Origin: Allocoleopsis franciscana PCC 7113
GTDB lineage: Bacteria; Cyanobacteriota; Cyanobacteriia; Cyanobacteriales; Coleofasciculaceae
DNA: 64,000 nt
Direction: 5' to 3'
Assembly (NCBI RefSeq): GCF_000317515.1
Contig: NC_019738.1
Span: 1,215,501-1,279,500 of the forward strand
Shown: one piece after another, positions 1 through 64,000 of the stretch
Layout: every line of letters begins with the position of its first letter
Position numbering within the stretch: position 1 is the stretch's first letter
Position numbers and translations under genes: made by a program
Notes under the pieces: model-generated
Told to the model about the DNA's origin: nothing
Databases searched by the model: none
The model's input: the letters and a program-made list of their open reading frames with translations, nothing else

Positions 1-1642
1 ATGACCCGACACCACTATTATCAGAATCTGCTGTCAAGGTAATCGATCCCGCAACACCACCCGTTGGAAAAAAGGGAAAGGTAAGCTGGTCGTTATTTAG
101 AGGGCCGATGATGATATCGTTGGTTGCTTCTAAGATGACATTCGCCGTCGGTAACATATCTTCAAGCACAGCTTGAGAGATAAAAATGGAACCCGGAGTA
201 GGAGAAAAGTCATTTTGCAAAATTTGGGCAGTTCCATTGAGCTGAGCATCCACCCCAGGAGAAGACGGTGCATTCGAGATAGTGATATCAGTTGGATCTA
301 ACAGTAATGTGCCAAGGCTACCATTGGCTGCACTGAGGTTAGCTGTACCATTAAAAATCAGGTCTTGTTTACCGGAGACTTCAACAAATCCGCCATTTCC
401 AGAAGTGCTGCCACCGCGAGCACTGATGCTCCCATGAAATGCAGTTATTTCATCAGCCCAGAGAATTACTTTCCCGCCATTACCCTGCGTCAGGGCATCC
501 GCATTAATCGTTGAGTCACTACTGACATAGGTACGAGATGCATTCGGTACTGTGCCTTTGCCCTGATAATCACCACCAATCAGTACTGTACCGCCACCAT
601 TCGCACCAGTTGCATCAACATTGGCACTAACCAGCCCGACCTTATTACCCAAGACCTGTACCGTACCACCCGTCTGTCCTGGTGCTGTACCAAACGCATT
701 CAGGCTACCAGAAGCGATCGCACTACCCGGCTCAGTTGGCACCTGTACGCCAGAACCCGTCAGGACCGTCTCTCCAGCCGCATTAACCGATAGTCCTGTC
801 GCATTTCCCCCACTCCCACCCGTTAGTAGTTGGGGCAAGGATAAAACGGGCAATGTCCACTGAGTCGGGGAATTATTATCCGATGCAGGGGGTAAAACCT
901 CTAAACTTAATACAGACCCAGATTGGCTCAAACGAACGAGGCTGGTTCCTGGTACGGCTGCGATCGTAATTTTTCCTACTGGAGCATTAACTTGCCCCGT
1001 ACTCACAACCGTACCACCCAAGAGCATCAGATCTTTTCCTGCACCTACCGCTAAGTTACCGGAGTTAACGATGCTTCCCGGTTGAGATGTGGTGAAGGCA
1101 AAACCATTAGGCGTACCGTTGAGCTGAGTGTAATCATTAATTCCTGCCGCATTAAACCAGTTATTACTAATCCCAATACTCGTAGCCGTCGTGGCAACAA
1201 AAGACGCAGGGACATTCAAGCTGGCATTAGAGCCAAAGATAATTCCGGCGGGATTCATCAGGTACAGATTGGCTTGGCTACCACTGACTTGAATCAGTCC
1301 ATTAATATTAGAAGCATTGCCACTGACCACCCGACCTAAGATATTTTGAGTGGTGGCATTGGACTGGAAATTCGCGGTTTGTCCCGTATTAACGTCGAAT
1401 TGGGAAAAGCTATGGAACAGGTTGGTTCCACTGGAAGAGGTTTGTCCTCCGGTGATGTCTAATTGATTACCCGTCGTGTTCACGAGGGTATTCGTGCCAT
1501 CAGCAGCAGGGACAATTTGTGCTAAAGCAGGCGTGACAGTGATTGCTCCTAGTAGGGGAAGTGCAGCTAGTGCATAACTAAGGGTTTTGGCGAGTGATTG
1601 AGTGAAGCGTTTACTGATAGAACTTACAGACTCTTTTGTCAC
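1..1642 (-). other. TPS/filamentous haemagglutinin N-terminal module with possible separate start (GTG 1642)
   Basis: This is the C-terminal module of the fused frame, given separately because it is probably the exported unit. A GTG at 1642 begins VTKESVSSISKRFTQ, followed by a hydrophobic segment and a TPALAQ-type cleavage site, the normal arrangement at the start of a TPS exoprotein. The domain continues as beta-helix-like sequence rich in G, N, T and S to the window edge. No clear Shine-Dalgarno precedes the GTG, so the start is a guess based on where the signal peptide lies. Confidence 0.6.
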
Positions 1643-2833
1643 TTTTGAGCCGTGCAACTGTTCTAGAACCCCCCAACCTTCCTGAAAAAGGGTAGGGCTG
1701 ATTCGTTTTCCCGAAACCCGCTCGGAGTTTAAACTCCGGGCTAATAGCTCAAGTCCATTGAAATGGACTAAAGTCGCCCTATCTCTTGCAGTCGGTTTCA
1801 ACCGACATCTTGCACCATTCGCAACAAGTTCTGGCGAATGGAATTCGCGGCTATAAAACCGAAGTCCGCCTGCGCGGACTAGAGGAAAATCAAGGGTTGT
1901 GAAACCTGCGTAGGCAGGTTTTGTTTGTGTAGCTGCGGTTTCAACCGCCCTATTGAGAAGGTTGCAAGATATCAGTTTCAACCGACTTTGGCTACTCGCT
2001 GTGGAATTGATTCCCTGGCGGGTTTGGAGAGAATGAATCAGTCCTGTCTGAACAACGGGGGCTATGTGTAAGTTCTGACTGGGTGGGGTGGAGAACTCAG
2101 CACAACTGAGCAATGTTACCGGAAAGTTGTCGGCATGTTGGCGGCGCTGGCGTGCCTGCTTGATGGCAATCAGTGCAAGGCGATTTTGCTGTGCCTTCTG
2201 CTGCTGAGTAATACTCTCTCGGTGAACGCGATAGTAGTAGAGTGGTTTGCTCACCCGTTGTACCTGCGTTACTTCCGACACTCGCAGGCACAGTTCGTAG
2301 TCCTCAATTAAGTCAAACGTCTCATCAATTCCGCCTACTTCGTCAAATACCGTGCGGCGAATTAATCGAAAGTGGAACGCCATGAATTTTCGCAACAATC
2401 CCATTGGAGAATAGGGAAAGCGGCAGCGATTTTCGTAAGCCTTTACTTCACCGCGTTCGTTCATCACCAAATAGTCGGTATAAACTAAACCCGTGGCTGG
2501 ATGAGTATCGAGTATCGCGGCTGTCTCTTCGAGTGCTGTTGGTGCTAGGATATCGTCACTGTCTACTAAGCCAATATAAGTACCAGTAGTTTGTGCGATC
2601 GCATCTTTGAGCGCACGTCCTCGCCCTTGATGTTGCGCCGCCACCACTGTTACCCGCGCATCTTGCTTCGCGTAGTCTTGAGCAATCTCGACAGAACAAT
2701 CTGTAGAACCATCATCCCAAACCAGTAACTCCCAGTCGCCACGAGTTTGTGCCAAAACACTTTCAATCGCAGCGCCTAGATAACGCTCTCGGTTGTAAAC
2801 GGTGATGATGAGGGAAATCGGCACTAGCATCAT
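1..2833 (-). CDS. GT2 glycosyltransferase reading in frame into a two-partner-secretion (FHA-type) domain; 3' end outside window
   Basis: Translating the minus strand from ATG at 2833 gives an open frame with no stop to base 1 (at least 944 codons). Residues 1 to about 235 are a family 2 glycosyltransferase: N-terminus MMLVPISLIITVYNRE, nucleotide-binding WDDGSTD, DXD-type motif LVDSDD, and the acceptor-side motif LIEDYELCLR. Residues about 290-385 are encoded by a run of palindromic repeats and have no recognisable fold. From residue 398 the frame reads a signal-peptide-like stretch ending TPALAQ, then a haemagglutinin-type TPS domain with NLFHSFSQFDVNTGQ and NLYLMNPAGIIFGSNAS. GT2 enzymes act in the cytoplasm, whereas TPS proteins are exported through the outer membrane by a TpsB partner, so one polypeptide doing both would be odd. 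The TPS part may instead start internally at GTG 1642. The two domain identifications are secure; expression as one protein is unproven. Confidence 0.75.
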   Translation of the reverse strand, partial: MMLVPISLIITVYNRERYLGAAIESVLAQTRGDWELLVWDDGSTDCSVEIAQDYAKQDARVTVVAAQHQGRGRALKDAIAQTTGTYIGLVDSDDILAPTALEETAAILDTHPATGLVYTDYLVMNERGEVKAYENRCRFPYSPMGLLRKFMAFHFRLIRRTVFDEVGGIDETFDLIEDYELCLRVSEVTQVQRVSKPLYYYRVHRESITQQQKAQQNRLALIAIKQARQRRQHADNFPVTLLSCAEFSTPPSQNLHIAPVVQTGLIHSLQTRQGINSTASSQSRLKLISCNLLNRAVETAATQTKPAYAGFTTLDFPLVRAGGLRFYSREFHSPELVANGARCRLKPTARDRATLVHFNGLELLARSLNSERVSGKRISPTLFQEGWGVLEQLHGSKVTKESVSSISKRFTQSLAKTLSYALAALPLLGAITVTPALAQIVPAADGTNTLVNTTGNQLDITGGQTSSSGTNLFHSFSQFDVNTGQTANFQSNATTQNILGRVVSGNASNINGLIQVSGSQANLYLMNPAGIIFGSNASLNVPASFVATTATSIGISNNWFNAAGINDYTQLNGTPNGFAFTTSQPGSIVNSGNLAVGAGKDLMLLGGTVVSTGQVNAPVGKITIAAVPGTSLVRLSQSGSVLSLEVLPPASDNNSPTQWTLPVLSLPQLLTGGSGGNATGLSVNAAGETVLTGSGVQVPTEPGSAIASGSLNAFGTAPGQTGGTVQVLGNKVGLVSANVDATGANGGGTVLIGGDYQGKGTVPNASRTYVSSDSTINADALTQGNGGKVILWADEITAFHGSISARGGSTSGNGGFVEVSGKQDLIFNGTANLSAANGSLGTLLLDPTDITISNAPSSPGVDAQLNGTAQILQNDFSPTPGSIFISQAVLEDMLPTANVILEATNDIIIGPLNNDQLTFPFFPTGGVAGSITLTADSDNSGVGS
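1723..1948. repeat. Cluster of seven short palindromes lying inside an open reading frame
   Basis: Perfect or near-perfect palindromes lie at 1723-1738 (CGGAGTTT/AAACTCCG), 1752-1769 (8-bp arms), 1791-1806 (GTCGGTT arms), 1834-1848 (GCGAAT arms), 1863-1880 (AGTCCGC arms), 1903-1920 (AACCTGC arms) and 1935-1948 (GCGGTT arms). The AGTCCGC palindrome recurs at 32826-32843. The cluster resembles the small dispersed palindromes of filamentous cyanobacteria, but here it is read through in frame. Confidence 0.8.
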
Positions 2834-3112
2834 GAATGTTCCGCGAAAACTCAACAGGACTGACCCAAGGAAAAGCAGCAGAGCACACCGATAAATATTC
2901 TGTAGCTATCCCTACAGGATGAAGCGACGTTGGTACAGTACATCCTGGCAGTGGTTTTGAGAACTAGACTTTTGGCGAATCAAACCAACTCCCATTAGGG
3001 TTAAGGTAGATTTTGTCGATTACCCTGAACCGAATGAGCACAGGATTATCGTCTTGATTTAAAGTAGACCAAGCTGGAAGAGAGCATTTAATACAGCTTA
3101 AGGAAGTGTACT
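2834..3112. other. Divergent intergenic region
   Basis: About 280 bases between the glycosyltransferase start (minus) and the ParA-like gene (plus). It should hold the promoters of both genes. I see an AAGGAAG ribosome-binding site near 3100 for the plus-strand gene and no convincing -35/-10 pair. Confidence 0.4.
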
Positions 3113-3880
3113 GTGTCCAAAATTGTATCGATTCACTCATTTCGGGGAGGAACCGGCAAATCAAACTCAACAGCAAATCTCGCGGCGCTTGTTGCCCGTT
3201 CGGGAAAGCGGGTGGGTATTGTTGACACGGATATCCAATCCCCAGGGATTCATGTCCTTTTTGGTTTCAATGACGAGAAAATAAAATACACCCTCAACGA
3301 CTACTTGTGGGGTAACTGTGCGATCGAAGATACCGCCTATGACGTTAGTTCGGTTTTAAAAGAAAAAGCCAATCAACGTAACAAAATTTATCTGATTCCC
3401 TCTAGTATCAAAGCTCGTGATATTACCCGAATCCTCCGGGAAGGCTTTGACTTTGGAATGCTCAATGATGGTTTACAAGACCTGATTGATGAGCTGGAAT
3501 TGGATTATTTGTTTATTGATACCCATCCCGGCTTAAATGAAGAAACCTTACTCTCTCTCACGATTTCCGATATACTTGTTTTGATTTTACGTCCCGATAA
3601 TCAAGACTTCCAAGGCACTGCTGTCACTGTCGAAGTTGCCCGGAAGCTGCAAGTCCCTAAAATGTTACTCCTAATTAATAAGGCGTTACCAGCCTTAGAT
3701 TTTGATGCCTTACGACAACAGGTAGAGAAAATTTACAATGCTCCCGTGGCGGGAATCTTGCCCCTTTCCGACGAGATGGTACAACTCGCCAGCAGCGATC
3801 TTTTTTGCCTGCGCTACTCCAATCACCCAATTAGTCAGGAGATGCAAAAAGTTGCTAAGCAAATTATGCAATCTAATTGA
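3113..3880 (+). CDS. ParA/MinD-family ATPase with Arg in place of the signature Walker A lysine
   Basis: 255 residues from GTG 3113, preceded by AAGGAAG. The N-terminus MSKIVSIHSFRGGTGKSN carries a deviant Walker A of the ParA/MinD type, but the first (signature) lysine of KGGxGK is Arg11; the P-loop Lys16 is present. A switch-I-like segment IVDTDIQSPG follows near residue 38 and a Walker B LFIDTHPG near residue 134. Such ATPases usually dimerise on ATP and position or segregate a cargo on membrane or nucleoid. No parS-like array was noticed nearby. The next gene encodes a small winged-helix protein, as ParA ATPases often have a DNA- or cargo-binding partner. Family assignment is firm; the cargo is unknown. 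Confidence 0.88.
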   Translation: MSKIVSIHSFRGGTGKSNSTANLAALVARSGKRVGIVDTDIQSPGIHVLFGFNDEKIKYTLNDYLWGNCAIEDTAYDVSSVLKEKANQRNKIYLIPSSIKARDITRILREGFDFGMLNDGLQDLIDELELDYLFIDTHPGLNEETLLSLTISDILVLILRPDNQDFQGTAVTVEVARKLQVPKMLLLINKALPALDFDALRQQVEKIYNAPVAGILPLSDEMVQLASSDLFCLRYSNHPISQEMQKVAKQIMQSN

Positions 3881-3912
3881 ATCGCACTAAAATCAACAGA
3901 TATAGCATTTGT

Positions 3913-4059
3913 ATTTGAGATGTGAAATTCTCTCTTCTCTTTCCTCTGTGTTCTCTAAGTCTTTGTCGTTTGTTATTTTTTACATCTCAAATGTATAGCG
4001 GTTCTCAAATAAGTGGATTACACTCAACTTCTGCCCTTTGCCCTCTGCTTTCTGCCTTA
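3913..4059. repeat. Inverted repeat and pyrimidine-rich STRR-like tract
   Basis: ATTTGAGATGTGAAA at 3913-3927 is repeated inverted at 3978-3992 with one mismatch, around a C/T-rich loop of 50 bases. At 4028-4059 there is a run of CTGCC(C/T)T-like heptads, a family also found at 26231-26262 and 35452-35640. This fills most of the gap between the ParA-like gene and the winged-helix gene. Confidence 0.6.
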
Positions 4060-4136
4060 AAGCCAACTACGTTGTACCTCACCAAATAGAGAAACGCTAT
4101 AAATAGTATATTTGCAACTTACAAGGAAGAAATATT

Positions 4137-4463
4137 ATGAGTAGGAATCCGTTGAATCCATCAGAAACCGGGGACGAAGAAAATGAAACTAACTCCCGAT
4201 TGAGCATGGCTGATGTTCTGACGTTACCTGACTTTGAACAGAAAATCGTCACCTGGATAGTGCGTAAAAAAGAAGTGAGTCTGACTGAAGTTGCCGCTTA
4301 TATGGAACAGGACAAGGAAAGCATTTCCACAACGTTGAATACCCTAAAAGAACAAGGCTTTGTGAAAGAATTGGAGGTAGAAGGTGAACAACACTACCGT
4401 CCTTGCCTTGCGCCTAAACAGAGAAGTCGGGCTTCTAAAAACCTTTGGCAGGCTCTAGATTAA
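4137..4463 (+). CDS. Small winged-helix (MarR/ArsR-like) protein
   Basis: 108 residues from ATG 4137 with an AGGAAG site about ten bases upstream. Residues 30-90 form a winged-helix pattern: a helix (DFEQKIVTWIVRKKEVSL), a second helix with the recognition-like stretch DKESISTTLNTLKEQGF, and a basic wing region (VEGEQHYRPCLAPKQRSR). The first 25 residues are acidic and probably disordered. It could bind DNA or serve as the partner of the ParA-like ATPase encoded 256 bases upstream on the same strand. The fold is inferred from the helix pattern; no specific family name is claimed. Confidence 0.7.
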   Translation: MSRNPLNPSETGDEENETNSRLSMADVLTLPDFEQKIVTWIVRKKEVSLTEVAAYMEQDKESISTTLNTLKEQGFVKELEVEGEQHYRPCLAPKQRSRASKNLWQALD

Positions 4464-4565
4464 AGGTGTTACTCAATAGCCAAAGTATGGATTAAGTCGC
4501 GCCTATCTTAGAAACTAAAGTGATAATTTGCCTAGTACACCCATCACTTTGGAGGGATTTGGGTT

Positions 4566-7100
4566 GTGCCGAAGAAAATTTTGCCATCCGTCTATCCGTT
4601 GATTTGGCTACAAAAGACAGTCTGCTTTAGCCAAGTGTCTATGCACAATCATCGTTACAAAAGAGGTTGGGGAAAAACGAGGAGAATCACCTCTTTAATA
4701 ATGACTTTTTTAACCTCTGTAACACCACTATGGGTTTGTGCTTCTTTCTCTACACCCTCGGTTTTGGCACAAACTTCAGATGCCCAGAATTATCATGCAG
4801 ATTTACTGCTGAATTTAGGGATTCGCCAACATAAAACTGGTCAATTTGCAGCGTCATTAGACTCATTGCAGAATGCACTCACACTTTATCAAAAATTGGG
4901 TGATGCTCAAGGCATAGGCAATTGCCTCGGCAGTCTGGGCGATACCTACTTTTCAATGGGGCAATACCCACAAGCGGCAGGGTTTTATCATCAGAGTTTG
5001 ATACTCAAAAAAGCAATAGGCGATCGCACAGGTGAAGTTGAGGCGTTACTTGGTTTGAGCAAGGCTTATTTGTACTTAAGGCAAGAAGAGAGGGCAAAGA
5101 AGTTTGAGCAGCAAGCGCAAGTCATTCGGCGAGAAATTGGCAATCCCAGACGGCAAGCCGCTTTTTTGAACAACCTGGCTTTAGATTCCCAGTCACAAGG
5201 GGAATACGAGGAAGCGATCGCGTTTCATCTCCAACAATTAAAGATTGCACGGGAAATTGATAATCCTACCTTAGAAGCTGAATCTCTGCAAAAGCTAGCA
5301 CAGGCTTATGAGTTATCCGGGCAATCCCAAAAAGCGATTGAGTTGTATCAGCTACAACTGGAGTTCGCCCAAAAATCCAATGATAACGCTTTGGAAGCTA
5401 TTGCTCTAAGTCAGTTGGCAAACGCTTATGAATTATTGGGGCAATCCCCAAAAGCGATTGAATTGTATCAACAGCAGTTGGAAATCGCCAGGAAATCGGG
5501 TAATCGTGCCCAAGAAGCGATCGCCCTCAATCAATTAGCAATTGCCTTCGAGTCTCAAGGGCAATTTTCCAAGGCGATCGAGTTATATCAACAACAATTA
5601 GAAGCAGCGAAAAAAACAAATAATCGTTTAGCAGAAGGCACCGTTTTAAACAATCTCGCACTCGCTTCCCTTAAAGCCAACAATCTCACCGAAGCGCAGC
5701 CGAAACTTCTGGATGCGATGAAAGTTTGGGATGCAATACGTACCCAACTCGGCAACGACGAGAATTATTATGCTGAACAGGCTAGAAGTTATCGCTTACT
5801 GCAACAAGTACACATCGCTCAAAATCAGCCCGAAGCCGCCTTGGAAATAGCGGAACAGGGGCGAGTTAAAGAAATTGTCCAGTTACTTAATCTACGGTTA
5901 TCGTCTGAACCCGTAGGAACAGGTTTAAAAGCGGCTCCTGCTCAAATTAATCTACCTACAATCCTAGAAATTAAACAAATTGCTAAGGCACAAAATGCCA
6001 CACTGGTTGAATATTCGGTTATTTCTGATCAAGAACTATTTGTTTGGGTGATTCAGCCGTCAGGAGAAATTGCCTTCCGCCGCATTAATGTTAAAGAACA
6101 AAAAACGGTCTATCCTATTACTTCACTACAAGAGGTTGTTAACAATAGCATAGAAGCGATCGGTGTAAAAGGCAAAAGCCCCACAAGTACAGCAGAACCA
6201 ACCGATAAAATATCCCAAAATCAACCTTTATTGCAGCTAAATCAGCTACTCATTAAACCTATTGAAGACCTTTTACCCAAAGACTCCAAACAACATGTTA
6301 TTTTTATTCCGCACCAAGAATTATTCTTCGTTCCTTTTCCTGCATTAGTTGATATTACAGGCAAATCCCTGATTGAAAAACATACCATTCTCACCTCTCC
6401 AGCCATTCAAGTACTAGCGTTAACTAAACAGCAACGAAAACAAGTCTCAGGAAATAAAGTCCTGGTAATGGGTAATCCAACGATGCCAAATATGACAGTC
6501 GGGGGAGGAGAGTCATCACAATCCTTACCGCCACTGTTGAGAGGAGAGCAGGAATCCCTAGAAATTGCCCAATTCCTAAAAACTCAACCCCTGATTGGCA
6601 ACCAAGCAACAAAAAGTGCTTTCTTGGAACAATTACCAAGCTCAAAAACGATACATTTAGCAACTTACGGATTACTAGATGACATTAAGCGTCAAGGTGT
6701 ACCAGGGGGAATTGCACTAGCACCAGCGGGTAATGACAACGGTATACTCACGGCTGCTGAAATCCTTAACTTGTACGAGCAAACTAAAGACAAAAAATCA
6801 CCTTTACGGGCTGAACTCGTCGTCCTTAGTGCAGGTAACATAGGGGCTGGAAACCTCAAGAGTGATGGCTTAATAGGTTTATCGATGTCGCTAATTGCTG
6901 CGGGTGTCCCTAGTATCGTGATGTCTTTTGGTTCCGCATCAGATGCCTCAACCACTGACTTAATGATTGAGTTTTATCGGCAGCTAAAGCAGACAAATGA
7001 TAAAGCTCAAGCCTTGCGCCAAGCCATGCTAACGACGATGAAAAAATATCCTAACTCTAGGGTATGGGCGGCATTTACATTAATGGGTGAGGCGAAATAA
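4566..7100 (+). CDS. TPR protein with catalytically degenerate CHAT domain
   Basis: 844 residues from GTG 4566 (GGAGGGA lies upstream). A signal peptide or membrane anchor spans about residues 38-68 and ends PSVLAQT. Residues 75-430 hold seven or eight TPR units at 40-residue spacing, several nearly identical (AYELxGQSxKAIELYQ). Residues 460-840 are a CHAT (caspase-like, clan CD) domain. The His of the usual ATHG motif is Tyr701 (HLATYG), and the Cys of LSACxTG is Gly757 (LSAGNIGAG), so both members of the catalytic dyad are missing. It is therefore probably a scaffold or pseudoprotease outside the cytoplasmic membrane. TPR-CHAT genes are common in filamentous cyanobacteria, often near haemagglutinin-like genes, as here. 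Confidence 0.9.
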   Translation: MPKKILPSVYPLIWLQKTVCFSQVSMHNHRYKRGWGKTRRITSLIMTFLTSVTPLWVCASFSTPSVLAQTSDAQNYHADLLLNLGIRQHKTGQFAASLDSLQNALTLYQKLGDAQGIGNCLGSLGDTYFSMGQYPQAAGFYHQSLILKKAIGDRTGEVEALLGLSKAYLYLRQEERAKKFEQQAQVIRREIGNPRRQAAFLNNLALDSQSQGEYEEAIAFHLQQLKIAREIDNPTLEAESLQKLAQAYELSGQSQKAIELYQLQLEFAQKSNDNALEAIALSQLANAYELLGQSPKAIELYQQQLEIARKSGNRAQEAIALNQLAIAFESQGQFSKAIELYQQQLEAAKKTNNRLAEGTVLNNLALASLKANNLTEAQPKLLDAMKVWDAIRTQLGNDENYYAEQARSYRLLQQVHIAQNQPEAALEIAEQGRVKEIVQLLNLRLSSEPVGTGLKAAPAQINLPTILEIKQIAKAQNATLVEYSVISDQELFVWVIQPSGEIAFRRINVKEQKTVYPITSLQEVVNNSIEAIGVKGKSPTSTAEPTDKISQNQPLLQLNQLLIKPIEDLLPKDSKQHVIFIPHQELFFVPFPALVDITGKSLIEKHTILTSPAIQVLALTKQQRKQVSGNKVLVMGNPTMPNMTVGGGESSQSLPPLLRGEQESLEIAQFLKTQPLIGNQATKSAFLEQLPSSKTIHLATYGLLDDIKRQGVPGGIALAPAGNDNGILTAAEILNLYEQTKDKKSPLRAELVVLSAGNIGAGNLKSDGLIGLSMSLIAAGVPSIVMSFGSASDASTTDLMIEFYRQLKQTNDKAQALRQAMLTTMKKYPNSRVWAAFTLMGEAK

Positions 7101-7201
7101 TTGTTATCATGCCTTAAAACCATGCCATTATGGTTAGCGTCAGTTTTCCATGCGGAATCGGCAATTTTGGGTTTGTAGTGAATTAAGAACTGAGCAATAA
7201 G

Positions 7202-7588
7202 TTGAGAACTAAGAAGAAAGTGAAGTTGAACCGGAATTGGGTTATAGCTTTTGGTTTCTACTTCTTGGTTTTGCTAACCATTATCGGCTTGGCTTATGGG
7301 GGTATTTTACCTGTCAAAGTTTCAGCTATCCCCTTTTATGACACTATCGGACACTTTATTTTATTGGGTAGTGCTTCTTACTTAGGTCATAAAGCGCTAG
7401 GGGGACAGATGTTCACAATTTGGCGGTTTCCTTTTGCCCTTCCCCTAGCACCCATTATCGTTAGCGTTTTTGCGGCTGTGGATGAGAGTTTGCAAGCACT
7501 TTCGCCGCTTCGCACCAGCACTGTGTCAGACATGACGGCTAACTTGGTTGGAATCTGGGCTTTTTATATCCTAGCTAGGTGGAAATAA
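7202..7588 (+). CDS. VanZ-like small membrane protein
   Basis: 128 residues, reading from TTG 7202; an in-frame GTG at 7220 is an alternative. About four hydrophobic segments are visible. The VanZ-type signature is present: YDTIGHFILLG, then DESLQALSPLRTSTVSD and an MTANLVGI segment matching the DE..Q...R..S..D...N..G pattern. The function of VanZ-like proteins outside glycopeptide resistance is unknown. It follows the TPR-CHAT gene by 101 bases on the same strand and may be co-transcribed with it. Confidence 0.75.
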   Translation: MRTKKKVKLNRNWVIAFGFYFLVLLTIIGLAYGGILPVKVSAIPFYDTIGHFILLGSASYLGHKALGGQMFTIWRFPFALPLAPIIVSVFAAVDESLQALSPLRTSTVSDMTANLVGIWAFYILARWK

Positions 7589-7825
7589 GGACAAAGATGG
7601 AACTGAAGATTGCCTTTAAGGGGGTGACGCTAGCTGAAGTCAAGCTGCTTTTGAACTTTATGGGTATCTTGTTGGAATCTTTATAATATATCGGCTCAGC
7701 TTCTCCTATCCTTAATATTTTCTTTGCTATCACAGAAGTAGGCGAATAAAGTAATTGAGTACTTAATGAATACTTGCCTCCATTAAATTTCTTACTAAAC
7801 TCTCGAATGCGACGGGGTGGCTAAA

Positions 7826-7957
7826 ATGTCTACGCGCTATAACCAAAACCATTCTCCTCTGCAAAGAATTGTCTACACAAAAGTCAACGTTAACGGTAAA
7901 GTTCAGTTAGTGCCTCTAGAGTTGTATGCAGATGGCTCTGTGAAGCGAGCGAACTAA
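7826..7957 (+). CDS. Small conserved-looking ORF, 43 residues
   Basis: ATG 7826 to TAA 7957 encodes MSTRYNQNHSPLQRIVYTKV and 23 further residues ending YADGSVKRAN. A GGGGTGG stretch lies seven bases upstream, and a strong terminator follows about 80 bases after the stop. The even polarity pattern and the framing by a plausible ribosome-binding site and terminator argue for a real gene. Function is unknown. Confidence 0.6.
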   Translation: MSTRYNQNHSPLQRIVYTKVNVNGKVQLVPLELYADGSVKRAN

Positions 7958-8038
7958 CTCAAGCTCTGTTCGGTTTGGCAGTCTATAGCCTTTCAAGTTT
8001 CAACATTGTCCAGTAGGGATAGAAATAGAGATAGATAT

Positions 8039-8080
8039 AGAGACGCGTGAAGTGCTACAATCGCGTCTCTACTTTCTTTT
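8039..8080 (+). terminator. Rho-independent terminator
   Basis: AGAGACGCG (8039-8047) pairs perfectly with CGCGTCTCT (8062-8070), followed by ACTTTCTTTT. It lies downstream of the 43-residue ORF. Confidence 0.75.
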
Positions 8081-8301
8081 GTAGGAAGTAGATTGAAGCA
8101 AGGCCGTGGATGTAACGTAGAGTAGGAGAGCCTCACGCTCGTTAGCGCCCGATTGAGAAGGCAGCATTCCGATGGGAAGAGTGGAGCCTACAGCGTCACA
8201 TTTAAGTAATCTCGAAAATTGGCTAGCTTTAAGTGTCCGGATCGGATAGCCTTCATATTGTTAGTGAGATGTGTGATGTGAGGATACTCAAGAACTGGGC
8301 T

Positions 8302-9036
8302 ATGGTTGAGGCACCCAAACAATTTTCCGTGCTGGGTCTACCGATTCACCTCTTAGATGACTATGACCACTGGCTAGGGACTCGTCTACTCCAGAGGGTG
8401 GGAAGTCATGTGGTGACCCTGAACGCAGAAATGGCAATACAGGCAGAACACAACGATGCACTCGCTGGAATTATCCGAAAAGCAGACTTGGTGATTCCTG
8501 ATGGTTCTGGGGTCATTCTTTACTTATGGCTTCAGGGTCAACGAGGGCGACGCTGTCCAGGCATTGAACTGGCTGAGTCTGTACTGCGGCAGGCTGGGGA
8601 ATTAGGTAAGTCTTGCCCAGTGGTTTTCTATGGGGGTTCTCCTGGTGTTGCTCAAAAGGCGCGTCAGGTTTGGCAAGACAAGCTTCCAGAACTGGCGATC
8701 GCAGGAATTGAACATGGTTACCTCTCACCCGAAGAAGAACAGAAATTCAAGCAAATGCTCAAAGACCAACAACCCGGTTTGATTTTGGTTGGCTTGGGTG
8801 TTCCTCGTCAAGAGTTGTGGATTGCCCAAAATCGCCACCTGTGCCCTCAGGCGACTTGGATTGGGGTTGGGGGTAGCTTTGATATTTGGGCGGGGATTAA
8901 AACCCGTGCGCCTGTATGGTTACGTGAGAATCACTTGGAATGGCTATATCGGCTGTATCAAGAACCTTGGCGTTGGCGGCGAATGATGGCTTTGCCCCAG
9001 TTTGCCCTTAAAGCTATTGGTCAGCGCTTGGCTTGA
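8302..9036 (+). CDS. WecG/TagA/CpsF family glycosyltransferase (GT26)
   Basis: The family core begins at KQFSVLGLPIHLLDDY, so ATG 8302 is the best start; the frame is open back to GTG 8233. Family motifs appear in order: VTLNAEM, PDGSGV, the GLGVPRQELWI segment and VGGSFDIWAG, then RAPVWLRENHLEWLYR and a basic C-terminus WRWRRMM. These enzymes add N-acetylmannosaminuronate or a related sugar to a lipid-linked intermediate for surface polysaccharide synthesis, at the inner face of the membrane. The actual sugar cannot be read from sequence. The gene ends with a good terminator and is separate from ftsE. Confidence 0.9.
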   Translation: MVEAPKQFSVLGLPIHLLDDYDHWLGTRLLQRVGSHVVTLNAEMAIQAEHNDALAGIIRKADLVIPDGSGVILYLWLQGQRGRRCPGIELAESVLRQAGELGKSCPVVFYGGSPGVAQKARQVWQDKLPELAIAGIEHGYLSPEEEQKFKQMLKDQQPGLILVGLGVPRQELWIAQNRHLCPQATWIGVGGSFDIWAGIKTRAPVWLRENHLEWLYRLYQEPWRWRRMMALPQFALKAIGQRLA

Positions 9037-9059
9037 ACAAAATATTTGCCCAAAAATAG

Positions 9060-9089
9060 GGGTAGGTAGGGTTACCTGCCCACTTTTTG
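9060..9089 (+). terminator. Terminator after the WecG-family gene
   Basis: GGGTAGGTA pairs with TACCTGCCC (one G-T wobble) around a four-base loop, followed by ACTTTTTGT. Confidence 0.7.
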
Positions 9090-9137
9090 TATTAATGTAT
9101 TGGATTCACGATTTATTTCATTTGCGATCGCTTGTCT

Positions 9138-9881
9138 ATGACGACCGTCTTGGGTCACCCCAGTAATAGCCAAACTCAACCCGATGTGGCTGCCAACGCC
9201 ACAACCAGCCCAAATCCTGTAATGGTGAAATTACAAGGAGTGACAAAAAGTTATCCGAATGGCAGCTTGGGCGTGTTTGACCTCAGTTTAGAGGTGAAGC
9301 GAGGAGATTTTTTATTGATTACTGGTCCTTCGGGGGCGGGGAAATCAACCTTGCTGAAGCTGCTTTATGGTGCAGAACGCCCTAGTTCTGGAGAGGTAAT
9401 CGTCGATGATTTGAATGTGGGGAAGTTAAGGGGCGATCGCTTATCGTTGCTGCGTCGTCGCATCGGTGTTGTGTTTCAAGACTACAAACTGATTCCGACG
9501 CGGACTGTATCGGAGAATATTGCTTTTGTCTTGTGGGCACAAGGCTACACCCGCAAGGAAATTCAGCGCCGTTTACCACCCACGTTGAAGGTTGTAGGTT
9601 TGCAACACAAAGCGAACTGTTTTCCCGACGAACTCTCAGGGGGAGAGCAACAGCGGGTAAGTCTAGCGCGTGCGATCGTGGGGACACCTCCCGTATTGCT
9701 AGCGGATGAACCCACGGGTAACCTCGATCCCGATAATTCTCGGCAGGTATTAAATATTCTCAAGAAACTCAATGGGATGGGTGCGACGGTGATTGTAACG
9801 ACTCATGATGAGCAGTTGGTACAGATGTCAAGACAGCCCGTTGTGCAGTTACGGGAAGGGCGTTTGTATCGAGGTTTTTGA
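9138..9881 (+). CDS. ftsE: Cell-division ABC ATPase FtsE
   Basis: About 247 residues from ATG 9138 (a TTG two codons upstream is possible). Walker [11 protein letters not shown]-loop [10 protein letters not shown], signature [15 protein letters not shown], Walker [13 protein letters not shown] and the switch His in VTTHD are all intact. The spacing and the [16 protein letters not shown] segment are typical of FtsE, which with FtsX couples septal peptidoglycan hydrolysis to division. A 27-residue polar N-terminal extension precedes the ABC core. No ftsX lies next to it in this window, so the permease would have to be elsewhere. A LolD-like transporter ATPase is the main alternative. Confidence 0.85.
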
Positions 9882-9924
9882 GTTAAGCACCTTTGAGGGT
9901 TGCGATCGCACCTTCCCCTGTAAT

Positions 9925-10395
9925 CTAGTCCGCATTCAACACTTTACGAAACACAATCTTATCAGCGCCCGCTGTGTAGAAGTCCCGGATGCGAGCCTCC
10001 TCCTCGTAGCCGCACTTGGCGTAAAACGTCCGTGTGCGCTCTAAGTTTGCTAAAGTTTCCACTAGTAGCATTCGTCCACCGCGCGCCTTTAATGTTTCTT
10101 CAACGTAGCGCATCAGTTTCCTACCGCGTCCTTGTCCCTGGCGGTTGGGGTGAATGGCGATCAATTGTAGGTTCCACGTCTGATCGGTCATCCGTTCAGG
10201 CTCACAGTAGGCGACTCCCACCGGCCCGTCTTTGTCATCCTCGTCTGTAAGCCAGAAGGAATCACTGTCGGTGTTGCCGCCGAAGTAATCAGCCAGCATT
10301 TTACCGAGAGCCTCAAGCTCGTTCGGCTCGAAACCGATTGTGCTGGCTACGGCAATCAGCGCTGCTGCATCTTCGGGTTTTGTTGGTCGGATCAT
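9925..10395 (-). CDS. GNAT-family N-acetyltransferase
   Basis: 156 residues from ATG 10395. The acetyl-CoA-binding motif A is IHPNRQGQGRGRKLMRYVEE (residues about 95-114, the Q/RxxGxG/A pattern), followed by the beta-strand LLVETLAN and C-terminal RTFYAKCGYEEEARIRDFY. These match small-molecule GNAT enzymes that acetylate amino groups. The substrate is unknown. It converges with ftsE and stands alone; a 19-bp palindrome sits 13 bases upstream of its start codon. Confidence 0.9.
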   Translation of the reverse strand: MIRPTKPEDAAALIAVASTIGFEPNELEALGKMLADYFGGNTDSDSFWLTDEDDKDGPVGVAYCEPERMTDQTWNLQLIAIHPNRQGQGRGRKLMRYVEETLKARGGRMLLVETLANLERTRTFYAKCGYEEEARIRDFYTAGADKIVFRKVLNAD

Positions 10396-10407
10396 GGAAA
10401 ACTTAAA

Positions 10408-10426
10408 TATATGCTTGACGCATATA
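10408..10426. promoter_or_regulatory. Palindrome upstream of the GNAT gene, candidate operator
   Basis: TATATGC (10408-10414) and GCATATA (10420-10426) form a perfect inverted repeat with a five-base spacer, 13 bases before the GNAT start codon. The position suits an operator or an overlapping -10 element. No regulator is identified. Confidence 0.5.
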
Positions 10427-10621
10427 ATAACTACCGGATTTGCTATGTGACGAGTGATGAAACAAGCTGCTTCAATTATCCAGTGGGTAAACGTTACTGC
10501 GAATTGACTTAACGCGGATAAATGCAGCCTATAGCTAGCTAGATGTTGCCTGCTTGGATGCTTATCTTAAAAATAGTCCTCTTTCGTCATTTTTAGAAGA
10601 TGCGATCGCACCTTCCTCTCC

Positions 10622-10885
10622 TCACCCCTCCCCCTCATGCGATCGCTTCTGTGGCCCAAACTCGTCAGGCAACTCCTCAATACTTTTGCCCAATATCTTA
10701 CATAGTGCCTTCATTTGAGGCACACTCATCATTGCCGGAGAAGCGCCTCTCTCCCAACGGCTGATTGTCGCGCTTGCTACACCAATAATTCTGGCTAGTC
10801 CCTCTTGAGACAACCCAGCCTCTTCTCGAAGCTTCTTCAACGGAGATTCACTCTCCTGTGAGCCAGATGTGTTTCTTTTCGCCAT
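10622..10885 (-). CDS. XRE-family HTH repressor
   Basis: 87 residues from ATG 10885. Residues 15-75 are a Cro/CI-type helix-turn-helix: PLKKLREEAGLSQEGLARII, then VASATISRWERG, ending ALCKILGKSIEEL. There is no effector or toxin domain. A perfect palindrome and a half-site lie directly upstream of its start, so it is probably autoregulated. No toxin or prophage gene is adjacent, which leaves the target beyond itself unknown. Confidence 0.9.
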   Translation of the reverse strand: MAKRNTSGSQESESPLKKLREEAGLSQEGLARIIGVASATISRWERGASPAMMSVPQMKALCKILGKSIEELPDEFGPQKRSHEGEG

Positions 10886-10887
10886 AC

Positions 10888-10921
10888 ATTGTCTAAATAA
10901 ATGCTCTAGACAATTTGTCTA
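10888..10921. promoter_or_regulatory. Operator for the XRE regulator (TAGACAA-T-TTGTCTA plus half-site)
   Basis: A perfect 15-bp palindrome TAGACAATTTGTCTA lies at 10907-10921, and a further half-site ATTGTCTA at 10888-10895, both within 36 bases of the repressor start codon. This is the usual layout of an autoregulated Cro/CI-type gene. Binding is inferred. Confidence 0.65.
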
Positions 10922-11353
10922 ATTTATGGAATGATAAAGATGGACATAAAAACAGACAGGAAATCCGGAAAGCCACCTCAAGGCTAGTTAGGTACTTCCT
11001 TGGATATCCTTTTGGATGCCTGCTGCTATCTCAGTGTCTTACAAAAACTGTCATCTCACCACAACCTTGTAGGCGATTTTGATTGGAGCGCTCATTGCGA
11101 TCGCCTGTGAGGTTGCCATACCTGCCTATTGCAGAACCTGTGTACATCGTCAGAGTTCTCGCCAATTCGCTGTGCCCATATCACTTTTTACTGGGATGGC
11201 ATGTCAATCGCAGCCTAATCCCCCAGTTCCTCATCCTCACTAAAGCTCCGGTTTCCCTACCAGGGAAGCAGAGAACAGTACCCCTCTCCTGCCAGGAGAG
11301 GGGTTAGGGGAGAGGTCAATCCGCAAAGTGTCAACGCTTACCAGGAGTGCCTA
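10922..11353. other. Intergenic region with repeats
   Basis: No supported gene. An open frame at 11083-11307 runs through palindromes and a dispersed repeat and has no coding signature. The repeat content from 11235 is listed separately. Confidence 0.4.
11235..11303. repeat. Dispersed repeat plus tandem palindromes
   Basis: CCTCACTAAAGCTCCGGTT at 11235-11253 also occurs at 26357-26375 and inverted at 48535-48554. It is followed by a small palindrome TTCCCTACCAGGGAA and a 23-bp perfect palindrome at 11281-11303 with arms CCCCTCTCCTG. Confidence 0.75.
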
Positions 11354-11560
11354 ATGACCTACCAAACTCAACTATTTCCTTGGTGTATCATTCGCCCCCA
11401 TCCCAACATGCGACAGACGATTGTTGCCCGTTTCCGTCGTCGCTGCGATGCCGAGGCTCATTTAAGAATTCTCCGCCAGCTACTCCCCACCGCCCCTCAC
11501 ACCATCATCTTCGACCTCACACCCGAAACTCCAGACCAAGATAGTGAGGGGACAAAATGA
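11354..11560 (+). CDS. Small basic hypothetical protein, 68 residues
   Basis: ATG 11354 to TGA 11560. The protein contains FPWCIIRPHPNMRQTIVARF and ends with a TIIFDLTP segment, a pattern I associate with small conserved cyanobacterial proteins, though I cannot name a family. Its stop codon overlaps the next start (ATGA), so the two are translationally coupled. A frame one codon series earlier at 11347 is a shadow. Function unknown. Confidence 0.65.
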   Translation: MTYQTQLFPWCIIRPHPNMRQTIVARFRRRCDAEAHLRILRQLLPTAPHTIIFDLTPETPDQDSEGTK

Positions 11561-11886
11561 TAACCAGCTTATTTCGGCAGATTCAGCCCGCTCAACGATT
11601 TCGCCTCAGCCTCCGCTACATTGCCTGTTTGCTGAAAATTCCCGTCTCTGCAATTGTTCGGATCGAAAGCTGGGCGTATGTTCTCTTTGTCCATCGCCGC
11701 GATAAAGGAGGTCAATTCGTCAGCTACCGTACACTGAACCGATGGATGAGAACCATTACCCACATGATTCAAACCAGTCCCACCCTAGAAGACTTAAAGC
11801 AACTAGGATTGTGGATTCAACAGGAATCCGTAAATTTTGAGGATAGATATTCTCCCAAAGAACTAAATTACCTGCGCCGACTCTGA
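11557..11886 (+). CDS. Hypothetical protein, 109 residues, coupled to upstream gene
   Basis: ATG 11557 overlaps the TGA of the preceding gene by four bases. The product is basic with helical segments: LSLRYIACLLKIPVSAIVR, a central VLFVHRRDKGGQFVSYRTL strand region, and a C-terminal helix with LEDLKQLGLWIQQE. No known domain is recognised. The strict overlap suggests the two small proteins work together or are made in equal amount. Confidence 0.65.
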   Translation: MITSLFRQIQPAQRFRLSLRYIACLLKIPVSAIVRIESWAYVLFVHRRDKGGQFVSYRTLNRWMRTITHMIQTSPTLEDLKQLGLWIQQESVNFEDRYSPKELNYLRRL

Positions 11887-12084
11887 GGAAAACGCCGAGA
11901 TCAACTTCGCAATTCTAAAGAAACATTGAATTGACCAAAGAAACATTACGGTTGGAGGAAATAGCTGGTGAATCTTGCTATAGTGAGAGTAAGAATTTTA
12001 CATTGGTACTTTCCGGCTCTTTTTTAATTCTTGGGTCTGTCGGAAAAGCATTTCGTCAAAAAAATTATTGCACAAGAGGTTTTG

Positions 12085-12309
12085 ATGGTCGCACATCTGA
12101 ATCAGTTAGAGCGTGTTTCTGAAAAGCTCAAAAAAACCCTAGAGTGGGAAGCCCGTAATCCTTCAACCGATAGAAGAGATGAAGTCGCAACCTTACTCAA
12201 TTCTGAGCGTTTGGTCTCCTACTACAACGCCTGCGTCTGGTGGAACGGATGCTACTATTGCAAAGATGATACCGGTTCTTGGTATTGCGTTAAATGTTGT
12301 TTCTTTTAG
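12085..12309 (+). CDS. Small protein with Cys/aromatic-rich C-terminus, 74 residues
   Basis: The best start is ATG 12085, with AAGAGG eight bases before it; the frame is open to TTG 12031. Residues 1-48 are a charged helical, leader-like region (LNQLERVSEKLKKTLEWEA). The last 25 residues hold six Cys and many aromatics: CVWWNGCYYCKDDTGSWYC then VKCCFF. Two CxxC pairs eight residues apart could bind zinc. A helical leader plus Cys-rich tail also resembles a ribosomally synthesised peptide precursor, but no modifying enzyme is nearby. The overlapping frame at 12179-12370 is a shadow. Function unknown. Confidence 0.6.
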   Translation: MVAHLNQLERVSEKLKKTLEWEARNPSTDRRDEVATLLNSERLVSYYNACVWWNGCYYCKDDTGSWYCVKCCFF

Positions 12310-12615
12310 CCACTTTACTCCCTTGAAGACTCAGCGAAGCTGGACAAAATCTATTCCTGTTGTCCTGTAGGGTGGCAAGACCCATCCTACAAACAAATTT
12401 TGCCTAAAACGTGCCTGAAGCTCATCTTTCTGGCTGTCTCTTAACTGTGAATTTTTTGTCTAAAGTATTGAAGAGATAGCTTCACGTCTAACGGATGACT
12501 CATGATTAAAAACTTAATAATCAAGAGCTGAAAAATTTGAAGAAAAGTGCAATACAGGTGTAATATAAAAGATAATCTCTAATGTGGGTAGCCTAATCAG
12601 GTCTGGTCAATATAA
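12310..12615. other. Intergenic region upstream of the riboswitch
   Basis: It holds a hairpin at 12366-12391 (TGTAGGGTGG pairing with CCATCCTACA, one wobble), which may end the Cys-rich gene or belong to a dispersed repeat. The AT-rich stretch from about 12530 probably contains the riboswitch promoter, but no clear consensus is seen. Confidence 0.4.
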
Positions 12616-12738
12616 TCCTTTCAGTAGTCAAAAACCAGATTCAGAGCGGAGGAACCAAATATTGGGGCGAATCTTATTAGATAAGAGAGACACCTTCCAG
12701 TCTTAGCCCGTCAGCTAACTCCGTAGGCAATGGGAGGA
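12616..12738 (+). ncRNA. c-di-AMP riboswitch (ydaO-yuaA type)
   Basis: Conserved elements appear in order: CAGAGCGGAGGAACCAAA near 12642, GGGGCGAATC near 12664, and CCCGTCAGCTAACTCCGTAG near 12707-12726, matching the remembered ydaO consensus (cagagcgg, ggggugaauc, ccgucagcuaac). TCCTTTCA (12616-12623) pairs with TGGGAGGA (12731-12738), closing the P1 helix. It lies 135 bases upstream of a 63-codon gene. c-di-AMP binding normally switches expression off. A further hairpin at about 12787-12825 could be the expression platform, but there is no T-run. Confidence 0.88.
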
Positions 12739-12873
12739 GTACCATCGACACCAGCTTTTTAAGCCGTAGTCATTGAGGTCTCCTAAGCGAATGTCACTGT
12801 AATACAAGTGGCATAGAATCGCTATTGCATGACCCACTTCGTAAACCGTTACAGATGAGTGGAGGTTAGGAGA

Positions 12874-13065
12874 ATGATTTACAGACAATGGAATTTATTC
12901 ACCAGACAAGAAGGGAATTATATTGCCGTTGACTTCACTGACCCAGACGGAAAATTATATAGTGAACCGTTCTGTTTTTACAGTCTTGATGAGGCTTTAT
13001 ATTACGGAAAATTGTGCATTGATCGATTCATTCGCACCAGGATGTTGCAGCCTAAAGAAACTTAA
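12874..13065 (+). CDS. Small orphan protein downstream of the c-di-AMP riboswitch, 63 residues
   Basis: ATG 12874 has GGAGG at 12861-12865, giving a better start than GTG 12859. The sequence begins MIYRQWNLFTRQEGNYIAVD and continues with a SLDEALYYGKLCIDRFI segment. It looks like a compact alpha/beta protein without signal peptide or membrane segment. No family is recognised. It is the first gene after the riboswitch on that strand, and nothing else follows before convergent doxX, so it is presumably the riboswitch's target. Confidence 0.7.
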   Translation: MIYRQWNLFTRQEGNYIAVDFTDPDGKLYSEPFCFYSLDEALYYGKLCIDRFIRTRMLQPKET

Positions 13066-13311
13066 TCCCGTTTAAGGGAATGCTTGACCAAGCTATCGGC
13101 TTGAAGGCTGCTATTTTGGACACAAAGAATCTATCTTTACTAGAGAAATCAGACTTGCTTTCAGGTGATTGAGTTAAGTCTATCGCTAGTTCATTGATTT
13201 TGCTCCTACTAGGTTGACAAGACCTACTAACCCGAAGGGGATACTTAGCGAAAACCCTAACGGGATACTTCGCGATCGCACGATAGAGGCAATGTGCGAT
13301 CGCTTTCTCTT

Positions 13312-13722
13312 TTAAAGTTGAGAAGATTGCCGATTCGGGTTAGACAAATCCGTTTGTGTATCCAAACTAACAGCACCAGCTCCCGCGTAGTATACCATCA
13401 GTAATCCACCAATCAGTCCTAAATTCTTGAGAAACGCGGTCATCTCCTTTGGATCAGCCAAAAAGTTATGAAACACTAAGGTAGTAGGAACCAAGAACAG
13501 GATTAATAAAATCACTCCCCAACGGACTTTGTAGCCGAGGAGTAGTGATATCCCACCCACGATTTGAAAAACAATATTGCCCATTAGCAACAAAGCAGGC
13601 AATGGTAAACCTCTCGCCGCCATCATCTGCTGGGTGTCAGCAAAGGTGAAAATTTTACCTATACCAGAGTGCAGAAAGATTAAAGACAGACAAATCCGTG
13701 CAGCAAGTGGAATGTAATTCAT
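13312..13722 (-). CDS. DoxX-family membrane protein
   Basis: 136 residues from ATG 13722 with four hydrophobic segments. The DoxX signature is clear: LAARICLSLIFLHSGIGKI, then MMAARGLPLPALLL and GGISLLLGYKVRWG. DoxX proteins are integral membrane proteins linked to redox or stress functions. It lies 51 bases downstream of the type II NADH dehydrogenase on the same strand, so the two are likely an operon and this protein may act beside the quinone-reducing enzyme. Confidence 0.88.
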   Translation of the reverse strand: MNYIPLAARICLSLIFLHSGIGKIFTFADTQQMMAARGLPLPALLLMGNIVFQIVGGISLLLGYKVRWGVILLILFLVPTTLVFHNFLADPKEMTAFLKNLGLIGGLLMVYYAGAGAVSLDTQTDLSNPNRQSSQL

Positions 13723-13773
13723 GTCAAATCACCTATATATAATGTCGGCAGTCAAAAGGGATTAGAGTGGTCG

Positions 13774-15099
13774 TTATCCTATATTCTGTTTCGCTCCAGG
13801 TTGATGATCATCTGTAGCCGCAAAGGGTGGAGATTGAATTCCCAGGAATGTCGATTGGGGAAAAATTAGACGTACAAAGCGATCGCCAAATAGGTAATCA
13901 CAAACCCAACTGATGAACACGAGCAGGCTGTTGCGTAAGCCAGGGAGATAATAAAGATGAATACCGAGCCAGAGAAACCAGCCGGGAAATCCCATTAAGG
14001 TCAGCTTATCAGTTTGCGCGACCCCTGCATTGCGTGCAATAATAGCTGCCCGACCTTTGTCCTTGTAGCGAAAGGTTTGAGGGGATAGTCCACGTAATTG
14101 CCGCTTGATATTATTTGCAACAGATGCTCCTTGTTGGATAGCGACGGGGGCGACGGCTGGCAAAGGTTGTCCCTTGTACTCTACATCAGCCACATCACCG
14201 ATCGCATACACCTGGGGCTGATTTGGCAACTGGAGAGTTGGGAGAACGGCAACTTTCCCCTTGGCAGATGGGAATAGTTCCCCCGTGGGAGGGGGTGGAG
14301 ACGCCTCTACACCGGCTGTCCAGATAATCGTCTTTGCCAAGATCGTCGTACCATCTTGAAGATGTACCGCCTGGGGAGTAACTTGGCTAACTTTTGCCTG
14401 TAGGTGAACTTTAACCCCTCTGGTTCGTAGCTGTTTTTGCGTATAGTCACCCAGGCGCTGGGGGTACTCCGCAACTAAGCGATCACCTGATTGCAAAAGT
14501 ATCACCCGCACCTGCTGCAAATCGAGGGTTGGATAATCTTTGACCAAAGGGCCATGCATCAGCTCAACTAAGGCACCCGCTAATTCTACGCCCGTTGGGC
14601 CACCCCCCACAATCACGAACGTGAGAAGCTGCTGGCGTTGGGTTGCGTCTTTTTCCCTGACGGCTTGCTCGAAGCAGGAGAATATGTGGTTGCGTAACGC
14701 GACGGCTTCTTCCAATGTTTTCATCGGCAAGGTGTACTCTCTCGCACCCGGTACTCCCAGATACTGGGATTTACTTCCTGTCGCCAAAATCAAGAAGTCG
14801 TAAGAAATTGCCGAGTCCTCTGTTTCCACAACTTGACCTGCAAAATCAATTTGCTTTACCTCAGCCATCACGAAACGAGCATTCGGTATCCGCCGCAAGA
14901 TTCGGCGTACCGGGTAGGCAATTTGTTCCGGTTCCAGTTCCGCTACCGCTACCTGATACAGCAGAGGAACGAAGGTATGGTAGTTGTTGCGGTCAATCAG
15001 TAGGATTTCGACTCCAGAACGAGCCAACAACTGCGCTGCCTTTAAGCCACCAAAACCAGCTCCGACAATGACGACGCGAGGGCTTCTGGACACCGTCAT
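13774..15099 (-). CDS. ndbB: Type II NAD(P)H:quinone oxidoreductase (NDH-2)
   Basis: 441 residues from ATG 15099; the frame is open to 15213, but the FAD-binding fold begins at residue 8. The first dinucleotide motif is VVIVGAGFGGLKAAQLL, the second is FVIVGGGPTGVELAGAL, and the FAD-contacting TIIWTAGV and YAIGDVAD segments are intact. The C-terminal amphipathic and hydrophobic region (GWFLWLGIHLYYLPGLRN) is the usual membrane-association segment. The enzyme passes electrons from NAD(P)H to plastoquinone without pumping protons. Cyanobacteria have several paralogues, so the exact symbol is tentative. Confidence 0.85.
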   Translation of the reverse strand: MTVSRSPRVVIVGAGFGGLKAAQLLARSGVEILLIDRNNYHTFVPLLYQVAVAELEPEQIAYPVRRILRRIPNARFVMAEVKQIDFAGQVVETEDSAISYDFLILATGSKSQYLGVPGAREYTLPMKTLEEAVALRNHIFSCFEQAVREKDATQRQQLLTFVIVGGGPTGVELAGALVELMHGPLVKDYPTLDLQQVRVILLQSGDRLVAEYPQRLGDYTQKQLRTRGVKVHLQAKVSQVTPQAVHLQDGTTILAKTIIWTAGVEASPPPPTGELFPSAKGKVAVLPTLQLPNQPQVYAIGDVADVEYKGQPLPAVAPVAIQQGASVANNIKRQLRGLSPQTFRYKDKGRAAIIARNAGVAQTDKLTLMGFPGWFLWLGIHLYYLPGLRNSLLVFISWVCDYLFGDRFVRLIFPQSTFLGIQSPPFAATDDHQPGAKQNIG

Positions 15100-15232
15100 G
15101 GGTTTTGTTAAGAGTTGTTTACAAACAATTTGGCAGCTAAAAAACTTTTTTGCCTCTACCAAAAGAGAGAATTGCCATAATCGGTAAATAGTTCTGTAAA
15201 ATAACCGGGGCACTCAAGAGCGATCGCAGCGA

Positions 15233-15421
15233 ATGCAAAATACAGCCGAATACATGTGCGCCTACTGTGGCGAACCGAATTTAACGTTTGTGGATCTGAG
15301 TGCAGGTGGACAGCAGTCCTATGTTGAGGATTGTCAGGTTTGTTGCCGTCCGAATATTTTGTATGTGCGGATTGATGAAGACACTCTCGATATAGAGATT
15401 GATAGTGAATATGAAGGTTGA
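15233..15421 (+). CDS. CPXCG-motif cysteine-rich protein
   Basis: 62 residues from ATG 15233. Two Cys pairs (MCAYCGE and DCQVCCRP) form a zinc-ribbon, followed by an acidic C-terminus (YVRIDEDTLDIEIDSEYEG). This matches the small CPXCG family; here the first pair reads CAYCG instead of CPxCG. Function unknown. It starts divergently from the NDH-2 gene. Confidence 0.85.
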   Translation: MQNTAEYMCAYCGEPNLTFVDLSAGGQQSYVEDCQVCCRPNILYVRIDEDTLDIEIDSEYEG

Positions 15422-15529
15422 GAAAGAAGGCGTGGGGGCGTAAGAACGAAGAGGAATTTCCACCCTAGTCAATTGCAGCATTTCACTGCTTAAATTACAG
15501 ATATCATATCAGCACACCCAACTTAAATC

Positions 15530-15946
15530 ATGGTTCATCAAGAGCAAATTCATCTTTCCACAAATTGTCATGGGGATATGCATGACATTACTGACAAGGT
15601 CAATTCTATTGTTAAGAAGTCAGGCATTAAAACAGGAATGGCTCACGTCTTTAATATTGGTAGTACGGCCTCTATTGGTACGATTGAATTTGAGCCAGGG
15701 CTGCAACGGGACTTACCAGAAATCTTAAATAAACTGATTCCACCGAGTCGAGAATATGGACATGAGCAGATGTGGCACGATGGTAACGGACATTCTCATC
15801 TGCAAGCGACTTGGTTGGGGCCTTCGTTAACTGTACCTGTTAAGAATGGCACGCTAGAGTTAGGAACTTGGCAACAAATTTTTCACCTCGAATGTGATGT
15901 TAAGCCGCGTCAACGAGATATTGTTGTGACGATTTATGGTGAGTAG
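15530..15946 (+). CDS. YjbQ/UPF0047 family protein
   Basis: 138 residues from ATG 15530. The family's glycine-rich and histidine segments are visible: NIGSTASIGTIEFEPG, MWHDGNGHSHLQATWLGPS and the end LGTWQQIFHLECDVKPRQRD. Members bind a metal through the conserved histidines, and some have weak thiamine-phosphate synthase activity. A cytoplasmic housekeeping role is likely. Start agrees with the usual family length. Confidence 0.92.
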   Translation: MVHQEQIHLSTNCHGDMHDITDKVNSIVKKSGIKTGMAHVFNIGSTASIGTIEFEPGLQRDLPEILNKLIPPSREYGHEQMWHDGNGHSHLQATWLGPSLTVPVKNGTLELGTWQQIFHLECDVKPRQRDIVVTIYGE

Positions 15947-16066
15947 AAGTGTTTGGGAGAAGTGCGATTCCCTACGAGATAGCTACTCTGCGAGAACGTA
16001 GGTTAAAACTTGCTATTAACTAACAGCCACGGGTCGATCTAGTCGCTAATTTACACTCTATCCTTT

Positions 16067-16537
16067 TTATCTTCGCAATTCGTAAGGTGGAATTTCCCAC
16101 TCACGTTGGCTGGCAAGAATTGCCAGCCGTTCTAGAAGTTTTCGGAAAATCGATTTGTTTTGATACTGTGGAGTTGGCTCAATTTGTGCATGAGCTGGAT
16201 TATCCGGTAGTTCCGAATCGTTAATAATAGGTCGTGGATAAACATCAATTTTATAGGCAAATATTAAATTGCCTTTAGCATCCTTTTTGTTAACTGTATC
16301 TATCATCCGAACTTCAAGAGTGATAAGACTAATTACACCATCTTTTTCATTCTTCTGAGTCCATCCAGGCTGGTAGTTACAAAGACATGCTCTATCAACA
16401 GAAGGAGCCATGTTCCGGTCATTAAAAGCTTGAGAGCTAATTCTTACAGTACCGTCCTCTTCTATTCGATAACAGTTTCTTCCATAAAAGACACATCTAT
16501 ATAGCACCTCTTCGTTTGAAACAGTATCAGTCAACAC
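16067..16537 (-). CDS. Hypothetical protein, 156 residues, third gene of the TIGR04255 operon
   Basis: ATG 16537, ten bases after the preceding stop. Central features are LYRCVFYGRNCYRIEEDGTV, ISSQAFNDRN and PSVDRACL, an SSxxF-then-SVD arrangement I have seen in small proteins of accessory regions but cannot name. The C-terminal part is hydrophilic and predicted helical (RKLLERLAILASQREW). The gene is AT-rich compared with its flanks. It is presumably co-transcribed with the two genes upstream, which suggests a common function. Confidence 0.6.
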   Translation of the reverse strand: MLTDTVSNEEVLYRCVFYGRNCYRIEEDGTVRISSQAFNDRNMAPSVDRACLCNYQPGWTQKNEKDGVISLITLEVRMIDTVNKKDAKGNLIFAYKIDVYPRPIINDSELPDNPAHAQIEPTPQYQNKSIFRKLLERLAILASQREWEIPPYELRR

Positions 16538-16547
16538 TTTAGTTCCT

Positions 16548-16973
16548 TTAACCCTTCGCAGATATCCATTCCCAGAGTTCTCTAAGAGTTTCGTATGAGA
16601 TAATTAAGCCATCTTGCATTTCATTGTCAATGTCTGGCCCCCACACTTTTATGTATTCAATTCTATTTTCGGAAATGTAAATGGTAAGCTTTCTATTTTT
16701 ATTCCACCATTCAAGCACAATTTCTTCATCACAGGTAGTATTAATGAGAGGCTCTTCCCAGAAATTACTTTCTGACCCAAGTCTTCGCAGTTGATTAATT
16801 AACCTTGGAACGTTAACAGGATTATATTTTATTTTACTTACCTTTTTACTTACCTCTCTAGCTTTTTTCGAGACTCTTTTATAGGTAACAAGATAAGTGA
16901 ATGAGTCTAACAGTTCTCTCTTATGATCGGAACTAGCATTTAGACGAAACGCTGTTTTTGTCTCAGTTGCCAT
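16548..16973 (-). CDS. Hypothetical protein, 141 residues, second gene of the TIGR04255 operon
   Basis: ATG 16973 overlaps the end of the TIGR04255 gene by 11 bases, so they are translationally coupled. Lysine-rich N-terminal half (KRVSKKAREVSKKVSKIKY), then the strand-rich stretch EIVLEWWNKNRKLTIYIS and EYIKVWGPDIDNEM. No catalytic motif and no recognised family. The TYKRVSKK type of basic N-terminus would fit nucleic-acid or protein binding, but this is only a guess. Confidence 0.6.
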   Translation of the reverse strand: MATETKTAFRLNASSDHKRELLDSFTYLVTYKRVSKKAREVSKKVSKIKYNPVNVPRLINQLRRLGSESNFWEEPLINTTCDEEIVLEWWNKNRKLTIYISENRIEYIKVWGPDIDNEMQDGLIISYETLRELWEWISAKG

Positions 16974-17796
16974 AGCGCCCCCACTCCTTTTGGATTTCTT
17001 TCCTTGTCAAAGCTAAAAATACTTTAACCAGGTAGTTGTGTGTATTATCAAACCATTGTGTTAGTTCCCTTTTAGCTTCAAAGCTTTTTGCAGTTAACCT
17101 AAAAAACACAAATTCTGAATCATCTAAATCACCTGAATCATCTAAATCACCTGAATCATCTGAATCACCTGAATCACCTGAATCATCTGAATCATCTGAA
17201 TCATGACGTTCTTGAATGTGTTGATCTACGACCACTAATAAAGTTCCTTCATTGTCAGGCAAGGAGAATGCAAGGCTAAAATCAAAAAAAATTGGCACTT
17301 CCAAAAAACTATTCAAATCCCCGCTAATGCAAGTAAATATTTTTTGGTGATCTTCCAGACTAATCCATCCCGAATTTTCATCAATTAAATTAAGATACGT
17401 CAATTCATATTGAACGACATCTAGTGATTCTTTTTGGTCTTCACACCACCATTTTTTAAATTGTGTCCACTCAGATAAAAATTCTGGAAATATCTGTTCA
17501 AAGTGAGGATATTCATCCTCCTCTTCTTCTTTAGTCCAGTTATAGCAGAAATAATTTTCTTGTATTTGTATTATTTTTTTCCTGTTCGCAGACTCAAACC
17601 AAATCCGGCGAAGAGGGGGCATTGAGGAATAGGAAATACTTTCTTCATTGGGTGGGCTGTCAGTTTGAAACGGAAATCTATCACATATTGTTTTCCAATA
17701 CAGACCGAGATGAACAGAAGAAAAATTGGGTGCCTTAAATTTAATCCCAAAGACGACTTCGATTAAAGGCGGATTGGCAAATTTAACTGTAGTCAT
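16963..17796 (-). CDS. TIGR04255 family protein
   Basis: 277 residues from ATG 17796. The N-terminus KFANPPLIEVVFGIKFKAPN and the following HLGLYWKTI segment are characteristic of the sporadically distributed TIGR04255 family, whose function is not established. Residues about 198-227 are a D/S/G-only tract (DSDDSGDSGDSDDSGDL) made by a tandem nonamer repeat and interrupting an otherwise normal sequence. First gene of a three-gene AT-rich operon on the minus strand; patchy phylogenetic spread and tight coupling are typical of accessory, possibly defensive, modules. Confidence 0.75.
   Translation of the reverse strand: MTTVKFANPPLIEVVFGIKFKAPNFSSVHLGLYWKTICDRFPFQTDSPPNEESISYSSMPPLRRIWFESANRKKIIQIQENYFCYNWTKEEEEDEYPHFEQIFPEFLSEWTQFKKWWCEDQKESLDVVQYELTYLNLIDENSGWISLEDHQKIFTCISGDLNSFLEVPIFFDFSLAFSLPDNEGTLLVVVDQHIQERHDSDDSDDSGDSGDSDDSGDLDDSGDLDDSEFVFFRLTAKSFEAKRELTQWFDNTHNYLVKVFLALTRKEIQKEWGRYGN
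17116..17203. repeat. Tandem 9-bp repeat inside the TIGR04255 gene
   Basis: Nearly ten copies of TGAATCATC/TGAATCACC/TAAATCACC in a row. It keeps frame and encodes a D-S-G/D-D-S tract, so copy changes would lengthen or shorten the protein by three residues each. Confidence 0.85.
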
Positions 17797-18220
17797 GGCA
17801 CCTAATTCTCAGGCTTTAATTCTATTAAACTACACATTGTTCTTTATTTATTGAAGAAATAGAATATAAATGTATCCGTACTTAAGCTAGACAGTTTTTG
17901 TGAAAGTGTCAATCACGTAAAATTGTTACAACAAAAAATCTTTTACTTATGCCTACATCAGAAGTCTAGGCATTCGTTGAACATAATTTGAGCCAGACAC
18001 AAAAACGAGCGTCTAACTCTTGAGCGATATCCTTGAACGGTCTAGAGAACCAGTCGATTACCACTAGCCCATATCCGAGGAGCGATCGCATCCCATCCAC
18101 CCCAAACTCACTCCAAAGCTGGCATCTGCTATATTCAGTGATTCTTAGGCGAGAATAGAAACTTCCATAATGCACCCGATTGGCTGTAGCCATTCGCCTG
18201 ACTCACTTTTAGGCTTGTAC
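17797..18220. other. Intergenic region between the TIGR04255 operon and the GH13 gene
   Basis: AT-rich up to about 17950, then of normal composition with a HIP1 site near 18082. Short open frames at 17966-18360 on the minus strand have no recognisable content. The promoters of both divergent genes should lie here. Confidence 0.4.
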
Positions 18221-19624
18221 ATGCAACGCTCATTTCCATCCTTCCTTGGCTTGTGCACTGCACTTGTCCTGTTCACTGCCATCACCTCTGGCTGTCGCGC
18301 CCCATCTATCGAAGCCAACGCCAAACCTTCACCCTCTACTACGGCTTCAGAGAATTTCAACCGGAGTACGACAGCAAAAGCTGGCGTAATTTATCACGCA
18401 TTTAATATGCGTTTCCGGGATATCAAAACTCAACTTCCTGAACTGCAAAAGCAGGGTTACACCTACATCCAAGTTTCACCGCCTCAGAAAAGCAACCCTT
18501 CTCCCGAATGGTGGGCGCGATATCAGCCAATTGATCACACAATCATTGATAGCCCTTTGGGTAATGAACAAGAACTCAAGGAACTCATCAACACCGCCCA
18601 CAAGCGAAAGTTAAAAATTATTATTGATGTGGTTTTTAATCACATGGCAAACTATGGAGATTATGTTAAAAACCTTAAGTATCCCCGCTTTTCCTCACAA
18701 CATTTTCATCCCCAAAACTGTATCAATTACAATACTCGACACTCTGTCATCCAAGGTTGGATTAACTGCGATCTCCCGGATTTAAAAACGACTTCGCCCC
18801 ACGTCAGGCAGGAAGCCAAAAATTACCTCAAAAAACTCCTTGCTCTGGGTGCTGATGGTTTTCGTTTTGATGCCGCCAAGCATATTGAACCTGACTTTTT
18901 CCGCGATATTCTGACCGTTGTCCCACCTGATAAATTAGTTTATGGCGAGGTGATAGGGCAAACCCTCGCTGAAAGTAACGAATACACAGGAATCTTGTGG
19001 GTGACAGACTTCCATTTGGTGAGTACAATGAGCAATGCCTTTAGCTATGGAGGAGATTTGCGATCGCTGATCAATCCCGCGATTTCAGGACAAGCCTTAC
19101 CGGGAATCAAAGCCGTCACGTTTGCTCACAACCATGATATTGCTCAGGGACAAATTGGCTACAAATTACCTACCCCTCAAGACATCAAGTTGGCAAACGC
19201 TTATATCTTAGCTCGTCAGGAAGGCTTTCCCATTGTGTATACAGACGATGCAAAGGATGCTATTACTAAGGCTGGTGTCTTCTTCCATCAAAAATTTATG
19301 GGAGAAGCTCAATATTTTCGTAACGGTAATGAAATTGCTCAAGGCGCAGACAACCCCAATATTCTGTTTATTGAACGTGGTAATAAAGGTTTCGCCATCA
19401 TTAATAAAGCTGGAGAATCCTTTGATGTAAAAGCGGCTAAAATGCCCGGTCTGCAAATTGGCTGCTACCAAGAAGTACGCTATAACTTTACAATGGCTGT
19501 GGGCAAGGGCGATGACCAGCAAAAATATATAACCCAGTGGGGTACAAAGCAGCGGGGTGGGATTCAAATCGGGTCAAGAGATGCCCTCTTCTTCGTGCCA
19601 ACCTCCGCCAATGAATGCCAATAA
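18221..19624 (+). CDS. GH13 alpha-amylase-family lipoprotein
   Basis: 467 residues from ATG 18221. The N-terminus is a lipoprotein signal peptide ending AITSGC, so the mature protein should be anchored at a membrane. GH13 regions are present: I DVVFNH, II GFRFDAAKH with the Asp nucleophile, III YGEVI with the acid/base Glu, and IV FAHNHD with the transition-state His/Asp. Calcium-site residues and the usual barrel length fit a small alpha-amylase. It likely hydrolyses alpha-1,4-glucans outside the cytoplasm. Only 23 bases separate it from the split DnaE gene, so the two may be co-transcribed. Confidence 0.88.
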   Translation: MQRSFPSFLGLCTALVLFTAITSGCRAPSIEANAKPSPSTTASENFNRSTTAKAGVIYHAFNMRFRDIKTQLPELQKQGYTYIQVSPPQKSNPSPEWWARYQPIDHTIIDSPLGNEQELKELINTAHKRKLKIIIDVVFNHMANYGDYVKNLKYPRFSSQHFHPQNCINYNTRHSVIQGWINCDLPDLKTTSPHVRQEAKNYLKKLLALGADGFRFDAAKHIEPDFFRDILTVVPPDKLVYGEVIGQTLAESNEYTGILWVTDFHLVSTMSNAFSYGGDLRSLINPAISGQALPGIKAVTFAHNHDIAQGQIGYKLPTPQDIKLANAYILARQEGFPIVYTDDAKDAITKAGVFFHQKFMGEAQYFRNGNEIAQGADNPNILFIERGNKGFAIINKAGESFDVKAAKMPGLQIGCYQEVRYNFTMAVGKGDDQQKYITQWGTKQRGGIQIGSRDALFFVPTSANECQ

Positions 19625-19647
19625 AATTAATCGAGGAGAATATAAAA

Positions 19648-19755
19648 ATGGTTAAAATTGTACGCCGCAAATCTCTAGGAATACAAACCGTCTATGACAT
19701 TGGTGTTGAGCGCGATCATAACTTTCTTTTAGCAAATGGCTTAGTCGCTTCTAAT
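19648..19755 (+). other. Split DnaE intein C-fragment (36 codons)
   Basis: Codons 1-36 of the dnaE C-half gene, the usual length for cyanobacterial DnaE IntC. Splice junction is N36/C37. Sequence begins MVKIVRRKSLGIQTVYDIGV. Confidence 0.95.
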
Positions 19756-20997
19756 TGCTTCAACAAATCCCACTCAACGGCTTATGGTTACGTAACCTAT
19801 CAAACCGCCTATCTTAAAGCCAATTATCCCGTTGAATATATGGCAGCACTACTAACAGGTAGTAGTGGAAATCAAGACAAGGTGCAAAAATATATTGCCA
19901 CCTGTTCCAAAATGGGAATTGATGTATTGAAACCGGATATCAATCATTCTGAAATCGATTTCACACCTGTATCTCGTAAAATTTTATTTGGACTGTCGGC
20001 AATCCGGAATTTAGGACAGGGGGCGATTGAATGTATCTTAAATGCGCGAGAGGAAGGTGGAGCATTTCAATCCCTGGCAGATTTTTGTGATCGCGTTGAT
20101 TTACGCACTGTTAACCGCCGCGCTTTAGAAGCCTTAATTTATTGTGGTGCCTTTGATAGTCTTTCCTCTAATCGGAAGCAATTGATTGAATATTTAGATA
20201 TTGTGATTAGTTGGGCACATGACCGAGCTAAAGACAGAGATAGTGGTCAGACTACCATTTTCGATATTTTAGGAAGCACGAATGGGAGCAAAAATTCCAA
20301 GGATGCGGCTTTAGAATCGGCTCCAAAGCCTCCTGATATTCAGGATTATACTCCACAAGAAAAACTCCGTCTTGAAAAAGAATTACTTGGTTTTTATGTA
20401 TCCGACCATCCTCTAAAATCAGCCCTCCAAGCCACTAAAGTTTTATCTCCTATTAGTCTTTCAGATTTAGCGGAACACGGGAAACGAACGACCATTAGTG
20501 TCATTGTAATGCTCACTGAGATTAAGCCGATTGTTACCAAAAAAGGCGATCGCATGGCAATTGTCCAGATGGAAGATTTGAGCGGACAAGCGGAGGGCGT
20601 TGTCTTCCCTGCCACTTACGAACGCATCGAGAACTTCATCAAACCTGATACCCGTCTGATTGTTTGGGGCAAGGTAGATAAGCGAGAAGATCAAGCCCAA
20701 ATGATTATTGAAGATGCCGAGTTAATTGAAAAGGTGCCCATGGTAATTGTGGAATTGGCACCGCAACGGGTCACTAAAAGTGAACTCAATCAACTCAAAT
20801 CGATTTTGCAAGCCCATTCAGGACAAAAAAATCAAGCCAAAGTCCCTGTGTTGGCAACAGTCGCTGTGCCTAATTATCAACAATTTGTGCGCTTTAATGC
20901 AAAATACTGGGTACACGATTGTACTACAGCCGTTGCCGCCCTGAATAGAGCCGGATTTTCCGCCCGTACTTCTGCACTTGTCGGTACTAAAGATTAA
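19648..20997 (+). CDS. dnaE: DNA polymerase III alpha subunit, C-terminal half with split intein C-fragment
   Basis: 449 residues from ATG 19648 with GAGGAG at 19633-19638. Residues 1-36 are the DnaE intein C-part, containing VYDIGVERDHNF and ending LVASN, followed by the +1 Cys of extein CFNKSHSTAYGYV. The extein contains the end of the polymerase domain, an HhH region and an OB-fold (ISVIVMLTEIKPIVTKKG). The conserved His of the DHN motif and the terminal Asn are intact, so trans-splicing with an N-half encoded elsewhere is expected to rebuild full DnaE. No N-half is in the window. Confidence 0.96.
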   Translation: MVKIVRRKSLGIQTVYDIGVERDHNFLLANGLVASNCFNKSHSTAYGYVTYQTAYLKANYPVEYMAALLTGSSGNQDKVQKYIATCSKMGIDVLKPDINHSEIDFTPVSRKILFGLSAIRNLGQGAIECILNAREEGGAFQSLADFCDRVDLRTVNRRALEALIYCGAFDSLSSNRKQLIEYLDIVISWAHDRAKDRDSGQTTIFDILGSTNGSKNSKDAALESAPKPPDIQDYTPQEKLRLEKELLGFYVSDHPLKSALQATKVLSPISLSDLAEHGKRTTISVIVMLTEIKPIVTKKGDRMAIVQMEDLSGQAEGVVFPATYERIENFIKPDTRLIVWGKVDKREDQAQMIIEDAELIEKVPMVIVELAPQRVTKSELNQLKSILQAHSGQKNQAKVPVLATVAVPNYQQFVRFNAKYWVHDCTTAVAALNRAGFSARTSALVGTKD

Positions 20998-21059
20998 GCC
21001 CATTAAAATTTTGTAAAATATTTGTTCCCTAACCCGTGCTGGGCAATTTCTACTCTACT

Positions 21060-22238
21060 TTAGGTTTGAGTTGGAGGTTTTTTAGGATTAGTAGAGCCTA
21101 AAAACTGAGATTTTAACTCTTCCAGTTCGTGATCAATTTCACTTTTGGCTGCTTGCGAACTGGGAGACGAAACTGGCTGGGAGGCTGGTTTTTGACTTGG
21201 ACTTTTGGGAGTTGGAGTACCCAGAAACTGAGACTTTAGTTCGGCTAAGTCTGCATCAATTGCGCCGCCGGATTTCGCCACAGCAGGTGGAGATTGTGAT
21301 GGTTTTGCTACAGGTGTAATCGGCTTCTGTGGCTTGAGAGCCACCGCTTGGGGTGCTGATGCCGGAGGATTCAAATCTTTGAGAACCTCAGCCGCAGATT
21401 GATAGCGTTGGTTGATGGCACTTTCTACCATTTTGTCCAAGATTCGACCGAGAGCATCGCTCACGGAACTTTTGATTACCCTCCGCCACACCCAAGCATT
21501 CTCATTAGGGTCAAACAGGTCAAAGGGATGCATCCCCGTCAACAAATGGATGCATGTGACACCCAGACCATAAATATCACTGGCAAAAACGGCTCTGCCG
21601 AAGCTTTGTTCAGGTGCCGCAAAACCCGCCGAACCGATGGCTGTCCCCGTTTTGCCCAAGGCTGTACCCGTAACCACCTTCGAGGCTCCAAAATCCACGA
21701 GAACCAGTTGGCTGTCCCTGCGGCGGCGAATAATGTTTTCGGGCTTGATGTCCCGATGAATAACGTGATGTTGATGGACAAATTGCAACACAGGCAACAA
21801 ATTCTTGAGGAGCGAACGGATTTGAGCTTCGTTGAAAGTCCCACTACCCGTTAGTTCTTGAGCTAAATCTTTCCCATCGATAAACTCTTGCACCAAATAC
21901 TGTTGGCTATCTTGGGAAAAATACGCCAGCAGTTCAGGAATCTGGGGATGTTTGCCCAATTCATCCAGCCTTACTGCCTCTTGAGTGAATAACTCGGCTG
22001 CCTTTTGCACCGTGTTTGTGCCTTGTGCTTGGGGAAAAAACTGCTTGATGACACAACGCGGGTGGGAGGGTTTATCTTCATCCACCGCTAAAAACGTTTT
22101 GCCAAAACCTCCTTGTCCAAGCGGTTCTATCGCTCGGTAACGGTCTTTGAGCAATAACTTTGACCCACAAGTCCGACAAAAGTTCGTTCCTGTTGGATTC
22201 TGGGGCGCTGGACAGGCGGGATTAAGACAGTAGTTCAT
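21060..22238 (-). CDS. Serine/threonine protein kinase with zinc-ribbon N-terminus
   Basis: 392 residues from ATG 22238. Residues 1-28 carry a CxxxxC...CxxC zinc ribbon (YCLNPACPAP and FCRTCGSKLL), typical of many cyanobacterial kinases. The kinase domain follows: LGQGGFGKTF, the VIKQF lysine, HRDIKPENII, DFGASK and APEQ. The Pro/Ser-rich tail carries two copies of the motif DxxLxELKSQFLG (residues about 328 and 370), perhaps a docking helix. No transmembrane segment, so it should be cytoplasmic. Targets unknown. Confidence 0.92.
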   Translation of the reverse strand: MNYCLNPACPAPQNPTGTNFCRTCGSKLLLKDRYRAIEPLGQGGFGKTFLAVDEDKPSHPRCVIKQFFPQAQGTNTVQKAAELFTQEAVRLDELGKHPQIPELLAYFSQDSQQYLVQEFIDGKDLAQELTGSGTFNEAQIRSLLKNLLPVLQFVHQHHVIHRDIKPENIIRRRRDSQLVLVDFGASKVVTGTALGKTGTAIGSAGFAAPEQSFGRAVFASDIYGLGVTCIHLLTGMHPFDLFDPNENAWVWRRVIKSSVSDALGRILDKMVESAINQRYQSAAEVLKDLNPPASAPQAVALKPQKPITPVAKPSQSPPAVAKSGGAIDADLAELKSQFLGTPTPKSPSQKPASQPVSSPSSQAAKSEIDHELEELKSQFLGSTNPKKPPTQT

Positions 22239-22350
22239 GCGGATCAGTACTTGGGCATGTATCTCTATTTTGCCTGACTTAAAGGGTATCTGGCTTGATG
22301 CAGAAGTAGGGATTTCAGATAAGAGTGAGGATGTGGAATAATTTCATCCT

Positions 22351-22653
22351 TCATCCTTCAGTTGACCCCTGCTTAGCTTGCATCACGGCTTGCCGGAAGC
22401 CTAGCACAATCAAAATGTTGGACAGGGTCAAAAAAAACTCGGCACCACCATGCAGCCAATCCACATTGGCTAATGCTTCTCCATAAACCACTTTGGCATA
22501 AATTCCCGCCGGGATAGTGACGGCAACAAACACCAAAGTCATGTAAAAGCCAATGAGTGCCAAACGGGGCATCTTTCCCGAACGGGTGATAAACCACAAA
22601 AAACCGAGATAAGGAAATAGAGAAACTGCAAATAAGGCGTCTTTAGAAATCAT
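22351..22653 (-). CDS. DUF3593 membrane protein
   Basis: 100 residues from ATG 22653 with three hydrophobic helices. The sequence FPYLGFLWFITRSGKMPRLA and the following DWLHGGAEFFLTLSNILIVL match a cyanobacterial/plastid family, DUF3593, of unknown function, found in oxygenic phototrophs. It lies 117 bases downstream of the DUF2499 gene in the same orientation. Confidence 0.8.
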   Translation of the reverse strand: MISKDALFAVSLFPYLGFLWFITRSGKMPRLALIGFYMTLVFVAVTIPAGIYAKVVYGEALANVDWLHGGAEFFLTLSNILIVLGFRQAVMQAKQGSTEG

Positions 22654-22770
22654 GAAATGAATGGGAAATAAAAATCTAGATTATTGTTGATAAGGTTTAT
22701 TAAAAGCAAGTGCTATTTTCAACTGTTTTATACCCTATCCATCAGCTTATTTAGTCATTCAAATGGAGAA

Positions 22771-23124
22771 TTAAGACACATCAATTGTTACATCTTTAGC
22801 CGCTCTCGTCGTTGTATTTTTGCGCTCCGGCTTCTGGGCAGAACGCCAAATCCACCAAGCGGCTGCACACAGGGTAATGTTGCCCAAAACCGTCATGGAT
22901 GCCTGAAGAGTAACCAGCCACTCCAAAGATGCCGGATTGTCAAAGAAGTGCCAGGTACAGGCACACATGGCACTCACTAGTGCGGGTAACATGGCGAAGG
23001 ACAAACCCCACCAAGTGCGATCGCGCTTAACTTCTCCGTAAGTCCAGATCAGCAAAATAGCGGCAATCCATTCAATCACACTTGAAACATGAATAATCCA
23101 GGTCGGAATTGAGAGAGCGTGCAT
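22771..23124 (-). CDS. DUF2499 (Ycf49-like) membrane protein
   Basis: 117 residues from ATG 23124. It begins MHALSIPTWIIHVSSVIEWI and has four hydrophobic segments plus a short charged tail. This matches the Ycf49-like/DUF2499 family conserved in cyanobacteria and some plastids; function unknown. The neighbouring DUF3593 gene has the same phylogenetic spread, so both may act in the thylakoid membrane. Confidence 0.75.
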   Translation of the reverse strand: MHALSIPTWIIHVSSVIEWIAAILLIWTYGEVKRDRTWWGLSFAMLPALVSAMCACTWHFFDNPASLEWLVTLQASMTVLGNITLCAAAWWIWRSAQKPERKNTTTRAAKDVTIDVS

Positions 23125-23237
23125 AAGAATAAGGGGAGAGGGTGAGGAGTGAGGGAGAGAAATGACAAATCCTCAATGCCATTCGTCCTAATAAGCTAAA
23201 GTGCATTTAACGTGCCTATTCTAAACATAAGATAAAA

Positions 23238-23272
23238 GCACCCCAGCACCCCAGCACCCCAGCACCCCAGCA
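23238..23272. repeat. Tandem 8-bp repeat GCACCCCA
   Basis: Four complete copies of GCACCCCA and a partial fifth, between the DUF2499 start and csaB. Confidence 0.9.
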
Positions 23273-23352
23273 GCCTCAACAAGCCAATTAAATGCGTAAC
23301 AGCTTACCCCGTACCTATCGTATCGTTGAGCGAAAGCTGATAAAGTTTTCGC

Positions 23353-24420
23353 ATGGGGCAAATTCGGGCAATTTTATGTGGATATTACGGCAAGGGCAAT
23401 GGTGGCGATGAGGCATTGCTGGCTTCGCTGTTGCAAATGCTACCGGAGTCGGTGACACCTCTGGTGCTGTCTGGCAACCCTGCTGAGACTCGTAAGCGCT
23501 ATGGGGTACAAAGTTGCGATCGCACTTCTCCCTTCCAAGTGTTACGGGCTATGCGTCACTCCGATAGCTTTATCTGGGGCGGCGGCAGTTTAATTCAGGA
23601 TGTCACAAGTGCGGCGTCGCCTCTCTACTATGGGGGCTTGATGGGGTTGGCACGGCAACTCGGCTTGAAAACCATTGCCTGGGCGCAGGGAATTGGCCCT
23701 CTAAAGCGCGATTTAACCCGTCGGGTAGCGCAGCAGTGCTTTGCAGGGTGTACGGCGGTAAGCGTGCGCGATCGCGGTTCAGCGGCTCTTTTAAACGAGT
23801 GGAACATTCCTTTTATTGAGGCTCCCGATCCGGTTTGGGCACTTGACTCTAAACCCGTCAAAGGCTTGTGGGACTTACCTGCCCCCAGAGTCGCCGTTAA
23901 CTTGCGATCGCACCCTACCCTAACCCCTGAACGCCTTGCCAGCCTGACCCAGGCTCTAGTTGACTTTCAAAAAGCCACACAAGCCTGTATTCTACTGGTA
24001 CCCTTTCAGACATCTCAGGACTTAAGCATCGCCGAATCCATTCAAGCTCAGCTAACCGGACCCAATCACCTGTTCCAGCTCAAAGACCCCAGGGAATTGA
24101 AAGGATTGTTTCGGGGTGTGGAAATGGCAATCGGGATGCGCTACCACAGCCTAATCATGGCGGCGGCAGAAGAATGCCGTTGTTTTGCTCTAAGTTATGA
24201 CCCCAAAGTCAGTCAACTGATGGCTCAATTAGATATGCCGGGATGGGATTTAAATCAACTCCCCAATGACCCCAATCTCATCAGTCAAACTTGGCTAGAA
24301 CACTACGCCAATGGCGACTCTCTGACAGGCGACCAAATTCAGTCCTTAGTAGACCGAGCTCTGATGCATCGAGATTTGTTGACACAAGTGTTGTCCACGA
24401 ACCGATCCGCGCCTATATGA
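23353..24420 (+). CDS. csaB: Polysaccharide pyruvyl transferase CsaB
   Basis: 355 residues from ATG 23353. Family motifs: LCGYYGKGNGGDEALLASLL at the N-terminus, GGGSLIQDVTS, WAQGIGPLKR, VRDRGS and the C-terminal MRYHSLIMAA. CsaB adds a ketal-linked pyruvate to cell-wall polysaccharide, which in bacteria with an S-layer gives the binding site for SLH domains. Two SLH-domain proteins are encoded further on (33-45 kb), consistent with such a role here. Start matches the family. Confidence 0.92.
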   Translation: MGQIRAILCGYYGKGNGGDEALLASLLQMLPESVTPLVLSGNPAETRKRYGVQSCDRTSPFQVLRAMRHSDSFIWGGGSLIQDVTSAASPLYYGGLMGLARQLGLKTIAWAQGIGPLKRDLTRRVAQQCFAGCTAVSVRDRGSAALLNEWNIPFIEAPDPVWALDSKPVKGLWDLPAPRVAVNLRSHPTLTPERLASLTQALVDFQKATQACILLVPFQTSQDLSIAESIQAQLTGPNHLFQLKDPRELKGLFRGVEMAIGMRYHSLIMAAAEECRCFALSYDPKVSQLMAQLDMPGWDLNQLPNDPNLISQTWLEHYANGDSLTGDQIQSLVDRALMHRDLLTQVLSTNRSAPI

Positions 24421-24693
24421 GGATAGTCTACTCGATGGGGTTTAACTTAAAATTTGAGGTCTGGGGATTTTTGTGCATTACTTTGTAAGGAGAAAGGGGT
24501 AAGTTCTTAAGTTCTACAGATGCACCCTTACCTGATGTCAGGGCAAAGCATTGGATTCAAAATTGTTAGGCAGATACCCTCTTTCGCATCGCCTCTGGCT
24601 CAAAGTTGTTGGTTAGACTCCACTCTTTTTGACTCAGAGACTTTGCCCCCACTGACTTACCTCTTGGATTTGTGACCCTCTGGATGAAGAGCG

Positions 24694-26190
24694 ATGAGCG
24701 AAGCTGAAACCCCGAACAACCAGCCCCTCCCTGAACCCACTGCCTCGATGGAGGATAGTGCCGCTGATGTACCAGAGGGAAGTGGGGCATCAACACAGTC
24801 GCAGATTGTTAGACTTTCCGATTTGCGAAATTTTATCGATGTTGTTCCGGCATCGGAACCCGATTCGCCTGACGAGTCAGAGGTTCAGTCCCTCGCCTCC
24901 TCAACGGTTGAGGTGGATGAACATTCGGCTGACACACCGGATGCTGAAGGTTCTTTGCGACGAAGTAACGATGCCGATTGGTTTGCATTAGCACAAAAGA
25001 TGCGCCAGCGCAATCATCGGTTACATGAGCAAGTGGCCCAGTTAAGGCAAGCGCTCAAGGAGAAACAGGAAGCGTTACACCAAGAGCTGACGCGAGCGCA
25101 CGATCGCGAGTTGTTGATTGTTCAGCAAGCCGAGGATATGAATACAGTTCAAGAGCAATTAGCTCGTCTGTTTCATGCCTTAGAATCTTCACATCAAGCG
25201 GCTGTGCGCCAGCAACTGTTAATTGAGACTTTATCGGAACAGTTACAAGGATCTCAAGAACGAATTGCCCAATTAGAGCGGGAATGCGCCCTAACCCAGC
25301 AGCGATACAATGAGCAGTCCCATCAGCTCATGCAGGAAGTCAATACCAGCCGAGAATTGCGCTCGCGCCTGCATCGACAGCAGCAGCAAACCTTGCAATT
25401 CAAAACGGCTCTGGAAAAGTCCCTTGACATGACCAACGCTAACCCGTTGAGCGGACAACAGCCACCTCAGCGTGGCACACTCATTTCTTTGATTCACAAA
25501 GCCCAGCCGATTCAACCCTGGTCAGCCGAACAAGAGTTAGTGCAAGAGCCATCCGAATTCGAGCCGCTCTGGAGTCGCCCCATTGCGATCGAGCCTCCCT
25601 CTGTAGAGCCGTTTGTTGCCGCAAAGCCTTGGGAGGAATCCTCTGAGAATGTAGGAGTAACCTCAGAGCAACCGACGTTGTCTTTACTCAGACGCCAGGA
25701 AGAACATCGTTCTGCAAGCGTAGATGTCTCCTCAGCCGCACCAACACAGATTGAGGTTTCCCCAGAGCAAGATAGTGATGCCTCCGAACTGGAATTGGAA
25801 CAGCAACTTTTGGATGAGATGTCTTCTCTTGCGGAGGCATCGGGTTTGTCCGAGGTTCAATCCGATTTAGCTGAAGATCAAGTTTCCTTGACATTAGAGT
25901 TAGACCGTAACCCAGAGCCAGAGAAAGCCGAGGAGTTCGCCTTCTCCTCCATCGACACCGAGGATTATTGGTCACCAGAAGATACCGAAACTCAGTACAC
26001 CGAGGTAGAAGCGCAGGATGAGGACGACTGGGAAACTTATGCCAACGATGAGCTAGAGCCATCAAAAGACGTGGTGCTTCCACCCTCAAACTGGCCTTCA
26101 CCGACACTCTATCCCCTACGTACCCCGAAGCGGCGCAAATCATTGGCAGCCATTGACTTACCCAGTTTTCCCCGTTTTGAACCGTCGTAG
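24694..26190 (+). CDS. Acidic coiled-coil protein, 498 residues
   Basis: ATG 24694. Residues 1-90 are polar and acidic. Residues about 95-250 form a long coiled coil rich in Q, E, L and R (QKMRQRNHRLHEQVAQLRQA through QQQTLQFKTALEKSL). Residues 250-460 are acidic, low complexity and probably disordered; the last 30 are basic and proline-rich (PLRTPKRRKSLAAIDLPSFP). No catalytic domain. The architecture is that of a structural or scaffolding protein in the cytoplasm; I do not recognise a named family. Confidence 0.75.
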   Translation: MSEAETPNNQPLPEPTASMEDSAADVPEGSGASTQSQIVRLSDLRNFIDVVPASEPDSPDESEVQSLASSTVEVDEHSADTPDAEGSLRRSNDADWFALAQKMRQRNHRLHEQVAQLRQALKEKQEALHQELTRAHDRELLIVQQAEDMNTVQEQLARLFHALESSHQAAVRQQLLIETLSEQLQGSQERIAQLERECALTQQRYNEQSHQLMQEVNTSRELRSRLHRQQQQTLQFKTALEKSLDMTNANPLSGQQPPQRGTLISLIHKAQPIQPWSAEQELVQEPSEFEPLWSRPIAIEPPSVEPFVAAKPWEESSENVGVTSEQPTLSLLRRQEEHRSASVDVSSAAPTQIEVSPEQDSDASELELEQQLLDEMSSLAEASGLSEVQSDLAEDQVSLTLELDRNPEPEKAEEFAFSSIDTEDYWSPEDTETQYTEVEAQDEDDWETYANDELEPSKDVVLPPSNWPSPTLYPLRTPKRRKSLAAIDLPSFPRFEPS

Positions 26191-26425
26191 GGCATAAGGG
26201 ATGGGGGAAGCTAATCGGCATTGATTGTCAAAGGCAGATGGCAGGAGGCAGGAGGCAGATGGATCAGACTTTTTCTTACATCGTGAAGGTATGCAATTTA
26301 AATGCATATCAGCTTAGAGAATTCACTTTATTAGACCCGCCGAGAAGACGGCGTATCCTCACTAAAGCTCCGGTTGTGGTCGCAGATGAGAGGCGGTCAA
26401 TTGTGTTCGGTCAACCCCGACACAA
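26191..26425. repeat. STRR-like tract, dispersed 19-nt repeat and hairpin near the transposase remnant
   Basis: 26231-26262 is the purine-strand version of the CTGCCTC heptad repeat. 26357-26375 is the second copy of CCTCACTAAAGCTCCGGTT. GTCAATTGTGT (26396-26406) pairs perfectly with ACACAATTGAC (26420-26430) and overlaps the start of the TnpB remnant. Confidence 0.7.
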
Positions 26426-26968
26426 TTGACAAACTATCCAGGCTTATCTAGAATCAAAAAATTAGGAAGTTTTCCTGTATTTAAGAAGAGGCGTAATCGT
26501 CAATCGTTTCGCATTCCTCAACACTGGAGTATTACTTCCGATGGAATGCTAAAACTTCCCAAGATGTTGCCTGTCAAGATGGTGCAGCATCGTCCAATGG
26601 AAGGAACACCAAGCAGTGTCACCATTAGCAAAACTCCCAGTGGGAAGTACTATGCATCCATCCTGGTTGAATATGACCAGAGAGAAGCACCATTAAATGG
26701 TGGAAAGATTGGCGCTGATTTGGGACTGAAGGATTTCTTGATTACCAGCGAGGGTAAAAAGTATCCAAATCCCAGATTTTACAAGCGCTCTCTTAAGCGT
26801 TTAAAGCGGTTACAGCGCTCTTTGTCTCGAAAGGTTAAAGGGTCAAATAACCGCAATAAGCAGCGGCTACTTGTTGCAAGAGCGCATGAAAAAGTAGCCA
26901 ACCAGCGACTAGATATGCAACATAAACTCTGGGCTTGGGAAGCTGCGCGGGAAGAGTCCCCGCAGTAA
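26426..26968 (+). pseudogene. TnpB (IS200/IS605 accessory protein) remnant with internal deletion
   Basis: 180 residues, against about 400 for TnpB. It has part of the oligonucleotide-binding domain (YPGLSRIKKLGSFPVFKKRR), the RuvC-I motif GADLGLKDFLI and the helical KRLKRLQRSLSRK segment, then jumps from DMQHKLWAWEA to AREESPQ, the usual last residues of TnpB. RuvC-II, the zinc finger and RuvC-III are deleted and the N-terminus is cut. It cannot be an active RNA-guided nuclease. The retained end still contains the GCGGGAAGAGTCCCCGC hairpin typical of the element's right end. Confidence 0.8.
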
Positions 26969-26969
26969 T

Positions 26970-27674
26970 TCACTCTGAAACAATATCTGAATTCTTTTCC
27001 CAAGCTTCGTATAAATCAGGGCGACGTTCTCGCGTTCTCTGAATCTGCTGCTCTTTGCGCCAGCGCTCAATCTGGGCGTGATTTCCAGATAACAAAACAT
27101 CTGGAACTTTCCACCCACGAAACTCAGCGGGTCGGGTGTACTGCGGATAATCGAGCAACCCCGCTTCAAAACTCTCTGCCTTCAACGACTCAACTTTCCC
27201 CACTGTTCCGGGTAACAACCGCACCACCCCATTAATCAGTGCCAACGCCGGGATTTCCCCACAGGTTAAGACAAAATCCCCTAATGACACCTCACGAGTC
27301 ACCAAATTCAATACTCGCTCATCCACGCCTTCATAGTGCCCACAAATCAGCACCAGTTGGTCGTAACCGGTCGCTAATTCCATCAACAACCGCTGCTGCA
27401 TTGGTTCTCCCTGAGGTGTCATCAGAATGACCTCACGTCGCGGTAAAATCGGTAATGACTCTACAGCCGAAAAAATCGGCTCAGGTTTCATCAACATCCC
27501 GACACCTCCCCCATAAGGTTCATCATCGACTCGCCGATGTTTATCGGTCGCGAAGTCACGGGGATTGACAAAATGCACTTGGGCAATTTTTTTCGCCAGT
27601 GCTTTACCCAATAATCCCGAACTTAGGGGAGAGGTAAAAAAATCTGGAAACAGACTAACAAGATCAAAGCGCAC
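26970..27674 (-). CDS. trmD: tRNA (guanine-37 N1)-methyltransferase TrmD
   Basis: 234 residues from ATG 27674. SPOUT-fold motifs are intact: DDEPYGGGVGMLMKPEP, LICGHYEGVDERV and SLGDFVLTCGEIPALALI of the trefoil knot. The enzyme methylates G37 of tRNAs reading CCN and CUN to prevent frameshifts. It converges with the TnpB remnant, whose stop is one base away. Length and start are normal. Confidence 0.96.
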   Translation of the reverse strand: MRFDLVSLFPDFFTSPLSSGLLGKALAKKIAQVHFVNPRDFATDKHRRVDDEPYGGGVGMLMKPEPIFSAVESLPILPRREVILMTPQGEPMQQRLLMELATGYDQLVLICGHYEGVDERVLNLVTREVSLGDFVLTCGEIPALALINGVVRLLPGTVGKVESLKAESFEAGLLDYPQYTRPAEFRGWKVPDVLLSGNHAQIERWRKEQQIQRTRERRPDLYEAWEKNSDIVSE

Positions 27675-28165
27675 AGAAGATTAAGCAGACCGTGAGGGGT
27701 GGGAATCGAGGCAGCAAATGGAAAGTCCGCAATCGTTCAATGGAGTCTCAACACTCCCCAGTCTTCTTAAACTGGCATTTGTGCCCTATTAACCAGGATA
27801 AAGGAACTAGAGATGCGACAGTCGTGTCAGAGAATATTAACGATATTATAAGAAATTGCTAACCTGATTGGGTCTTGTCACCGTTCCACATTTACATCCG
27901 TGGGACTAGAAGACAGCTTAATCGGCAACTTCACACAGCAGGTTCTTGATTAAGATCTTCCTACGCAGCCGCAATCACGCCCCCGTTATGAAGGCAAGAA
28001 ACAGGATCAGGATTTCTCCCACTCCCCCACAGCGATGGATTCAGTCACACATCTTGTTCAGATCAGCCACAGCGTTTTCGTGTCGCTGAGCTAGAACCAA
28101 AAGCCATATAAAGTATAAAGTGAAATTTCTATCGACAGGCGAATCTATAGCATTTGACACCACCT
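27675..28165. other. Intergenic region trmD-cphB
   Basis: No supported gene. The region should contain the promoters of both divergent genes. No NtcA-like GTAN8TAC site was noticed on reading. Confidence 0.4.
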
Positions 28166-29035
28166 ATGCCCAAAAGCCACATTATGCTGCAGTTAGAATC
28201 TCAACACCACGGAACTAGGATGCCTCAATCCACTAAAACCGCTATTTTGGTTATCGGCGGCGCTGAAGACAAAGTTCATGGACGAGAAATCCTGCACACG
28301 TTTTTTGGGCGTTGTGGGTCAGTTGATGCCCGTATAGCCATTATTCCATCAGCGTCACGAGAACCCGCCATTATTGGCGAGCGCTACGTTAACATTTTTC
28401 AGGACATGGGTGCTAAGGAACTCCGGGTTCTCGATATCCGCGATCGCGCCCAAGCGGAAGACTCTGAATTACAAAGCTATATCGAAGACTGTACTGGCGT
28501 ATTCATGACAGGTGGCGATCAACTTCGCTTGTGTGGGTTACTCGCCGACACGCCATTGATGGAAAAAGTGCGTCAGCGCGTACAACAGGGCGAGATTACC
28601 CTAGCTGGCACCAGTGCGGGAGCGGCGGTGATGGGACATCACATGATTGCCGGCGGCGGCAGTGGAGAGTCTCCTAATCGTTCTTTAGTGGATATGGCAA
28701 CGGGTTTGGGGTTGATCCCGGAAATCATCGTGGATCAACATTTTCACAATCGCAATCGCATGGCGCGTTTGATGAGTGCCGTCGCCGCTCATCCCGAACG
28801 CTTGGGGATCGGTATTGATGAAGATACCTGTGCCATGTTTGAGCGGGATGGCATGTTGCAGGTGATGGGGAAAGGGACTGTAACCATCATCGATCCAGCA
28901 GAATTGTCTTACACCAACCATAATGAAGCCGGCGCGACCGATCCCTTGAGCCTCCACAATCTTCGAGTGCATATCCTCAGTTATGGCGATCGCTACCATT
29001 TACACAAGCGTTGCTTAATTTCTCCGGACTGCTAA
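28166..29035 (+). CDS. cphB: Cyanophycinase
   Basis: About 289 residues; ATG 28166 chosen, with ATG 28184 (MLQLESQHHG) and TTG 28154 as alternatives. Core features of peptidase S51: TAILVIGGAEDKVHGREILH, GVFMTGGDQ and the nucleophile segment GTSAGAAVMG with the catalytic Ser. The enzyme cuts cyanophycin granule peptide to beta-Asp-Arg dipeptides in the cytoplasm. It is upstream of cphA in the same orientation, the common cyanobacterial order, with an unusually long gap of 946 bases. Confidence 0.96.
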   Translation: MPKSHIMLQLESQHHGTRMPQSTKTAILVIGGAEDKVHGREILHTFFGRCGSVDARIAIIPSASREPAIIGERYVNIFQDMGAKELRVLDIRDRAQAEDSELQSYIEDCTGVFMTGGDQLRLCGLLADTPLMEKVRQRVQQGEITLAGTSAGAAVMGHHMIAGGGSGESPNRSLVDMATGLGLIPEIIVDQHFHNRNRMARLMSAVAAHPERLGIGIDEDTCAMFERDGMLQVMGKGTVTIIDPAELSYTNHNEAGATDPLSLHNLRVHILSYGDRYHLHKRCLISPDC

Positions 29036-29160
29036 ATCCTTGATTCTCTACTCCTAATCTGGAGAGGGGAGAACACCAGCTTGCTCCCCGTGTTCACAAT
29101 CTGTGGCTCCAATCAAAAACCGATTTGTGTGGAATTGATGACATAGTTGCATATTGTCAC

Positions 29161-29190
29161 AGAGTAAAGTCCTCTTGGCTGCTTTACTCT
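29161..29190. terminator. Hairpin downstream of cphB
   Basis: AGAGTAAAG (29161-29169) pairs perfectly with CTTTACTCT (29182-29190) around a 12-base loop. It has no T-run, so termination is uncertain. Confidence 0.45.
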
Positions 29191-29445
29191 TAAATGTGGT
29201 TATTCATAATAATTCCTTAGGAAGATGCATTGTCTTCAAACCCCAGCTATCTTCGTCCCCTGAGTCAAGGGGTTGCATTCATGGTATTGATTCCCTGCCT
29301 TGTGTCCTAACGACTCACGCTCCTAACCGCGCCAATCCTCATCCATAAGGGCAAAGTTAACTTTAGTGCAGACACCGCAAATGCCAATGATTGGGTCTCC
29401 TCCTCTTGTTGCTCTATCCCGGATGCGATCGTAGTCTTTTTAGAA

Positions 29446-29468
29446 AAACTGTTCATAGTGAACAGTTT
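29446..29468. promoter_or_regulatory. Perfect palindrome AAACTGTTCA-TAG-TGAACAGTTT
   Basis: A 10-bp perfect inverted repeat with a three-base centre, followed by GAGAGGTTTTT. It could be a late terminator for cphB or an operator for cphA 514 bases downstream. Confidence 0.6.
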
Positions 29469-29981
29469 GAGAGGTTTTTAAAGTTGGAAACTAGTTGACA
29501 CTCACAGCCGAATCAAAAGGAAAGAAGTCCATGATATTAAGCTAGGTGAATTAATTAGGATGAATCCCTGATCTCCGAATCGCCCCCAGACCTTTTATTG
29601 TAAAAGCCTATGGGTTTCGGTAGCATCTACTAATCCGATCCGTGGTCGGCTCTCAGCGAGGACTTTATTTAATGAGATAGACGAAATTTTTCTTTATCCT
29701 GGTTTTTATGTAGAAATATTCGGCTGTTTCTAGTGTTGATGTGAAACATTATCGCTGTGCCTGTCTTGGTCAAGCCGGAGGCGTTTGTCGCTGGAGAGCG
29801 CATCGCTTTAATCAACCGGCTGGAATCTAAAAACAGGGAAATAGCAAGCCCCTTGAGCCTAATTTCGGGGCGTCACTGTGCGAGTACAGTGTTCAGTAAA
29901 AGTCAATAAAAGCGCCTTTTCTGTAATTGCTTCTTCGGGCAACATTTCAGATTTCGTGAATCACTACCCTCAAAAGTTGCT

Positions 29982-32666
29982 ATGAGAATTCTGAGAATCC
30001 AGACGTTACGCGGTCCTAACTATTGGAGTATTCGACGCCACAACCTCATCGTTATGCGTCTCGATTTAGAGGAGCTGGCGGAAAAGCCCTCCAATCAAAT
30101 TCCTGGCTTTTACGAGGGATTAGTTACCGCACTCCCCAGTTTGGAAGAACATTTTTGTTCCCCCGGCGTTCGGGGGGGGTTCCTCAGTCGCGTTAGGCAA
30201 GGAACGATGATGGGTCACATCATCGAACATATTGCCCTAGAACTGCAACAATTGGCCGGCATGGCGGTAGGATTTGGTCGCACGCGGGAGACGGCAACAC
30301 CAGGAGTCTATCAGGTAGTCATTGAATACCTGGATGAGCAAGCGGGGCGTTATGCCGCTAGAGCCGCCGTGCGGTTGTGTCAAAGTCTGGTTGATATCGG
30401 CTCTTACCCCCCAAGTGAATTAGAACAAGACCTAAAAGACCTGCGGGAGCTTTGTCGTGATGCCGCTTTAGGTCCGAGTACAGAAACGATCCTCAAGGAA
30501 GCAGAAGCCAGAGATATTCCCTGGATGCAGCTCTCAGCAAGAGCAATGATTCAACTGGGCTTTGGTGTGCATCAGAAGCGACTCCAAGCCACGTTGAGCG
30601 ACTATTCGGGAATTTTAGGAGTTGAGCTGGCTTGTGATAAAGAGGGTACTAAACAAATTCTCCGGGATGCCGGTGTGCCTGTACCACAGGGTACCGTGAT
30701 TAACTACCTGGATGAACTAGAAGGTGCCATTGAAGAGGTTGGCGGGTATCCAATTGTGATTAAGCCCTTAGATGGTAATCACGGACGAGGCATTACCATC
30801 GACATCAAAGCCTGGGATGAGGCGGAAAAAGCCTATGATGTGGCGAGAGCAATCTCACGAGGGGTAATTGTTGAACGTTACTATCGCGGGAGTGACCACC
30901 GAGTTTTAGTCATCAATGGCAAACTGGTGGCGGTGGCAGAGCGAGTCCCTGCTCATGTGGTTGGGAATGGCAAATTTACAGTTCAGGAACTGATTGAGGA
31001 AACCAATCGTGACCCCAATCGTGGGGAAGGGCACGATAATGTTCTCACGAAAATCACAGTAGACCGGAATAGTATGACTCTGTTGCAACGGCAAGGATAT
31101 ACGCTGGATACCGTGCTACCCGCCGGGGCAATCTGTTACCTACGAGCAACCGCTAACCTCAGCACAGGCGGCATTGCTGTAGACCGCACAGACGACATCC
31201 ACCCAGAAAATATCTGGCTGGCGCAGCGGGTTTCCAAAATCATCGGTCTAGATATTATCGGACTCGATATTGTGACACCGGATATCACCAAGCCGCTACG
31301 GGAAGTAGAGGGCGTGATTGTAGAAGTAAATGCCGCTCCTGGCTTCCGGATGCATGTCTGTCCGAGTGTGGGGTTGGCGCGAAATGTGGCGGCTCCCGTT
31401 TTGGATATGCTGTTCCCCAATGGCGGGACGGGTCGTATTCCCATCATTTCAATTACAGGCACCAACGGCAAGACAACCACAACGCGATTGATTGCTCACA
31501 TTTATCGCCAAACTGGACGGGTTGTCGGTTATACGACTACCGATGGTATTTACATTGATGACCATGTTGTAGAGAAAGGGGATACCACAGGGCCACAAAG
31601 TGCTCAAGTCATCTTGAAAGATCCCACCGTCGAGGTCGCTGTATTAGAAACGGCACGAGGTGGAATTTTGCGTTCCGGCTTGGCGTTTGATAAATGTGAT
31701 GTGGGCGTCGTATTAAATGTCTCGGCTGATCACCTGGGTCTTGGAGATATCGACACAATTGATCAGATGGCTAAGCTCAAGAGCGTTGTCGCCGAATCGG
31801 TGAGTCTCAATGGTTATGCTGTCCTCAATGCCGATGATCCCCTCGTTGCAGCGATGGCGGAGCGAGTAAAGGGTCAAGTGGCTTATTTTGCCATGAATCC
31901 CGCCAATGAGTTGGTGCAAAATCACACCCGTAAAGGGGGGTTGGCAGCGGTGTATGAGAATGGTTATTTGTCTATTCTCAAAGGCGATTGGACGCTACGC
32001 ATTGAGCAGGCGGTGAATCTGCCGGTGACGATGCAGGGACGGGCACCCTTCATGATTGCCAATGCGCTAGCGGCGAGTCTCGCGGCTTTTGCTCAAGGTG
32101 TTCCCATTGAAGCGATTCGGGCGGCGTTGACCACATTCCGGGCTTCTGTGCATCAGACGCCGGGACGGATGAATTTGTTTAATCTGGGTCATTATCATGC
32201 TCTGGTGGATTATGCCCACAATGCAGCAAGTTATGAGGCGCTAGGAAGTTTTGTTCAGAATTGGCCGGGAGAGCGTATTGGGGTGATTGGCGGGCCAGGA
32301 GACCGTCGAGATGAAGACTTCATCGAACTGGGCAAGCTCTCTGCGAGAATCTTTGATCGAATTATCATCAAAGAAGATGACGATTTGCGAGGACGACCCA
32401 GTGGGCAGGCATCGGAGTTAATCAGCAAGGGCATCATCCAAGAAAAGCCCGATTGTCAGTATGAAGTGATGCTCAAGGAGACAGAGGCGATTAACACCGG
32501 GTTAGATCGAGCTGCATCAGGGGGTTTGGTCGTGATTTTGCCCGAAACGGTGACCCGTGCAATATCTCTAATTGAGGCACGTAACCCTCTGCCAGAGAAT
32601 ATGAATCAGCTACAAGCCACTGATACCCAAGCGAATTTAAAGTCATGGGTCGTTAATCAGGTATAG
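29982..32666 (+). CDS. cphA: Cyanophycin synthetase
   Basis: 894 residues from ATG 29982. The N-terminal domain starts RILRIQTLRGPNYWSIRRHN, the ATP-grasp domain spans about 215-480 (GYPIVIKPLDGNHGRGI), and the Mur-ligase-like domain about 485-880 has the P-loop GTNGKTTTTRL and the KSVVAESV lysine region. The enzyme adds Asp and Arg stepwise to make the nitrogen store multi-L-arginyl-poly-L-aspartate. All expected catalytic motifs seem present. A good terminator follows. Confidence 0.97.
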   Translation: MRILRIQTLRGPNYWSIRRHNLIVMRLDLEELAEKPSNQIPGFYEGLVTALPSLEEHFCSPGVRGGFLSRVRQGTMMGHIIEHIALELQQLAGMAVGFGRTRETATPGVYQVVIEYLDEQAGRYAARAAVRLCQSLVDIGSYPPSELEQDLKDLRELCRDAALGPSTETILKEAEARDIPWMQLSARAMIQLGFGVHQKRLQATLSDYSGILGVELACDKEGTKQILRDAGVPVPQGTVINYLDELEGAIEEVGGYPIVIKPLDGNHGRGITIDIKAWDEAEKAYDVARAISRGVIVERYYRGSDHRVLVINGKLVAVAERVPAHVVGNGKFTVQELIEETNRDPNRGEGHDNVLTKITVDRNSMTLLQRQGYTLDTVLPAGAICYLRATANLSTGGIAVDRTDDIHPENIWLAQRVSKIIGLDIIGLDIVTPDITKPLREVEGVIVEVNAAPGFRMHVCPSVGLARNVAAPVLDMLFPNGGTGRIPIISITGTNGKTTTTRLIAHIYRQTGRVVGYTTTDGIYIDDHVVEKGDTTGPQSAQVILKDPTVEVAVLETARGGILRSGLAFDKCDVGVVLNVSADHLGLGDIDTIDQMAKLKSVVAESVSLNGYAVLNADDPLVAAMAERVKGQVAYFAMNPANELVQNHTRKGGLAAVYENGYLSILKGDWTLRIEQAVNLPVTMQGRAPFMIANALAASLAAFAQGVPIEAIRAALTTFRASVHQTPGRMNLFNLGHYHALVDYAHNAASYEALGSFVQNWPGERIGVIGGPGDRRDEDFIELGKLSARIFDRIIIKEDDDLRGRPSGQASELISKGIIQEKPDCQYEVMLKETEAINTGLDRAASGGLVVILPETVTRAISLIEARNPLPENMNQLQATDTQANLKSWVVNQV

Positions 32667-32715
32667 CTGAATCCTTTAGAGATTGTGATTGAGTAGTCTC
32701 TTGGCAAAATTTCAT

Positions 32716-32748
32716 AAGGGCGTTAGTGCGATGTGTGCTAACGCCCTT
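32716..32748 (+). terminator. Terminator after cphA
   Basis: AAGGGCGTTAG pairs perfectly with CTAACGCCCTT over 11 bp, followed by TGTTT. Confidence 0.75.
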
Positions 32749-32796
32749 TGTTTCCCTGCCTACATTGAGGAGATTTAAAGCCTCCTTTTTCTCCCA

Positions 32797-32843
32797 CAGT
32801 CTGAAGACTGGGGCTACACGAACAAAGTCCGCCTACGCGGACT
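32797..32843. repeat. Dispersed palindromes of the same kind as at 1723-1948
   Basis: CAGTCTGAAGACTG at 32797-32810 and AGTCCGCCTACGCGGACT at 32826-32843; the second differs from the copy at 1863-1880 by one base in its loop. Confidence 0.8.
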
Positions 32844-32986
32844 ACAGGATAAGAGGAATGTACAACCCAGATTTGGTATTAAAGCAAATTGGCTATCCTT
32901 CCTCTGACCTGCCTGCATAGGGTGTCATGTCCTGAGAGATATATACCACTAGGTCACAACCATTGACTTATGCAGGAGGTCTATTC

Positions 32987-33076
32987 ATGACTGAAATTGT
33001 CTTAGCATCGCCAATCCGAAGCACCGCGATTGTCGAAGTCACCGCAGCACTAAAGCCGATTGTGCCAAAGGGATAG
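32987..33076 (+). CDS. Possible small ORF of 29 residues with a strong ribosome-binding site
   Basis: ATG 32987 follows AGGAGG at 32974-32979 at good spacing. It encodes MTEIVLASPIRSTAIVEVTA and nine further residues ending PIVPKG. No similarity is recognised. It may be a real microprotein, a leader ORF or the cut front of a decayed gene. Confidence 0.35.
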   Translation: MTEIVLASPIRSTAIVEVTAALKPIVPKG

Positions 33077-33098
33077 CGCCAAAGGCGATCCGCTCAAC

Positions 33099-33124
33099 TT
33101 GACATTGTCTAAACCCAATATAAT
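33099..33124 (+). promoter_or_regulatory. Candidate promoter of the porin gene
   Basis: TTGACA at 33099-33104 and TATAAT at 33119-33124. Both hexamers are consensus, but the spacer is only 14 bases, shorter than optimal. Confidence 0.5.
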
Positions 33125-33185
33125 GAGAAAATTTCATACATCAACTCAAATTCATCTGTATTACGGTTGACGAAAAACTAGGGGT

Positions 33186-35372
33186 GTGGTAGTGAGAATC
33201 AACAATTTCTGTAATCTGTCGATGTCCAATTCAAAGCTTTGGCTTTACATCGGCTTACTACTAGCGGGTACGCTAGCGGCACCAGTAAAGGCTCAAACGC
33301 CGGAGTCGGAAACCGTGCCGGATTTAGAACCCAATTCTGCAACAGTGCTGAGTTCACGAACGGCTAACGATTCAGAAGTCGTCAGTGAAGCATTAACCAA
33401 GAGTCAAGAACTACCCGAAGACAAAGTCCAGTTACCTCCAGAGAAATCCTCTCAGGTTTTCAACCCATCTTCTGAATTGGTAACGCAACAGGTCGATTTA
33501 GGGGGCTTAGGCCAAAACTCGGAAACTCCTGTCAAAGAGTCGATGACGGCAGCCTTTGCACTCTCCCAATCTGACCTCAGTTTCCATGATCGGGTGTCTG
33601 TCAAGTTAGACAACCCGCCAGAGGTGCTGCCTTCCTCTGAAGCATTGCAGCCATCTGCCGCATCAGTAACATCAGAGCAGAATTCTAACACTGGTGTTGA
33701 AGAGGATATTACTCCGGTTGCTGCGCTTGCCAATCGAGGTGAATCAGCACCAAGTGAGCCAAGTTCAACATCACCCGCATCAATGGCTCAATCCGACCCA
33801 GTTCTTAGCCCTGATGCACCCTTATCTCCCACTGTGGACGACCTGCAAGACCCAGAAGCCGAACCCATGGATCAGGTTACCAATGTGACCCAACTGCGGG
33901 ATGTACAACCGACAGACTGGGCTTACGAAGCGTTACGAAGTCTGGTAGAACGCTACGGCTGTATCGCAGGTTATCCCGATGGTACCTTCCGGGGCAACCG
34001 GGCGATGACCCGCTATGAATTTGCAGCCGGTCTTAATTCTTGTTTGCAGCAAATTGAACGCATCCTTGCCGGCCGAGGTGACTTAGCCAGCCAAGACGAT
34101 TTAAAGACGTTACAGCGATTGTTGGATGAGTTCAATACGGAACTCGTAACGCTGAAAACACGGGTGGATACCCTGGAAGGACGCACGGCGTTTCTAGAGG
34201 ATAATCAATTCTCGACCACCACTAAACTGTTTGGGCAGGTGGTGATGGGTGTCCAGGGACGCACTGAAAACGAGGCTGTGTTCTTCGCGGGTCAAAAAGT
34301 ACGCGATCGCGGCACCAATATCAACGTTATTACGAATACGCAATTAAGTCTGTTTACCCAGCTTGGCCCTCGCAGTATCTTGCTTACAGGTCTTCAAGCC
34401 GGATCGGGTAGCACTACCCCCTTCAACCCCAATCCCACCTTTACCCGATTGGGCTATGAAGGGCCAACGAATCCCGATAACAACGTTGTCCTGAGTGACC
34501 TTACCTTTCGCCATCTATTCGGCAGAAATTTTGCTGTGATTGTTGGCACGGCAGGGGTTAATCCGGTAAACGTCTTCCGGGGTGCCAACCGTGTGGAAAG
34601 TGCAGGATTTGGCCCGATTTCTGCCTTTGCTCAGCGCAACCCCATCATCAACATTGGTGGTAGCAGTGGCGTCGGCTTCGATTGGCAAGTTAACCCTCGG
34701 ATTAGTTTACAGGGAGTTTATTCTACCGATCTTGCTTCTAATACGGATCTCGGCGGCATCTTTGGGGGTAACCGAGGCAAAACTGTAGCTGGTGTACAGT
34801 TGGCGATAACTCCGATCAATCGACTGGATATCGCTTTTAACTACATCAATTCTTACACCCCCGGTGGCCGCTTCGATACAGGCAGAATCGGCACTGGAAT
34901 TGGGGATGATCTGGTAACCCTTGGTTCACCCCTCAAAACCGATGCTTTCGGTGGAACGGTCAGTTTGCGAGTTTCGCCACGCTTTACCATCGGGGGTTGG
35001 GCAGGCTTCACCAAGTCTTGGATACCAGGGCGATCGGGAAATGTGGACACCTTTAACTGGATGGCATTCCTCAATTTCCCCGATTTATTGGGTCGCGGCA
35101 ATTTGGGCGGTATTTATGTCGGTCAGCCTCCCAAAATTACGAGTAGCAATTTGCCAGTGGGATTCAATATTCCTGACGCCATCTCTGGATCGGGTTTTGG
35201 CAATCCCGGAGACCAACCAGGAACATCCACCCATGTCGAAGCGTTCTACCGTCTCCGTGTCAGCGACAATATCAGCATCACGCCTGGTGTTGTAGTGGTG
35301 TTTAATCCAGGCCATAACTCCAATAGTGATACGGTAACGGTTGGTGCGCTGCGTACTACGTTTACGTTCTAG
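33186..35372 (+). CDS. SLH-domain outer-membrane porin (iron-uptake porin/OprB type)
   Basis: 728 residues reading from GTG 33186; ATG 33222 (MSNSKLWLYIGLLLAG) is a likely alternative just before the signal peptide, which ends PVKAQ. Residues 35-235 are a low-complexity S/P/E-rich stretch, much longer than usual. One SLH domain follows at about 240-285 (DWAYEALRSLVERYGCIAGY with PDGTF), then a coiled coil and from about 345 a beta-barrel domain ending VGALRTTFTF, with the terminal Phe of porins. The SLH domain should bind peptidoglycan-linked polysaccharide. Substrate may be iron or small organics. Confidence 0.9.
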   Translation: MVVRINNFCNLSMSNSKLWLYIGLLLAGTLAAPVKAQTPESETVPDLEPNSATVLSSRTANDSEVVSEALTKSQELPEDKVQLPPEKSSQVFNPSSELVTQQVDLGGLGQNSETPVKESMTAAFALSQSDLSFHDRVSVKLDNPPEVLPSSEALQPSAASVTSEQNSNTGVEEDITPVAALANRGESAPSEPSSTSPASMAQSDPVLSPDAPLSPTVDDLQDPEAEPMDQVTNVTQLRDVQPTDWAYEALRSLVERYGCIAGYPDGTFRGNRAMTRYEFAAGLNSCLQQIERILAGRGDLASQDDLKTLQRLLDEFNTELVTLKTRVDTLEGRTAFLEDNQFSTTTKLFGQVVMGVQGRTENEAVFFAGQKVRDRGTNINVITNTQLSLFTQLGPRSILLTGLQAGSGSTTPFNPNPTFTRLGYEGPTNPDNNVVLSDLTFRHLFGRNFAVIVGTAGVNPVNVFRGANRVESAGFGPISAFAQRNPIINIGGSSGVGFDWQVNPRISLQGVYSTDLASNTDLGGIFGGNRGKTVAGVQLAITPINRLDIAFNYINSYTPGGRFDTGRIGTGIGDDLVTLGSPLKTDAFGGTVSLRVSPRFTIGGWAGFTKSWIPGRSGNVDTFNWMAFLNFPDLLGRGNLGGIYVGQPPKITSSNLPVGFNIPDAISGSGFGNPGDQPGTSTHVEAFYRLRVSDNISITPGVVVVFNPGHNSNSDTVTVGALRTTFTF

Positions 35373-35798
35373 GTTCTGTAACGCCAACCGATCGCTCTTG
35401 TAGCCAGAGGTTTGAAAGAGCAATTTCTCTCAAAATTGCTCTTTGGCTTCAAGAAGGCAGGAGGCTCGAGGGCAGAGGGCAGAAGAGATCAATTGTTGCG
35501 GGATTGTGACCCCTCCCAATTGGAAGCCACCAAATCGAAGATTGGAAAGGGGCTTTATACCCTTACTCCTTTCAGTCGTGGGCGTGATGAGCAGGAACCA
35601 AACATCTGCCTCCTGCCTCCTGCCCTCTGCCCTCTGCCTTTTCCGGTAAGCTTCGGGCTTTGGGAAGGAGTAACGATAAGAACTGATGCAAATTTCCCAG
35701 ACTGGGAACTTGGTAAGAGGTTATTGCGTCTCTCAAGAGTTAAATCCGGCTAAGACATCTACTGCATTCACGTCATCTACCTACCGAGGAATCTAATT
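35373..35798. repeat. Repeat-rich intergenic region
   Basis: Between two exported-protein genes. STRR-like tracts occur at 35452-35485 and 35606-35640 in opposite orientation, so together they form a long imperfect inverted repeat of about 190 bases. Open frames here are spurious. Confidence 0.65.
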
Positions 35799-37007
35799 AT
35801 GATTGCCAAATCTGCTCGATATGCCCTTGGGTTTTTTGGACTAGCTGGAAGCTTAGCCTTTATAGCGGCTGCACCTGCTCATGCCCAACAACAACCCTCA
35901 AGCAGTGGTCAAGATATTGTTAACATTACAGGGGGTCAAGCTTCTTTTATTGACGGTACGATTTTCGTCCCAGGCTCTGGTACCTCTGGTTCTTCTAGTT
36001 TGGTGTATGGAAGTAGTGTCAAAGACGGTACACTTCGCATTCAAACGAATCGGGGAGATATACCAACTCCGATCTTATTTAAAGAAGGAACCGTTCCTAC
36101 TCTCAATATTACGGCTGGGGGTACTCCTGCTGTCGGGAATACAGGTAGTGTTGACGGGAATGTATCGTTCCGAGCCTTTACGTCGGATGGTCAACCGGCT
36201 CTGTTTGTTGGACTCCCCGCAACGCTGGAGTTCACTTTGACTTCTGTTGATTCAACAGGCTCTAACTTTGACAGTACCAAATTTTCTACACCTCCCGACT
36301 ATACCCTGATTACTTCTGGGGGTGTAGCCACTTCAGGCTCGTCTACATCAACGGGCAGCGCTATTACCAACGTCCTCATCTTTCAAGTCCAACCGAAAGA
36401 TTCTGATCCAACCGATCAAACAATTCTTGGCACTACTATTCCAGCCGCTGATTTTACAGATGAGGTAGAGGGAAAAAGTTACCCAACTGACTTCGATGTT
36501 GACCTAACAGGCGGTTTTCTCACCATTCCCACGCCACCAGGGTTTAGTGCTACAGGCTCTTCTTCTAACAACAACTCCAACTCAAACAGTAACTCCAACT
36601 CAAATAATAACTCGGATACCGATTTTGCCTCATCGACTACAACTTTTATCCCTGAGTTCAGTGGTAGTGATGAGGACAGTATCCAGAATGTATTTTCCAC
36701 AGAGTATCAGCCCTCCTCTGGCGAACCCATTGCAGAAGGATCTGATGACAGTGGCTCTGGTCGAGTCTATCGTGTGGGAGAGAACTACTATGTCACGGTA
36801 GGACTATCCAGTCGAGTTTTTCCGGGATTAATTGGTGTGACACCAACACCAACACCAACGCCGACAACAAGCCCAACCCCAACCCCAACCCCAACAACAA
36901 GTCCAACCCCAACCCCAACCCCAACCCCAACAACAAGCCCAACCCCAACCCCAACGCCGACAACAAGCCCAACCCCAACCCCAACCCCAACAACAAGTCC
37001 ACTATGA
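35799..37007 (+). CDS. Secreted low-complexity protein with TPTP-repeat tail
   Basis: 402 residues from ATG 35799 in a run reading GAGGAATCTAATT ATG. A signal peptide ends AAAPAHAQQQ. The central 300 residues are rich in T, S and G with no known domain and include an N/S tract (NNSNSNSNSNSNNNS). The last 55 residues are repeats of TPTPTPTTSP. The composition is that of a cell-surface or exported protein. The Pro/Thr tail may be a spacer or a glycosylated stalk. No family is recognised. Confidence 0.75.
   Translation: MIAKSARYALGFFGLAGSLAFIAAAPAHAQQQPSSSGQDIVNITGGQASFIDGTIFVPGSGTSGSSSLVYGSSVKDGTLRIQTNRGDIPTPILFKEGTVPTLNITAGGTPAVGNTGSVDGNVSFRAFTSDGQPALFVGLPATLEFTLTSVDSTGSNFDSTKFSTPPDYTLITSGGVATSGSSTSTGSAITNVLIFQVQPKDSDPTDQTILGTTIPAADFTDEVEGKSYPTDFDVDLTGGFLTIPTPPGFSATGSSSNNNSNSNSNSNSNNNSDTDFASSTTTFIPEFSGSDEDSIQNVFSTEYQPSSGEPIAEGSDDSGSGRVYRVGENYYVTVGLSSRVFPGLIGVTPTPTPTPTTSPTPTPTPTTSPTPTPTPTPTTSPTPTPTPTTSPTPTPTPTTSPL
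36841..37001. repeat. Tandem CCAACCCCAACC/ACAACAAG repeat
   Basis: Repeating units of 24-30 bases that encode TPTPTPTTSP. Unit length varies, so copy number is likely unstable. Confidence 0.9.
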
Positions 37008-37353
37008 TGAACCAAATGAGTTAAAGCACTCAGCTTGTGCCTTGCGGAGTCGCGATGTGATCTCATCTCATCGAGAGCGATCGCATTGCCAAAAATTTCT
37101 ACCGTCAACATGGCGGTAGCGTATAGTGCAAGACGATTGTTGATAAGGGCACGATCTAATCGTGCCCTTATTTAGTAATTAGGCCACTCTCGACCCTATA
37201 ATTAGTGCTTTTTAAGCATTCGTATTGATCAGTAAGCTATAGCTAAAACTGTGATTAGAAAAGCTTTTCTGGGTTTTTTCCTACTAATAACTTGCCAACC
37301 AACAACCAGCCCTTAAACAACTCTGTTGAATTCAGTAACTGTACATCGCTTCA
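37008..37353. other. Intergenic region with terminator
   Basis: 346 bases between the TPTP-tail gene and tatA. Apart from the hairpin at 37143-37171 and a HIP1-like site near 37080 I see nothing. Confidence 0.4.
37143..37171. terminator. Strong hairpin terminator
   Basis: ATAAGGGCACGA pairs perfectly with TCGTGCCCTTAT, followed by TTAG. GGCACGAT/ATCGTGCC cores also occur at 48401-48417. Confidence 0.7.
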
Positions 37354-37530
37354 TTAAGAATTATTCGGGTCATTGTCATCTTGCTCAGTCGCTGGATTAT
37401 TCATCTCCTCTTTGAAACCTCTGAGGGTTTTCCCTAAGGCGCTACCCATTTCCGGAATCTTCTTCGGACCGAAAATAAGAATAGCTGCCAATGCAATCAG
37501 CCCAACTTCTGGCAATCCTAAACCAAACAT
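37354..37530 (-). CDS. tatA: Twin-arginine translocase subunit TatA
   Basis: 58 residues from ATG 37530; GGAG stands about eight bases upstream, better than TTG 37536. One N-terminal transmembrane helix (PEVGLIALAAILIF), the FGPKKIPEMGSALGKTL hinge and amphipathic helix, and a short acidic tail. TatA oligomers form the pore for folded Tat substrates in the thylakoid and cytoplasmic membranes. Confidence 0.93.
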   Translation of the reverse strand: MFGLGLPEVGLIALAAILIFGPKKIPEMGSALGKTLRGFKEEMNNPATEQDDNDPNNS

Positions 37531-37642
37531 ACCCAATCTCCGATAAACTGTCCTTCACTCACTATAGACAGGAGAGGGGTACCCAGAGCGCTATTCTTGA
37601 TCCAGCAATAGCCTTTTCCTTGGAACCCTCAATTTTTAATCA

Positions 37643-38386
37643 ATGTTAGAAAGCTCAAAACCGTCCCTACGAGAACAACAGCACCCCCTCATCCGCCAAT
37701 TGGCGGACTGCATTGAGTCCAACTGGCAGCGCTACCTCGACCTATCGCCCTACGAACTACCAGCCGAGATGGGATATGTAGAAGGACGCTTGGAGGGTGA
37801 AAAACTGATTATTGAAAATCGCTGCTATCAGACTCCTCAATTTCGCAAAATGCATCTAGAATTGGCAAGAGTCGGCAATATGCTCGATATTTTGCATTGT
37901 GTGATGTTTCCTCGTCCCGAATATGCGTTGCCGATGTTTGGCTGCGATTTAGTGGGGGGACGGGGACAAATTAGTGCGGCGATCGCCGATCTCTCTCCAG
38001 TCAACGCTGAGCGCATCTTACCGGACGCCTATCGCCACAGCTTACAAGCATTACCCACGCCTGAGTTTTCTCAACCCCGTGAACTTCCCCCATGGGGAGA
38101 GATTTTTTCAGAATTTTGTCTCTTTATTCGACCGAGTAGCCCAGAAGAAGAAGCGAAGTTTCTCTCACGGGTGGATGATTTCCTAAGAATTCACTGTACT
38201 TCTGCGTGTCAGGCTTCACCTGTGTCTGTTGAACAAAAATCCGAAATCCTTGAAGCCCAGCGCTACTACTGTACCCAGCAGCAACAGAATGACAAAACCC
38301 GTCGGGTGCTGGAAAAAGCCTTTGGTTCTGACTGGGCAGAACATTATATGACTTCGGTGCTGTTTGACCTACCGATAGCCCAATAA
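37643..38386 (+). CDS. pcyA: Phycocyanobilin:ferredoxin oxidoreductase
   Basis: 247 residues from ATG 37643. Conserved segments of the bilin reductase family: [40 protein letters not shown], and [20 protein letters not shown], which carries the catalytic Asp region, then [16 protein letters not shown]. The enzyme reduces biliverdin IX-alpha by four electrons to phycocyanobilin, the chromophore of phycobilisomes and phytochromes. Length is normal. It is divergent from tatA. Confidence 0.96.
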
Positions 38387-38433
38387 TACCCAATCTGTTT
38401 CCACAACCCCCTTATCCCCCAAAAGTGAGTGCA

Positions 38434-39222
38434 TTACTGAACACCTGCTCGCTTAGTTCTAAGCGTCACATTAACGCCTTCACTTGATTGCTCTAGCACT
38501 AACAAAGGAGTCGGCTTGGCTTTTTGATCCCAACGGATAAACACAATCCGCCCTTGAATCGTTGGTTGCCAGCTTTCGCGATCATCATCGGGATTGAGGA
38601 ACGTTTCAATACAATCAATAATCTGATTAATTGTAGCGGAGGTCGCTTGGGTGGGTAATTTCATCAAAATAATTTGTATTCGGAAAAGCACTCGCAGCGT
38701 TCGCTTCCCTCCGCTTTCGGTTTCGTACATCACGTCGAACATTTCATCCACTTGACGCCCTGCACCTGCAATGCCAATCACAGTCTGCTCCTTATGATTC
38801 GGTCGCAGGGCTACACTAATAATCTGTTTGACTTTTATTTTAATCTGATTAATAATGGCGAAATGGAAGACTTCTTCTTCCATTCGCATTCTCAAGTAAT
38901 CCAGATTAAATTCACGGGAGTGAATTAAATCCGGATTCTTTTCCATTTTTTGGATCGTATCGAGAGCTAACTTTATTTTTCTCTGTAGATCTTTAGTTTT
39001 GTATTGCTCAAACTTGAGTTTCTTACTAGCTTCATCTAGTTTGAGCTTCCCATACACTGCTAAACCAATCAGTAATAACACAAGCCCAATGGAGACGAAC
39101 ATCCAGGGTTGCCCTAAGGAATGAGACTCTGGAGCTGTCGCATTGGAGGCAGGGGATGTGGAATGCGGTTTAACAGGAGCTTGAACCAAGGCAGGCGGCA
39201 TGGAGATGGTAGAGGTGGACAT
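38434..39222 (-). CDS. Single-pass membrane protein, conserved hypothetical
   Basis: 262 residues from ATG 39222, with CCAGGAG just upstream. A proline-rich N-terminus of 40 residues precedes one transmembrane helix (MFVSIGLVLLLIGLAVYG), a coiled coil (KLDEASKKLKFEQYKTKDLQ) and a soluble domain of 180 residues with strand-rich pattern (RTLRVLFRIQIILMKLP). No known domain recognised. The soluble part is probably on the cytoplasmic side or in the periplasm; topology is not decidable by eye. Confidence 0.7.
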   Translation of the reverse strand: MSTSTISMPPALVQAPVKPHSTSPASNATAPESHSLGQPWMFVSIGLVLLLIGLAVYGKLKLDEASKKLKFEQYKTKDLQRKIKLALDTIQKMEKNPDLIHSREFNLDYLRMRMEEEVFHFAIINQIKIKVKQIISVALRPNHKEQTVIGIAGAGRQVDEMFDVMYETESGGKRTLRVLFRIQIILMKLPTQATSATINQIIDCIETFLNPDDDRESWQPTIQGRIVFIRWDQKAKPTPLLVLEQSSEGVNVTLRTKRAGVQ

Positions 39223-39447
39223 GATCACTCCTGGCTAGAACTTAGCGTCTGTTTTTAGGTTGAGAATGCACCCCCTGGATTGCATTCTACTAAGGCTGGA
39301 AGACAAGTTTGTAGTTAGGGGAGACATGAGAGGTTAAGCACTTACGCAACCGTCTCATAATTTTTGCTATTGTGCTACCCATTGCTACGCAGGAAGGTAT
39401 CGTAGATTCCCCTGACCTTCCTGATTGATATTCCCCTTAGTTTTAAC

Positions 39448-41109
39448 TTAGTTTCGCCATCGGACTCGATAGCTCCTAGCATCAATGTGACAGAGATAGG
39501 GAAATTGAGTATAACGACCTAAGCCACCCGGCCACCAGGGTTCCAAAAACCAGTAAAGTTGATTGCCGGTTAAACCTTCGCAGATAAAGTCGATCGCATC
39601 ACCAACTTGATAGCGGTGAGACGCCTCACTTCCCATAGCACCATGCCGGTCGAATGGGCGATACCAATTCACTACGATTAACGGTCGCCCAATGCGATCG
39701 CGTGCCCGTTGTGCTAGTGTCGCCATGCGAATGATCGCCTCCACCGTTGCCTGATTCGGGGGCATCTGGGTGCCGCCATGCGTGGCATCAGCCCAAGTAA
39801 AGTGACCATCTGGGATGATTGGGGCGAATAACTGAAGATTATCCGGCGTCCAATGGGTAGGGCGCTTAAGAATAACCACGGGTATTGGCGGCGGAGGGGC
39901 TTCTGGGGCACTGGGGCGGACGGTTTCCAACCGTTTTTGGTCTTCGAGTAACGAATCAATAGTTTGATTGCGAGTAGGCAGACTGCGCCAGAGTTGGACT
40001 AAACGGATTAAAGCTTCTCGTTGGTGATCGAGTTCTTGATAGTCTCCCGGTAACCGACGGACAAAGCGCAGAAGTTCCCGATCCATCTGTGTTGCCAGGT
40101 TCAGCATTTCTGTCCGATCTGTGGTGCTGGCATTAAGCTGTTCAGCCTGAATTCCTAGGGTAGCTAGGGCGGTGGCGCGAGAATCAAGTTGACGCCAGAT
40201 GCGAAACGCCTCAGTCAGGGCATGGCGTTGGCTTCCTTGCCCCTGGTACGAATTGGGGAGGTGCTGAACAAAAGCGATCAACGCTGGATCGATCACCGTC
40301 AAGTTTTCTTCGGGAGACGAGTTGGTTTTCAAAGATGCGATCGCCTCCTCCCGTGTTCGCATCTGACGCCACAACTGAACTACACGAATCAGCGCCTCTC
40401 GCTGCTGAGGATAACCGCCATAGTTCGCAGAAATCCCCTGCACAAATTGCTTGAGGGGAATATCCAGTTGAGACTCGTCCTCCATCGCGGTGGTAACCTC
40501 GGCATTCGGCACTAACGAGGCGATCGCCGCTTCGCGAGTATCCAGTCCTCGCCAGATGCGTACTCCCGAAAGGATGGCATCTCGTTGATGGGGCAATCCG
40601 ACGTAATAGTCGGGAATACCATCTACTAAAGAGATAAGAGCACGATCAAGATAGGCGAGATTATCCGGTAGATTAGCCGCCTTACCATCCGCTGCCAAGT
40701 CAGTCAGGTAAGCTTGTTTGAGCTGAGTCCAGTCACAAGCTTCTAAACGAGCAATCGCAGATTCACTGCCAATCGGCGCATACCCACTCGCCACCTTTTG
40801 CAGAAATTGCTCGGTGTAGCGACCTTGTTCAGCCTCCCACAAATCGCCCCCTTTCCACCCCTGATCCAGTAAACTCTCACTTAGAGAACGAATCACATTT
40901 GCCGCAGACTGAACCTGTTGGGGAAAAGTATTTACCTGCGCCAGTGACACTCGATTCGCTGGAGAAATCCCTAAACCCGTTTCTGCATCCGCCAGAGACG
41001 GTGACGAGTGGGCGGCATACAGGGCTGTCAAAATTGGCTTATGAATGCCTACTCGTTCAGCTTCTATTAGATAGTAATAATTACGCTGGTCGGGTGAAAA
41101 TGTTGCCAT
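39448..41109 (-). CDS. Peptidase M15-like protein with four internal repeats
   Basis: 553 residues from ATG 41109. Residues 1-150 are a helical region. Residues about 155-375 hold four repeats of about 50-55 residues, each with P(D/N/G)xY..G..xQR(D/E/H)A(I/L) and IWR/LWR followed by L-xx-R-xx-A. The C-terminal 130 residues are an M15/YcbK-like metallopeptidase: NWYRPFDRHGAMGSEASHRY, then VGDAIDF and CHIDARSY, containing the zinc-binding His/Asp/His. It likely cuts the peptide cross-links of peptidoglycan. No signal peptide is evident, which is odd for that role. Confidence 0.78.
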   Translation of the reverse strand: MATFSPDQRNYYYLIEAERVGIHKPILTALYAAHSSPSLADAETGLGISPANRVSLAQVNTFPQQVQSAANVIRSLSESLLDQGWKGGDLWEAEQGRYTEQFLQKVASGYAPIGSESAIARLEACDWTQLKQAYLTDLAADGKAANLPDNLAYLDRALISLVDGIPDYYVGLPHQRDAILSGVRIWRGLDTREAAIASLVPNAEVTTAMEDESQLDIPLKQFVQGISANYGGYPQQREALIRVVQLWRQMRTREEAIASLKTNSSPEENLTVIDPALIAFVQHLPNSYQGQGSQRHALTEAFRIWRQLDSRATALATLGIQAEQLNASTTDRTEMLNLATQMDRELLRFVRRLPGDYQELDHQREALIRLVQLWRSLPTRNQTIDSLLEDQKRLETVRPSAPEAPPPPIPVVILKRPTHWTPDNLQLFAPIIPDGHFTWADATHGGTQMPPNQATVEAIIRMATLAQRARDRIGRPLIVVNWYRPFDRHGAMGSEASHRYQVGDAIDFICEGLTGNQLYWFLEPWWPGGLGRYTQFPYLCHIDARSYRVRWRN

Positions 41110-41157
41110 GACAAAATATAAAAATTCAAATTAAGGCACTCATTACACAATAATCCT

Positions 41158-41925
41158 ATGGTTTTGGTACCCCTTAAGCAGGCAATAACCAACAACGACT
41201 GGAAACAGCCTCGTCTGATTGCTACCGATATGGATGGTACGCTAACGCAGCAGGGAACGTTTACGGCGAGTTTGCTGCAATCCTTGGAAGATTTGAGCGC
41301 CGCTAATATTCCAGTATTAATTGTTACAGGTCGCTCCGCTGGATGGGTGAGTGGACTGGCGACTTATTTACCTGTGGCAGGCGCTATTGCTGAAAATGGG
41401 GGTCTTTTCTATCCGAAACATAGCGCCGAATCCGTCGCCTTGACACCAATCTCTAACCTAGTAAAACATCGACAGCAGCTTGCTCAGGCTTATCAAAGCC
41501 TAAAATCAGAATTTCCTCAGATTCAAGAGTCGAGTGACAATCGCTTTCGCCTAACGGACTGGACATTTGATAATGGCAACCTAAGGGTGAGTCAACTGGA
41601 ACGTATGAACGCTTTATGCGCTTCCCTGGGATGGGGTTTTACTTACAGTTCCGTACAATGTCACATTAAACCCGCATCTCAGGATAAAGCAGTGGGTTTG
41701 AGGCAAGTGTTACAAGACTATTTCCCGGAGTACGCAACACAGCAAGTTGTGACGGTTGGCGATAGTCCCAATGATGCCAGTCTGTTCAACCCGGAGTTAT
41801 TTCCTTTCTCTGTCGGGGTTGCTAATGTTTTAGATTATGTGGATGAACTGAGATATCAACCCACTTACATCACGGCAGCTTCGGAAGGGGAAGGATTTTG
41901 TGAATTGGTGCAGTATCTATGCTAA
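41158..41925 (+). CDS. HAD-superfamily phosphatase, Cof/MPGP type
   Basis: 255 residues from ATG 41158. HAD motifs: I ATDMDGTLT with the nucleophile Asp, II IVTGRS, III lysine in IKPASQDKAVGL, and IV VGDSPNDASLF. The C2-type cap lies between motifs II and III. This subgroup includes mannosyl-3-phosphoglycerate and sucrose phosphatases, but the substrate cannot be decided. It is divergent from the M15 gene by 48 bases. Confidence 0.88.
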   Translation: MVLVPLKQAITNNDWKQPRLIATDMDGTLTQQGTFTASLLQSLEDLSAANIPVLIVTGRSAGWVSGLATYLPVAGAIAENGGLFYPKHSAESVALTPISNLVKHRQQLAQAYQSLKSEFPQIQESSDNRFRLTDWTFDNGNLRVSQLERMNALCASLGWGFTYSSVQCHIKPASQDKAVGLRQVLQDYFPEYATQQVVTVGDSPNDASLFNPELFPFSVGVANVLDYVDELRYQPTYITAASEGEGFCELVQYLC

Positions 41926-42025
41926 CGATAGGTAAATCTGTAGTGTTAAATCCAGCAGGATATCCCTTAAACTTTTCCCAAAGGCTCTCAGTCCAAAGAG
42001 TTTATAAACTACTTGTCCTTTTTAA

Positions 42026-44689
42026 GTGTTGAGTAACTCCAGTTTTTCTGATATTCAAAACCATTGGGCCGCTGAATGTATCCGCCAGTTGCGATCGCGA
42101 AACGTGATTAGTGGCTATCAGGACGGTACATTTCGACCCAACAACCCCGTAACTCGCGCTGAATTTGCCGCCTTGATCGGTAAGGCATTTGCCAACGCGC
42201 CACTGATTCGGACTGGGATTACCTTTAAGGATGTGCCCTCTAATCATTGGGCAAATGCTGCGATTCAAACCGCATATCGAACCGGCTTTATTTCAGGTTA
42301 CCCCGATCGCACTTTCAAACCCAATCAGCCCATCACACGAGTGCAAGTCTTGCTAGCCTTAGTCAGTGGGTTGAAATACACCACAGCCGCCGCCAGTTCG
42401 ACTTCCCTACAGGATTATTATGACGATGCTGGGGCGATTCCGATCTATGCACTAGGTGCGATCGCCGCTGCCACCCTCAAACGCCTCGTCGTGAACTATC
42501 CCGATGTCAAACGCCTCAACCCCAATCAAAACGCCACAAGGGCTGAAGTATCAGCGTTCATTTGTCAAGCCTTAAATATCCCTGGCATCCCATCCAAATA
42601 CATTGCTGGGGGTAGCCTCTTTGTCATTGCACCCCAATTTGACGAGGCGGATTCTTTTAGTGAGGGACTGGCACGGGTTAAAACAGGGGAGAAATGGGGC
42701 TATGTGGATAAGCAAGGTCAACTCGTGATTCAGCCAAAACTCGATGAAGCCGAGGCATTTTCTGATGGACTCGCCTTGGTGAGAACCTACTCGACTGTTG
42801 GGAGTTCATTCACCACGATTCGAGAAGAAAAAGTAATGGAAACGCGGGGGGTTTGGCTAACCACAACTGATAGCCGCGTCTTCAATTCAAAACAAAGCAT
42901 TACAGAGGCGATGAACTTCCTCGCCGACACAGGATTTAACGTGGTTTTTCCGGTCGTTTGGAATAATGCTGCCACCCTTTATCCAAGTAAGGTGATGAAG
43001 GAAACTTTTGGGGTCGAAATTGACTCTCGTTTTGTAGGTCGAGACCCCTTAAAAGAACTGATAACTGAGGCAAAGCGGGTCGGATTGGCGGTGATTCCTT
43101 GGTTTGAATATGGCTTTGCCAGTTCTTATAGTCAGAATGGTGGGCCATTACTTGCTAAAAAGCCTCATTGGGCAGCACGGGATGCGAGTGGTAACCTACT
43201 CAAAAAGAATGATTTTGAGTGGATGAATGCCCTGGATATAGAGGTGCAAGATTTCCTCCGGAGTTTGATTTTAGAAGTCGCAAAAAACTATGATATTGCA
43301 GGGATTCAAGGTGATGATCGCCTGCCTGCACTCCCTTCAGAAGGTAGCTACGACTCCAAAACCAGTGAACGCTACTCCCGGCAATTCAACCAAAATCCGC
43401 CATCAAATCCTAAAGAGGCTCAATGGCTTCAGTGGCGTGCAGATATCCTGACAGATTTTCTTACCCGCCTCTATCAAGAACTGATTGCGATTAATCCCAA
43501 TCTGATTATTTCCATGGCACCGAGTGCCTATCCTTGGGGACTCCAGGAGTATCTTCAGGATGCACAAGCATGGATTGACCAAGGACTGATTGATTTAATT
43601 CATCCTCAGCTATATCGCCGTGACCTTGAGGGTTATAAACTGTTGGTTGATCGCATGGTGAACCAACAATATAAACCTTCACAATTGTATGCTTTAGCAC
43701 CCGGTGTTCTGCTGAAAGTCGGCACCTATCGGATGAGTGCAGAACTCCTATTACAGACGATTCAGTATAATCGCGACCGCAGTATTAATGGAGAAGTATT
43801 TTTCTTCTACGAAGGTCTCAGAGAAGACAACAACGCCTTAGCAAAAGTATTAAAACAAGGCCCCTATGCTCAATCCGCACCGTTCAATCCTGCCATTTTT
43901 AAAACACGGGGTTTCACACCTCGAAGAGTTGGGGGTAAGTATAGTTATATTAATCAATTCGGTCAAGCTGTCACGCAGCCCCAATTTGATTGGGTTGATT
44001 CCTTTAAGGAAGGGTTAGCCAAAGTCAAAATGGGCTATAAGTGGGGTTATATTGACAAAACAGGAAACCGCATTAGTCGATTGCAATTTGATGAGGCTGA
44101 ATTATTTTCAGAAGGGTTAGCCCTCGTTAGGGTAGGCAATAAATATGGTTATATCAACAAGCTAGGTCAACTGATCACTCCCCTTCAATATGATGCGGCT
44201 AACTCTTTCCAAGAAGGATTAGCGGCTGTCAAAATTAGTGATAAGTGGTTCTACATTGATACCACAGGAAAAGTTGTACTCTTACCCCAATGTGAGGAAG
44301 CCGCTTTGTTCAGTGAAGGATTAGCGGCGATTAAGTTATCCGGAAAGTTTGGCTATATCGACAAGACCGGAAAAGTCACCATTCAGCCGCAGTATGATCA
44401 AGCAGAGGCTTTCACCGAAGGATTAGCACGAGTCAAAGTGGATGGCAAATGGGGTTACATTAATCCTTTGGGTCAAATGATAATTACACCGCAATTTGAT
44501 GCGTCTGCATCCTTTTCGGAAGGGTTAGCAGCAGTTCAAAGCAATGGTTTGTGGGGATATATTGATAAAAATGGCCTCCTTATCATCTCTCCCGAATTTA
44601 GTGAAGCGAAGCCATTTCGGGAGGGATTAGCGTTGGTACAGCTTGGGAATAAATGGGGCTATATTCGGAATATTTTATCGAGTGGTTAG
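42026..44689 (+). CDS. SLH - WG repeat - GHL10 glycoside hydrolase-like - WG repeat mosaic protein
   Basis: 887 residues from GTG 42026. Three SLH domains fill residues 8-175 (the first with NVISGYQDGTFRPNN). One or two WG repeats follow (KWGYVDKQG). Residues about 270-620 are a family-10-like hydrolase domain (TRGVWLTTTDSRVF, IPWFEYGFASSY, MAPSAYPWG, IHPQLYRRD). Eight more WG repeats (e.g. KWGYIDKTG, FGYIDKTG) end the protein. SLH domains suggest a cell-wall location, but no signal peptide precedes them, so either export is unconventional or the true start is upstream. The hydrolase sits inside the WG array. Confidence 0.85.
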   Translation: MLSNSSFSDIQNHWAAECIRQLRSRNVISGYQDGTFRPNNPVTRAEFAALIGKAFANAPLIRTGITFKDVPSNHWANAAIQTAYRTGFISGYPDRTFKPNQPITRVQVLLALVSGLKYTTAAASSTSLQDYYDDAGAIPIYALGAIAAATLKRLVVNYPDVKRLNPNQNATRAEVSAFICQALNIPGIPSKYIAGGSLFVIAPQFDEADSFSEGLARVKTGEKWGYVDKQGQLVIQPKLDEAEAFSDGLALVRTYSTVGSSFTTIREEKVMETRGVWLTTTDSRVFNSKQSITEAMNFLADTGFNVVFPVVWNNAATLYPSKVMKETFGVEIDSRFVGRDPLKELITEAKRVGLAVIPWFEYGFASSYSQNGGPLLAKKPHWAARDASGNLLKKNDFEWMNALDIEVQDFLRSLILEVAKNYDIAGIQGDDRLPALPSEGSYDSKTSERYSRQFNQNPPSNPKEAQWLQWRADILTDFLTRLYQELIAINPNLIISMAPSAYPWGLQEYLQDAQAWIDQGLIDLIHPQLYRRDLEGYKLLVDRMVNQQYKPSQLYALAPGVLLKVGTYRMSAELLLQTIQYNRDRSINGEVFFFYEGLREDNNALAKVLKQGPYAQSAPFNPAIFKTRGFTPRRVGGKYSYINQFGQAVTQPQFDWVDSFKEGLAKVKMGYKWGYIDKTGNRISRLQFDEAELFSEGLALVRVGNKYGYINKLGQLITPLQYDAANSFQEGLAAVKISDKWFYIDTTGKVVLLPQCEEAALFSEGLAAIKLSGKFGYIDKTGKVTIQPQYDQAEAFTEGLARVKVDGKWGYINPLGQMIITPQFDASASFSEGLAAVQSNGLWGYIDKNGLLIISPEFSEAKPFREGLALVQLGNKWGYIRNILSSG

Positions 44690-44717
44690 CTAGTAAGACA
44701 AACGCCCTACTAGCTAA
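44686..44717. terminator. Perfect hairpin overlapping the stop codon of the WG-repeat gene
   Basis: TTAGCTAGTA (44686-44695) pairs perfectly with TACTAGCTAA (44708-44717) around 12 bases. It includes the TAG stop and has no T-run. Confidence 0.5.
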
Positions 44718-44766
44718 CGACTTGATCTGACTCAATTAGGGAAAGGATAAAATATCGCTCTTACAT

Positions 44767-45774
44767 TTATACCAATGTTTTAGTCAGTTCTTCTTCCTCC
44801 ATCACGGGACGTTTTGGTTGAATGGCTGAAAAAATGTAATCAGGTGATAGTTCCGGATAGAGTTGAGAATATTTTGTATCGTAATGTCTCACCTCAAAAA
44901 AGTGCAAATTGATGGGGTGGGGTTTGTAAATGGAGAAACATTCCAACAGAGAATAAGTTGCCGCGCACTCTCTGGGGCCACCAAATCCTAAATCCTTATT
45001 ATTCCATTCCCGACCGGATTCTATCCAAAGTTTAACCTGGTCTTTGGATAAACCGAAAAATCCCGAATGAGGATTGGTACACTCTCCAAATTTAACCCCG
45101 TCCACTTCTACACTTGATAACCGATTCCACTCCAGTCCGCTATCGATAATGAGGTCAATATACCGCTTAGTTCCTTCCCATAATTCATAGCGATTGGGGA
45201 AAAGTAATGCACGTTTAGAGCCACAGGTAGTATTAAATTTTTCAAGCTTTTCTAAAAGGTAACTATCCTGAATGAGAATGTCATCCTCAAGGAATAAAAA
45301 CCAGTCAAATTCATCCACTCTCTTAACAAATTCATCTTGACATTTGAATCCCATAAACATGGGATCTAAATTTGATTCTTCTTGCACCTGAATACAGTTA
45401 ATTTGATATTCCGGCAAATAAGCTGTAATGTGTCTGTCAGCTACGGTTTTGATGACAATAGTCAGTTCACAATGGGCAAAGCTAGCAAGAAGGCTATCAA
45501 TTGTTAACCTTAATTTTTCGATTTTGGCTACAGCTTTTTGACGGTCTTGGGATTCTTCAACGGATGTAATATGGGGAATAACAGCAATTACTTTTGGGGG
45601 AATGGGTTTAACCTGTTGACCTTCTCCGAGCGTTTTGACAACATCACACCTTTGATAAAATAAGGCTACTTTGAAATACTGCTTCAAATTACGGAATAGT
45701 TCTATCATGAGAGCCAATCGAAACATTACGAACTGATAGAACTTTTTTTTGAGGCTTTGTCTTTCGGTTTCCAT
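44767..45774 (-). CDS. Putative glycosyltransferase
   Basis: 335 residues from ATG 45774, chosen because GAGGGG stands just upstream; the frame is open to GTG 45840. Features: an N-terminal VIAVIPHITSVEES segment, a DXD-type motif FLFLEDDILI near residue 170, and the HSGFFGLSKDQVKLWI acceptor-side segment. These match a nucleotide-sugar-dependent GT-A fold with the acidic metal-binding pair, though the exact family is not recognised. No transmembrane helix. It converges with the WG-repeat gene. Confidence 0.65.
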   Translation of the reverse strand: METERQSLKKKFYQFVMFRLALMIELFRNLKQYFKVALFYQRCDVVKTLGEGQQVKPIPPKVIAVIPHITSVEESQDRQKAVAKIEKLRLTIDSLLASFAHCELTIVIKTVADRHITAYLPEYQINCIQVQEESNLDPMFMGFKCQDEFVKRVDEFDWFLFLEDDILIQDSYLLEKLEKFNTTCGSKRALLFPNRYELWEGTKRYIDLIIDSGLEWNRLSSVEVDGVKFGECTNPHSGFFGLSKDQVKLWIESGREWNNKDLGFGGPRECAATYSLLECFSIYKPHPINLHFFEVRHYDTKYSQLYPELSPDYIFSAIQPKRPVMEEEELTKTLV

Positions 45775-46531
45775 TTTCCCCTCTTCTGTCATTAGAGTCG
45801 TTGATTGATAGGTATTGGTGTTAATTAAACGTAAAAGCACCAGCGGCTACAATTCGTTTTGTGCCGCTCAATCATAATGCAGGGCAACCTAGTCTTTGTA
45901 TTAGGAGAGCTTGATTAAGTTACGATGATGCCTAACCCATTCCAAATGTTACCCAACTTCTGTTTCAATGGAGGTTTTCGCCTGAACTGGGCACCCATGA
46001 TTCTTTTAAAATATCTCCAGCCGAAATAGAGGTGAACCTCAGAATCACACAATCAACCAATAATTTCCACCCAGTGTTAAAAACCAGTCAGGTCACGATA
46101 CTTTCAGTCTAGGCTCACTGGAAAAAATTAGAGTGATTACAAATCTCAGGAGTTAAGGCTGAAAAAGCAGAGAAAACCCATTTTTTCTATTTTAATACAG
46201 CTTGTGCCAAAACCAATCTCCCTAAGGGGATAGTTTAGCCAGAAGCTGATGCCTCAGCCCTATTCCTGATCCTTAAAACGGCTTGCTTCCATCTTGTGTG
46301 CAGACATCGTCCTTACAGAATTCCTCTAGGAGAGTCGTCAATCCGGATCAAGCCCACAGAGGTGGTCTATTTTTGTAGCTGGCACCCTAAAATGTAAAAT
46401 CAAGCAGTTTTGACCCCCTGGGTCTGATAACGTTAATTGTTGATCAAGATTCAATGCCTTTGGGTGTCCTTCATCGAGTGAACTCCTTGACTGTTTAAGG
46501 CATTGGCAGGAAGTTGGGTGGGGTAAACATT
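45775..46531. other. Long intergenic region upstream of lysC
   Basis: 757 bases without a supported gene. I looked for a lysine riboswitch and found no match. Regions 46000-46200 are AT-rich. The two divergent promoters must lie here. Confidence 0.4.
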
Positions 46532-48367
46532 ATGTCGCTAGTTGTTCAGAAATACGGTGGTACTTCCGTTGGGTCAGTTGAACGCATTCAATCTGTGGCT
46601 CAGCGTGTGCTTAAAACGGCACAGCAGGGCAATTCCGTGGTTGTCGTCGTCTCCGCCATGGGTAAAACTACCGATGGTTTGATTAAACTAGCCAACGAAA
46701 TTTCCTCGAATCCCAGCCGCCGGGAAATGGATATGTTGCTTTCAACCGGTGAGCAAGTCTCTATTGCCCTGTTGTGTATGGCATTGCAAGAATTGGGACA
46801 ACCTGCGATTTCTTTAACGGGTGCCCAAGTGGGAATTGTCACAGAAGCACAACATAGTCGTGCCCGGATTCTCAACATCCACACTGAGCGGATTGAGCGG
46901 CATCTTAATGAAGGAAAAGTCGTTGTTGTGGCTGGCTTCCAGGGTATAAGCAGCATAAATGAGTTGGAAATTACCACTCTAGGGCGTGGGGGTTCAGATA
47001 CGTCAGCCGTTGCCCTAGCAGCATCCTTGAAGGCAGATTGTTGCCAGATTTATACCGATGTCCCAGGGATTTTAACCGCCGATCCCCGCCTGGTGCCCGA
47101 TGCTCAGTTGATGGACGAGATTACCTCCGATGAAATGCTGGAATTAGCCAGCTTGGGGGCGAAAGTGCTGCATCCCCGTGCGGTGGAAATTGCCCGGAAT
47201 TACGGTGTGATGTTGGTGGTGCTCTCTAGTTGGACGGATGATCCCGGTACCAAGGTGGTTTCTCCCTCGCCTCAGCCGCGTTCCCTGGAAGGGCTGGAGA
47301 TTGCGCGATCAGTGGATGCAGTAGAGTTTGATACAGATCAGGCAAAAGTAGCTCTGTTACGAGTACCCGATCATCCCGGTGTGGCGGCGCGGTTATTTGG
47401 TGAGATTGCCCGTCGAGATTTGGATGTGGACTTGATTATTCAGTCTATTCATGAGGGCAACACGAACGATATTGCCTTTACCGTAGTGAAAGGGATTCTC
47501 AAACGAGCAGAAGCCGTGGCAGAAGCGATCGCGCCCACCCTCCGCAGCCACAATGCCGTTAATTCTGAAGAAGCGGAGGTGATGGTTGAGCGAGGCATCG
47601 CCAAAATTTCGATCGCCGGTGCAGGGATGATTGGACGCCCCGGTATTGCCGCGCAGATGTTCAAAACCCTAGCAAGTTCTGGGGTGAACATTCAGATGAT
47701 TTCCACCTCAGAGGTGAAAGTGAGTTGCGTGATTGATGCCCAAGATGGGGATAAGGCGATCGCAGCCCTCTGTCAAACCTTTGACATCAACAGTTCCCCT
47801 GTCCAACAGGGGCTTATCCGTAAATCCAAAGAAACCGATCAAGCCCTAACCCATCCCCAATCCCCCGTGCGGGGCGTTGCCCTCGACCTCAACCAAGCCC
47901 GTTTGGCCATTCGCTACGTCCCCGATCGCCCTGGCATGGCTGCCCAGTTGTTCGGACTCTTGGCTGACCAAAATATCAGCGTTGATATGATTATCCAATC
48001 TCAGCGTTGCCGCGTGATGGATGGCGTTCCCACCCGTGATATTGCCTTTACCGTATCACAAGCCGATGCCCAAGCCGCTCAGACGGTTCTCCAACAGGCT
48101 ATGTCCCTATTAGGCTGTGGCGAGATTCTCCTCGATCTCAACATTGCCAAAGTGAGTATTGTGGGTGCTGGGATGGTGGGGCAACCGGGTGTCGCGGCAC
48201 AAATGTTTGAAGCGCTTGCCCAACACCAAATCAACATTCAAATGATTACCACCTCAGAAATTAAGATTAGCTGTGTGGTATCCAAAGAGGATGGTGTGAT
48301 GGCATTGCAAGCCATTCATAAGGCTTTTGGATTGGCTGGGAGTCAAAAAATCGAAGTTCCTGCTTAA
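46532..48367 (+). CDS. lysC: Aspartate kinase with four ACT domains
   Basis: 611 residues from ATG 46532. The kinase domain (1-245) has [27 protein letters not shown] and the substrate motif [16 protein letters not shown]. Two pairs of ACT domains follow, at about 265-425 and 445-600, with the repeated [16 protein letters not shown] and [36 protein letters not shown] segments. Doubling of the regulatory ACT pair is the known cyanobacterial form. It catalyses the first step of Lys, Thr and Met synthesis with feedback control by Lys and Thr. Confidence 0.96.
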
Positions 48368-48400
48368 TTCAATTGGTGTTCATTTGTCGTTGATGTAAAG

Positions 48401-48417
48401 GCACGATAGTATCGTGC
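48401..48417. terminator. Hairpin after lysC
   Basis: GCACGAT-AGT-ATCGTGC, a perfect 7-bp stem 33 bases after the stop, without T-run. Confidence 0.5.
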
Positions 48418-48472
48418 TCTAGCCGATTTATCTAATATTAAATAGAATAGAAAAAAGAATACAACAAATGGA

Positions 48473-48570
48473 AGATCCCCCTAAATCCCCCTTAAAAAGG
48501 GGGACTTAAAACTGGATTTTGTTCCCCCCTTATTAACCGGAGCTTTAGTGAGGAGGGCTAGGGGGGATCT
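48473..48570. mobile_element. MITE-like repeat of 98 bases
   Basis: Ends in AGATCCCCCTA and TAGGGGGGATCT, inverted with one base difference. The interior has CCCCCTT/AAGGGGG pairs and, inverted, the third copy of CCTCACTAAAGCTCCGGTT. No coding capacity. Similar elements are scattered in filamentous cyanobacteria. Confidence 0.75.
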
Positions 48571-48584
48571 AATCTTTAGTCTCA

Positions 48585-49619
48585 TTAAGGGAAATTGATA
48601 TAACCCTTTTTATCAGGCAAAACCAAATCTGTAATTAAAGGTCGATGATCTGAACCGACAGATGACCCAGCCCGAATTTTCGCTACTTTAATCTGTGGAC
48701 TAATCAAGCAATGATCGATGGGAATCGAGAATAGCCGAGTGAACAGAACGGGCATTTTGGAGTAAGGAGGATAATCTGTTTTGAGCGGCCATGTGGGGAC
48801 AATTCCGAATCCTTGACGAGCATTTTTCAGCCCAGCCTGACTCATTAACCGTTTATAGTAGGGCGACCACATCGTAATATTTAAATCACCCATCACGAGT
48901 ACTGGGGTTGAAACAGATTTGATATATTTGCCGATTGCCTCTAACTGCTGATTACGGGCTTTAAATAAAGCCGACTTAATTGGGGGTGGTGGATGAGCCG
49001 CCACCAGGGAAACGATTTGTCCATTGATATTTAATTTTCCTACTATACTGGGATTTTGAGTTGTGCCCAAAAAAGCGAAAGAAGCCTTTTCTAGGGGGCG
49101 CTTGCTATAGAGCGCAATGCCGAGATTATAGGGATTAGCCTTAACAATTGAATAGGGCAGAATATCTTTTAAGGTATCTAACTGTTTGACCCAATCTTGA
49201 TGAATCTCCATAAAAACAGCAATATCCGGTTTTTCTCGCCGAACGAGTGACAAAACTTGAGAATATTTCTGATTTTCAACGTTTACATTTGAACTTAAAA
49301 CTCTTAGTTTAGTTGGATTATTGATTTCTATACCCGTTTGAGGAATGTACCAAGGAGCAATTTCAACTAAAATAATCGATAAACAAAATAACCTAATAAT
49401 AATTAATTTTTTGTTGCGAGTTAGTAGAAGCAGGCCACATAGAAATAAAGTCAACAAGAAGTACTGAAACTTAAAAGGAGAAAGAAGTTCTAAAAAAATA
49501 TTTCCTCTTAAGGAGCTAACAACAGAAATTAGAGTTGTGGCAATAAGACCCAAAAATAAAGCATAAGAAATTAAGCCAATAATGGGGTTAATTCCTGGAT
49601 TTTTATTGAAAATTCCCAT
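48585..49619 (-). CDS. Membrane-anchored endonuclease/exonuclease/phosphatase-family protein
   Basis: 344 residues from ATG 49619. About three hydrophobic segments fill residues 10-100, then an EEP fold: VLSSNVNVENQKYSQ, FMEIHQDW with the metal-binding Glu, MGDLNITMWS, and IDHCLIS and GSDHRPLITDL. This is the common architecture of bacterial membrane-attached EEP proteins of unknown substrate (phospholipid head groups, DNA or glycans are all possible). The catalytic domain is probably periplasmic. Confidence 0.88.
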   Translation of the reverse strand: MGIFNKNPGINPIIGLISYALFLGLIATTLISVVSSLRGNIFLELLSPFKFQYFLLTLFLCGLLLLTRNKKLIIIRLFCLSIILVEIAPWYIPQTGIEINNPTKLRVLSSNVNVENQKYSQVLSLVRREKPDIAVFMEIHQDWVKQLDTLKDILPYSIVKANPYNLGIALYSKRPLEKASFAFLGTTQNPSIVGKLNINGQIVSLVAAHPPPPIKSALFKARNQQLEAIGKYIKSVSTPVLVMGDLNITMWSPYYKRLMSQAGLKNARQGFGIVPTWPLKTDYPPYSKMPVLFTRLFSIPIDHCLISPQIKVAKIRAGSSVGSDHRPLITDLVLPDKKGYINFP

Positions 49620-49722
49620 GATAAATTTGGGGCAAGAATTAGGGTACTGCCCCTACTAAAGTTCGACGTTTTCAAGATTACTGAACCGACTCTCTAGGAG
49701 GGGTATTGGTTCTGGGAGCCAC

Positions 49723-50565
49723 CTAAGTACCAGGAGTCGGTGCGGCTGAATTTCCTGGAGAGGTATTGGTTCTGGGAGCCACCTGAGTACCAGGAGTCGG
49801 CGCGGCTGAATTTCCTGGAGCCACCTGCGTACCAGGAGCCGGTGCGGCTGGATTCCCAGGGTTAACCCCTGATTGTCCAGGCAATGGTGGTGGACTGCCT
49901 GGGCTAACACCGGGTACTCCTGGCAGTGGTTGTCCTGGATTACCCAGAACTTGTGGTTGAGCTGGGTTGACGGGGTTAGCGGGATTGAACGTGCCATAAG
50001 GATAAGTCCCCAGAGAACCCTCACCTGGATAAGGGGTGTAGCTAGGAACACCCGTGGCGGGGGGAGCCGCCGGATTGAAGACAGCTCCCTGATCGGTTTT
50101 CCCAGGGATGGTGGCTAGTGCTACGCGAGCGCCTCCTTCATCCCTCAGCAAATCTAAAACCTGCACAACCTTGTTATAACTGGCATTCGCCGAAGCATAC
50201 AGAACCATCAATCCATCGGGGTTCTTTTGACGATAGTCTCTTAATTTTTGCCGAAAATCCGTGTCCGTCGTGATTGGCTGCTTCTCAACGTAAACTTGAC
50301 CGAGTTCATTGAGGCTAACCACTAAAATCTGCCGTCCCTGTGGCGTCCCAGTACTGGCTTTGGGTACCGCGATATCGACATTGATGGCTTGCTGACGAGA
50401 CAAACCCACGGCTGACAGCAAGAAAAACGTCAAAATACAAAAAATGACATCAATTAGCGGAATCAGCTCAATCCGAACATCTTCGGTTTGGGTATCTATC
50501 CGAAGCCTTAGAGGACGGGCTGTCACCTGAGTCGGATTTGGACGAATTTTTCTGTTAGAAGACAT
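49723..50565 (-). CDS. exbD: ExbD/TolR-family protein with repetitive tail
   Basis: 280 residues from ATG 50565. One transmembrane helix (VIFCILTFFLLSAVG) preceded by IELIPLIDVIF with the proton-carrying Asp, then a periplasmic domain to about residue 160. The last 110 residues are Pro/Gly/Asn-rich with repeats of GNSAAPTPGTQVAP. The stop TAG lies at the position of CAG in the previous repeats (GTQVAP becomes GT-stop), so the tail may have been cut by 15 residues. It follows exbB and uses the proton motive force to energise an outer-membrane or wall process. Confidence 0.9.
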   Translation of the reverse strand: MSSNRKIRPNPTQVTARPLRLRIDTQTEDVRIELIPLIDVIFCILTFFLLSAVGLSRQQAINVDIAVPKASTGTPQGRQILVVSLNELGQVYVEKQPITTDTDFRQKLRDYRQKNPDGLMVLYASANASYNKVVQVLDLLRDEGGARVALATIPGKTDQGAVFNPAAPPATGVPSYTPYPGEGSLGTYPYGTFNPANPVNPAQPQVLGNPGQPLPGVPGVSPGSPPPLPGQSGVNPGNPAAPAPGTQVAPGNSAAPTPGTQVAPRTNTSPGNSAAPTPGT

Positions 50566-50629
50566 AAGTTATTCCAGCCGTGCTGCCATACTATCGTCAC
50601 GATTCGCTTAAGGGTAGTATTGAGTCAAT

Positions 50630-51340
50630 TTACTTTTCAGAGACTTCAGGAATCTCTGCCGGCTTCAGCTTTACGGAATTAGAAGTGTCAGAATTGTTAA
50701 GAGTGTCAGAGATTTCGCCTTGTAACCAATCTTGTCGGTAGAGCAACTCTAACTCACTCCCAGCTTTACGGAAGATTCTGACCTGGTTGTACCACAAGGC
50801 TTGAAAAAATCGATAGAAAACCAGACTGACAATCGCAATAATCATCCCTGCCGCCGTGCTAATTAAGGCTTCTCCAATCCCAATCGGCACGCCAGCGACT
50901 GAAGCGGTTCCTAGGTCACTAAAACTAATTGAACGCAAAGAGCGAATCAAGCCCAGAACCGTACCGAGTAACCCCAGGAGTGGCGATATCGTAATCACGG
51001 CTTCCATGAGCTTATCTCCCCGACGCATTAAAGCCAACTCATCATCCGCTGCCGCCTCCAATGCCAGCCGAAACACTTCTGGGTCAGGGTTAACGAGTCG
51101 TAAAGGAGCATAGAGATATCGCCCAATGGGCTGTCGCCTGCCCTCAAGAGCCATCTCTGTGGCGGCTTGCCAGTTGCTCTCTGCTGCATCGAGTACACGC
51201 TCAACAATTTTGCGTTCTCTCCACAAGATGCTTGTCCAAAACCACATTCGTTCTAAGATTGTGCCCAAAGCGAGGATTGATAAGACCAACAATGGCCACA
51301 TTGCTGGTCCGCCCTTTTGAATAATTTCCCTAATATCCAC
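50630..51340 (-). CDS. exbB: ExbB/TolQ/MotA-family proton channel protein
   Basis: 236 residues from ATG 51340. Three transmembrane segments, with the conserved [19 protein letters not shown] region and [18 protein letters not shown]. It precedes exbD by 64 bases, an operon. Together they form the energiser complex in the cytoplasmic membrane. Partner TonB-like protein is not in the window. Confidence 0.93.
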
Positions 51341-51715
51341 CGTTTGTTCTTACCTCCCTTGACTGAATGAGCACACCTGGTCATTGTAAAGATGCAAGCC
51401 ATTCCAATTCTATGGATTTCGAGCAACTTGCAAAGAGGCTAACCTGATTTTCTCTGATTAGTTCACTAACCTAGCTCCACTGTTGCACCTGCATAACCCT
51501 CTACAGGAGCATTTAGGGGAATGGGAGCTGCCACAGGGGGCAACCAGCAAGGGAGCAGAGGAAGCGGTTCTTTGCCACCTCTGATCAGACGCTTCGTCCC
51601 CATCCCCCGTGCCAATCCCTTGGTGGGTTAACACTCGACAAAATCAGGGGGGTTATCCACACCGGAAGTTGCTGAAGGGATTTGGCAATATTAATAGTAA
51701 CTAGAGGGTAGACAC
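51341..51715. other. Intergenic region, possible structured RNA not identified
   Basis: 375 bases. GC-rich stretch 51490-51660 has several potential stems (for example GGGAGCTGCC and GGGGGCAACC), but I could not match it to SRP, RNase P, tmRNA or a known riboswitch. Confidence 0.35.
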
Positions 51716-52015
51716 ATGAACAATTTTCCCCAATCAATTTACAACTGGTATCGCAATACGCTTCGGAATCCCAAATATCGTTGGTGGGTCATTTTGGGTT
51801 CGCTCCTTTATATTGCTAGCCCTATTGATATCTCCCCTGACTTTATCCCTATCATTGGGCAAATCGATGATGTCGTAATTTTGACCTTGTTGGTTTCCGA
51901 GGTTTCCCAGTTGCTCATTGATACAGCCAAATCTCGTAAAGGCGAAACAGTGGCTTCCAGCACCGAGAACGTCACAGATCAGACGGTGGATGTGGATGCT
52001 GTATCCGTTAAGTAA
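51716..52015 (+). CDS. DUF1232 (YkvA-like) membrane protein
   Basis: 99 residues from ATG 51716. The DUF1232 signature YIASPIDISPDFIPIIGQID followed by DVVILTLLV is clear; one or two hydrophobic segments. Function unknown. The last 30 residues are polar. Confidence 0.92.
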   Translation: MNNFPQSIYNWYRNTLRNPKYRWWVILGSLLYIASPIDISPDFIPIIGQIDDVVILTLLVSEVSQLLIDTAKSRKGETVASSTENVTDQTVDVDAVSVK

Positions 52016-52145
52016 CGCCGATCTGCCCTAAAGCATTGCTCCCTCCCCCTTGCGGGGAGGGATGAGGGGTTTCAATCTTCCTTTGAATTAGAATATGAAA
52101 AAATTGTCCGCTGATTGTCTGGAGAGTTAAAAAGAGGAAATTACT

Positions 52146-52349
52146 GTGGAATCTACCATAAACTGTGCCGAAGCCTGTATCAACGGCTGTGTTTTAGGAG
52201 ACCAATGCCCTAACAAGGAATTTGCTACAGAAGCGTCCAAATTCATCCAAGAGACTTCGCTGGATAGGATGCTAGAAATGGCTGAAGAAGCCCGACGCAA
52301 AAAGATGACGCAACCTCCTCAATGGGTGATTCCAGATTTTCCAGAGTAG
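52146..52349 (+). CDS. Small conserved hypothetical protein, 67 residues
   Basis: GTG 52146, with AGAGG about ten bases upstream. The sequence has a Cys motif at the N-terminus (CAEACINGCVLGDQC, four Cys) and then a helical segment (DRMLEMAEEARRKKM) and the end PPQWVIPDFPE. The Cys spacing could hold a metal. Similar short proteins occur in cyanobacteria; no function known. Confidence 0.7.
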   Translation: MESTINCAEACINGCVLGDQCPNKEFATEASKFIQETSLDRMLEMAEEARRKKMTQPPQWVIPDFPE

Positions 52350-52394
52350 AAAAAATAGCACTATTTTTCGGCAGTTTTTAGCATCCTCAAAAGT

Positions 52395-55300
52395 TTATTG
52401 ATTCATCTTAAGTTGAGTCAAAGAACAACGAGCCGAAGCCAGGGGAATTTTAACGGTTACGGTTGTCCCAACTCCCACTTGACTATCAATTGAAATTTCT
52501 CCTCCTTGTAAGTCTAGACATTGTTTAACGACGCTAAGACCTAAGCCAGTTCCTGTAATATTGGCGATGTTTTTTCCACGATGAAATAGCTCAAACAGAT
52601 GGGATTGGTCTTCTAAGGGAATGCCAATCCCTGCATCTTTGATTTGGAAAATAGCCTCTTTTTTACTACAGATTAAAACCAGATGAATCTCCCCCCCCTG
52701 AGGCGAATATTTTAGGGCATTAGATAATAAATTATTCAAGATTGAACGGATTAATTTTTCATCAACAGAAGCGGTCGGACACGACCCCTGAATCGTTAAA
52801 CAAATTTGATGCTTAGGGTCAGCATTAAGTTGCAAATCTTCTATCAAAGAACGACAAAATTTTTCCAAATTGATCGGCTGAGGATGAAACTCTAATTTAC
52901 CGCTTTCGGCTCGATTAATGGTTAAAAGGTCGTCCAGCAGTTGAGTCATGTTTTTAGCAGCCGTTTCGATCCGACTGAGATTTCTCAGCTTTTTTTCCTC
53001 CGTCCATGCCGGAGTGTACGATTTAAGTAATTGGGCGCTGCCTAAAATCGTACTCAAGGGCGTGCGAAATTCATGGGAAACCATGGAGAAAAAGCGGAGT
53101 TGAACTCTTCTCAGTTCTTGTTCCGCTGCCAAGGCACGGCGAATTTCTTCAGTCTGCTTACGCTCTGTGATATCTCTTAACACAGCAAGATGCCGCCCTG
53201 GCAAGAAACTCGCTTTAGCCGCATACTCAACATCTCGCACGCTACCATCGGGACGCAACAGCCGCAGTTCTCCCCTTCCCTGTCCCAGTACAACCACCGT
53301 GCGCCATACTCGTTTAAAATCGCAATCTGGTGCGATCAAATCGGCAATCGACTGACCCAGGAGTTCAGCCAGGGGTCGGTTAAAGAGCTGGCAAGCGGCA
53401 GGATTGACCTCTACATAAGTGCCCTGATTGTCGATTATAGCGATCGCATCCAGTGAACTCTCGAAAATCGCTCGTAACTGCTGTTCCCTGGCAAGGATTT
53501 CGGTAATGTCCATAGCGGCGCAGGTAATGCCAGTAATATCTCGATTTGACCCCAGCAACGGCTCTACCGTTAAGTCGTAGTGGCGAATTTCACCGTTGAT
53601 GGTCATAGAGGTTTCTTCCCGGCTCCCCACCCCTGTTGTCAACACTTGGCGCTTGATGGCTGTGAGTCGTTGACCATCCTCAGTCCCAAACAGTTCACAA
53701 TCTAACTGGCCAACAACCTGCTCGAAGGAGAAACCAAAGAGAGAATTATAGAGCCAAGTGTAGCGTAAGTCGATGTCCTGATTGAAGACGGTAGTGGGTG
53801 AATTCTTCAGCGCCACCCGAAACCGTTCCTCGCTGGTTCTGAGTGCTTGTTCAGCGGCAATCCGTTCTCGGATTTCAGCTTGGAGAGAGGCGTTAATCCG
53901 AGTTAACTCGGCAGTGCGCTCGATGACTCGAATTTCGAGTTGATCACGAGCTTGACGCAGGGCATTCTCCGCTTCCTTGCGCTCGGCAAGTTTCAATTGT
54001 AGCTGTTGATAGAGGTTGGCTTGGTGGATAGCGATCGCTAACTGAATCGCTAATTGCTGGAGTAAATCCATCTCTAAAGGCTGCCATTGCCTGGGTTGAG
54101 AGCAGTGATGAGCAATCAATAGCCCCCAAAGTTCCCCCTGGTACACAATGGGTACAACCAGCTTAGACTTCACTCCCCACTCCTTCAGAAAGTCAATCAA
54201 GCAAGGTGACACCTGATCCGTTTCGGGATGGACAATCGCACGAACTCGCCCCTGGCAGTACCAATGATGAAATTCGGGCGGAAAGACTTCGGGGGGAAAA
54301 GTGTGTCCGAGAATTCTCAAACAACCAGGAACCACGGACTCAGCAATTGTACTTCCCGTACTATCCGGCCAAATCCGATAGACTAAGACTCGATCCACCT
54401 GAAGAAATTGCCGCACTTCTTCCACTGTGGTAGAAAGAATCACATCTAAATCTAATGTCTCTCGGATGCGCTGAATACTGGCTGAAATCAATCGCTCGCG
54501 TTGTGTTCGTTGTCGCAATACCTCCTGAGCTTGTTTGTGTTCGCTAATATCGCGACTATTAGCCACAATCGCTCTAATATCGGGATTACTCAGCCAGTTT
54601 GTCGCGACACTTTCTAACCACGCCCAAGAGCCATCCGCCCGCTTCATGCGGTACTCAACCGTTACAGGCATTCCCGGTTGAGCCAAGATAGCAGACATCG
54701 CGGCTTGCACTTTGGAAATATCATCCAAATGAACTTCATGGGCCGGTCGCTTGCAGGATGATTCTGTTACCGGATAGCCCAAGATTCGCTCTCTTGTTGA
54801 ATTTTGGTAATAAATATTGTCCTGCTCATCGGTGAAGGTAATGATATCGTAAGAATTCTGCACAATGGCTTTATAGCGGGCTTCACTCGTTCGCAAGGCT
54901 GCCGCCGCTTGACGCCGCTCTTCGACTTCGGCTTGCAGTCGTTCGTTCGCCTGTTGTAACTCGGCGGTGCGTTGCTGCACTCTGAGTTCCAATTGCTGGT
55001 TTAATTCCTGGAGGGCAAGTTCTGCTTGTTTGCCCTGAGCACTTTCCTGTTGCAATTGTTGCATTGCCGCTTCCAGTTGGGCGGTTCGTTGTCTCAGAAC
55101 TTGTGTTTCCTGAAACAGACTAATCCATGCTGTCACTTTCGAGCGCAAGATTTCCGGGACAAGGGGCTTAAACAAATAGTCCACCGCACCTAGGGCATAA
55201 GCTTTCAATACCTCAGTATCGCTGGGATGGCTTTGCGGATGGGGCTTGCTTGGCTTTCCCCGCGCATATTTTCGCTGAGTCTCACCTGAACTCTCTCCCG

Positions 55301-55580
55301 TTTGTGCACTACTGCTATCTGCAATAAAAATTACTGGAGTGTGGTGCCCATTTGGTGTGTCTCGAATCCGCTTTGCCGTCTCCAATCCATCCATTTCTGG
55401 CATTTGCACATCCAGGAGAATTAAAGCAAACTCCTGATTCAGTAAATATCTCAGCGCTTGTTCACCGGAATCAGCTTTCACCAAATTGTGTCCCAGACTC
55501 TCCAGTATTGCTTCTAACTCCAGCAAATAGTGCGGCTGGTCATCAACCAAGAGGATATTCACGTTAGCTTTATGCCGCAT
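52395..55580 (-). CDS. Hybrid sensor histidine kinase: REC-PAS-GAF-PAS-PAS-HisKA-HATPase
   Basis: 1061 residues from ATG 55580. Receiver 8-150 (ILLVDDQPHY, LILLDVQMPEMDG, KPL), with an extra segment of about 35 residues (SSSAQTGESSGETQRKYARG) before its last helix. A coiled coil and PAS at 230-350, GAF at about 375-530, two further PAS domains at about 590-830, then HisKA (MVSHEFRTPLSTILGSAQLL) and HATPase (NLLSNALKYSPQGG, GTGLGLSVV). The GAF has SPCLIDFL where many cyanobacterial bilin GAFs have CH, so bilin binding is doubtful. Divergent from an OmpR-type regulator, probably its partner. Confidence 0.93.
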   Translation of the reverse strand: MRHKANVNILLVDDQPHYLLELEAILESLGHNLVKADSGEQALRYLLNQEFALILLDVQMPEMDGLETAKRIRDTPNGHHTPVIFIADSSSAQTGESSGETQRKYARGKPSKPHPQSHPSDTEVLKAYALGAVDYLFKPLVPEILRSKVTAWISLFQETQVLRQRTAQLEAAMQQLQQESAQGKQAELALQELNQQLELRVQQRTAELQQANERLQAEVEERRQAAAALRTSEARYKAIVQNSYDIITFTDEQDNIYYQNSTRERILGYPVTESSCKRPAHEVHLDDISKVQAAMSAILAQPGMPVTVEYRMKRADGSWAWLESVATNWLSNPDIRAIVANSRDISEHKQAQEVLRQRTQRERLISASIQRIRETLDLDVILSTTVEEVRQFLQVDRVLVYRIWPDSTGSTIAESVVPGCLRILGHTFPPEVFPPEFHHWYCQGRVRAIVHPETDQVSPCLIDFLKEWGVKSKLVVPIVYQGELWGLLIAHHCSQPRQWQPLEMDLLQQLAIQLAIAIHQANLYQQLQLKLAERKEAENALRQARDQLEIRVIERTAELTRINASLQAEIRERIAAEQALRTSEERFRVALKNSPTTVFNQDIDLRYTWLYNSLFGFSFEQVVGQLDCELFGTEDGQRLTAIKRQVLTTGVGSREETSMTINGEIRHYDLTVEPLLGSNRDITGITCAAMDITEILAREQQLRAIFESSLDAIAIIDNQGTYVEVNPAACQLFNRPLAELLGQSIADLIAPDCDFKRVWRTVVVLGQGRGELRLLRPDGSVRDVEYAAKASFLPGRHLAVLRDITERKQTEEIRRALAAEQELRRVQLRFFSMVSHEFRTPLSTILGSAQLLKSYTPAWTEEKKLRNLSRIETAAKNMTQLLDDLLTINRAESGKLEFHPQPINLEKFCRSLIEDLQLNADPKHQICLTIQGSCPTASVDEKLIRSILNNLLSNALKYSPQGGEIHLVLICSKKEAIFQIKDAGIGIPLEDQSHLFELFHRGKNIANITGTGLGLSVVKQCLDLQGGEISIDSQVGVGTTVTVKIPLASARCSLTQLKMNQ

Positions 55581-55709
55581 AGTTTCACCCTACCAACGGA
55601 GGGAGTAGTGAGGTAAAATAATCCTAGTTCATAAAACCTTTATTAACGTCTTATCTTTATCGTTATTATTTGTGTTATTTAATCCTTAATCCTCCACAAT
55701 TTACCTGCG

Positions 55710-56387
55710 ATGAAAGTTCTTCTCGTAGAAGATGATGAACTCCTAGCAGGAGTTATCGCAGAATTCCTCACAGACCACCTGCATGTAGTTGAGGTTGTTA
55801 CGGATGGAGAGTCGGCTTGGAATCAAATCAGCGCTCTTGAGTATGATTTAATTTTGCTCGATGTCATGCTGCCCAAGCTGGATGGTATTAGCCTCTGTCA
55901 GCGATTGCGTTCCCATGGCTATTCTGTACCCATTTTGATGGTCACAGCTCGCGATACAAGTACCGACAAAGTCCTGGGTTTAGACGCTGGAGCTGATGAC
56001 TACATGGTCAAACCCCTTGATTTTCCAGAGTTACTGGCGCGAATTCGGGCGCTGCTGCGGCGGGGGAGTGCTGTCTCATCTCCCATTCTGGAGTGGGGAG
56101 ACTTGCATCTTGACCCTGCCACCTACGAAGTCAGCTACCATGACAACACCCTGCGCTTAACCCCCAAAGAATATAAACTTTTGGAACTGCTGCTACGCAA
56201 TGGGCGACGAATTTTGAGCCGCAATATAATCATTGAACGGCTTTGGTCTTTTGAGAAACCGCCAGAAGAGGGTACCGTCAAAACTCACATTAAGAGTTTG
56301 CGAAAAAAACTCAAAGTGGTTGGCGCTCCCACTAATTTGATTGAAACGGTTCATGGTATCGGTTATCGCCTCAAAGCACTGACCTAA
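55710..56387 (+). CDS. OmpR/PhoB-family response regulator
   Basis: 225 residues from ATG 55710. Receiver with VEDDELLAG, phospho-acceptor Asp in LILLDVMLPKLDG, and KPLDFPEL. C-terminal winged helix with PKEYKLLELLLRNGRRILSR and VKTHIKSLRKKL. It binds DNA on phosphorylation; 129 bases separate it from the histidine kinase gene, which points the other way. Confidence 0.95.
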   Translation: MKVLLVEDDELLAGVIAEFLTDHLHVVEVVTDGESAWNQISALEYDLILLDVMLPKLDGISLCQRLRSHGYSVPILMVTARDTSTDKVLGLDAGADDYMVKPLDFPELLARIRALLRRGSAVSSPILEWGDLHLDPATYEVSYHDNTLRLTPKEYKLLELLLRNGRRILSRNIIIERLWSFEKPPEEGTVKTHIKSLRKKLKVVGAPTNLIETVHGIGYRLKALT

Positions 56388-56849
56388 AGAGTCGAAGAAA
56401 AATTAGATCTATCAGTAACCAAGCATAAAAAGGGGAAATGCTTAATAGCTTAAGTTACCCTTTTATCCTTAGATTGACTTGAGCCATATTTTAAAGGTCT
56501 GGCAATGAAGAATAGAGGAGTTTGACCGTTCATTCTTCATTTTTTATTCTCGATTTCTTTCCGAATTCTCCACGATTTTTTTACTAAATATCTGTAAGAT
56601 ATGAAGCAAGTATTTTTGGCATCGATCTAAATTTTCAAAAAATTAGCTCCATCAAACCTTAGTTTACAAATCAATCAGAAACTCATTGTCATCAAATCTA
56701 CACTTAATTTTTTTTATTAGGGAGGTGTTTTGGGATTGAGGATAATGATAGATTAATCAAGCAGAAATTCATCTACCTTTATTTCCTTCCGCCTACAGAC
56801 TAGGCTACGGATAGCTTCAATTGACTAGTCCTGAAATTGGTACGGCTGA
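56388..56849. other. Intergenic region
   Basis: 462 bases, AT-rich. A weak hairpin (AAAAAGGGG against ACCCTTTT) at about 56426-56466 may end the regulator gene. No gene supported. Confidence 0.4.
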
Positions 56850-57245
56850 GTGAAAAATTACAGTCAAGATCTAAAAATCTCAACAATTCTGGTCATTGAT
56901 GATAATTTGTTATTTCTAGAAACTCTTTTAGAGCTGCTGGAAACACACGGGTTTCAAGTGATTGGAAGTCAAAGCGGTTTATTAGGCTTGCAATTGGCAG
57001 AGGAAAAGATGCCTGACATGATCATTTGTGACATCAGGATGCCTGAACTGAATGGTTATCAAGTGTTGATAAAACTGCGTCAAAATTCACTGACAGCCAA
57101 GATTCCGTTAATTTTTATCACCGCTAAACCCATTGATCAGCCCCAGAAAGTTGTTCAGGAGATGGGGGCAAATGGTTACCTGATTAAGCCGTTTTCAACA
57201 ACCCAATTAATCCTGACGATTAAGGCTCAACTCGAAACCCAATAG
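56850..57245 (+). CDS. Single-domain response regulator
   Basis: 131 residues from GTG 56850. Receiver only: ILVIDDNLLFLETL, phospho-acceptor in MIICDIRMPELNG, FITAKP with a Lys in LIKPF. No output domain. It is a CheY-like phosphorelay carrier. Encoded convergently with selO. Confidence 0.9.
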   Translation: MKNYSQDLKISTILVIDDNLLFLETLLELLETHGFQVIGSQSGLLGLQLAEEKMPDMIICDIRMPELNGYQVLIKLRQNSLTAKIPLIFITAKPIDQPQKVVQEMGANGYLIKPFSTTQLILTIKAQLETQ

Positions 57246-57270
57246 GTGATTACCCATTAATTTTTACTGA

Positions 57271-58758
57271 TTATTCTTTATTCTGTATCCGATTCAACAA
57301 TTCGTAAAAAGGCTGCCAATTATCGTTTTCGGTAATAGCGTGCCAAATTTCCTCAATCACAGGTCGCAGCAAAGCTGTCTTCGGATTTTTATTCCTCAAT
57401 TGTTGAGCCACATGTTCCAACTCATCCGTTGACAAATCTTGCAAAATGTGGTGATATAATTCTCTCCATTTCCCTAAAGATGACACCGACTGGGTGAAGG
57501 GTAAAAAGGACTCCCCAGTGAGAATTTGACCTAAATTATCCCTCCAACTAGAGTTAAACTGCTGAGCTAATTCAGCGAAGAAAGCATGGTATCCCATCTG
57601 ACTATCTTGAAGGAATTGAATCGTTAATCCCAATAACTCTTCGGCTTGTGATTCCGGTAGCTGTTCAAACCCTAGCTTATTAATCATTAACTGCCGATAA
57701 TTCCGGTAGTAATGCTCACCAAATGTTGCTAATGCGTCCTCCATATCTGCCTGGGGAATTACAGCCGCTAAAGGTCGCTGAAGCATTTCTAAATTCCAGC
57801 GACAAATTTCCGGTTGATAGCCGTAACAGTAGCGACCATAATAGTCAAAATAAGCAGCGGTAAATGCCGGGTCATAGGTCGGGATAAAGGCATAAGGCCC
57901 ATAATCAAAACTTTCACCCGTAATCGACATATTGTCAGTATTTAAGACAGCGTGACAAAAGCCTGCTGCCATCCACTGCGCCACCAGTTGAGCGACTCGT
58001 TCCACTAACTCCGTATAAAACTGGATGTAGCGATTGCACTCATCTTGACCTACTTCTGTTTCCCCGACCTTAAAAACTTTTCCTGGTTCTCCCCCCTTAG
58101 AAAGGGAAGCAGGAGGGGTAATTTGGGGATAATACTGCTCAATAACGTGGTCTAACAGCTTTTTAATTAAATCTGGACGTTTAAAGTAGTGCAACCGTTC
58201 AAACGTGCCAAACCGGATGTGAGAACGGGTAAAACGCACCATCACAGAAGAACGGGTGGGAGACGGTTCATCACCCCGCCACAAACTTTCCCCCGTTTCA
58301 ATCAAACTCAAACAACGAGACGTGCGGACGCCGAGATGGTACAAAGCCTCCGCCGCTAGGACTTCCCTGACACCCCCTTTAAGCGTGAGTCTCCCATCCG
58401 CACTTCTAGAATAGGGGGTTGTTCCAGAACCTTTCGTCCCAAAATCATAAAGTTCGCCATCGACACCCCGGACTTGCCCATAGAGAAAACCTCTGCCATC
58501 CCCTAGCCTGGGGTTATATTCGCCGAATTGATAGCCGTGATAGCGCAAAGCCAAAAAGGGTCGCACTCCCTGAAATTTGCCAAAGGCTTGGATAAAATCA
58601 GCGTCTGTAACTTCTTCAGGATTAAGTCCCAGTATTGGTAAGACTTGGTCGTTGCGAAACCGCAGGATATGGCGAGGAAAATTTGCCGCTGCTACTTCAT
58701 CAAAGTAGTCATATCCCAAAGATTCTAAAGCGGGTTCGTAGTTGAGGGAAAGAAACAT
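57271..58758 (-). CDS. selO: SelO-family protein adenylyltransferase
   Basis: 495 residues from ATG 58758. SelO pseudokinase motifs: [14 protein letters not shown] near residue 80, [39 protein letters not shown], and [21 protein letters not shown] with the metal-binding Asp/Asn. The enzyme transfers AMP to Ser/Thr/Tyr of proteins in redox control. Residues about 213-228 ([12 protein letters not shown]) look inserted, encoded by a palindromic CCCCCCTTAG/CAGGAGGGG repeat at about 58089-58117. The insert is in a loop and keeps frame. Confidence 0.93.
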
Positions 58759-58820
58759 ATCAACGATAAAAGATGATAGCAGTACACTTGAGCATAGCGA
58801 ACTTCAACTAGGACCTGAGA

Positions 58821-59078
58821 ATGCGAGATTCGATTATGTTCCAGGAGGACGCCTATGTTGTTCTGGAAACCAACCAACCTGAACAAATCCTCACCCCTGA
58901 AGAGTTACTCGAAAAACTCAAGGCAGTTTTGAGCCAACGGCAGGATGATTTGCCGCGTGATGTGCAGAAGTTTACCGCCCTACAGGAGCAAGCCCAGTAT
59001 CTGATGGAAACGTCCTGTGAGTTGGATGTGGGTCCGGAAGGGTACTTACAGTGGTACGTCGTGCGTCTGGAAAAGTAA
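58821..59078 (+). CDS. CRR7-like protein (NDH-1 assembly/photosynthesis)
   Basis: 85 residues from ATG 58821; ATG 58836 is possible. The motif VVLETNQPEQILTPEELLEK and the ending YLQWYVVRLEK match the chlororespiratory reduction 7 family, known in plants as needed for the chloroplast NDH complex. In cyanobacteria its role is less clear. It converges with the DUF2854 gene, leaving two bases between stops. Confidence 0.85.
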   Translation: MRDSIMFQEDAYVVLETNQPEQILTPEELLEKLKAVLSQRQDDLPRDVQKFTALQEQAQYLMETSCELDVGPEGYLQWYVVRLEK

Positions 59079-59080
59079 GT

Positions 59081-59641
59081 TTAGCTGGTGACGGGTTGCG
59101 GTGTTGCAATCAGCGCCACATCCACACGGTTGTCTTCAGCTTGTGATAAATCAACTCGGATATCCGGCCCGAAGAATTTTTCAATCTTCTCCCGCTTTTC
59201 TTGCCACGTCTCGAAGGGAATCAGGGGCGACTCAAATTCTAAAATGAGTGTGTAAGCCCCATCCACTTCTGTTTCTCGTAACCCCACCAGCAACGGTCTT
59301 TCCTCATCGGTGGGCGATAATTTCAGGCTTTCGAGAGAGCTATCTAGATGGGCTGTTTGACCGTAACGATATCGCATTACGTCTTTACGAATTTGATTTT
59401 GGGTGGAGGTGGCTTGGATTTCTCGGAGTTTGAGCACGGACGGCGGTGTGGGTTGGCTCAAAGGTACAGGCTTTAATTCAGAGGCTGTGAGGGCAAGCCC
59501 CCCCAGTAAAATGGGAATCCCATAAAAGAATCCAACCAGATTCAATGTGGCATTGCCAGTCGCATAGGCAACAAAACCCATCAGGGTGAGAATGCCACCA
59601 ATCGACAAACCTAACGTTCCCAAGGAAGTTTGACGTAACAT
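59081..59641 (-). CDS. DUF2854 membrane protein
   Basis: 186 residues from ATG 59641. Two N-terminal transmembrane helices (GTLGLSIGGILTLMGFVAYA and LVGFFYGIPILLGGLAL) and a soluble domain with DVMRYRYGQTAHLDSSLESL. This is DUF2854, conserved in cyanobacteria and plastids, function unknown. Confidence 0.85.
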   Translation of the reverse strand: MLRQTSLGTLGLSIGGILTLMGFVAYATGNATLNLVGFFYGIPILLGGLALTASELKPVPLSQPTPPSVLKLREIQATSTQNQIRKDVMRYRYGQTAHLDSSLESLKLSPTDEERPLLVGLRETEVDGAYTLILEFESPLIPFETWQEKREKIEKFFGPDIRVDLSQAEDNRVDVALIATPQPVTS

Positions 59642-60007
59642 CGTAATTAAGTTATTTCTCCAGGAATCACTTCAGCTTTATTATCCTTGCCTGTGGGTGA
59701 GATCTGGAGTGTATTGCACAAAGTCAGTCCTCAGGATGCCGCTTTGTTTCTCAGGTTCGGATCAAAAGGGAGTGTACAACCGTTTATGACCCAGGGACTT
59801 TGTGTAAAGTGTAGAAATTTTTTAGGTCAGGTTTTGGGTTGCTGGGGCTATTTTTCCAGAATGGCTACGCTAACGCAGCGACTTTGTTCACCATAAGCTG
59901 ATTGCACGGTTAGACATTAATTAGCAGGAGTCATGGCTCAAACGACTCCGCTTAGATATATCTGTCGTCTTTGTCTGCTGTCCTCAATACCAAAGTAGAG
60001 TTTTAAA
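59642..60007. other. Intergenic region
   Basis: 366 bases. An open frame at 59687-59896 has no coding character and starts without a ribosome-binding site. I see nothing else. Confidence 0.4.
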
Positions 60008-60268
60008 ATGATCAAAGAAGAAAATCAAAAAGCGACAAAAAAAAATAGTGTAATTTTAGACCAGCTCAATTCTTTGCAACAAGAGGATGAAACGCTGTAT
60101 AACATCTTGGCAGTGGATGTCTGGGCTTTGGCTAAAACGATGGATGAGTTTCAACCGGGCTTCTGGTCGGCTTTTATGAAAAATCGAGAGAAAGCCCTCA
60201 AACGGTTTATTTCTGAGGTAATCAAGAATAAGCCGACGAATCCTAAACGTCCTCCTTTCCTGCGCTAG
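60008..60268 (+). CDS. Small conserved hypothetical protein, 86 residues
   Basis: ATG 60008. Hydrophilic helical protein: VILDQLNSLQQEDETLYNIL, AKTMDEFQPGFWSAFMKNRE and a basic end KPTNPKRPPFLR. No family named. It lies 41 bases before another small gene on the same strand and both may form an operon. Confidence 0.7.
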   Translation: MIKEENQKATKKNSVILDQLNSLQQEDETLYNILAVDVWALAKTMDEFQPGFWSAFMKNREKALKRFISEVIKNKPTNPKRPPFLR

Positions 60269-60309
60269 GCTTAATTTGTAGGCAGATAAGTGTGAGGTAA
60301 AGTAAGCCC

Positions 60310-60498
60310 ATGATGGACCCACAAACGCTACGGGAACGGATTACTCTGATTGAAAGCCACCGGGAGTCTCTGGTACAGCTTTTAGAGAAACCCGATCTAG
60401 GGACTCTGAGAATTGATGTCAATCAGGCGCTGGAAGAACTAGATGACTTGATTGAAGAGTTTAAGCTCACTTTTCCCGAAGGAACAGGAACTAACTAA
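60310..60498 (+). CDS. Small helical protein, 62 residues
   Basis: ATG 60310. Acidic helical hairpin-like sequence (RERITLIESHRESLVQLLEK and VNQALEELDDLIEEFKL). Hypothetical; coding judged by codon pattern and by the small upstream gap. An ATG one codon later (60313) is an alternative. Confidence 0.7.
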   Translation: MMDPQTLRERITLIESHRESLVQLLEKPDLGTLRIDVNQALEELDDLIEEFKLTFPEGTGTN

Positions 60499-60534
60499 GA
60501 GATCATCCTCTGATTTAGTAAAACGAAACATTCA

Positions 60535-60565
60535 GCCGCTCTTTTCGGTTTTTTTACAGAGCGGC
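60535..60565. terminator. Bidirectional hairpin between convergent genes
   Basis: GCCGCTCT pairs with AGAGCGGC over 8 bp around a T-rich loop, between the 62-residue gene and the receiver gene. Confidence 0.55.
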
Positions 60566-60583
60566 AATTTCTGATAAGCGCTC

Positions 60584-61015
60584 TTAATCGTTGCCGCTTG
60601 TATTCGCTCTGCCGTCTAATGGGTTGGTTTTGCGGTCACCCATTTCCTTGACTAAGTTGATCAGGTCTTTGGTTGCGGTGTCTTTTTTACAAAAAACATC
60701 AATCGGCGCGGTTTGGCTCATGACCTCTAACTGGGGGTCTTCTACTGAGGAGTAGGCGATGATTTGAGTCGTCGGTTCGATACTTTTGATATGCGTTGAA
60801 GCGCTAAGACCATCCATGACAGGCATTTGTAGGTCAAGGATAATCACATCGGGGCGGTAGCGCTCAACCATTTCAATGGCTTCTTTGCCGTTGCTAGCTA
60901 GGCCAACGATATCGATCTGGCTTTGTGCCGAAAGCGCTAACTTCAGGCTGACACGCGTTAATTCATGGTCATCAACCACAAGTACACGTAATAGGGGATT
61001 CTGGCAGGACAACAT
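60584..61015 (-). CDS. NarL-type receiver-only response regulator
   Basis: 143 residues from ATG 61015. Receiver motifs VLVVDDHELTRVSLKLALS, VIILDLQMPVMDG with the phospho-acceptor, and CKKD. It resembles the receiver of NarL-type regulators, but after about residue 125 there is only a short polar tail and no HTH. Confidence 0.9.
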   Translation of the reverse strand: MLSCQNPLLRVLVVDDHELTRVSLKLALSAQSQIDIVGLASNGKEAIEMVERYRPDVIILDLQMPVMDGLSASTHIKSIEPTTQIIAYSSVEDPQLEVMSQTAPIDVFCKKDTATKDLINLVKEMGDRKTNPLDGRANTSGND

Positions 61016-61544
61016 AAGCTAATACTGGGGGTAATGTTAAATCACCATCTGACGCTTCTTAGTGTAAGCGGATGACGCTTTTACTTCCTCTACCGTTCGA
61101 GTGAATCAATTGATACAAACCTGATTTCGACTACTGTAAGTAATACTTATAAAGTAAAAGTGAAGATTGCGTAATGGGTTGATCAATAAAGTTTTGATGA
61201 AGAATGTCGTCGATTTGTGGTGATTTCTGGTTTTAAGTGCAGTAATAGCTAATATTTGCGTGAATTGGGGGTCGAATTTCCTGCATAGCTTGTGCATCCC
61301 GCTTCTGCGCGAAGGATAACCCGTCTTAGGGGTTATGCCAAGGGAGCGATCGCGTTTTAGGGTAAGGAGGGGTGCGATCGCGTCTTAACAATACCCATTT
61401 TCCCCCGTACCAACGATAAATTGTCTCTGTGACTGTGTTTGTCGGCTCCATTCCCGATATTTACCTATCTGTGCCACTATAACCCTTCCTAATAGATGAT
61501 TGGACTTTAGACTAATGAAGGCGTAAAAGCGATTTGATTAACTA
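61016..61544. other. Intergenic region with two HIP1 sites
   Basis: 529 bases. GCGATCGC at about 61347 and TGCGATCGCG near 61373. An open frame on the minus strand at 61106-61297 is AT-rich and lacks coding features. No gene supported. Confidence 0.4.
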
Positions 61545-61811
61545 TTAATCTAGCGATCGCAACTTCTGAGATAGCCTCATATACTTTACCCAAGGCTGTT
61601 CGGATAACTGTGACACAGCATTAGCAGACAGGGTTGCCGTAAACACATCCTGTCCCTTCGTAACGTTAACACCCAAGCTTTCTAACAAAGCAGTAGCCTT
61701 CGCGTCAGGAGTCGGCTCAGTGTGAATAAAGACGACTAAACTCTGTTCTTCTGAGTCCTGAACTTCATTCAGTGCCATCGCCAACGCTGTGTCCAGTTTC
61801 TTGTAATTCAT
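61545..61811 (-). CDS. Stand-alone prodomain-like protein (putative subtilase inhibitor)
   Basis: 88 residues from ATG 61811. The pattern SLVVFIHTEP, then LGVNVTKGQDVFTATLSANA and LSEQPWVKYMRLSQ parallels the N-terminal segment of the subtilase encoded upstream (VVFIYCDEDA ... LSEEPAVHRIKPS). This suggests a copy of an I9-like propeptide acting as a chaperone or inhibitor. It lies 103 bases downstream of the protease, but a terminator stands between them. Small; family not confirmed. Confidence 0.65.
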   Translation of the reverse strand: MNYKKLDTALAMALNEVQDSEEQSLVVFIHTEPTPDAKATALLESLGVNVTKGQDVFTATLSANAVSQLSEQPWVKYMRLSQKLRSLD

Positions 61812-61856
61812 GGTCAATTTTTTGAATTAAATACCCTTCCACCCTTCTAGCGCATT

Positions 61857-61890
61857 AAAAAAAATAGGAGTACAAAACGTTGCACTCCTA
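61857..61890 (-). terminator. Rho-independent terminator after the subtilase
   Basis: Read on the minus strand, TAGGAGT (from 61890) pairs with ACTCCTA (to 61865), extended inward by further pairs, and is followed by eight T. Confidence 0.8.
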
Positions 61891-61914
61891 CAGAATCACA
61901 GACCGATCACAAGC

Positions 61915-63648
61915 CTATAAATTTAGAGCATTAATCAGTCCAAAGCCCCATTTAATGTCAAAAGTCCCTGCTGGCTGTCCTGGAATTTGACTATTTTCTT
62001 GCAACAGTTCCTTCACAACCTCTGGTTCAAGACTCGGATCTTGCTCTAACAGTAGGGCAACAATACCCGCAAGGAATGGGCACGCCATACTCGTACCAGC
62101 ATTCACCACATAATTAGTATTCACCATTGACCCTCGCGAGGGTCTTGAATCAACCGAAAGCGCAGAAGTAATCATTGCTCCAGGTGCGGCTAAATCTGGC
62201 TTCTGCTCCCCATTACGCAGCGGGCCTTCACTACTAAAGTCAGAAATGTCGTCCAAATTCAATCCAACTTGTCGCGGTATATTGTCAATATCGATGTATT
62301 CCACTTTCGTAGTGTAAGAAGCAACTGTGATGGCACGCTTCGAGGCTCCTGGAGAACCAATCTTCATCGAATCCTGTGCGCTATTGCCCGTAAAAATCAC
62401 TTGAGGAATGGGTTGTCCATCCAGTGTCCACACGTCCACCTGTGCATCTGTTGTTGAAGTATTACGTAACCGCAACTGCCAAACTCCTCCTTTGACAGCC
62501 AGATTGCTGACACCACGAATCTGAACGAAGAAATTATGGTCGCCGTTGACTGGATCAGGGCCTGGTGTAGCAATTAGAACCCCTGCATCAGGCAGGGTGT
62601 AATTTCGTGCCGGATTGTCGCCAGTGATAACGGGTTGAAACGGTGTCACGTATCCGCCGGGAGTCCGCACTGAAACTTCCAACGTACTGTTACCGGGATA
62701 CCAGCCGTTTAACCAGGCGACTCCAACACCCCGGTTAGGGACGTTAAAGCGCATAGTTTGCGTCGTTCTTGGTCGTGCGATCGCTTGACCATGAATGTTA
62801 TCATTGCCCTCATTACCAGCCGCACAGCAGACAATTCGTCCTGGCCCCGATTCGGCGTCAATGATTTGGGAAAGCGAGTCGCTACCGTCGTGGGCATCGG
62901 CATGTCCACCGAGGCTAAGATTCACAACCGCTGGGCGTCCCAATTCACCAGCTACCCGGAAAATGTAGCGGATGCCATCGGCAATGTGGGCATCCTGAAG
63001 GTCGCTTTTAACAATCACATATTCTGCCCCAGGTGCTACCCCTGGATAAGTGGCATCAACACCGGCAGCAATTCCCGCAACGTGGGTTCCATGACCTACA
63101 ATATCGCGGGATGTGGTCAGTTGTCCTTCGGTCAATTCAATTCCATAGCCGCCCTCTGCCACCCCCGAACCCGGTAGTTCTTGGTCCCAAATGCGTAAAA
63201 TCCGTCCTTGGAAGGCGGGATGAGTGGGGTCAATGCCACTGTCCACAATACCAACAATTACGCCCTTGCCCGTTAGCCCCGTTTGGCTTTTAAACTGGGG
63301 CAGATTCACTTTACCAGGGGCAACATCCATCCGCAGTTGTAAGTAGCGTGATGGCTTGATGCGATGAACGGCGGGTTCTTCAGATAAGGGGTCTAAACTG
63401 TCCAGTGGTAAGATTGCCGTCCGCACACGACCTGTGGATTGGTTGACATAAATGTCATATTCTGATAGGTGTTCAAGATTAGCATCCTCGTCACAGTAGA
63501 TAAAAACAACGGTACGGGTTGGCTTCAGATTCTCTTGGGAGGAGATGATACCCAGCGATCGCTTGAGTGGAATTAAAGCTTCTGCACCTTCTGCTTGGTA
63601 GTCTTCTAGGGCAACAAGTAATCCAGCAGAAATTTTTTCAGGTTGCAT
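61915..63648 (-). CDS. Subtilisin-like serine protease (S8), without signal peptide
   Basis: 577 residues from ATG 63648, with AGAGG upstream. Residues about 40-105 form a prodomain-like segment. The catalytic residues are visible: Asp in IVDSGIDPTHP, His in GHGTHVAGIAAG, Asn in CAAGNEGND, and Ser in AGTSMACPFLAG. A P-domain-like insert of about 120 residues lies between the oxyanion Asn and the Ser. There is no signal peptide, so it may be intracellular or exported by another route. Start is near the family's usual N-terminus. Confidence 0.93.
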   Translation of the reverse strand: MQPEKISAGLLVALEDYQAEGAEALIPLKRSLGIISSQENLKPTRTVVFIYCDEDANLEHLSEYDIYVNQSTGRVRTAILPLDSLDPLSEEPAVHRIKPSRYLQLRMDVAPGKVNLPQFKSQTGLTGKGVIVGIVDSGIDPTHPAFQGRILRIWDQELPGSGVAEGGYGIELTEGQLTTSRDIVGHGTHVAGIAAGVDATYPGVAPGAEYVIVKSDLQDAHIADGIRYIFRVAGELGRPAVVNLSLGGHADAHDGSDSLSQIIDAESGPGRIVCCAAGNEGNDNIHGQAIARPRTTQTMRFNVPNRGVGVAWLNGWYPGNSTLEVSVRTPGGYVTPFQPVITGDNPARNYTLPDAGVLIATPGPDPVNGDHNFFVQIRGVSNLAVKGGVWQLRLRNTSTTDAQVDVWTLDGQPIPQVIFTGNSAQDSMKIGSPGASKRAITVASYTTKVEYIDIDNIPRQVGLNLDDISDFSSEGPLRNGEQKPDLAAPGAMITSALSVDSRPSRGSMVNTNYVVNAGTSMACPFLAGIVALLLEQDPSLEPEVVKELLQENSQIPGQPAGTFDIKWGFGLINALNL

Positions 63649-64000
63649 ATCTGACCTCTTACTAATTCAGTGTGCAATTCAAAACACGAAACATCGAAGG
63701 GGGCGGGAATTTGCCAAGACAGCGAGTCTCTGTCAGGGGTTCAGAGCCTTTTTCCCCAGTGATGAAGGCGATCCGCTTTGCGGGTGCCGTAGGCCGATCG
63801 CGGAAGTAGATGACAGTTGATGTAGACCCATTCTGTGTTAACACAGCATGAATTTCCCGTACTGATGGTGGACAGCCCCCTTATAGTTGATAGCTTGCCA
63901 AGAAATGTTGTTTTGAAAGCTGCTCCACCATATTTTTGCCAACGATCAGGTTTGCTTATCACCTTAGGTGCTAAGAAGCTGTTTTAGTAACTACTCTTTA
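63649..64000. other. Window-edge region with uncertain small minus-strand frames
   Basis: Two overlapping minus frames exist: 63662-63844 (60 codons, beginning MLTQNGSTSTVIYFRDRPTA) and 63741-63962. The first ends 13 bases before the subtilase start and could be a small co-transcribed gene, but neither is recognisable and the frames compete. I call neither. Confidence 0.3.

What the first reader, a model, noticed from the sequence alone, without database searches (positions are those of the whole stretch)
1..2833. Glycosyltransferase and TPS exoprotein in one uninterrupted frame
The minus-strand frame is open from the GT2 start at 2833 through seven palindromes into a haemagglutinin-type secretion domain, over at least 944 codons. 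A cytoplasmic transferase joined to an exported protein's signal peptide at residue about 400 is functionally contradictory. Either this is a real fusion, a leaderless exoprotein with an internal start, or a stop lost through repeat insertion. I checked all codons between 1621 and 2833 for stops and found none.
Basis: partly seen in the sequence, partly recalled or inferred. Interest (0 to 1): 0.72.

Follow-up and report, generated by a model that had tools for sequence, protein, structure and literature searches.

The report
Glycosyltransferase joined to exported protein
In many cyanobacteria a sugar-transferring enzyme that works inside the cell and a large protein exported to the outside are encoded as one continuous protein with a signal peptide in its middle, so the cell probably cuts it in two during export; the oddity in this window is a real, old and undescribed gene design, not an error.

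Summary
The minus-strand frame is open from ATG 2833 to the window edge, and in the genome it runs 2470 codons: GT2 glycosyltransferase, linker of about 200 residues, signal peptide, TPS secretion domain, repeats, C-terminal CHAT peptidase domain. It is no accident of this genome. I found the same order in one frame at 86 loci (67 distinct) in many cyanobacterial families, with linkers of 27-248 residues, mostly without palindromes. Single translation is supported by purifying selection across the junction in Nostoc (dN/dS 0.14), by a short-linker clade with no possible internal start codon, by co-divergence of both halves (r=0.83), and by a TpsB gene lying divergently just upstream of the GT start at 23 of 53 loci. 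The "stop lost through repeat insertion" idea is refuted: fusion is ancestral, and dispersed palindromic repeats later changed the linker in multiples of three. Most likely mechanism: the internal signal peptide sends the TPS-CHAT part through Sec, signal peptidase cuts after AxA, and an inner-membrane-tethered cytoplasmic GT plus an exported exoprotein result. That the GT modifies its own passenger is inference. No description was found in the papers searched.

The parts
2132..2833 (-). GT2 glycosyltransferase domain (GT-A fold); starts at ATG 2833 or 2830
   Evidence: Pfam PF00535; AF2 pLDDT about 90-98 for most of residues 1-233, Foldseek hit to chondroitin polymerase 2z86 E=4e-15; DD, DxD and catalytic acid kept in 66-68 of 68 fused homologues
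1613..2131 (-). disordered linker, open frame, rich in dispersed palindromic repeats
   Evidence: pLDDT about 30; no stop in frame, 6-13 in the other frames; 2 synonymous to 10 non-synonymous changes against G001, so open but not conserved in sequence
1807..1986 (-). 180-nt (60-codon) repeat block present here, absent from the orthologue in G001
   Evidence: alignment; dispersed copies; multiple of three
1619..1708 (-). 90-nt (30-codon) block present here, absent from the orthologue in G001; holds the TTG/GTG codons that could be internal starts
1520..1612 (-). internal signal peptide KRFTQSLAKTLSYALAALPLLGAITVTPALA|Q, predicted signal peptidase I site between bases 1520 and 1519
   Evidence: hydrophobic core in all 66 fused homologues measured, with an AxA-like site behind it in nearly all; dN/dS 0.20 against G001
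914..1513 (-). TPS secretion domain (TpsA type, beta-helix)
   Evidence: Pfam PF05860; pLDDT mostly 90-97
1..913 (-). repeat passenger, continuing beyond the window to a C-terminal CHAT domain at G000:C1:1211002-1211946

Best explanation
The gene encodes one polypeptide whose first domain is a cytoplasmic GT2 glycosyltransferase and whose remainder is a TpsA-type exoprotein ending in a CHAT peptidase domain. Shown by sequence: one conserved reading frame, intact catalytic GT residues, a hydrophobic segment with AxA between GT and TPS, and a TpsB gene beside it in many relatives. Inferred: the internal segment acts as a signal peptide in N-in/C-out orientation; Sec exports the C-terminal part; signal peptidase I cuts at ALA|Q; the TPS-CHAT part goes on through a TpsB pore; and the GT stays on the cytoplasmic face, tethered by the leftover hydrophobic segment. 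More tentative still: making enzyme and exoprotein as one chain gives 1:1 amounts and co-localisation, so that the GT glycosylates its own passenger before or during export, as the separate cytoplasmic enzyme HMW1C does for the TPS adhesin HMW1.
For: Fusion in one frame at 86 loci, 67 distinct, linker 27-248 aa, CHAT in frame in 56. Junction dN/dS 0.14 over 24 codons in 16 Nostoc genes, compared with GT body 0.19 and TPS 0.09. Clade L099/L153/L156/L122 has no start codon from 15 codons before the GT-profile end to the h-region. ATG within 70 codons before TPS in 15/67 fused against 12/14 unfused TPS genes. A hydrophobic core in 66/66 linkers, always above the most hydrophobic stretch of any GT domain, with basic residues before it (mean net charge about +3). 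Free-standing relatives stop at '..RFxLRRK*', just where fused ones run on into the signal peptide. GT and TPS distances correlate at r=0.83, permutation maximum 0.17. TpsB (ShlB + POTRA_2) adjacent, nearly always divergent from the GT start, in 23 of 53 loci. GT dN/dS 0.18 and TPS 0.10 in the window pair.
Against: No transcript, proteomic or cleavage data. No signal-peptide predictor was available; hydrophobicity and motif were used instead. In one lineage (L051) half of the GT is deleted while the fusion frame stays open, so GT activity is not needed everywhere. No TpsB lies near the gene in the window genome (4 unlinked copies). Nothing shows that the passenger is glycosylated; the nearest solved relative is a polysaccharide synthase domain, so the acceptor could be a glycan. 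In the window the linker carries TTG/GTG codons that could serve as a second start.
Confidence: 0.72

Rival explanations
1. Two overlapping products: GT and TPS-CHAT are read in one frame, but the exoprotein is made mainly from an internal start just before the signal peptide, and the read-through product is minor.
For: G001 has ATG right before the signal peptide; the window has TTG at about 1661 and GTG at about 1646; one Leptolyngbya-type group has ATG at codon -22 or -23; the split locus L140/L176 has its own ATG; in the window pair the linker shows no amino-acid-level constraint.
Against: 52 of 67 fused genes have no ATG within 70 codons before TPS and 15 have no start codon of any kind there; Nostoc junction dN/dS 0.14; the open frame is kept while linker length varies from 27 to 248 aa.
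Confidence: 0.17
2. The fusion is a stop-loss artefact made by insertion of palindromic repeats, or by sequencing error, in this genome only.
For: The linker here is full of dispersed repeats and differs from the G001 orthologue by two insertions or deletions.
Against: The same fusion exists in dozens of independently sequenced genomes, many with short repeat-free linkers; both indels are multiples of three; where a linker with a repeat-like stretch does break the frame (L140/L176) the result is two genes, not a fusion.
Confidence: 0.01
3. One uncleaved bitopic protein: the hydrophobic segment is a permanent membrane anchor, and GT inside and TPS-CHAT outside stay joined.
For: The segment has roughly the length of a membrane span, and a large folded domain lies on the cytoplasmic side.
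Against: AxA-Q-like motifs sit at the normal signal peptidase position in nearly all members, and a TpsA must leave the inner membrane to cross the outer one; unfused paralogues carry the same kind of junction.
Confidence: 0.1

Closest known systems
TpsA exoproteins of two-partner secretion (FhaB, HMW1; Type Vb)
   Same: Sec signal peptide directly before a TPS domain, long repeat passenger, TpsB gene beside it in many relatives
   Different: A complete GT2 domain of about 240-265 residues precedes the signal peptide; known TpsA proteins have an N-terminal signal peptide, some with an extension (PMC5422565)
HMW1C with HMW1 (Haemophilus influenzae)
   Same: A cytoplasmic glycosyltransferase belongs genetically to a TPS exoprotein (PMC3983070, PMC5422565)
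   Different: HMW1C is a separate protein and not a GT2 (the latter from own knowledge); here a GT2 is fused in front of the signal peptide and its acceptor is unknown
Extended signal peptide region (ESPR) of type V proteins
   Same: An N-terminal extension before the signal peptide
   Different: ESPR is a semi-conserved peptide extension that slows export (PMC5422565); here the extension is a folded enzyme plus linker
Cytochrome b/c1 precursor FbcH of Bradyrhizobium (own knowledge; no paper found in the library)
   Same: One polypeptide made into an inner-membrane protein and an exported one by signal peptidase at an internal signal
   Different: Unrelated proteins; FbcH makes two subunits of one complex
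Chondroitin polymerase KfoC (K4CP), second GT domain, PDB 2z86/2z87
   Same: Closest solved relative of the GT2 domain by sequence (E=8e-52) and fold (E=4e-15)
   Different: KfoC is a two-domain polysaccharide synthase without TPS or signal peptide

Membership tests
TpsA exoprotein (two-partner secretion) | TPS secretion domain PF05860 | tested here: met
   E=3e-43, over the curated cut-off
TpsA exoprotein (two-partner secretion) | Sec signal peptide immediately before the TPS domain | tested here: met
   hydrophobic core, basic n-region and AxA-Q-like site in the fused members measured; no dedicated predictor run
TpsA exoprotein (two-partner secretion) | signal peptide at the N-terminus of the protein | tested here: not met
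   it lies after a GT2 domain, at residue about 407 here; hence 'variant', not ordinary member
TpsA exoprotein (two-partner secretion) | cognate TpsB transporter, usually adjacent | tested here: inconclusive
   adjacent in 23 of 53 relatives; none adjacent in the window genome, which has 4 unlinked TpsB
GT2 glycosyltransferase | GT-A fold with DD, DxD and catalytic acid | tested here: met
GT2 glycosyltransferase | sugar transfer activity and acceptor | not testable with these tools
   needs biochemistry
HMW1C-type TPS glycosylation | HMW1C-family enzyme | tested here: not met
   Pfam assigns GT2 families only; works-like is possible, membership is not
CHAT peptidase | PF12770 with conserved His and Cys | tested here: met
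   E=6e-71; HLATHG and SACRT motifs

The most novel reading that the evidence does not exclude
A polyprotein strategy for self-glycosylating secreted proteins: a glycosyltransferase built as the leader of its own substrate modifies the passenger in cis while the chain waits at the translocon, and is then cut off by signal peptidase and stays behind as a membrane-tethered enzyme. The GT domain would act as a giant, catalytic extended signal peptide.
Probability: 0.3. Interest if true: 0.85.

Novelty: new variant of a known kind. Interest (0 to 1): 0.62.

Why it matters
It breaks the working rule that the Sec signal peptide of an exoprotein sits at the N-terminus: here a full cytoplasmic enzyme precedes it, consistently, in dozens of cyanobacteria. 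Automatic pipelines will misplace the start or the function of such genes; a free-standing GT on a Calothrix plasmid is already named 'filamentous hemagglutinin'. If the GT acts on its passenger, it gives a one-gene system to study glycosylation coupled to export. It also shows a reading frame kept open while palindromic repeats enter the linker, a natural case of intergenic-type DNA becoming protein.

Tried and rejected
Stop-loss or sequencing error in this genome: rejected by the relatives. Special nucleotide-level constraint on the linker: the low linker dS (0.03 against 0.36 in the GT) looked striking, but a sliding comparison showed that the linker diverges about as little as the neighbouring intergenic DNA and ParA gene, so the GT and TPS are the fast parts, perhaps through exchange with paralogues; no regulatory claim is made. 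Linker repeats as a general feature: for G011 only a 30-36-nt stretch of the linker is dispersed, so repeat-rich linkers are shown by genome search for the window only. Literature searches for GT-TPS fusion, CHAT-TPS, internal signal peptides and cyanobacterial exoproteomes found no description. Polymorphic-toxin and conflict-system papers were checked and do not mention this architecture in the passages searched. Dedicated signal-peptide or topology predictors were not available. The careful version of the GT tree did not finish; the quick tree was used.

Full report
CHECK. The frame 2..2854 (-) is open over 951 codons and runs off the window. In the genome (G000, contig C1) the same frame is 2470 codons long and Pfam finds GT2 (res 31-190), TPS (465-664) and CHAT (2154-2468) in it. 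The linker holds seven palindromes that belong to repeats dispersed over the genome.

IT IS CONSERVED. A search of 57 relatives with the GT part alone returned matches lying in open frames of about 1600-2450 codons in many of them. Their translations show the same order: GT2, a linker of variable length, a hydrophobic segment ending in an AxA-Q-like site, then the TPS domain. Adding named genomes and a 388-genome survey of the class, I classified 136 open frames that carry this GT subfamily: 86 are fused in frame to TPS and 50 are not. The 86 reduce to 67 distinct genes; the linker is 27-248 residues, median 58; 56 loci also show CHAT in the frame, and most of the others are cut by contig or locus ends. 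Hosts include Nostocaceae, Coleofasciculaceae, Leptolyngbyaceae, Oscillatoriaceae, Microcoleaceae, Trichocoleusaceae, Tolypothrichaceae, Oculatellaceae and Xenococcaceae. In the class survey 66 of 388 genomes have the GT subfamily, about thirty of them in an open frame of 1000 codons or more (not every one was opened). The GT tree (a quick tree; the careful search did not finish) needs only 7 changes of the label 'fused' against 34 in shuffles, so the state is old and mostly inherited. The window genome itself has two such genes among about 32 TPS genes; nine open frames there pair TPS with CHAT, by matching the coordinates of two searches.

IT IS READ AS ONE PROTEIN. (a) In 16 Nostoc genes the 24 codons between the GT profile end and the signal-peptide core have dN/dS 0.14, as low as the GT body (0.19) and close to TPS (0.09). 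(b) In the clade L099/L153/L156/L122 the GT runs into the signal peptide within 27 residues and no ATG, GTG or TTG lies between. (c) Only 15 of 67 fused genes have an ATG within 70 codons before the TPS domain, against 12 of 14 unfused TPS genes. (d) GT and TPS distances correlate at r=0.83, permutation maximum 0.17. (e) In 23 of 53 loci with flanks a TpsB gene (ShlB + POTRA_2) lies beside the fused gene, nearly always divergently within a few hundred bases of the GT start, which makes the GT start the start of the tpsA gene. (f) Free-standing relatives of the GT end with '..RFxLRRK*', exactly where fused members continue into the signal peptide, so the basic end of the enzyme also serves as the signal peptide's n-region.

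THE WINDOW'S LINKER. Against the sister genome G001 (GT 87% identical) the linker differs by a 180-nt and a 90-nt block, both multiples of three. The 180-nt block consists of dispersed palindromic repeat. Twelve substitutions in the shared part are 2 synonymous and 10 non-synonymous: the amino acids are free but the frame stays open. The GT (0.18), signal peptide (0.20), TPS (0.10) and CHAT (0.08) are under purifying selection. Elsewhere in the family, one locus (L140, re-fetched as L176) is broken into two genes: its GT stops at RKPRSRK*, and the TPS gene, in another frame behind a stretch that looks like a cyanobacterial repeat, has its own ATG. L169 is fused with a frameshift further down.

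MECHANISM. AlphaFold2 gives a confident GT-A domain (res 1-233), a disordered linker (about 235-435, with one weak helix at 403-410) and a confident TPS beta-helix. Fold and sequence place the GT next to the second domain of chondroitin polymerase KfoC. Aspartates of the DD and DxD motifs are kept in at least 67 of 68 members, and the catalytic acid in all (66 D, 2 E). All 66 linkers measured hold one stretch more hydrophobic than anything in the GT domains, median 23 residues before TPS, with net positive charge before it and, in nearly all, an AxA-like site behind it. The simplest reading is an internal cleavable signal peptide: GT stays inside, TPS-CHAT is exported and cut free. Cleavage, topology and transport are inferred. 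The further idea that the GT modifies its own passenger rests on analogy with HMW1C/HMW1 (PMC3983070) and on the fixed 1:1 coupling; a polysaccharide acceptor is equally open. L051, with half its GT deleted but frame kept, shows that activity can be lost while the leader stays.

NOVELTY. TpsA proteins are described with an N-terminal signal peptide, some with an extension that slows export, and TPS glycosyltransferases as separate proteins (PMC5422565). I found no description of a GT ahead of an internal signal peptide in a TpsA in the papers that could be searched; subscription papers and domain databases were not covered, and the architecture surely sits unremarked in sequence databases. I rate it a new variant of a known kind.

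LIMITS. No expression data, no dedicated signal-peptide predictor, and counts drawn from sampled genomes with some MAGs. Several loci of different fetches are the same gene; duplicates were removed by GT sequence.

Noticed in passing
window 3113-4463: A ParA/MinD-like ATPase and a small winged-helix protein lie divergently beside the fused gene; close relatives of both lie near the fused gene in G001 and in four Nostocales loci (L096, L108, L122, L147), in different orders. A linked function is possible.
   Followed up: partly
window 4566-7100: A secreted-looking TPR-CHAT protein next to the fused gene; the genome has about 50 CHAT matches, about 32 TPS genes and only 4 TpsB.
   Followed up: partly
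L214 4001-4759 (AP018208.1, BAY66642.1): A free-standing GT of this subfamily on a Calothrix plasmid is annotated 'filamentous hemagglutinin outer membrane protein', probably by transfer from a fused relative.
   Followed up: no
L042, L152, L155, L163, L151, L053: The same GT subfamily is also fused to a sulfotransferase-like domain (L042), to further GT2 domains (L151, L152, L155, L163), and in L053 to a hydrophobic stretch followed by a proline-rich tail, so it seems prone to fusion.
   Followed up: no
L051 890-7393: GT half deleted and DxD motif altered, yet the frame into signal peptide, TPS and CHAT is intact: a possible pseudo-GT leader.
   Followed up: no
L089, L090, L091: Closely similar GT genes of cyanobacterial type in MAGs labelled Caldilineae, Gemmatimonadetes and Acidobacteriota; contamination of those MAGs is likely.
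   Followed up: no
window 1-2833 against G001: GT and TPS diverge more between the two sister genomes than the linker, the ParA gene and the intergenic DNA do, perhaps through exchange between paralogous fused genes.
   Followed up: partly
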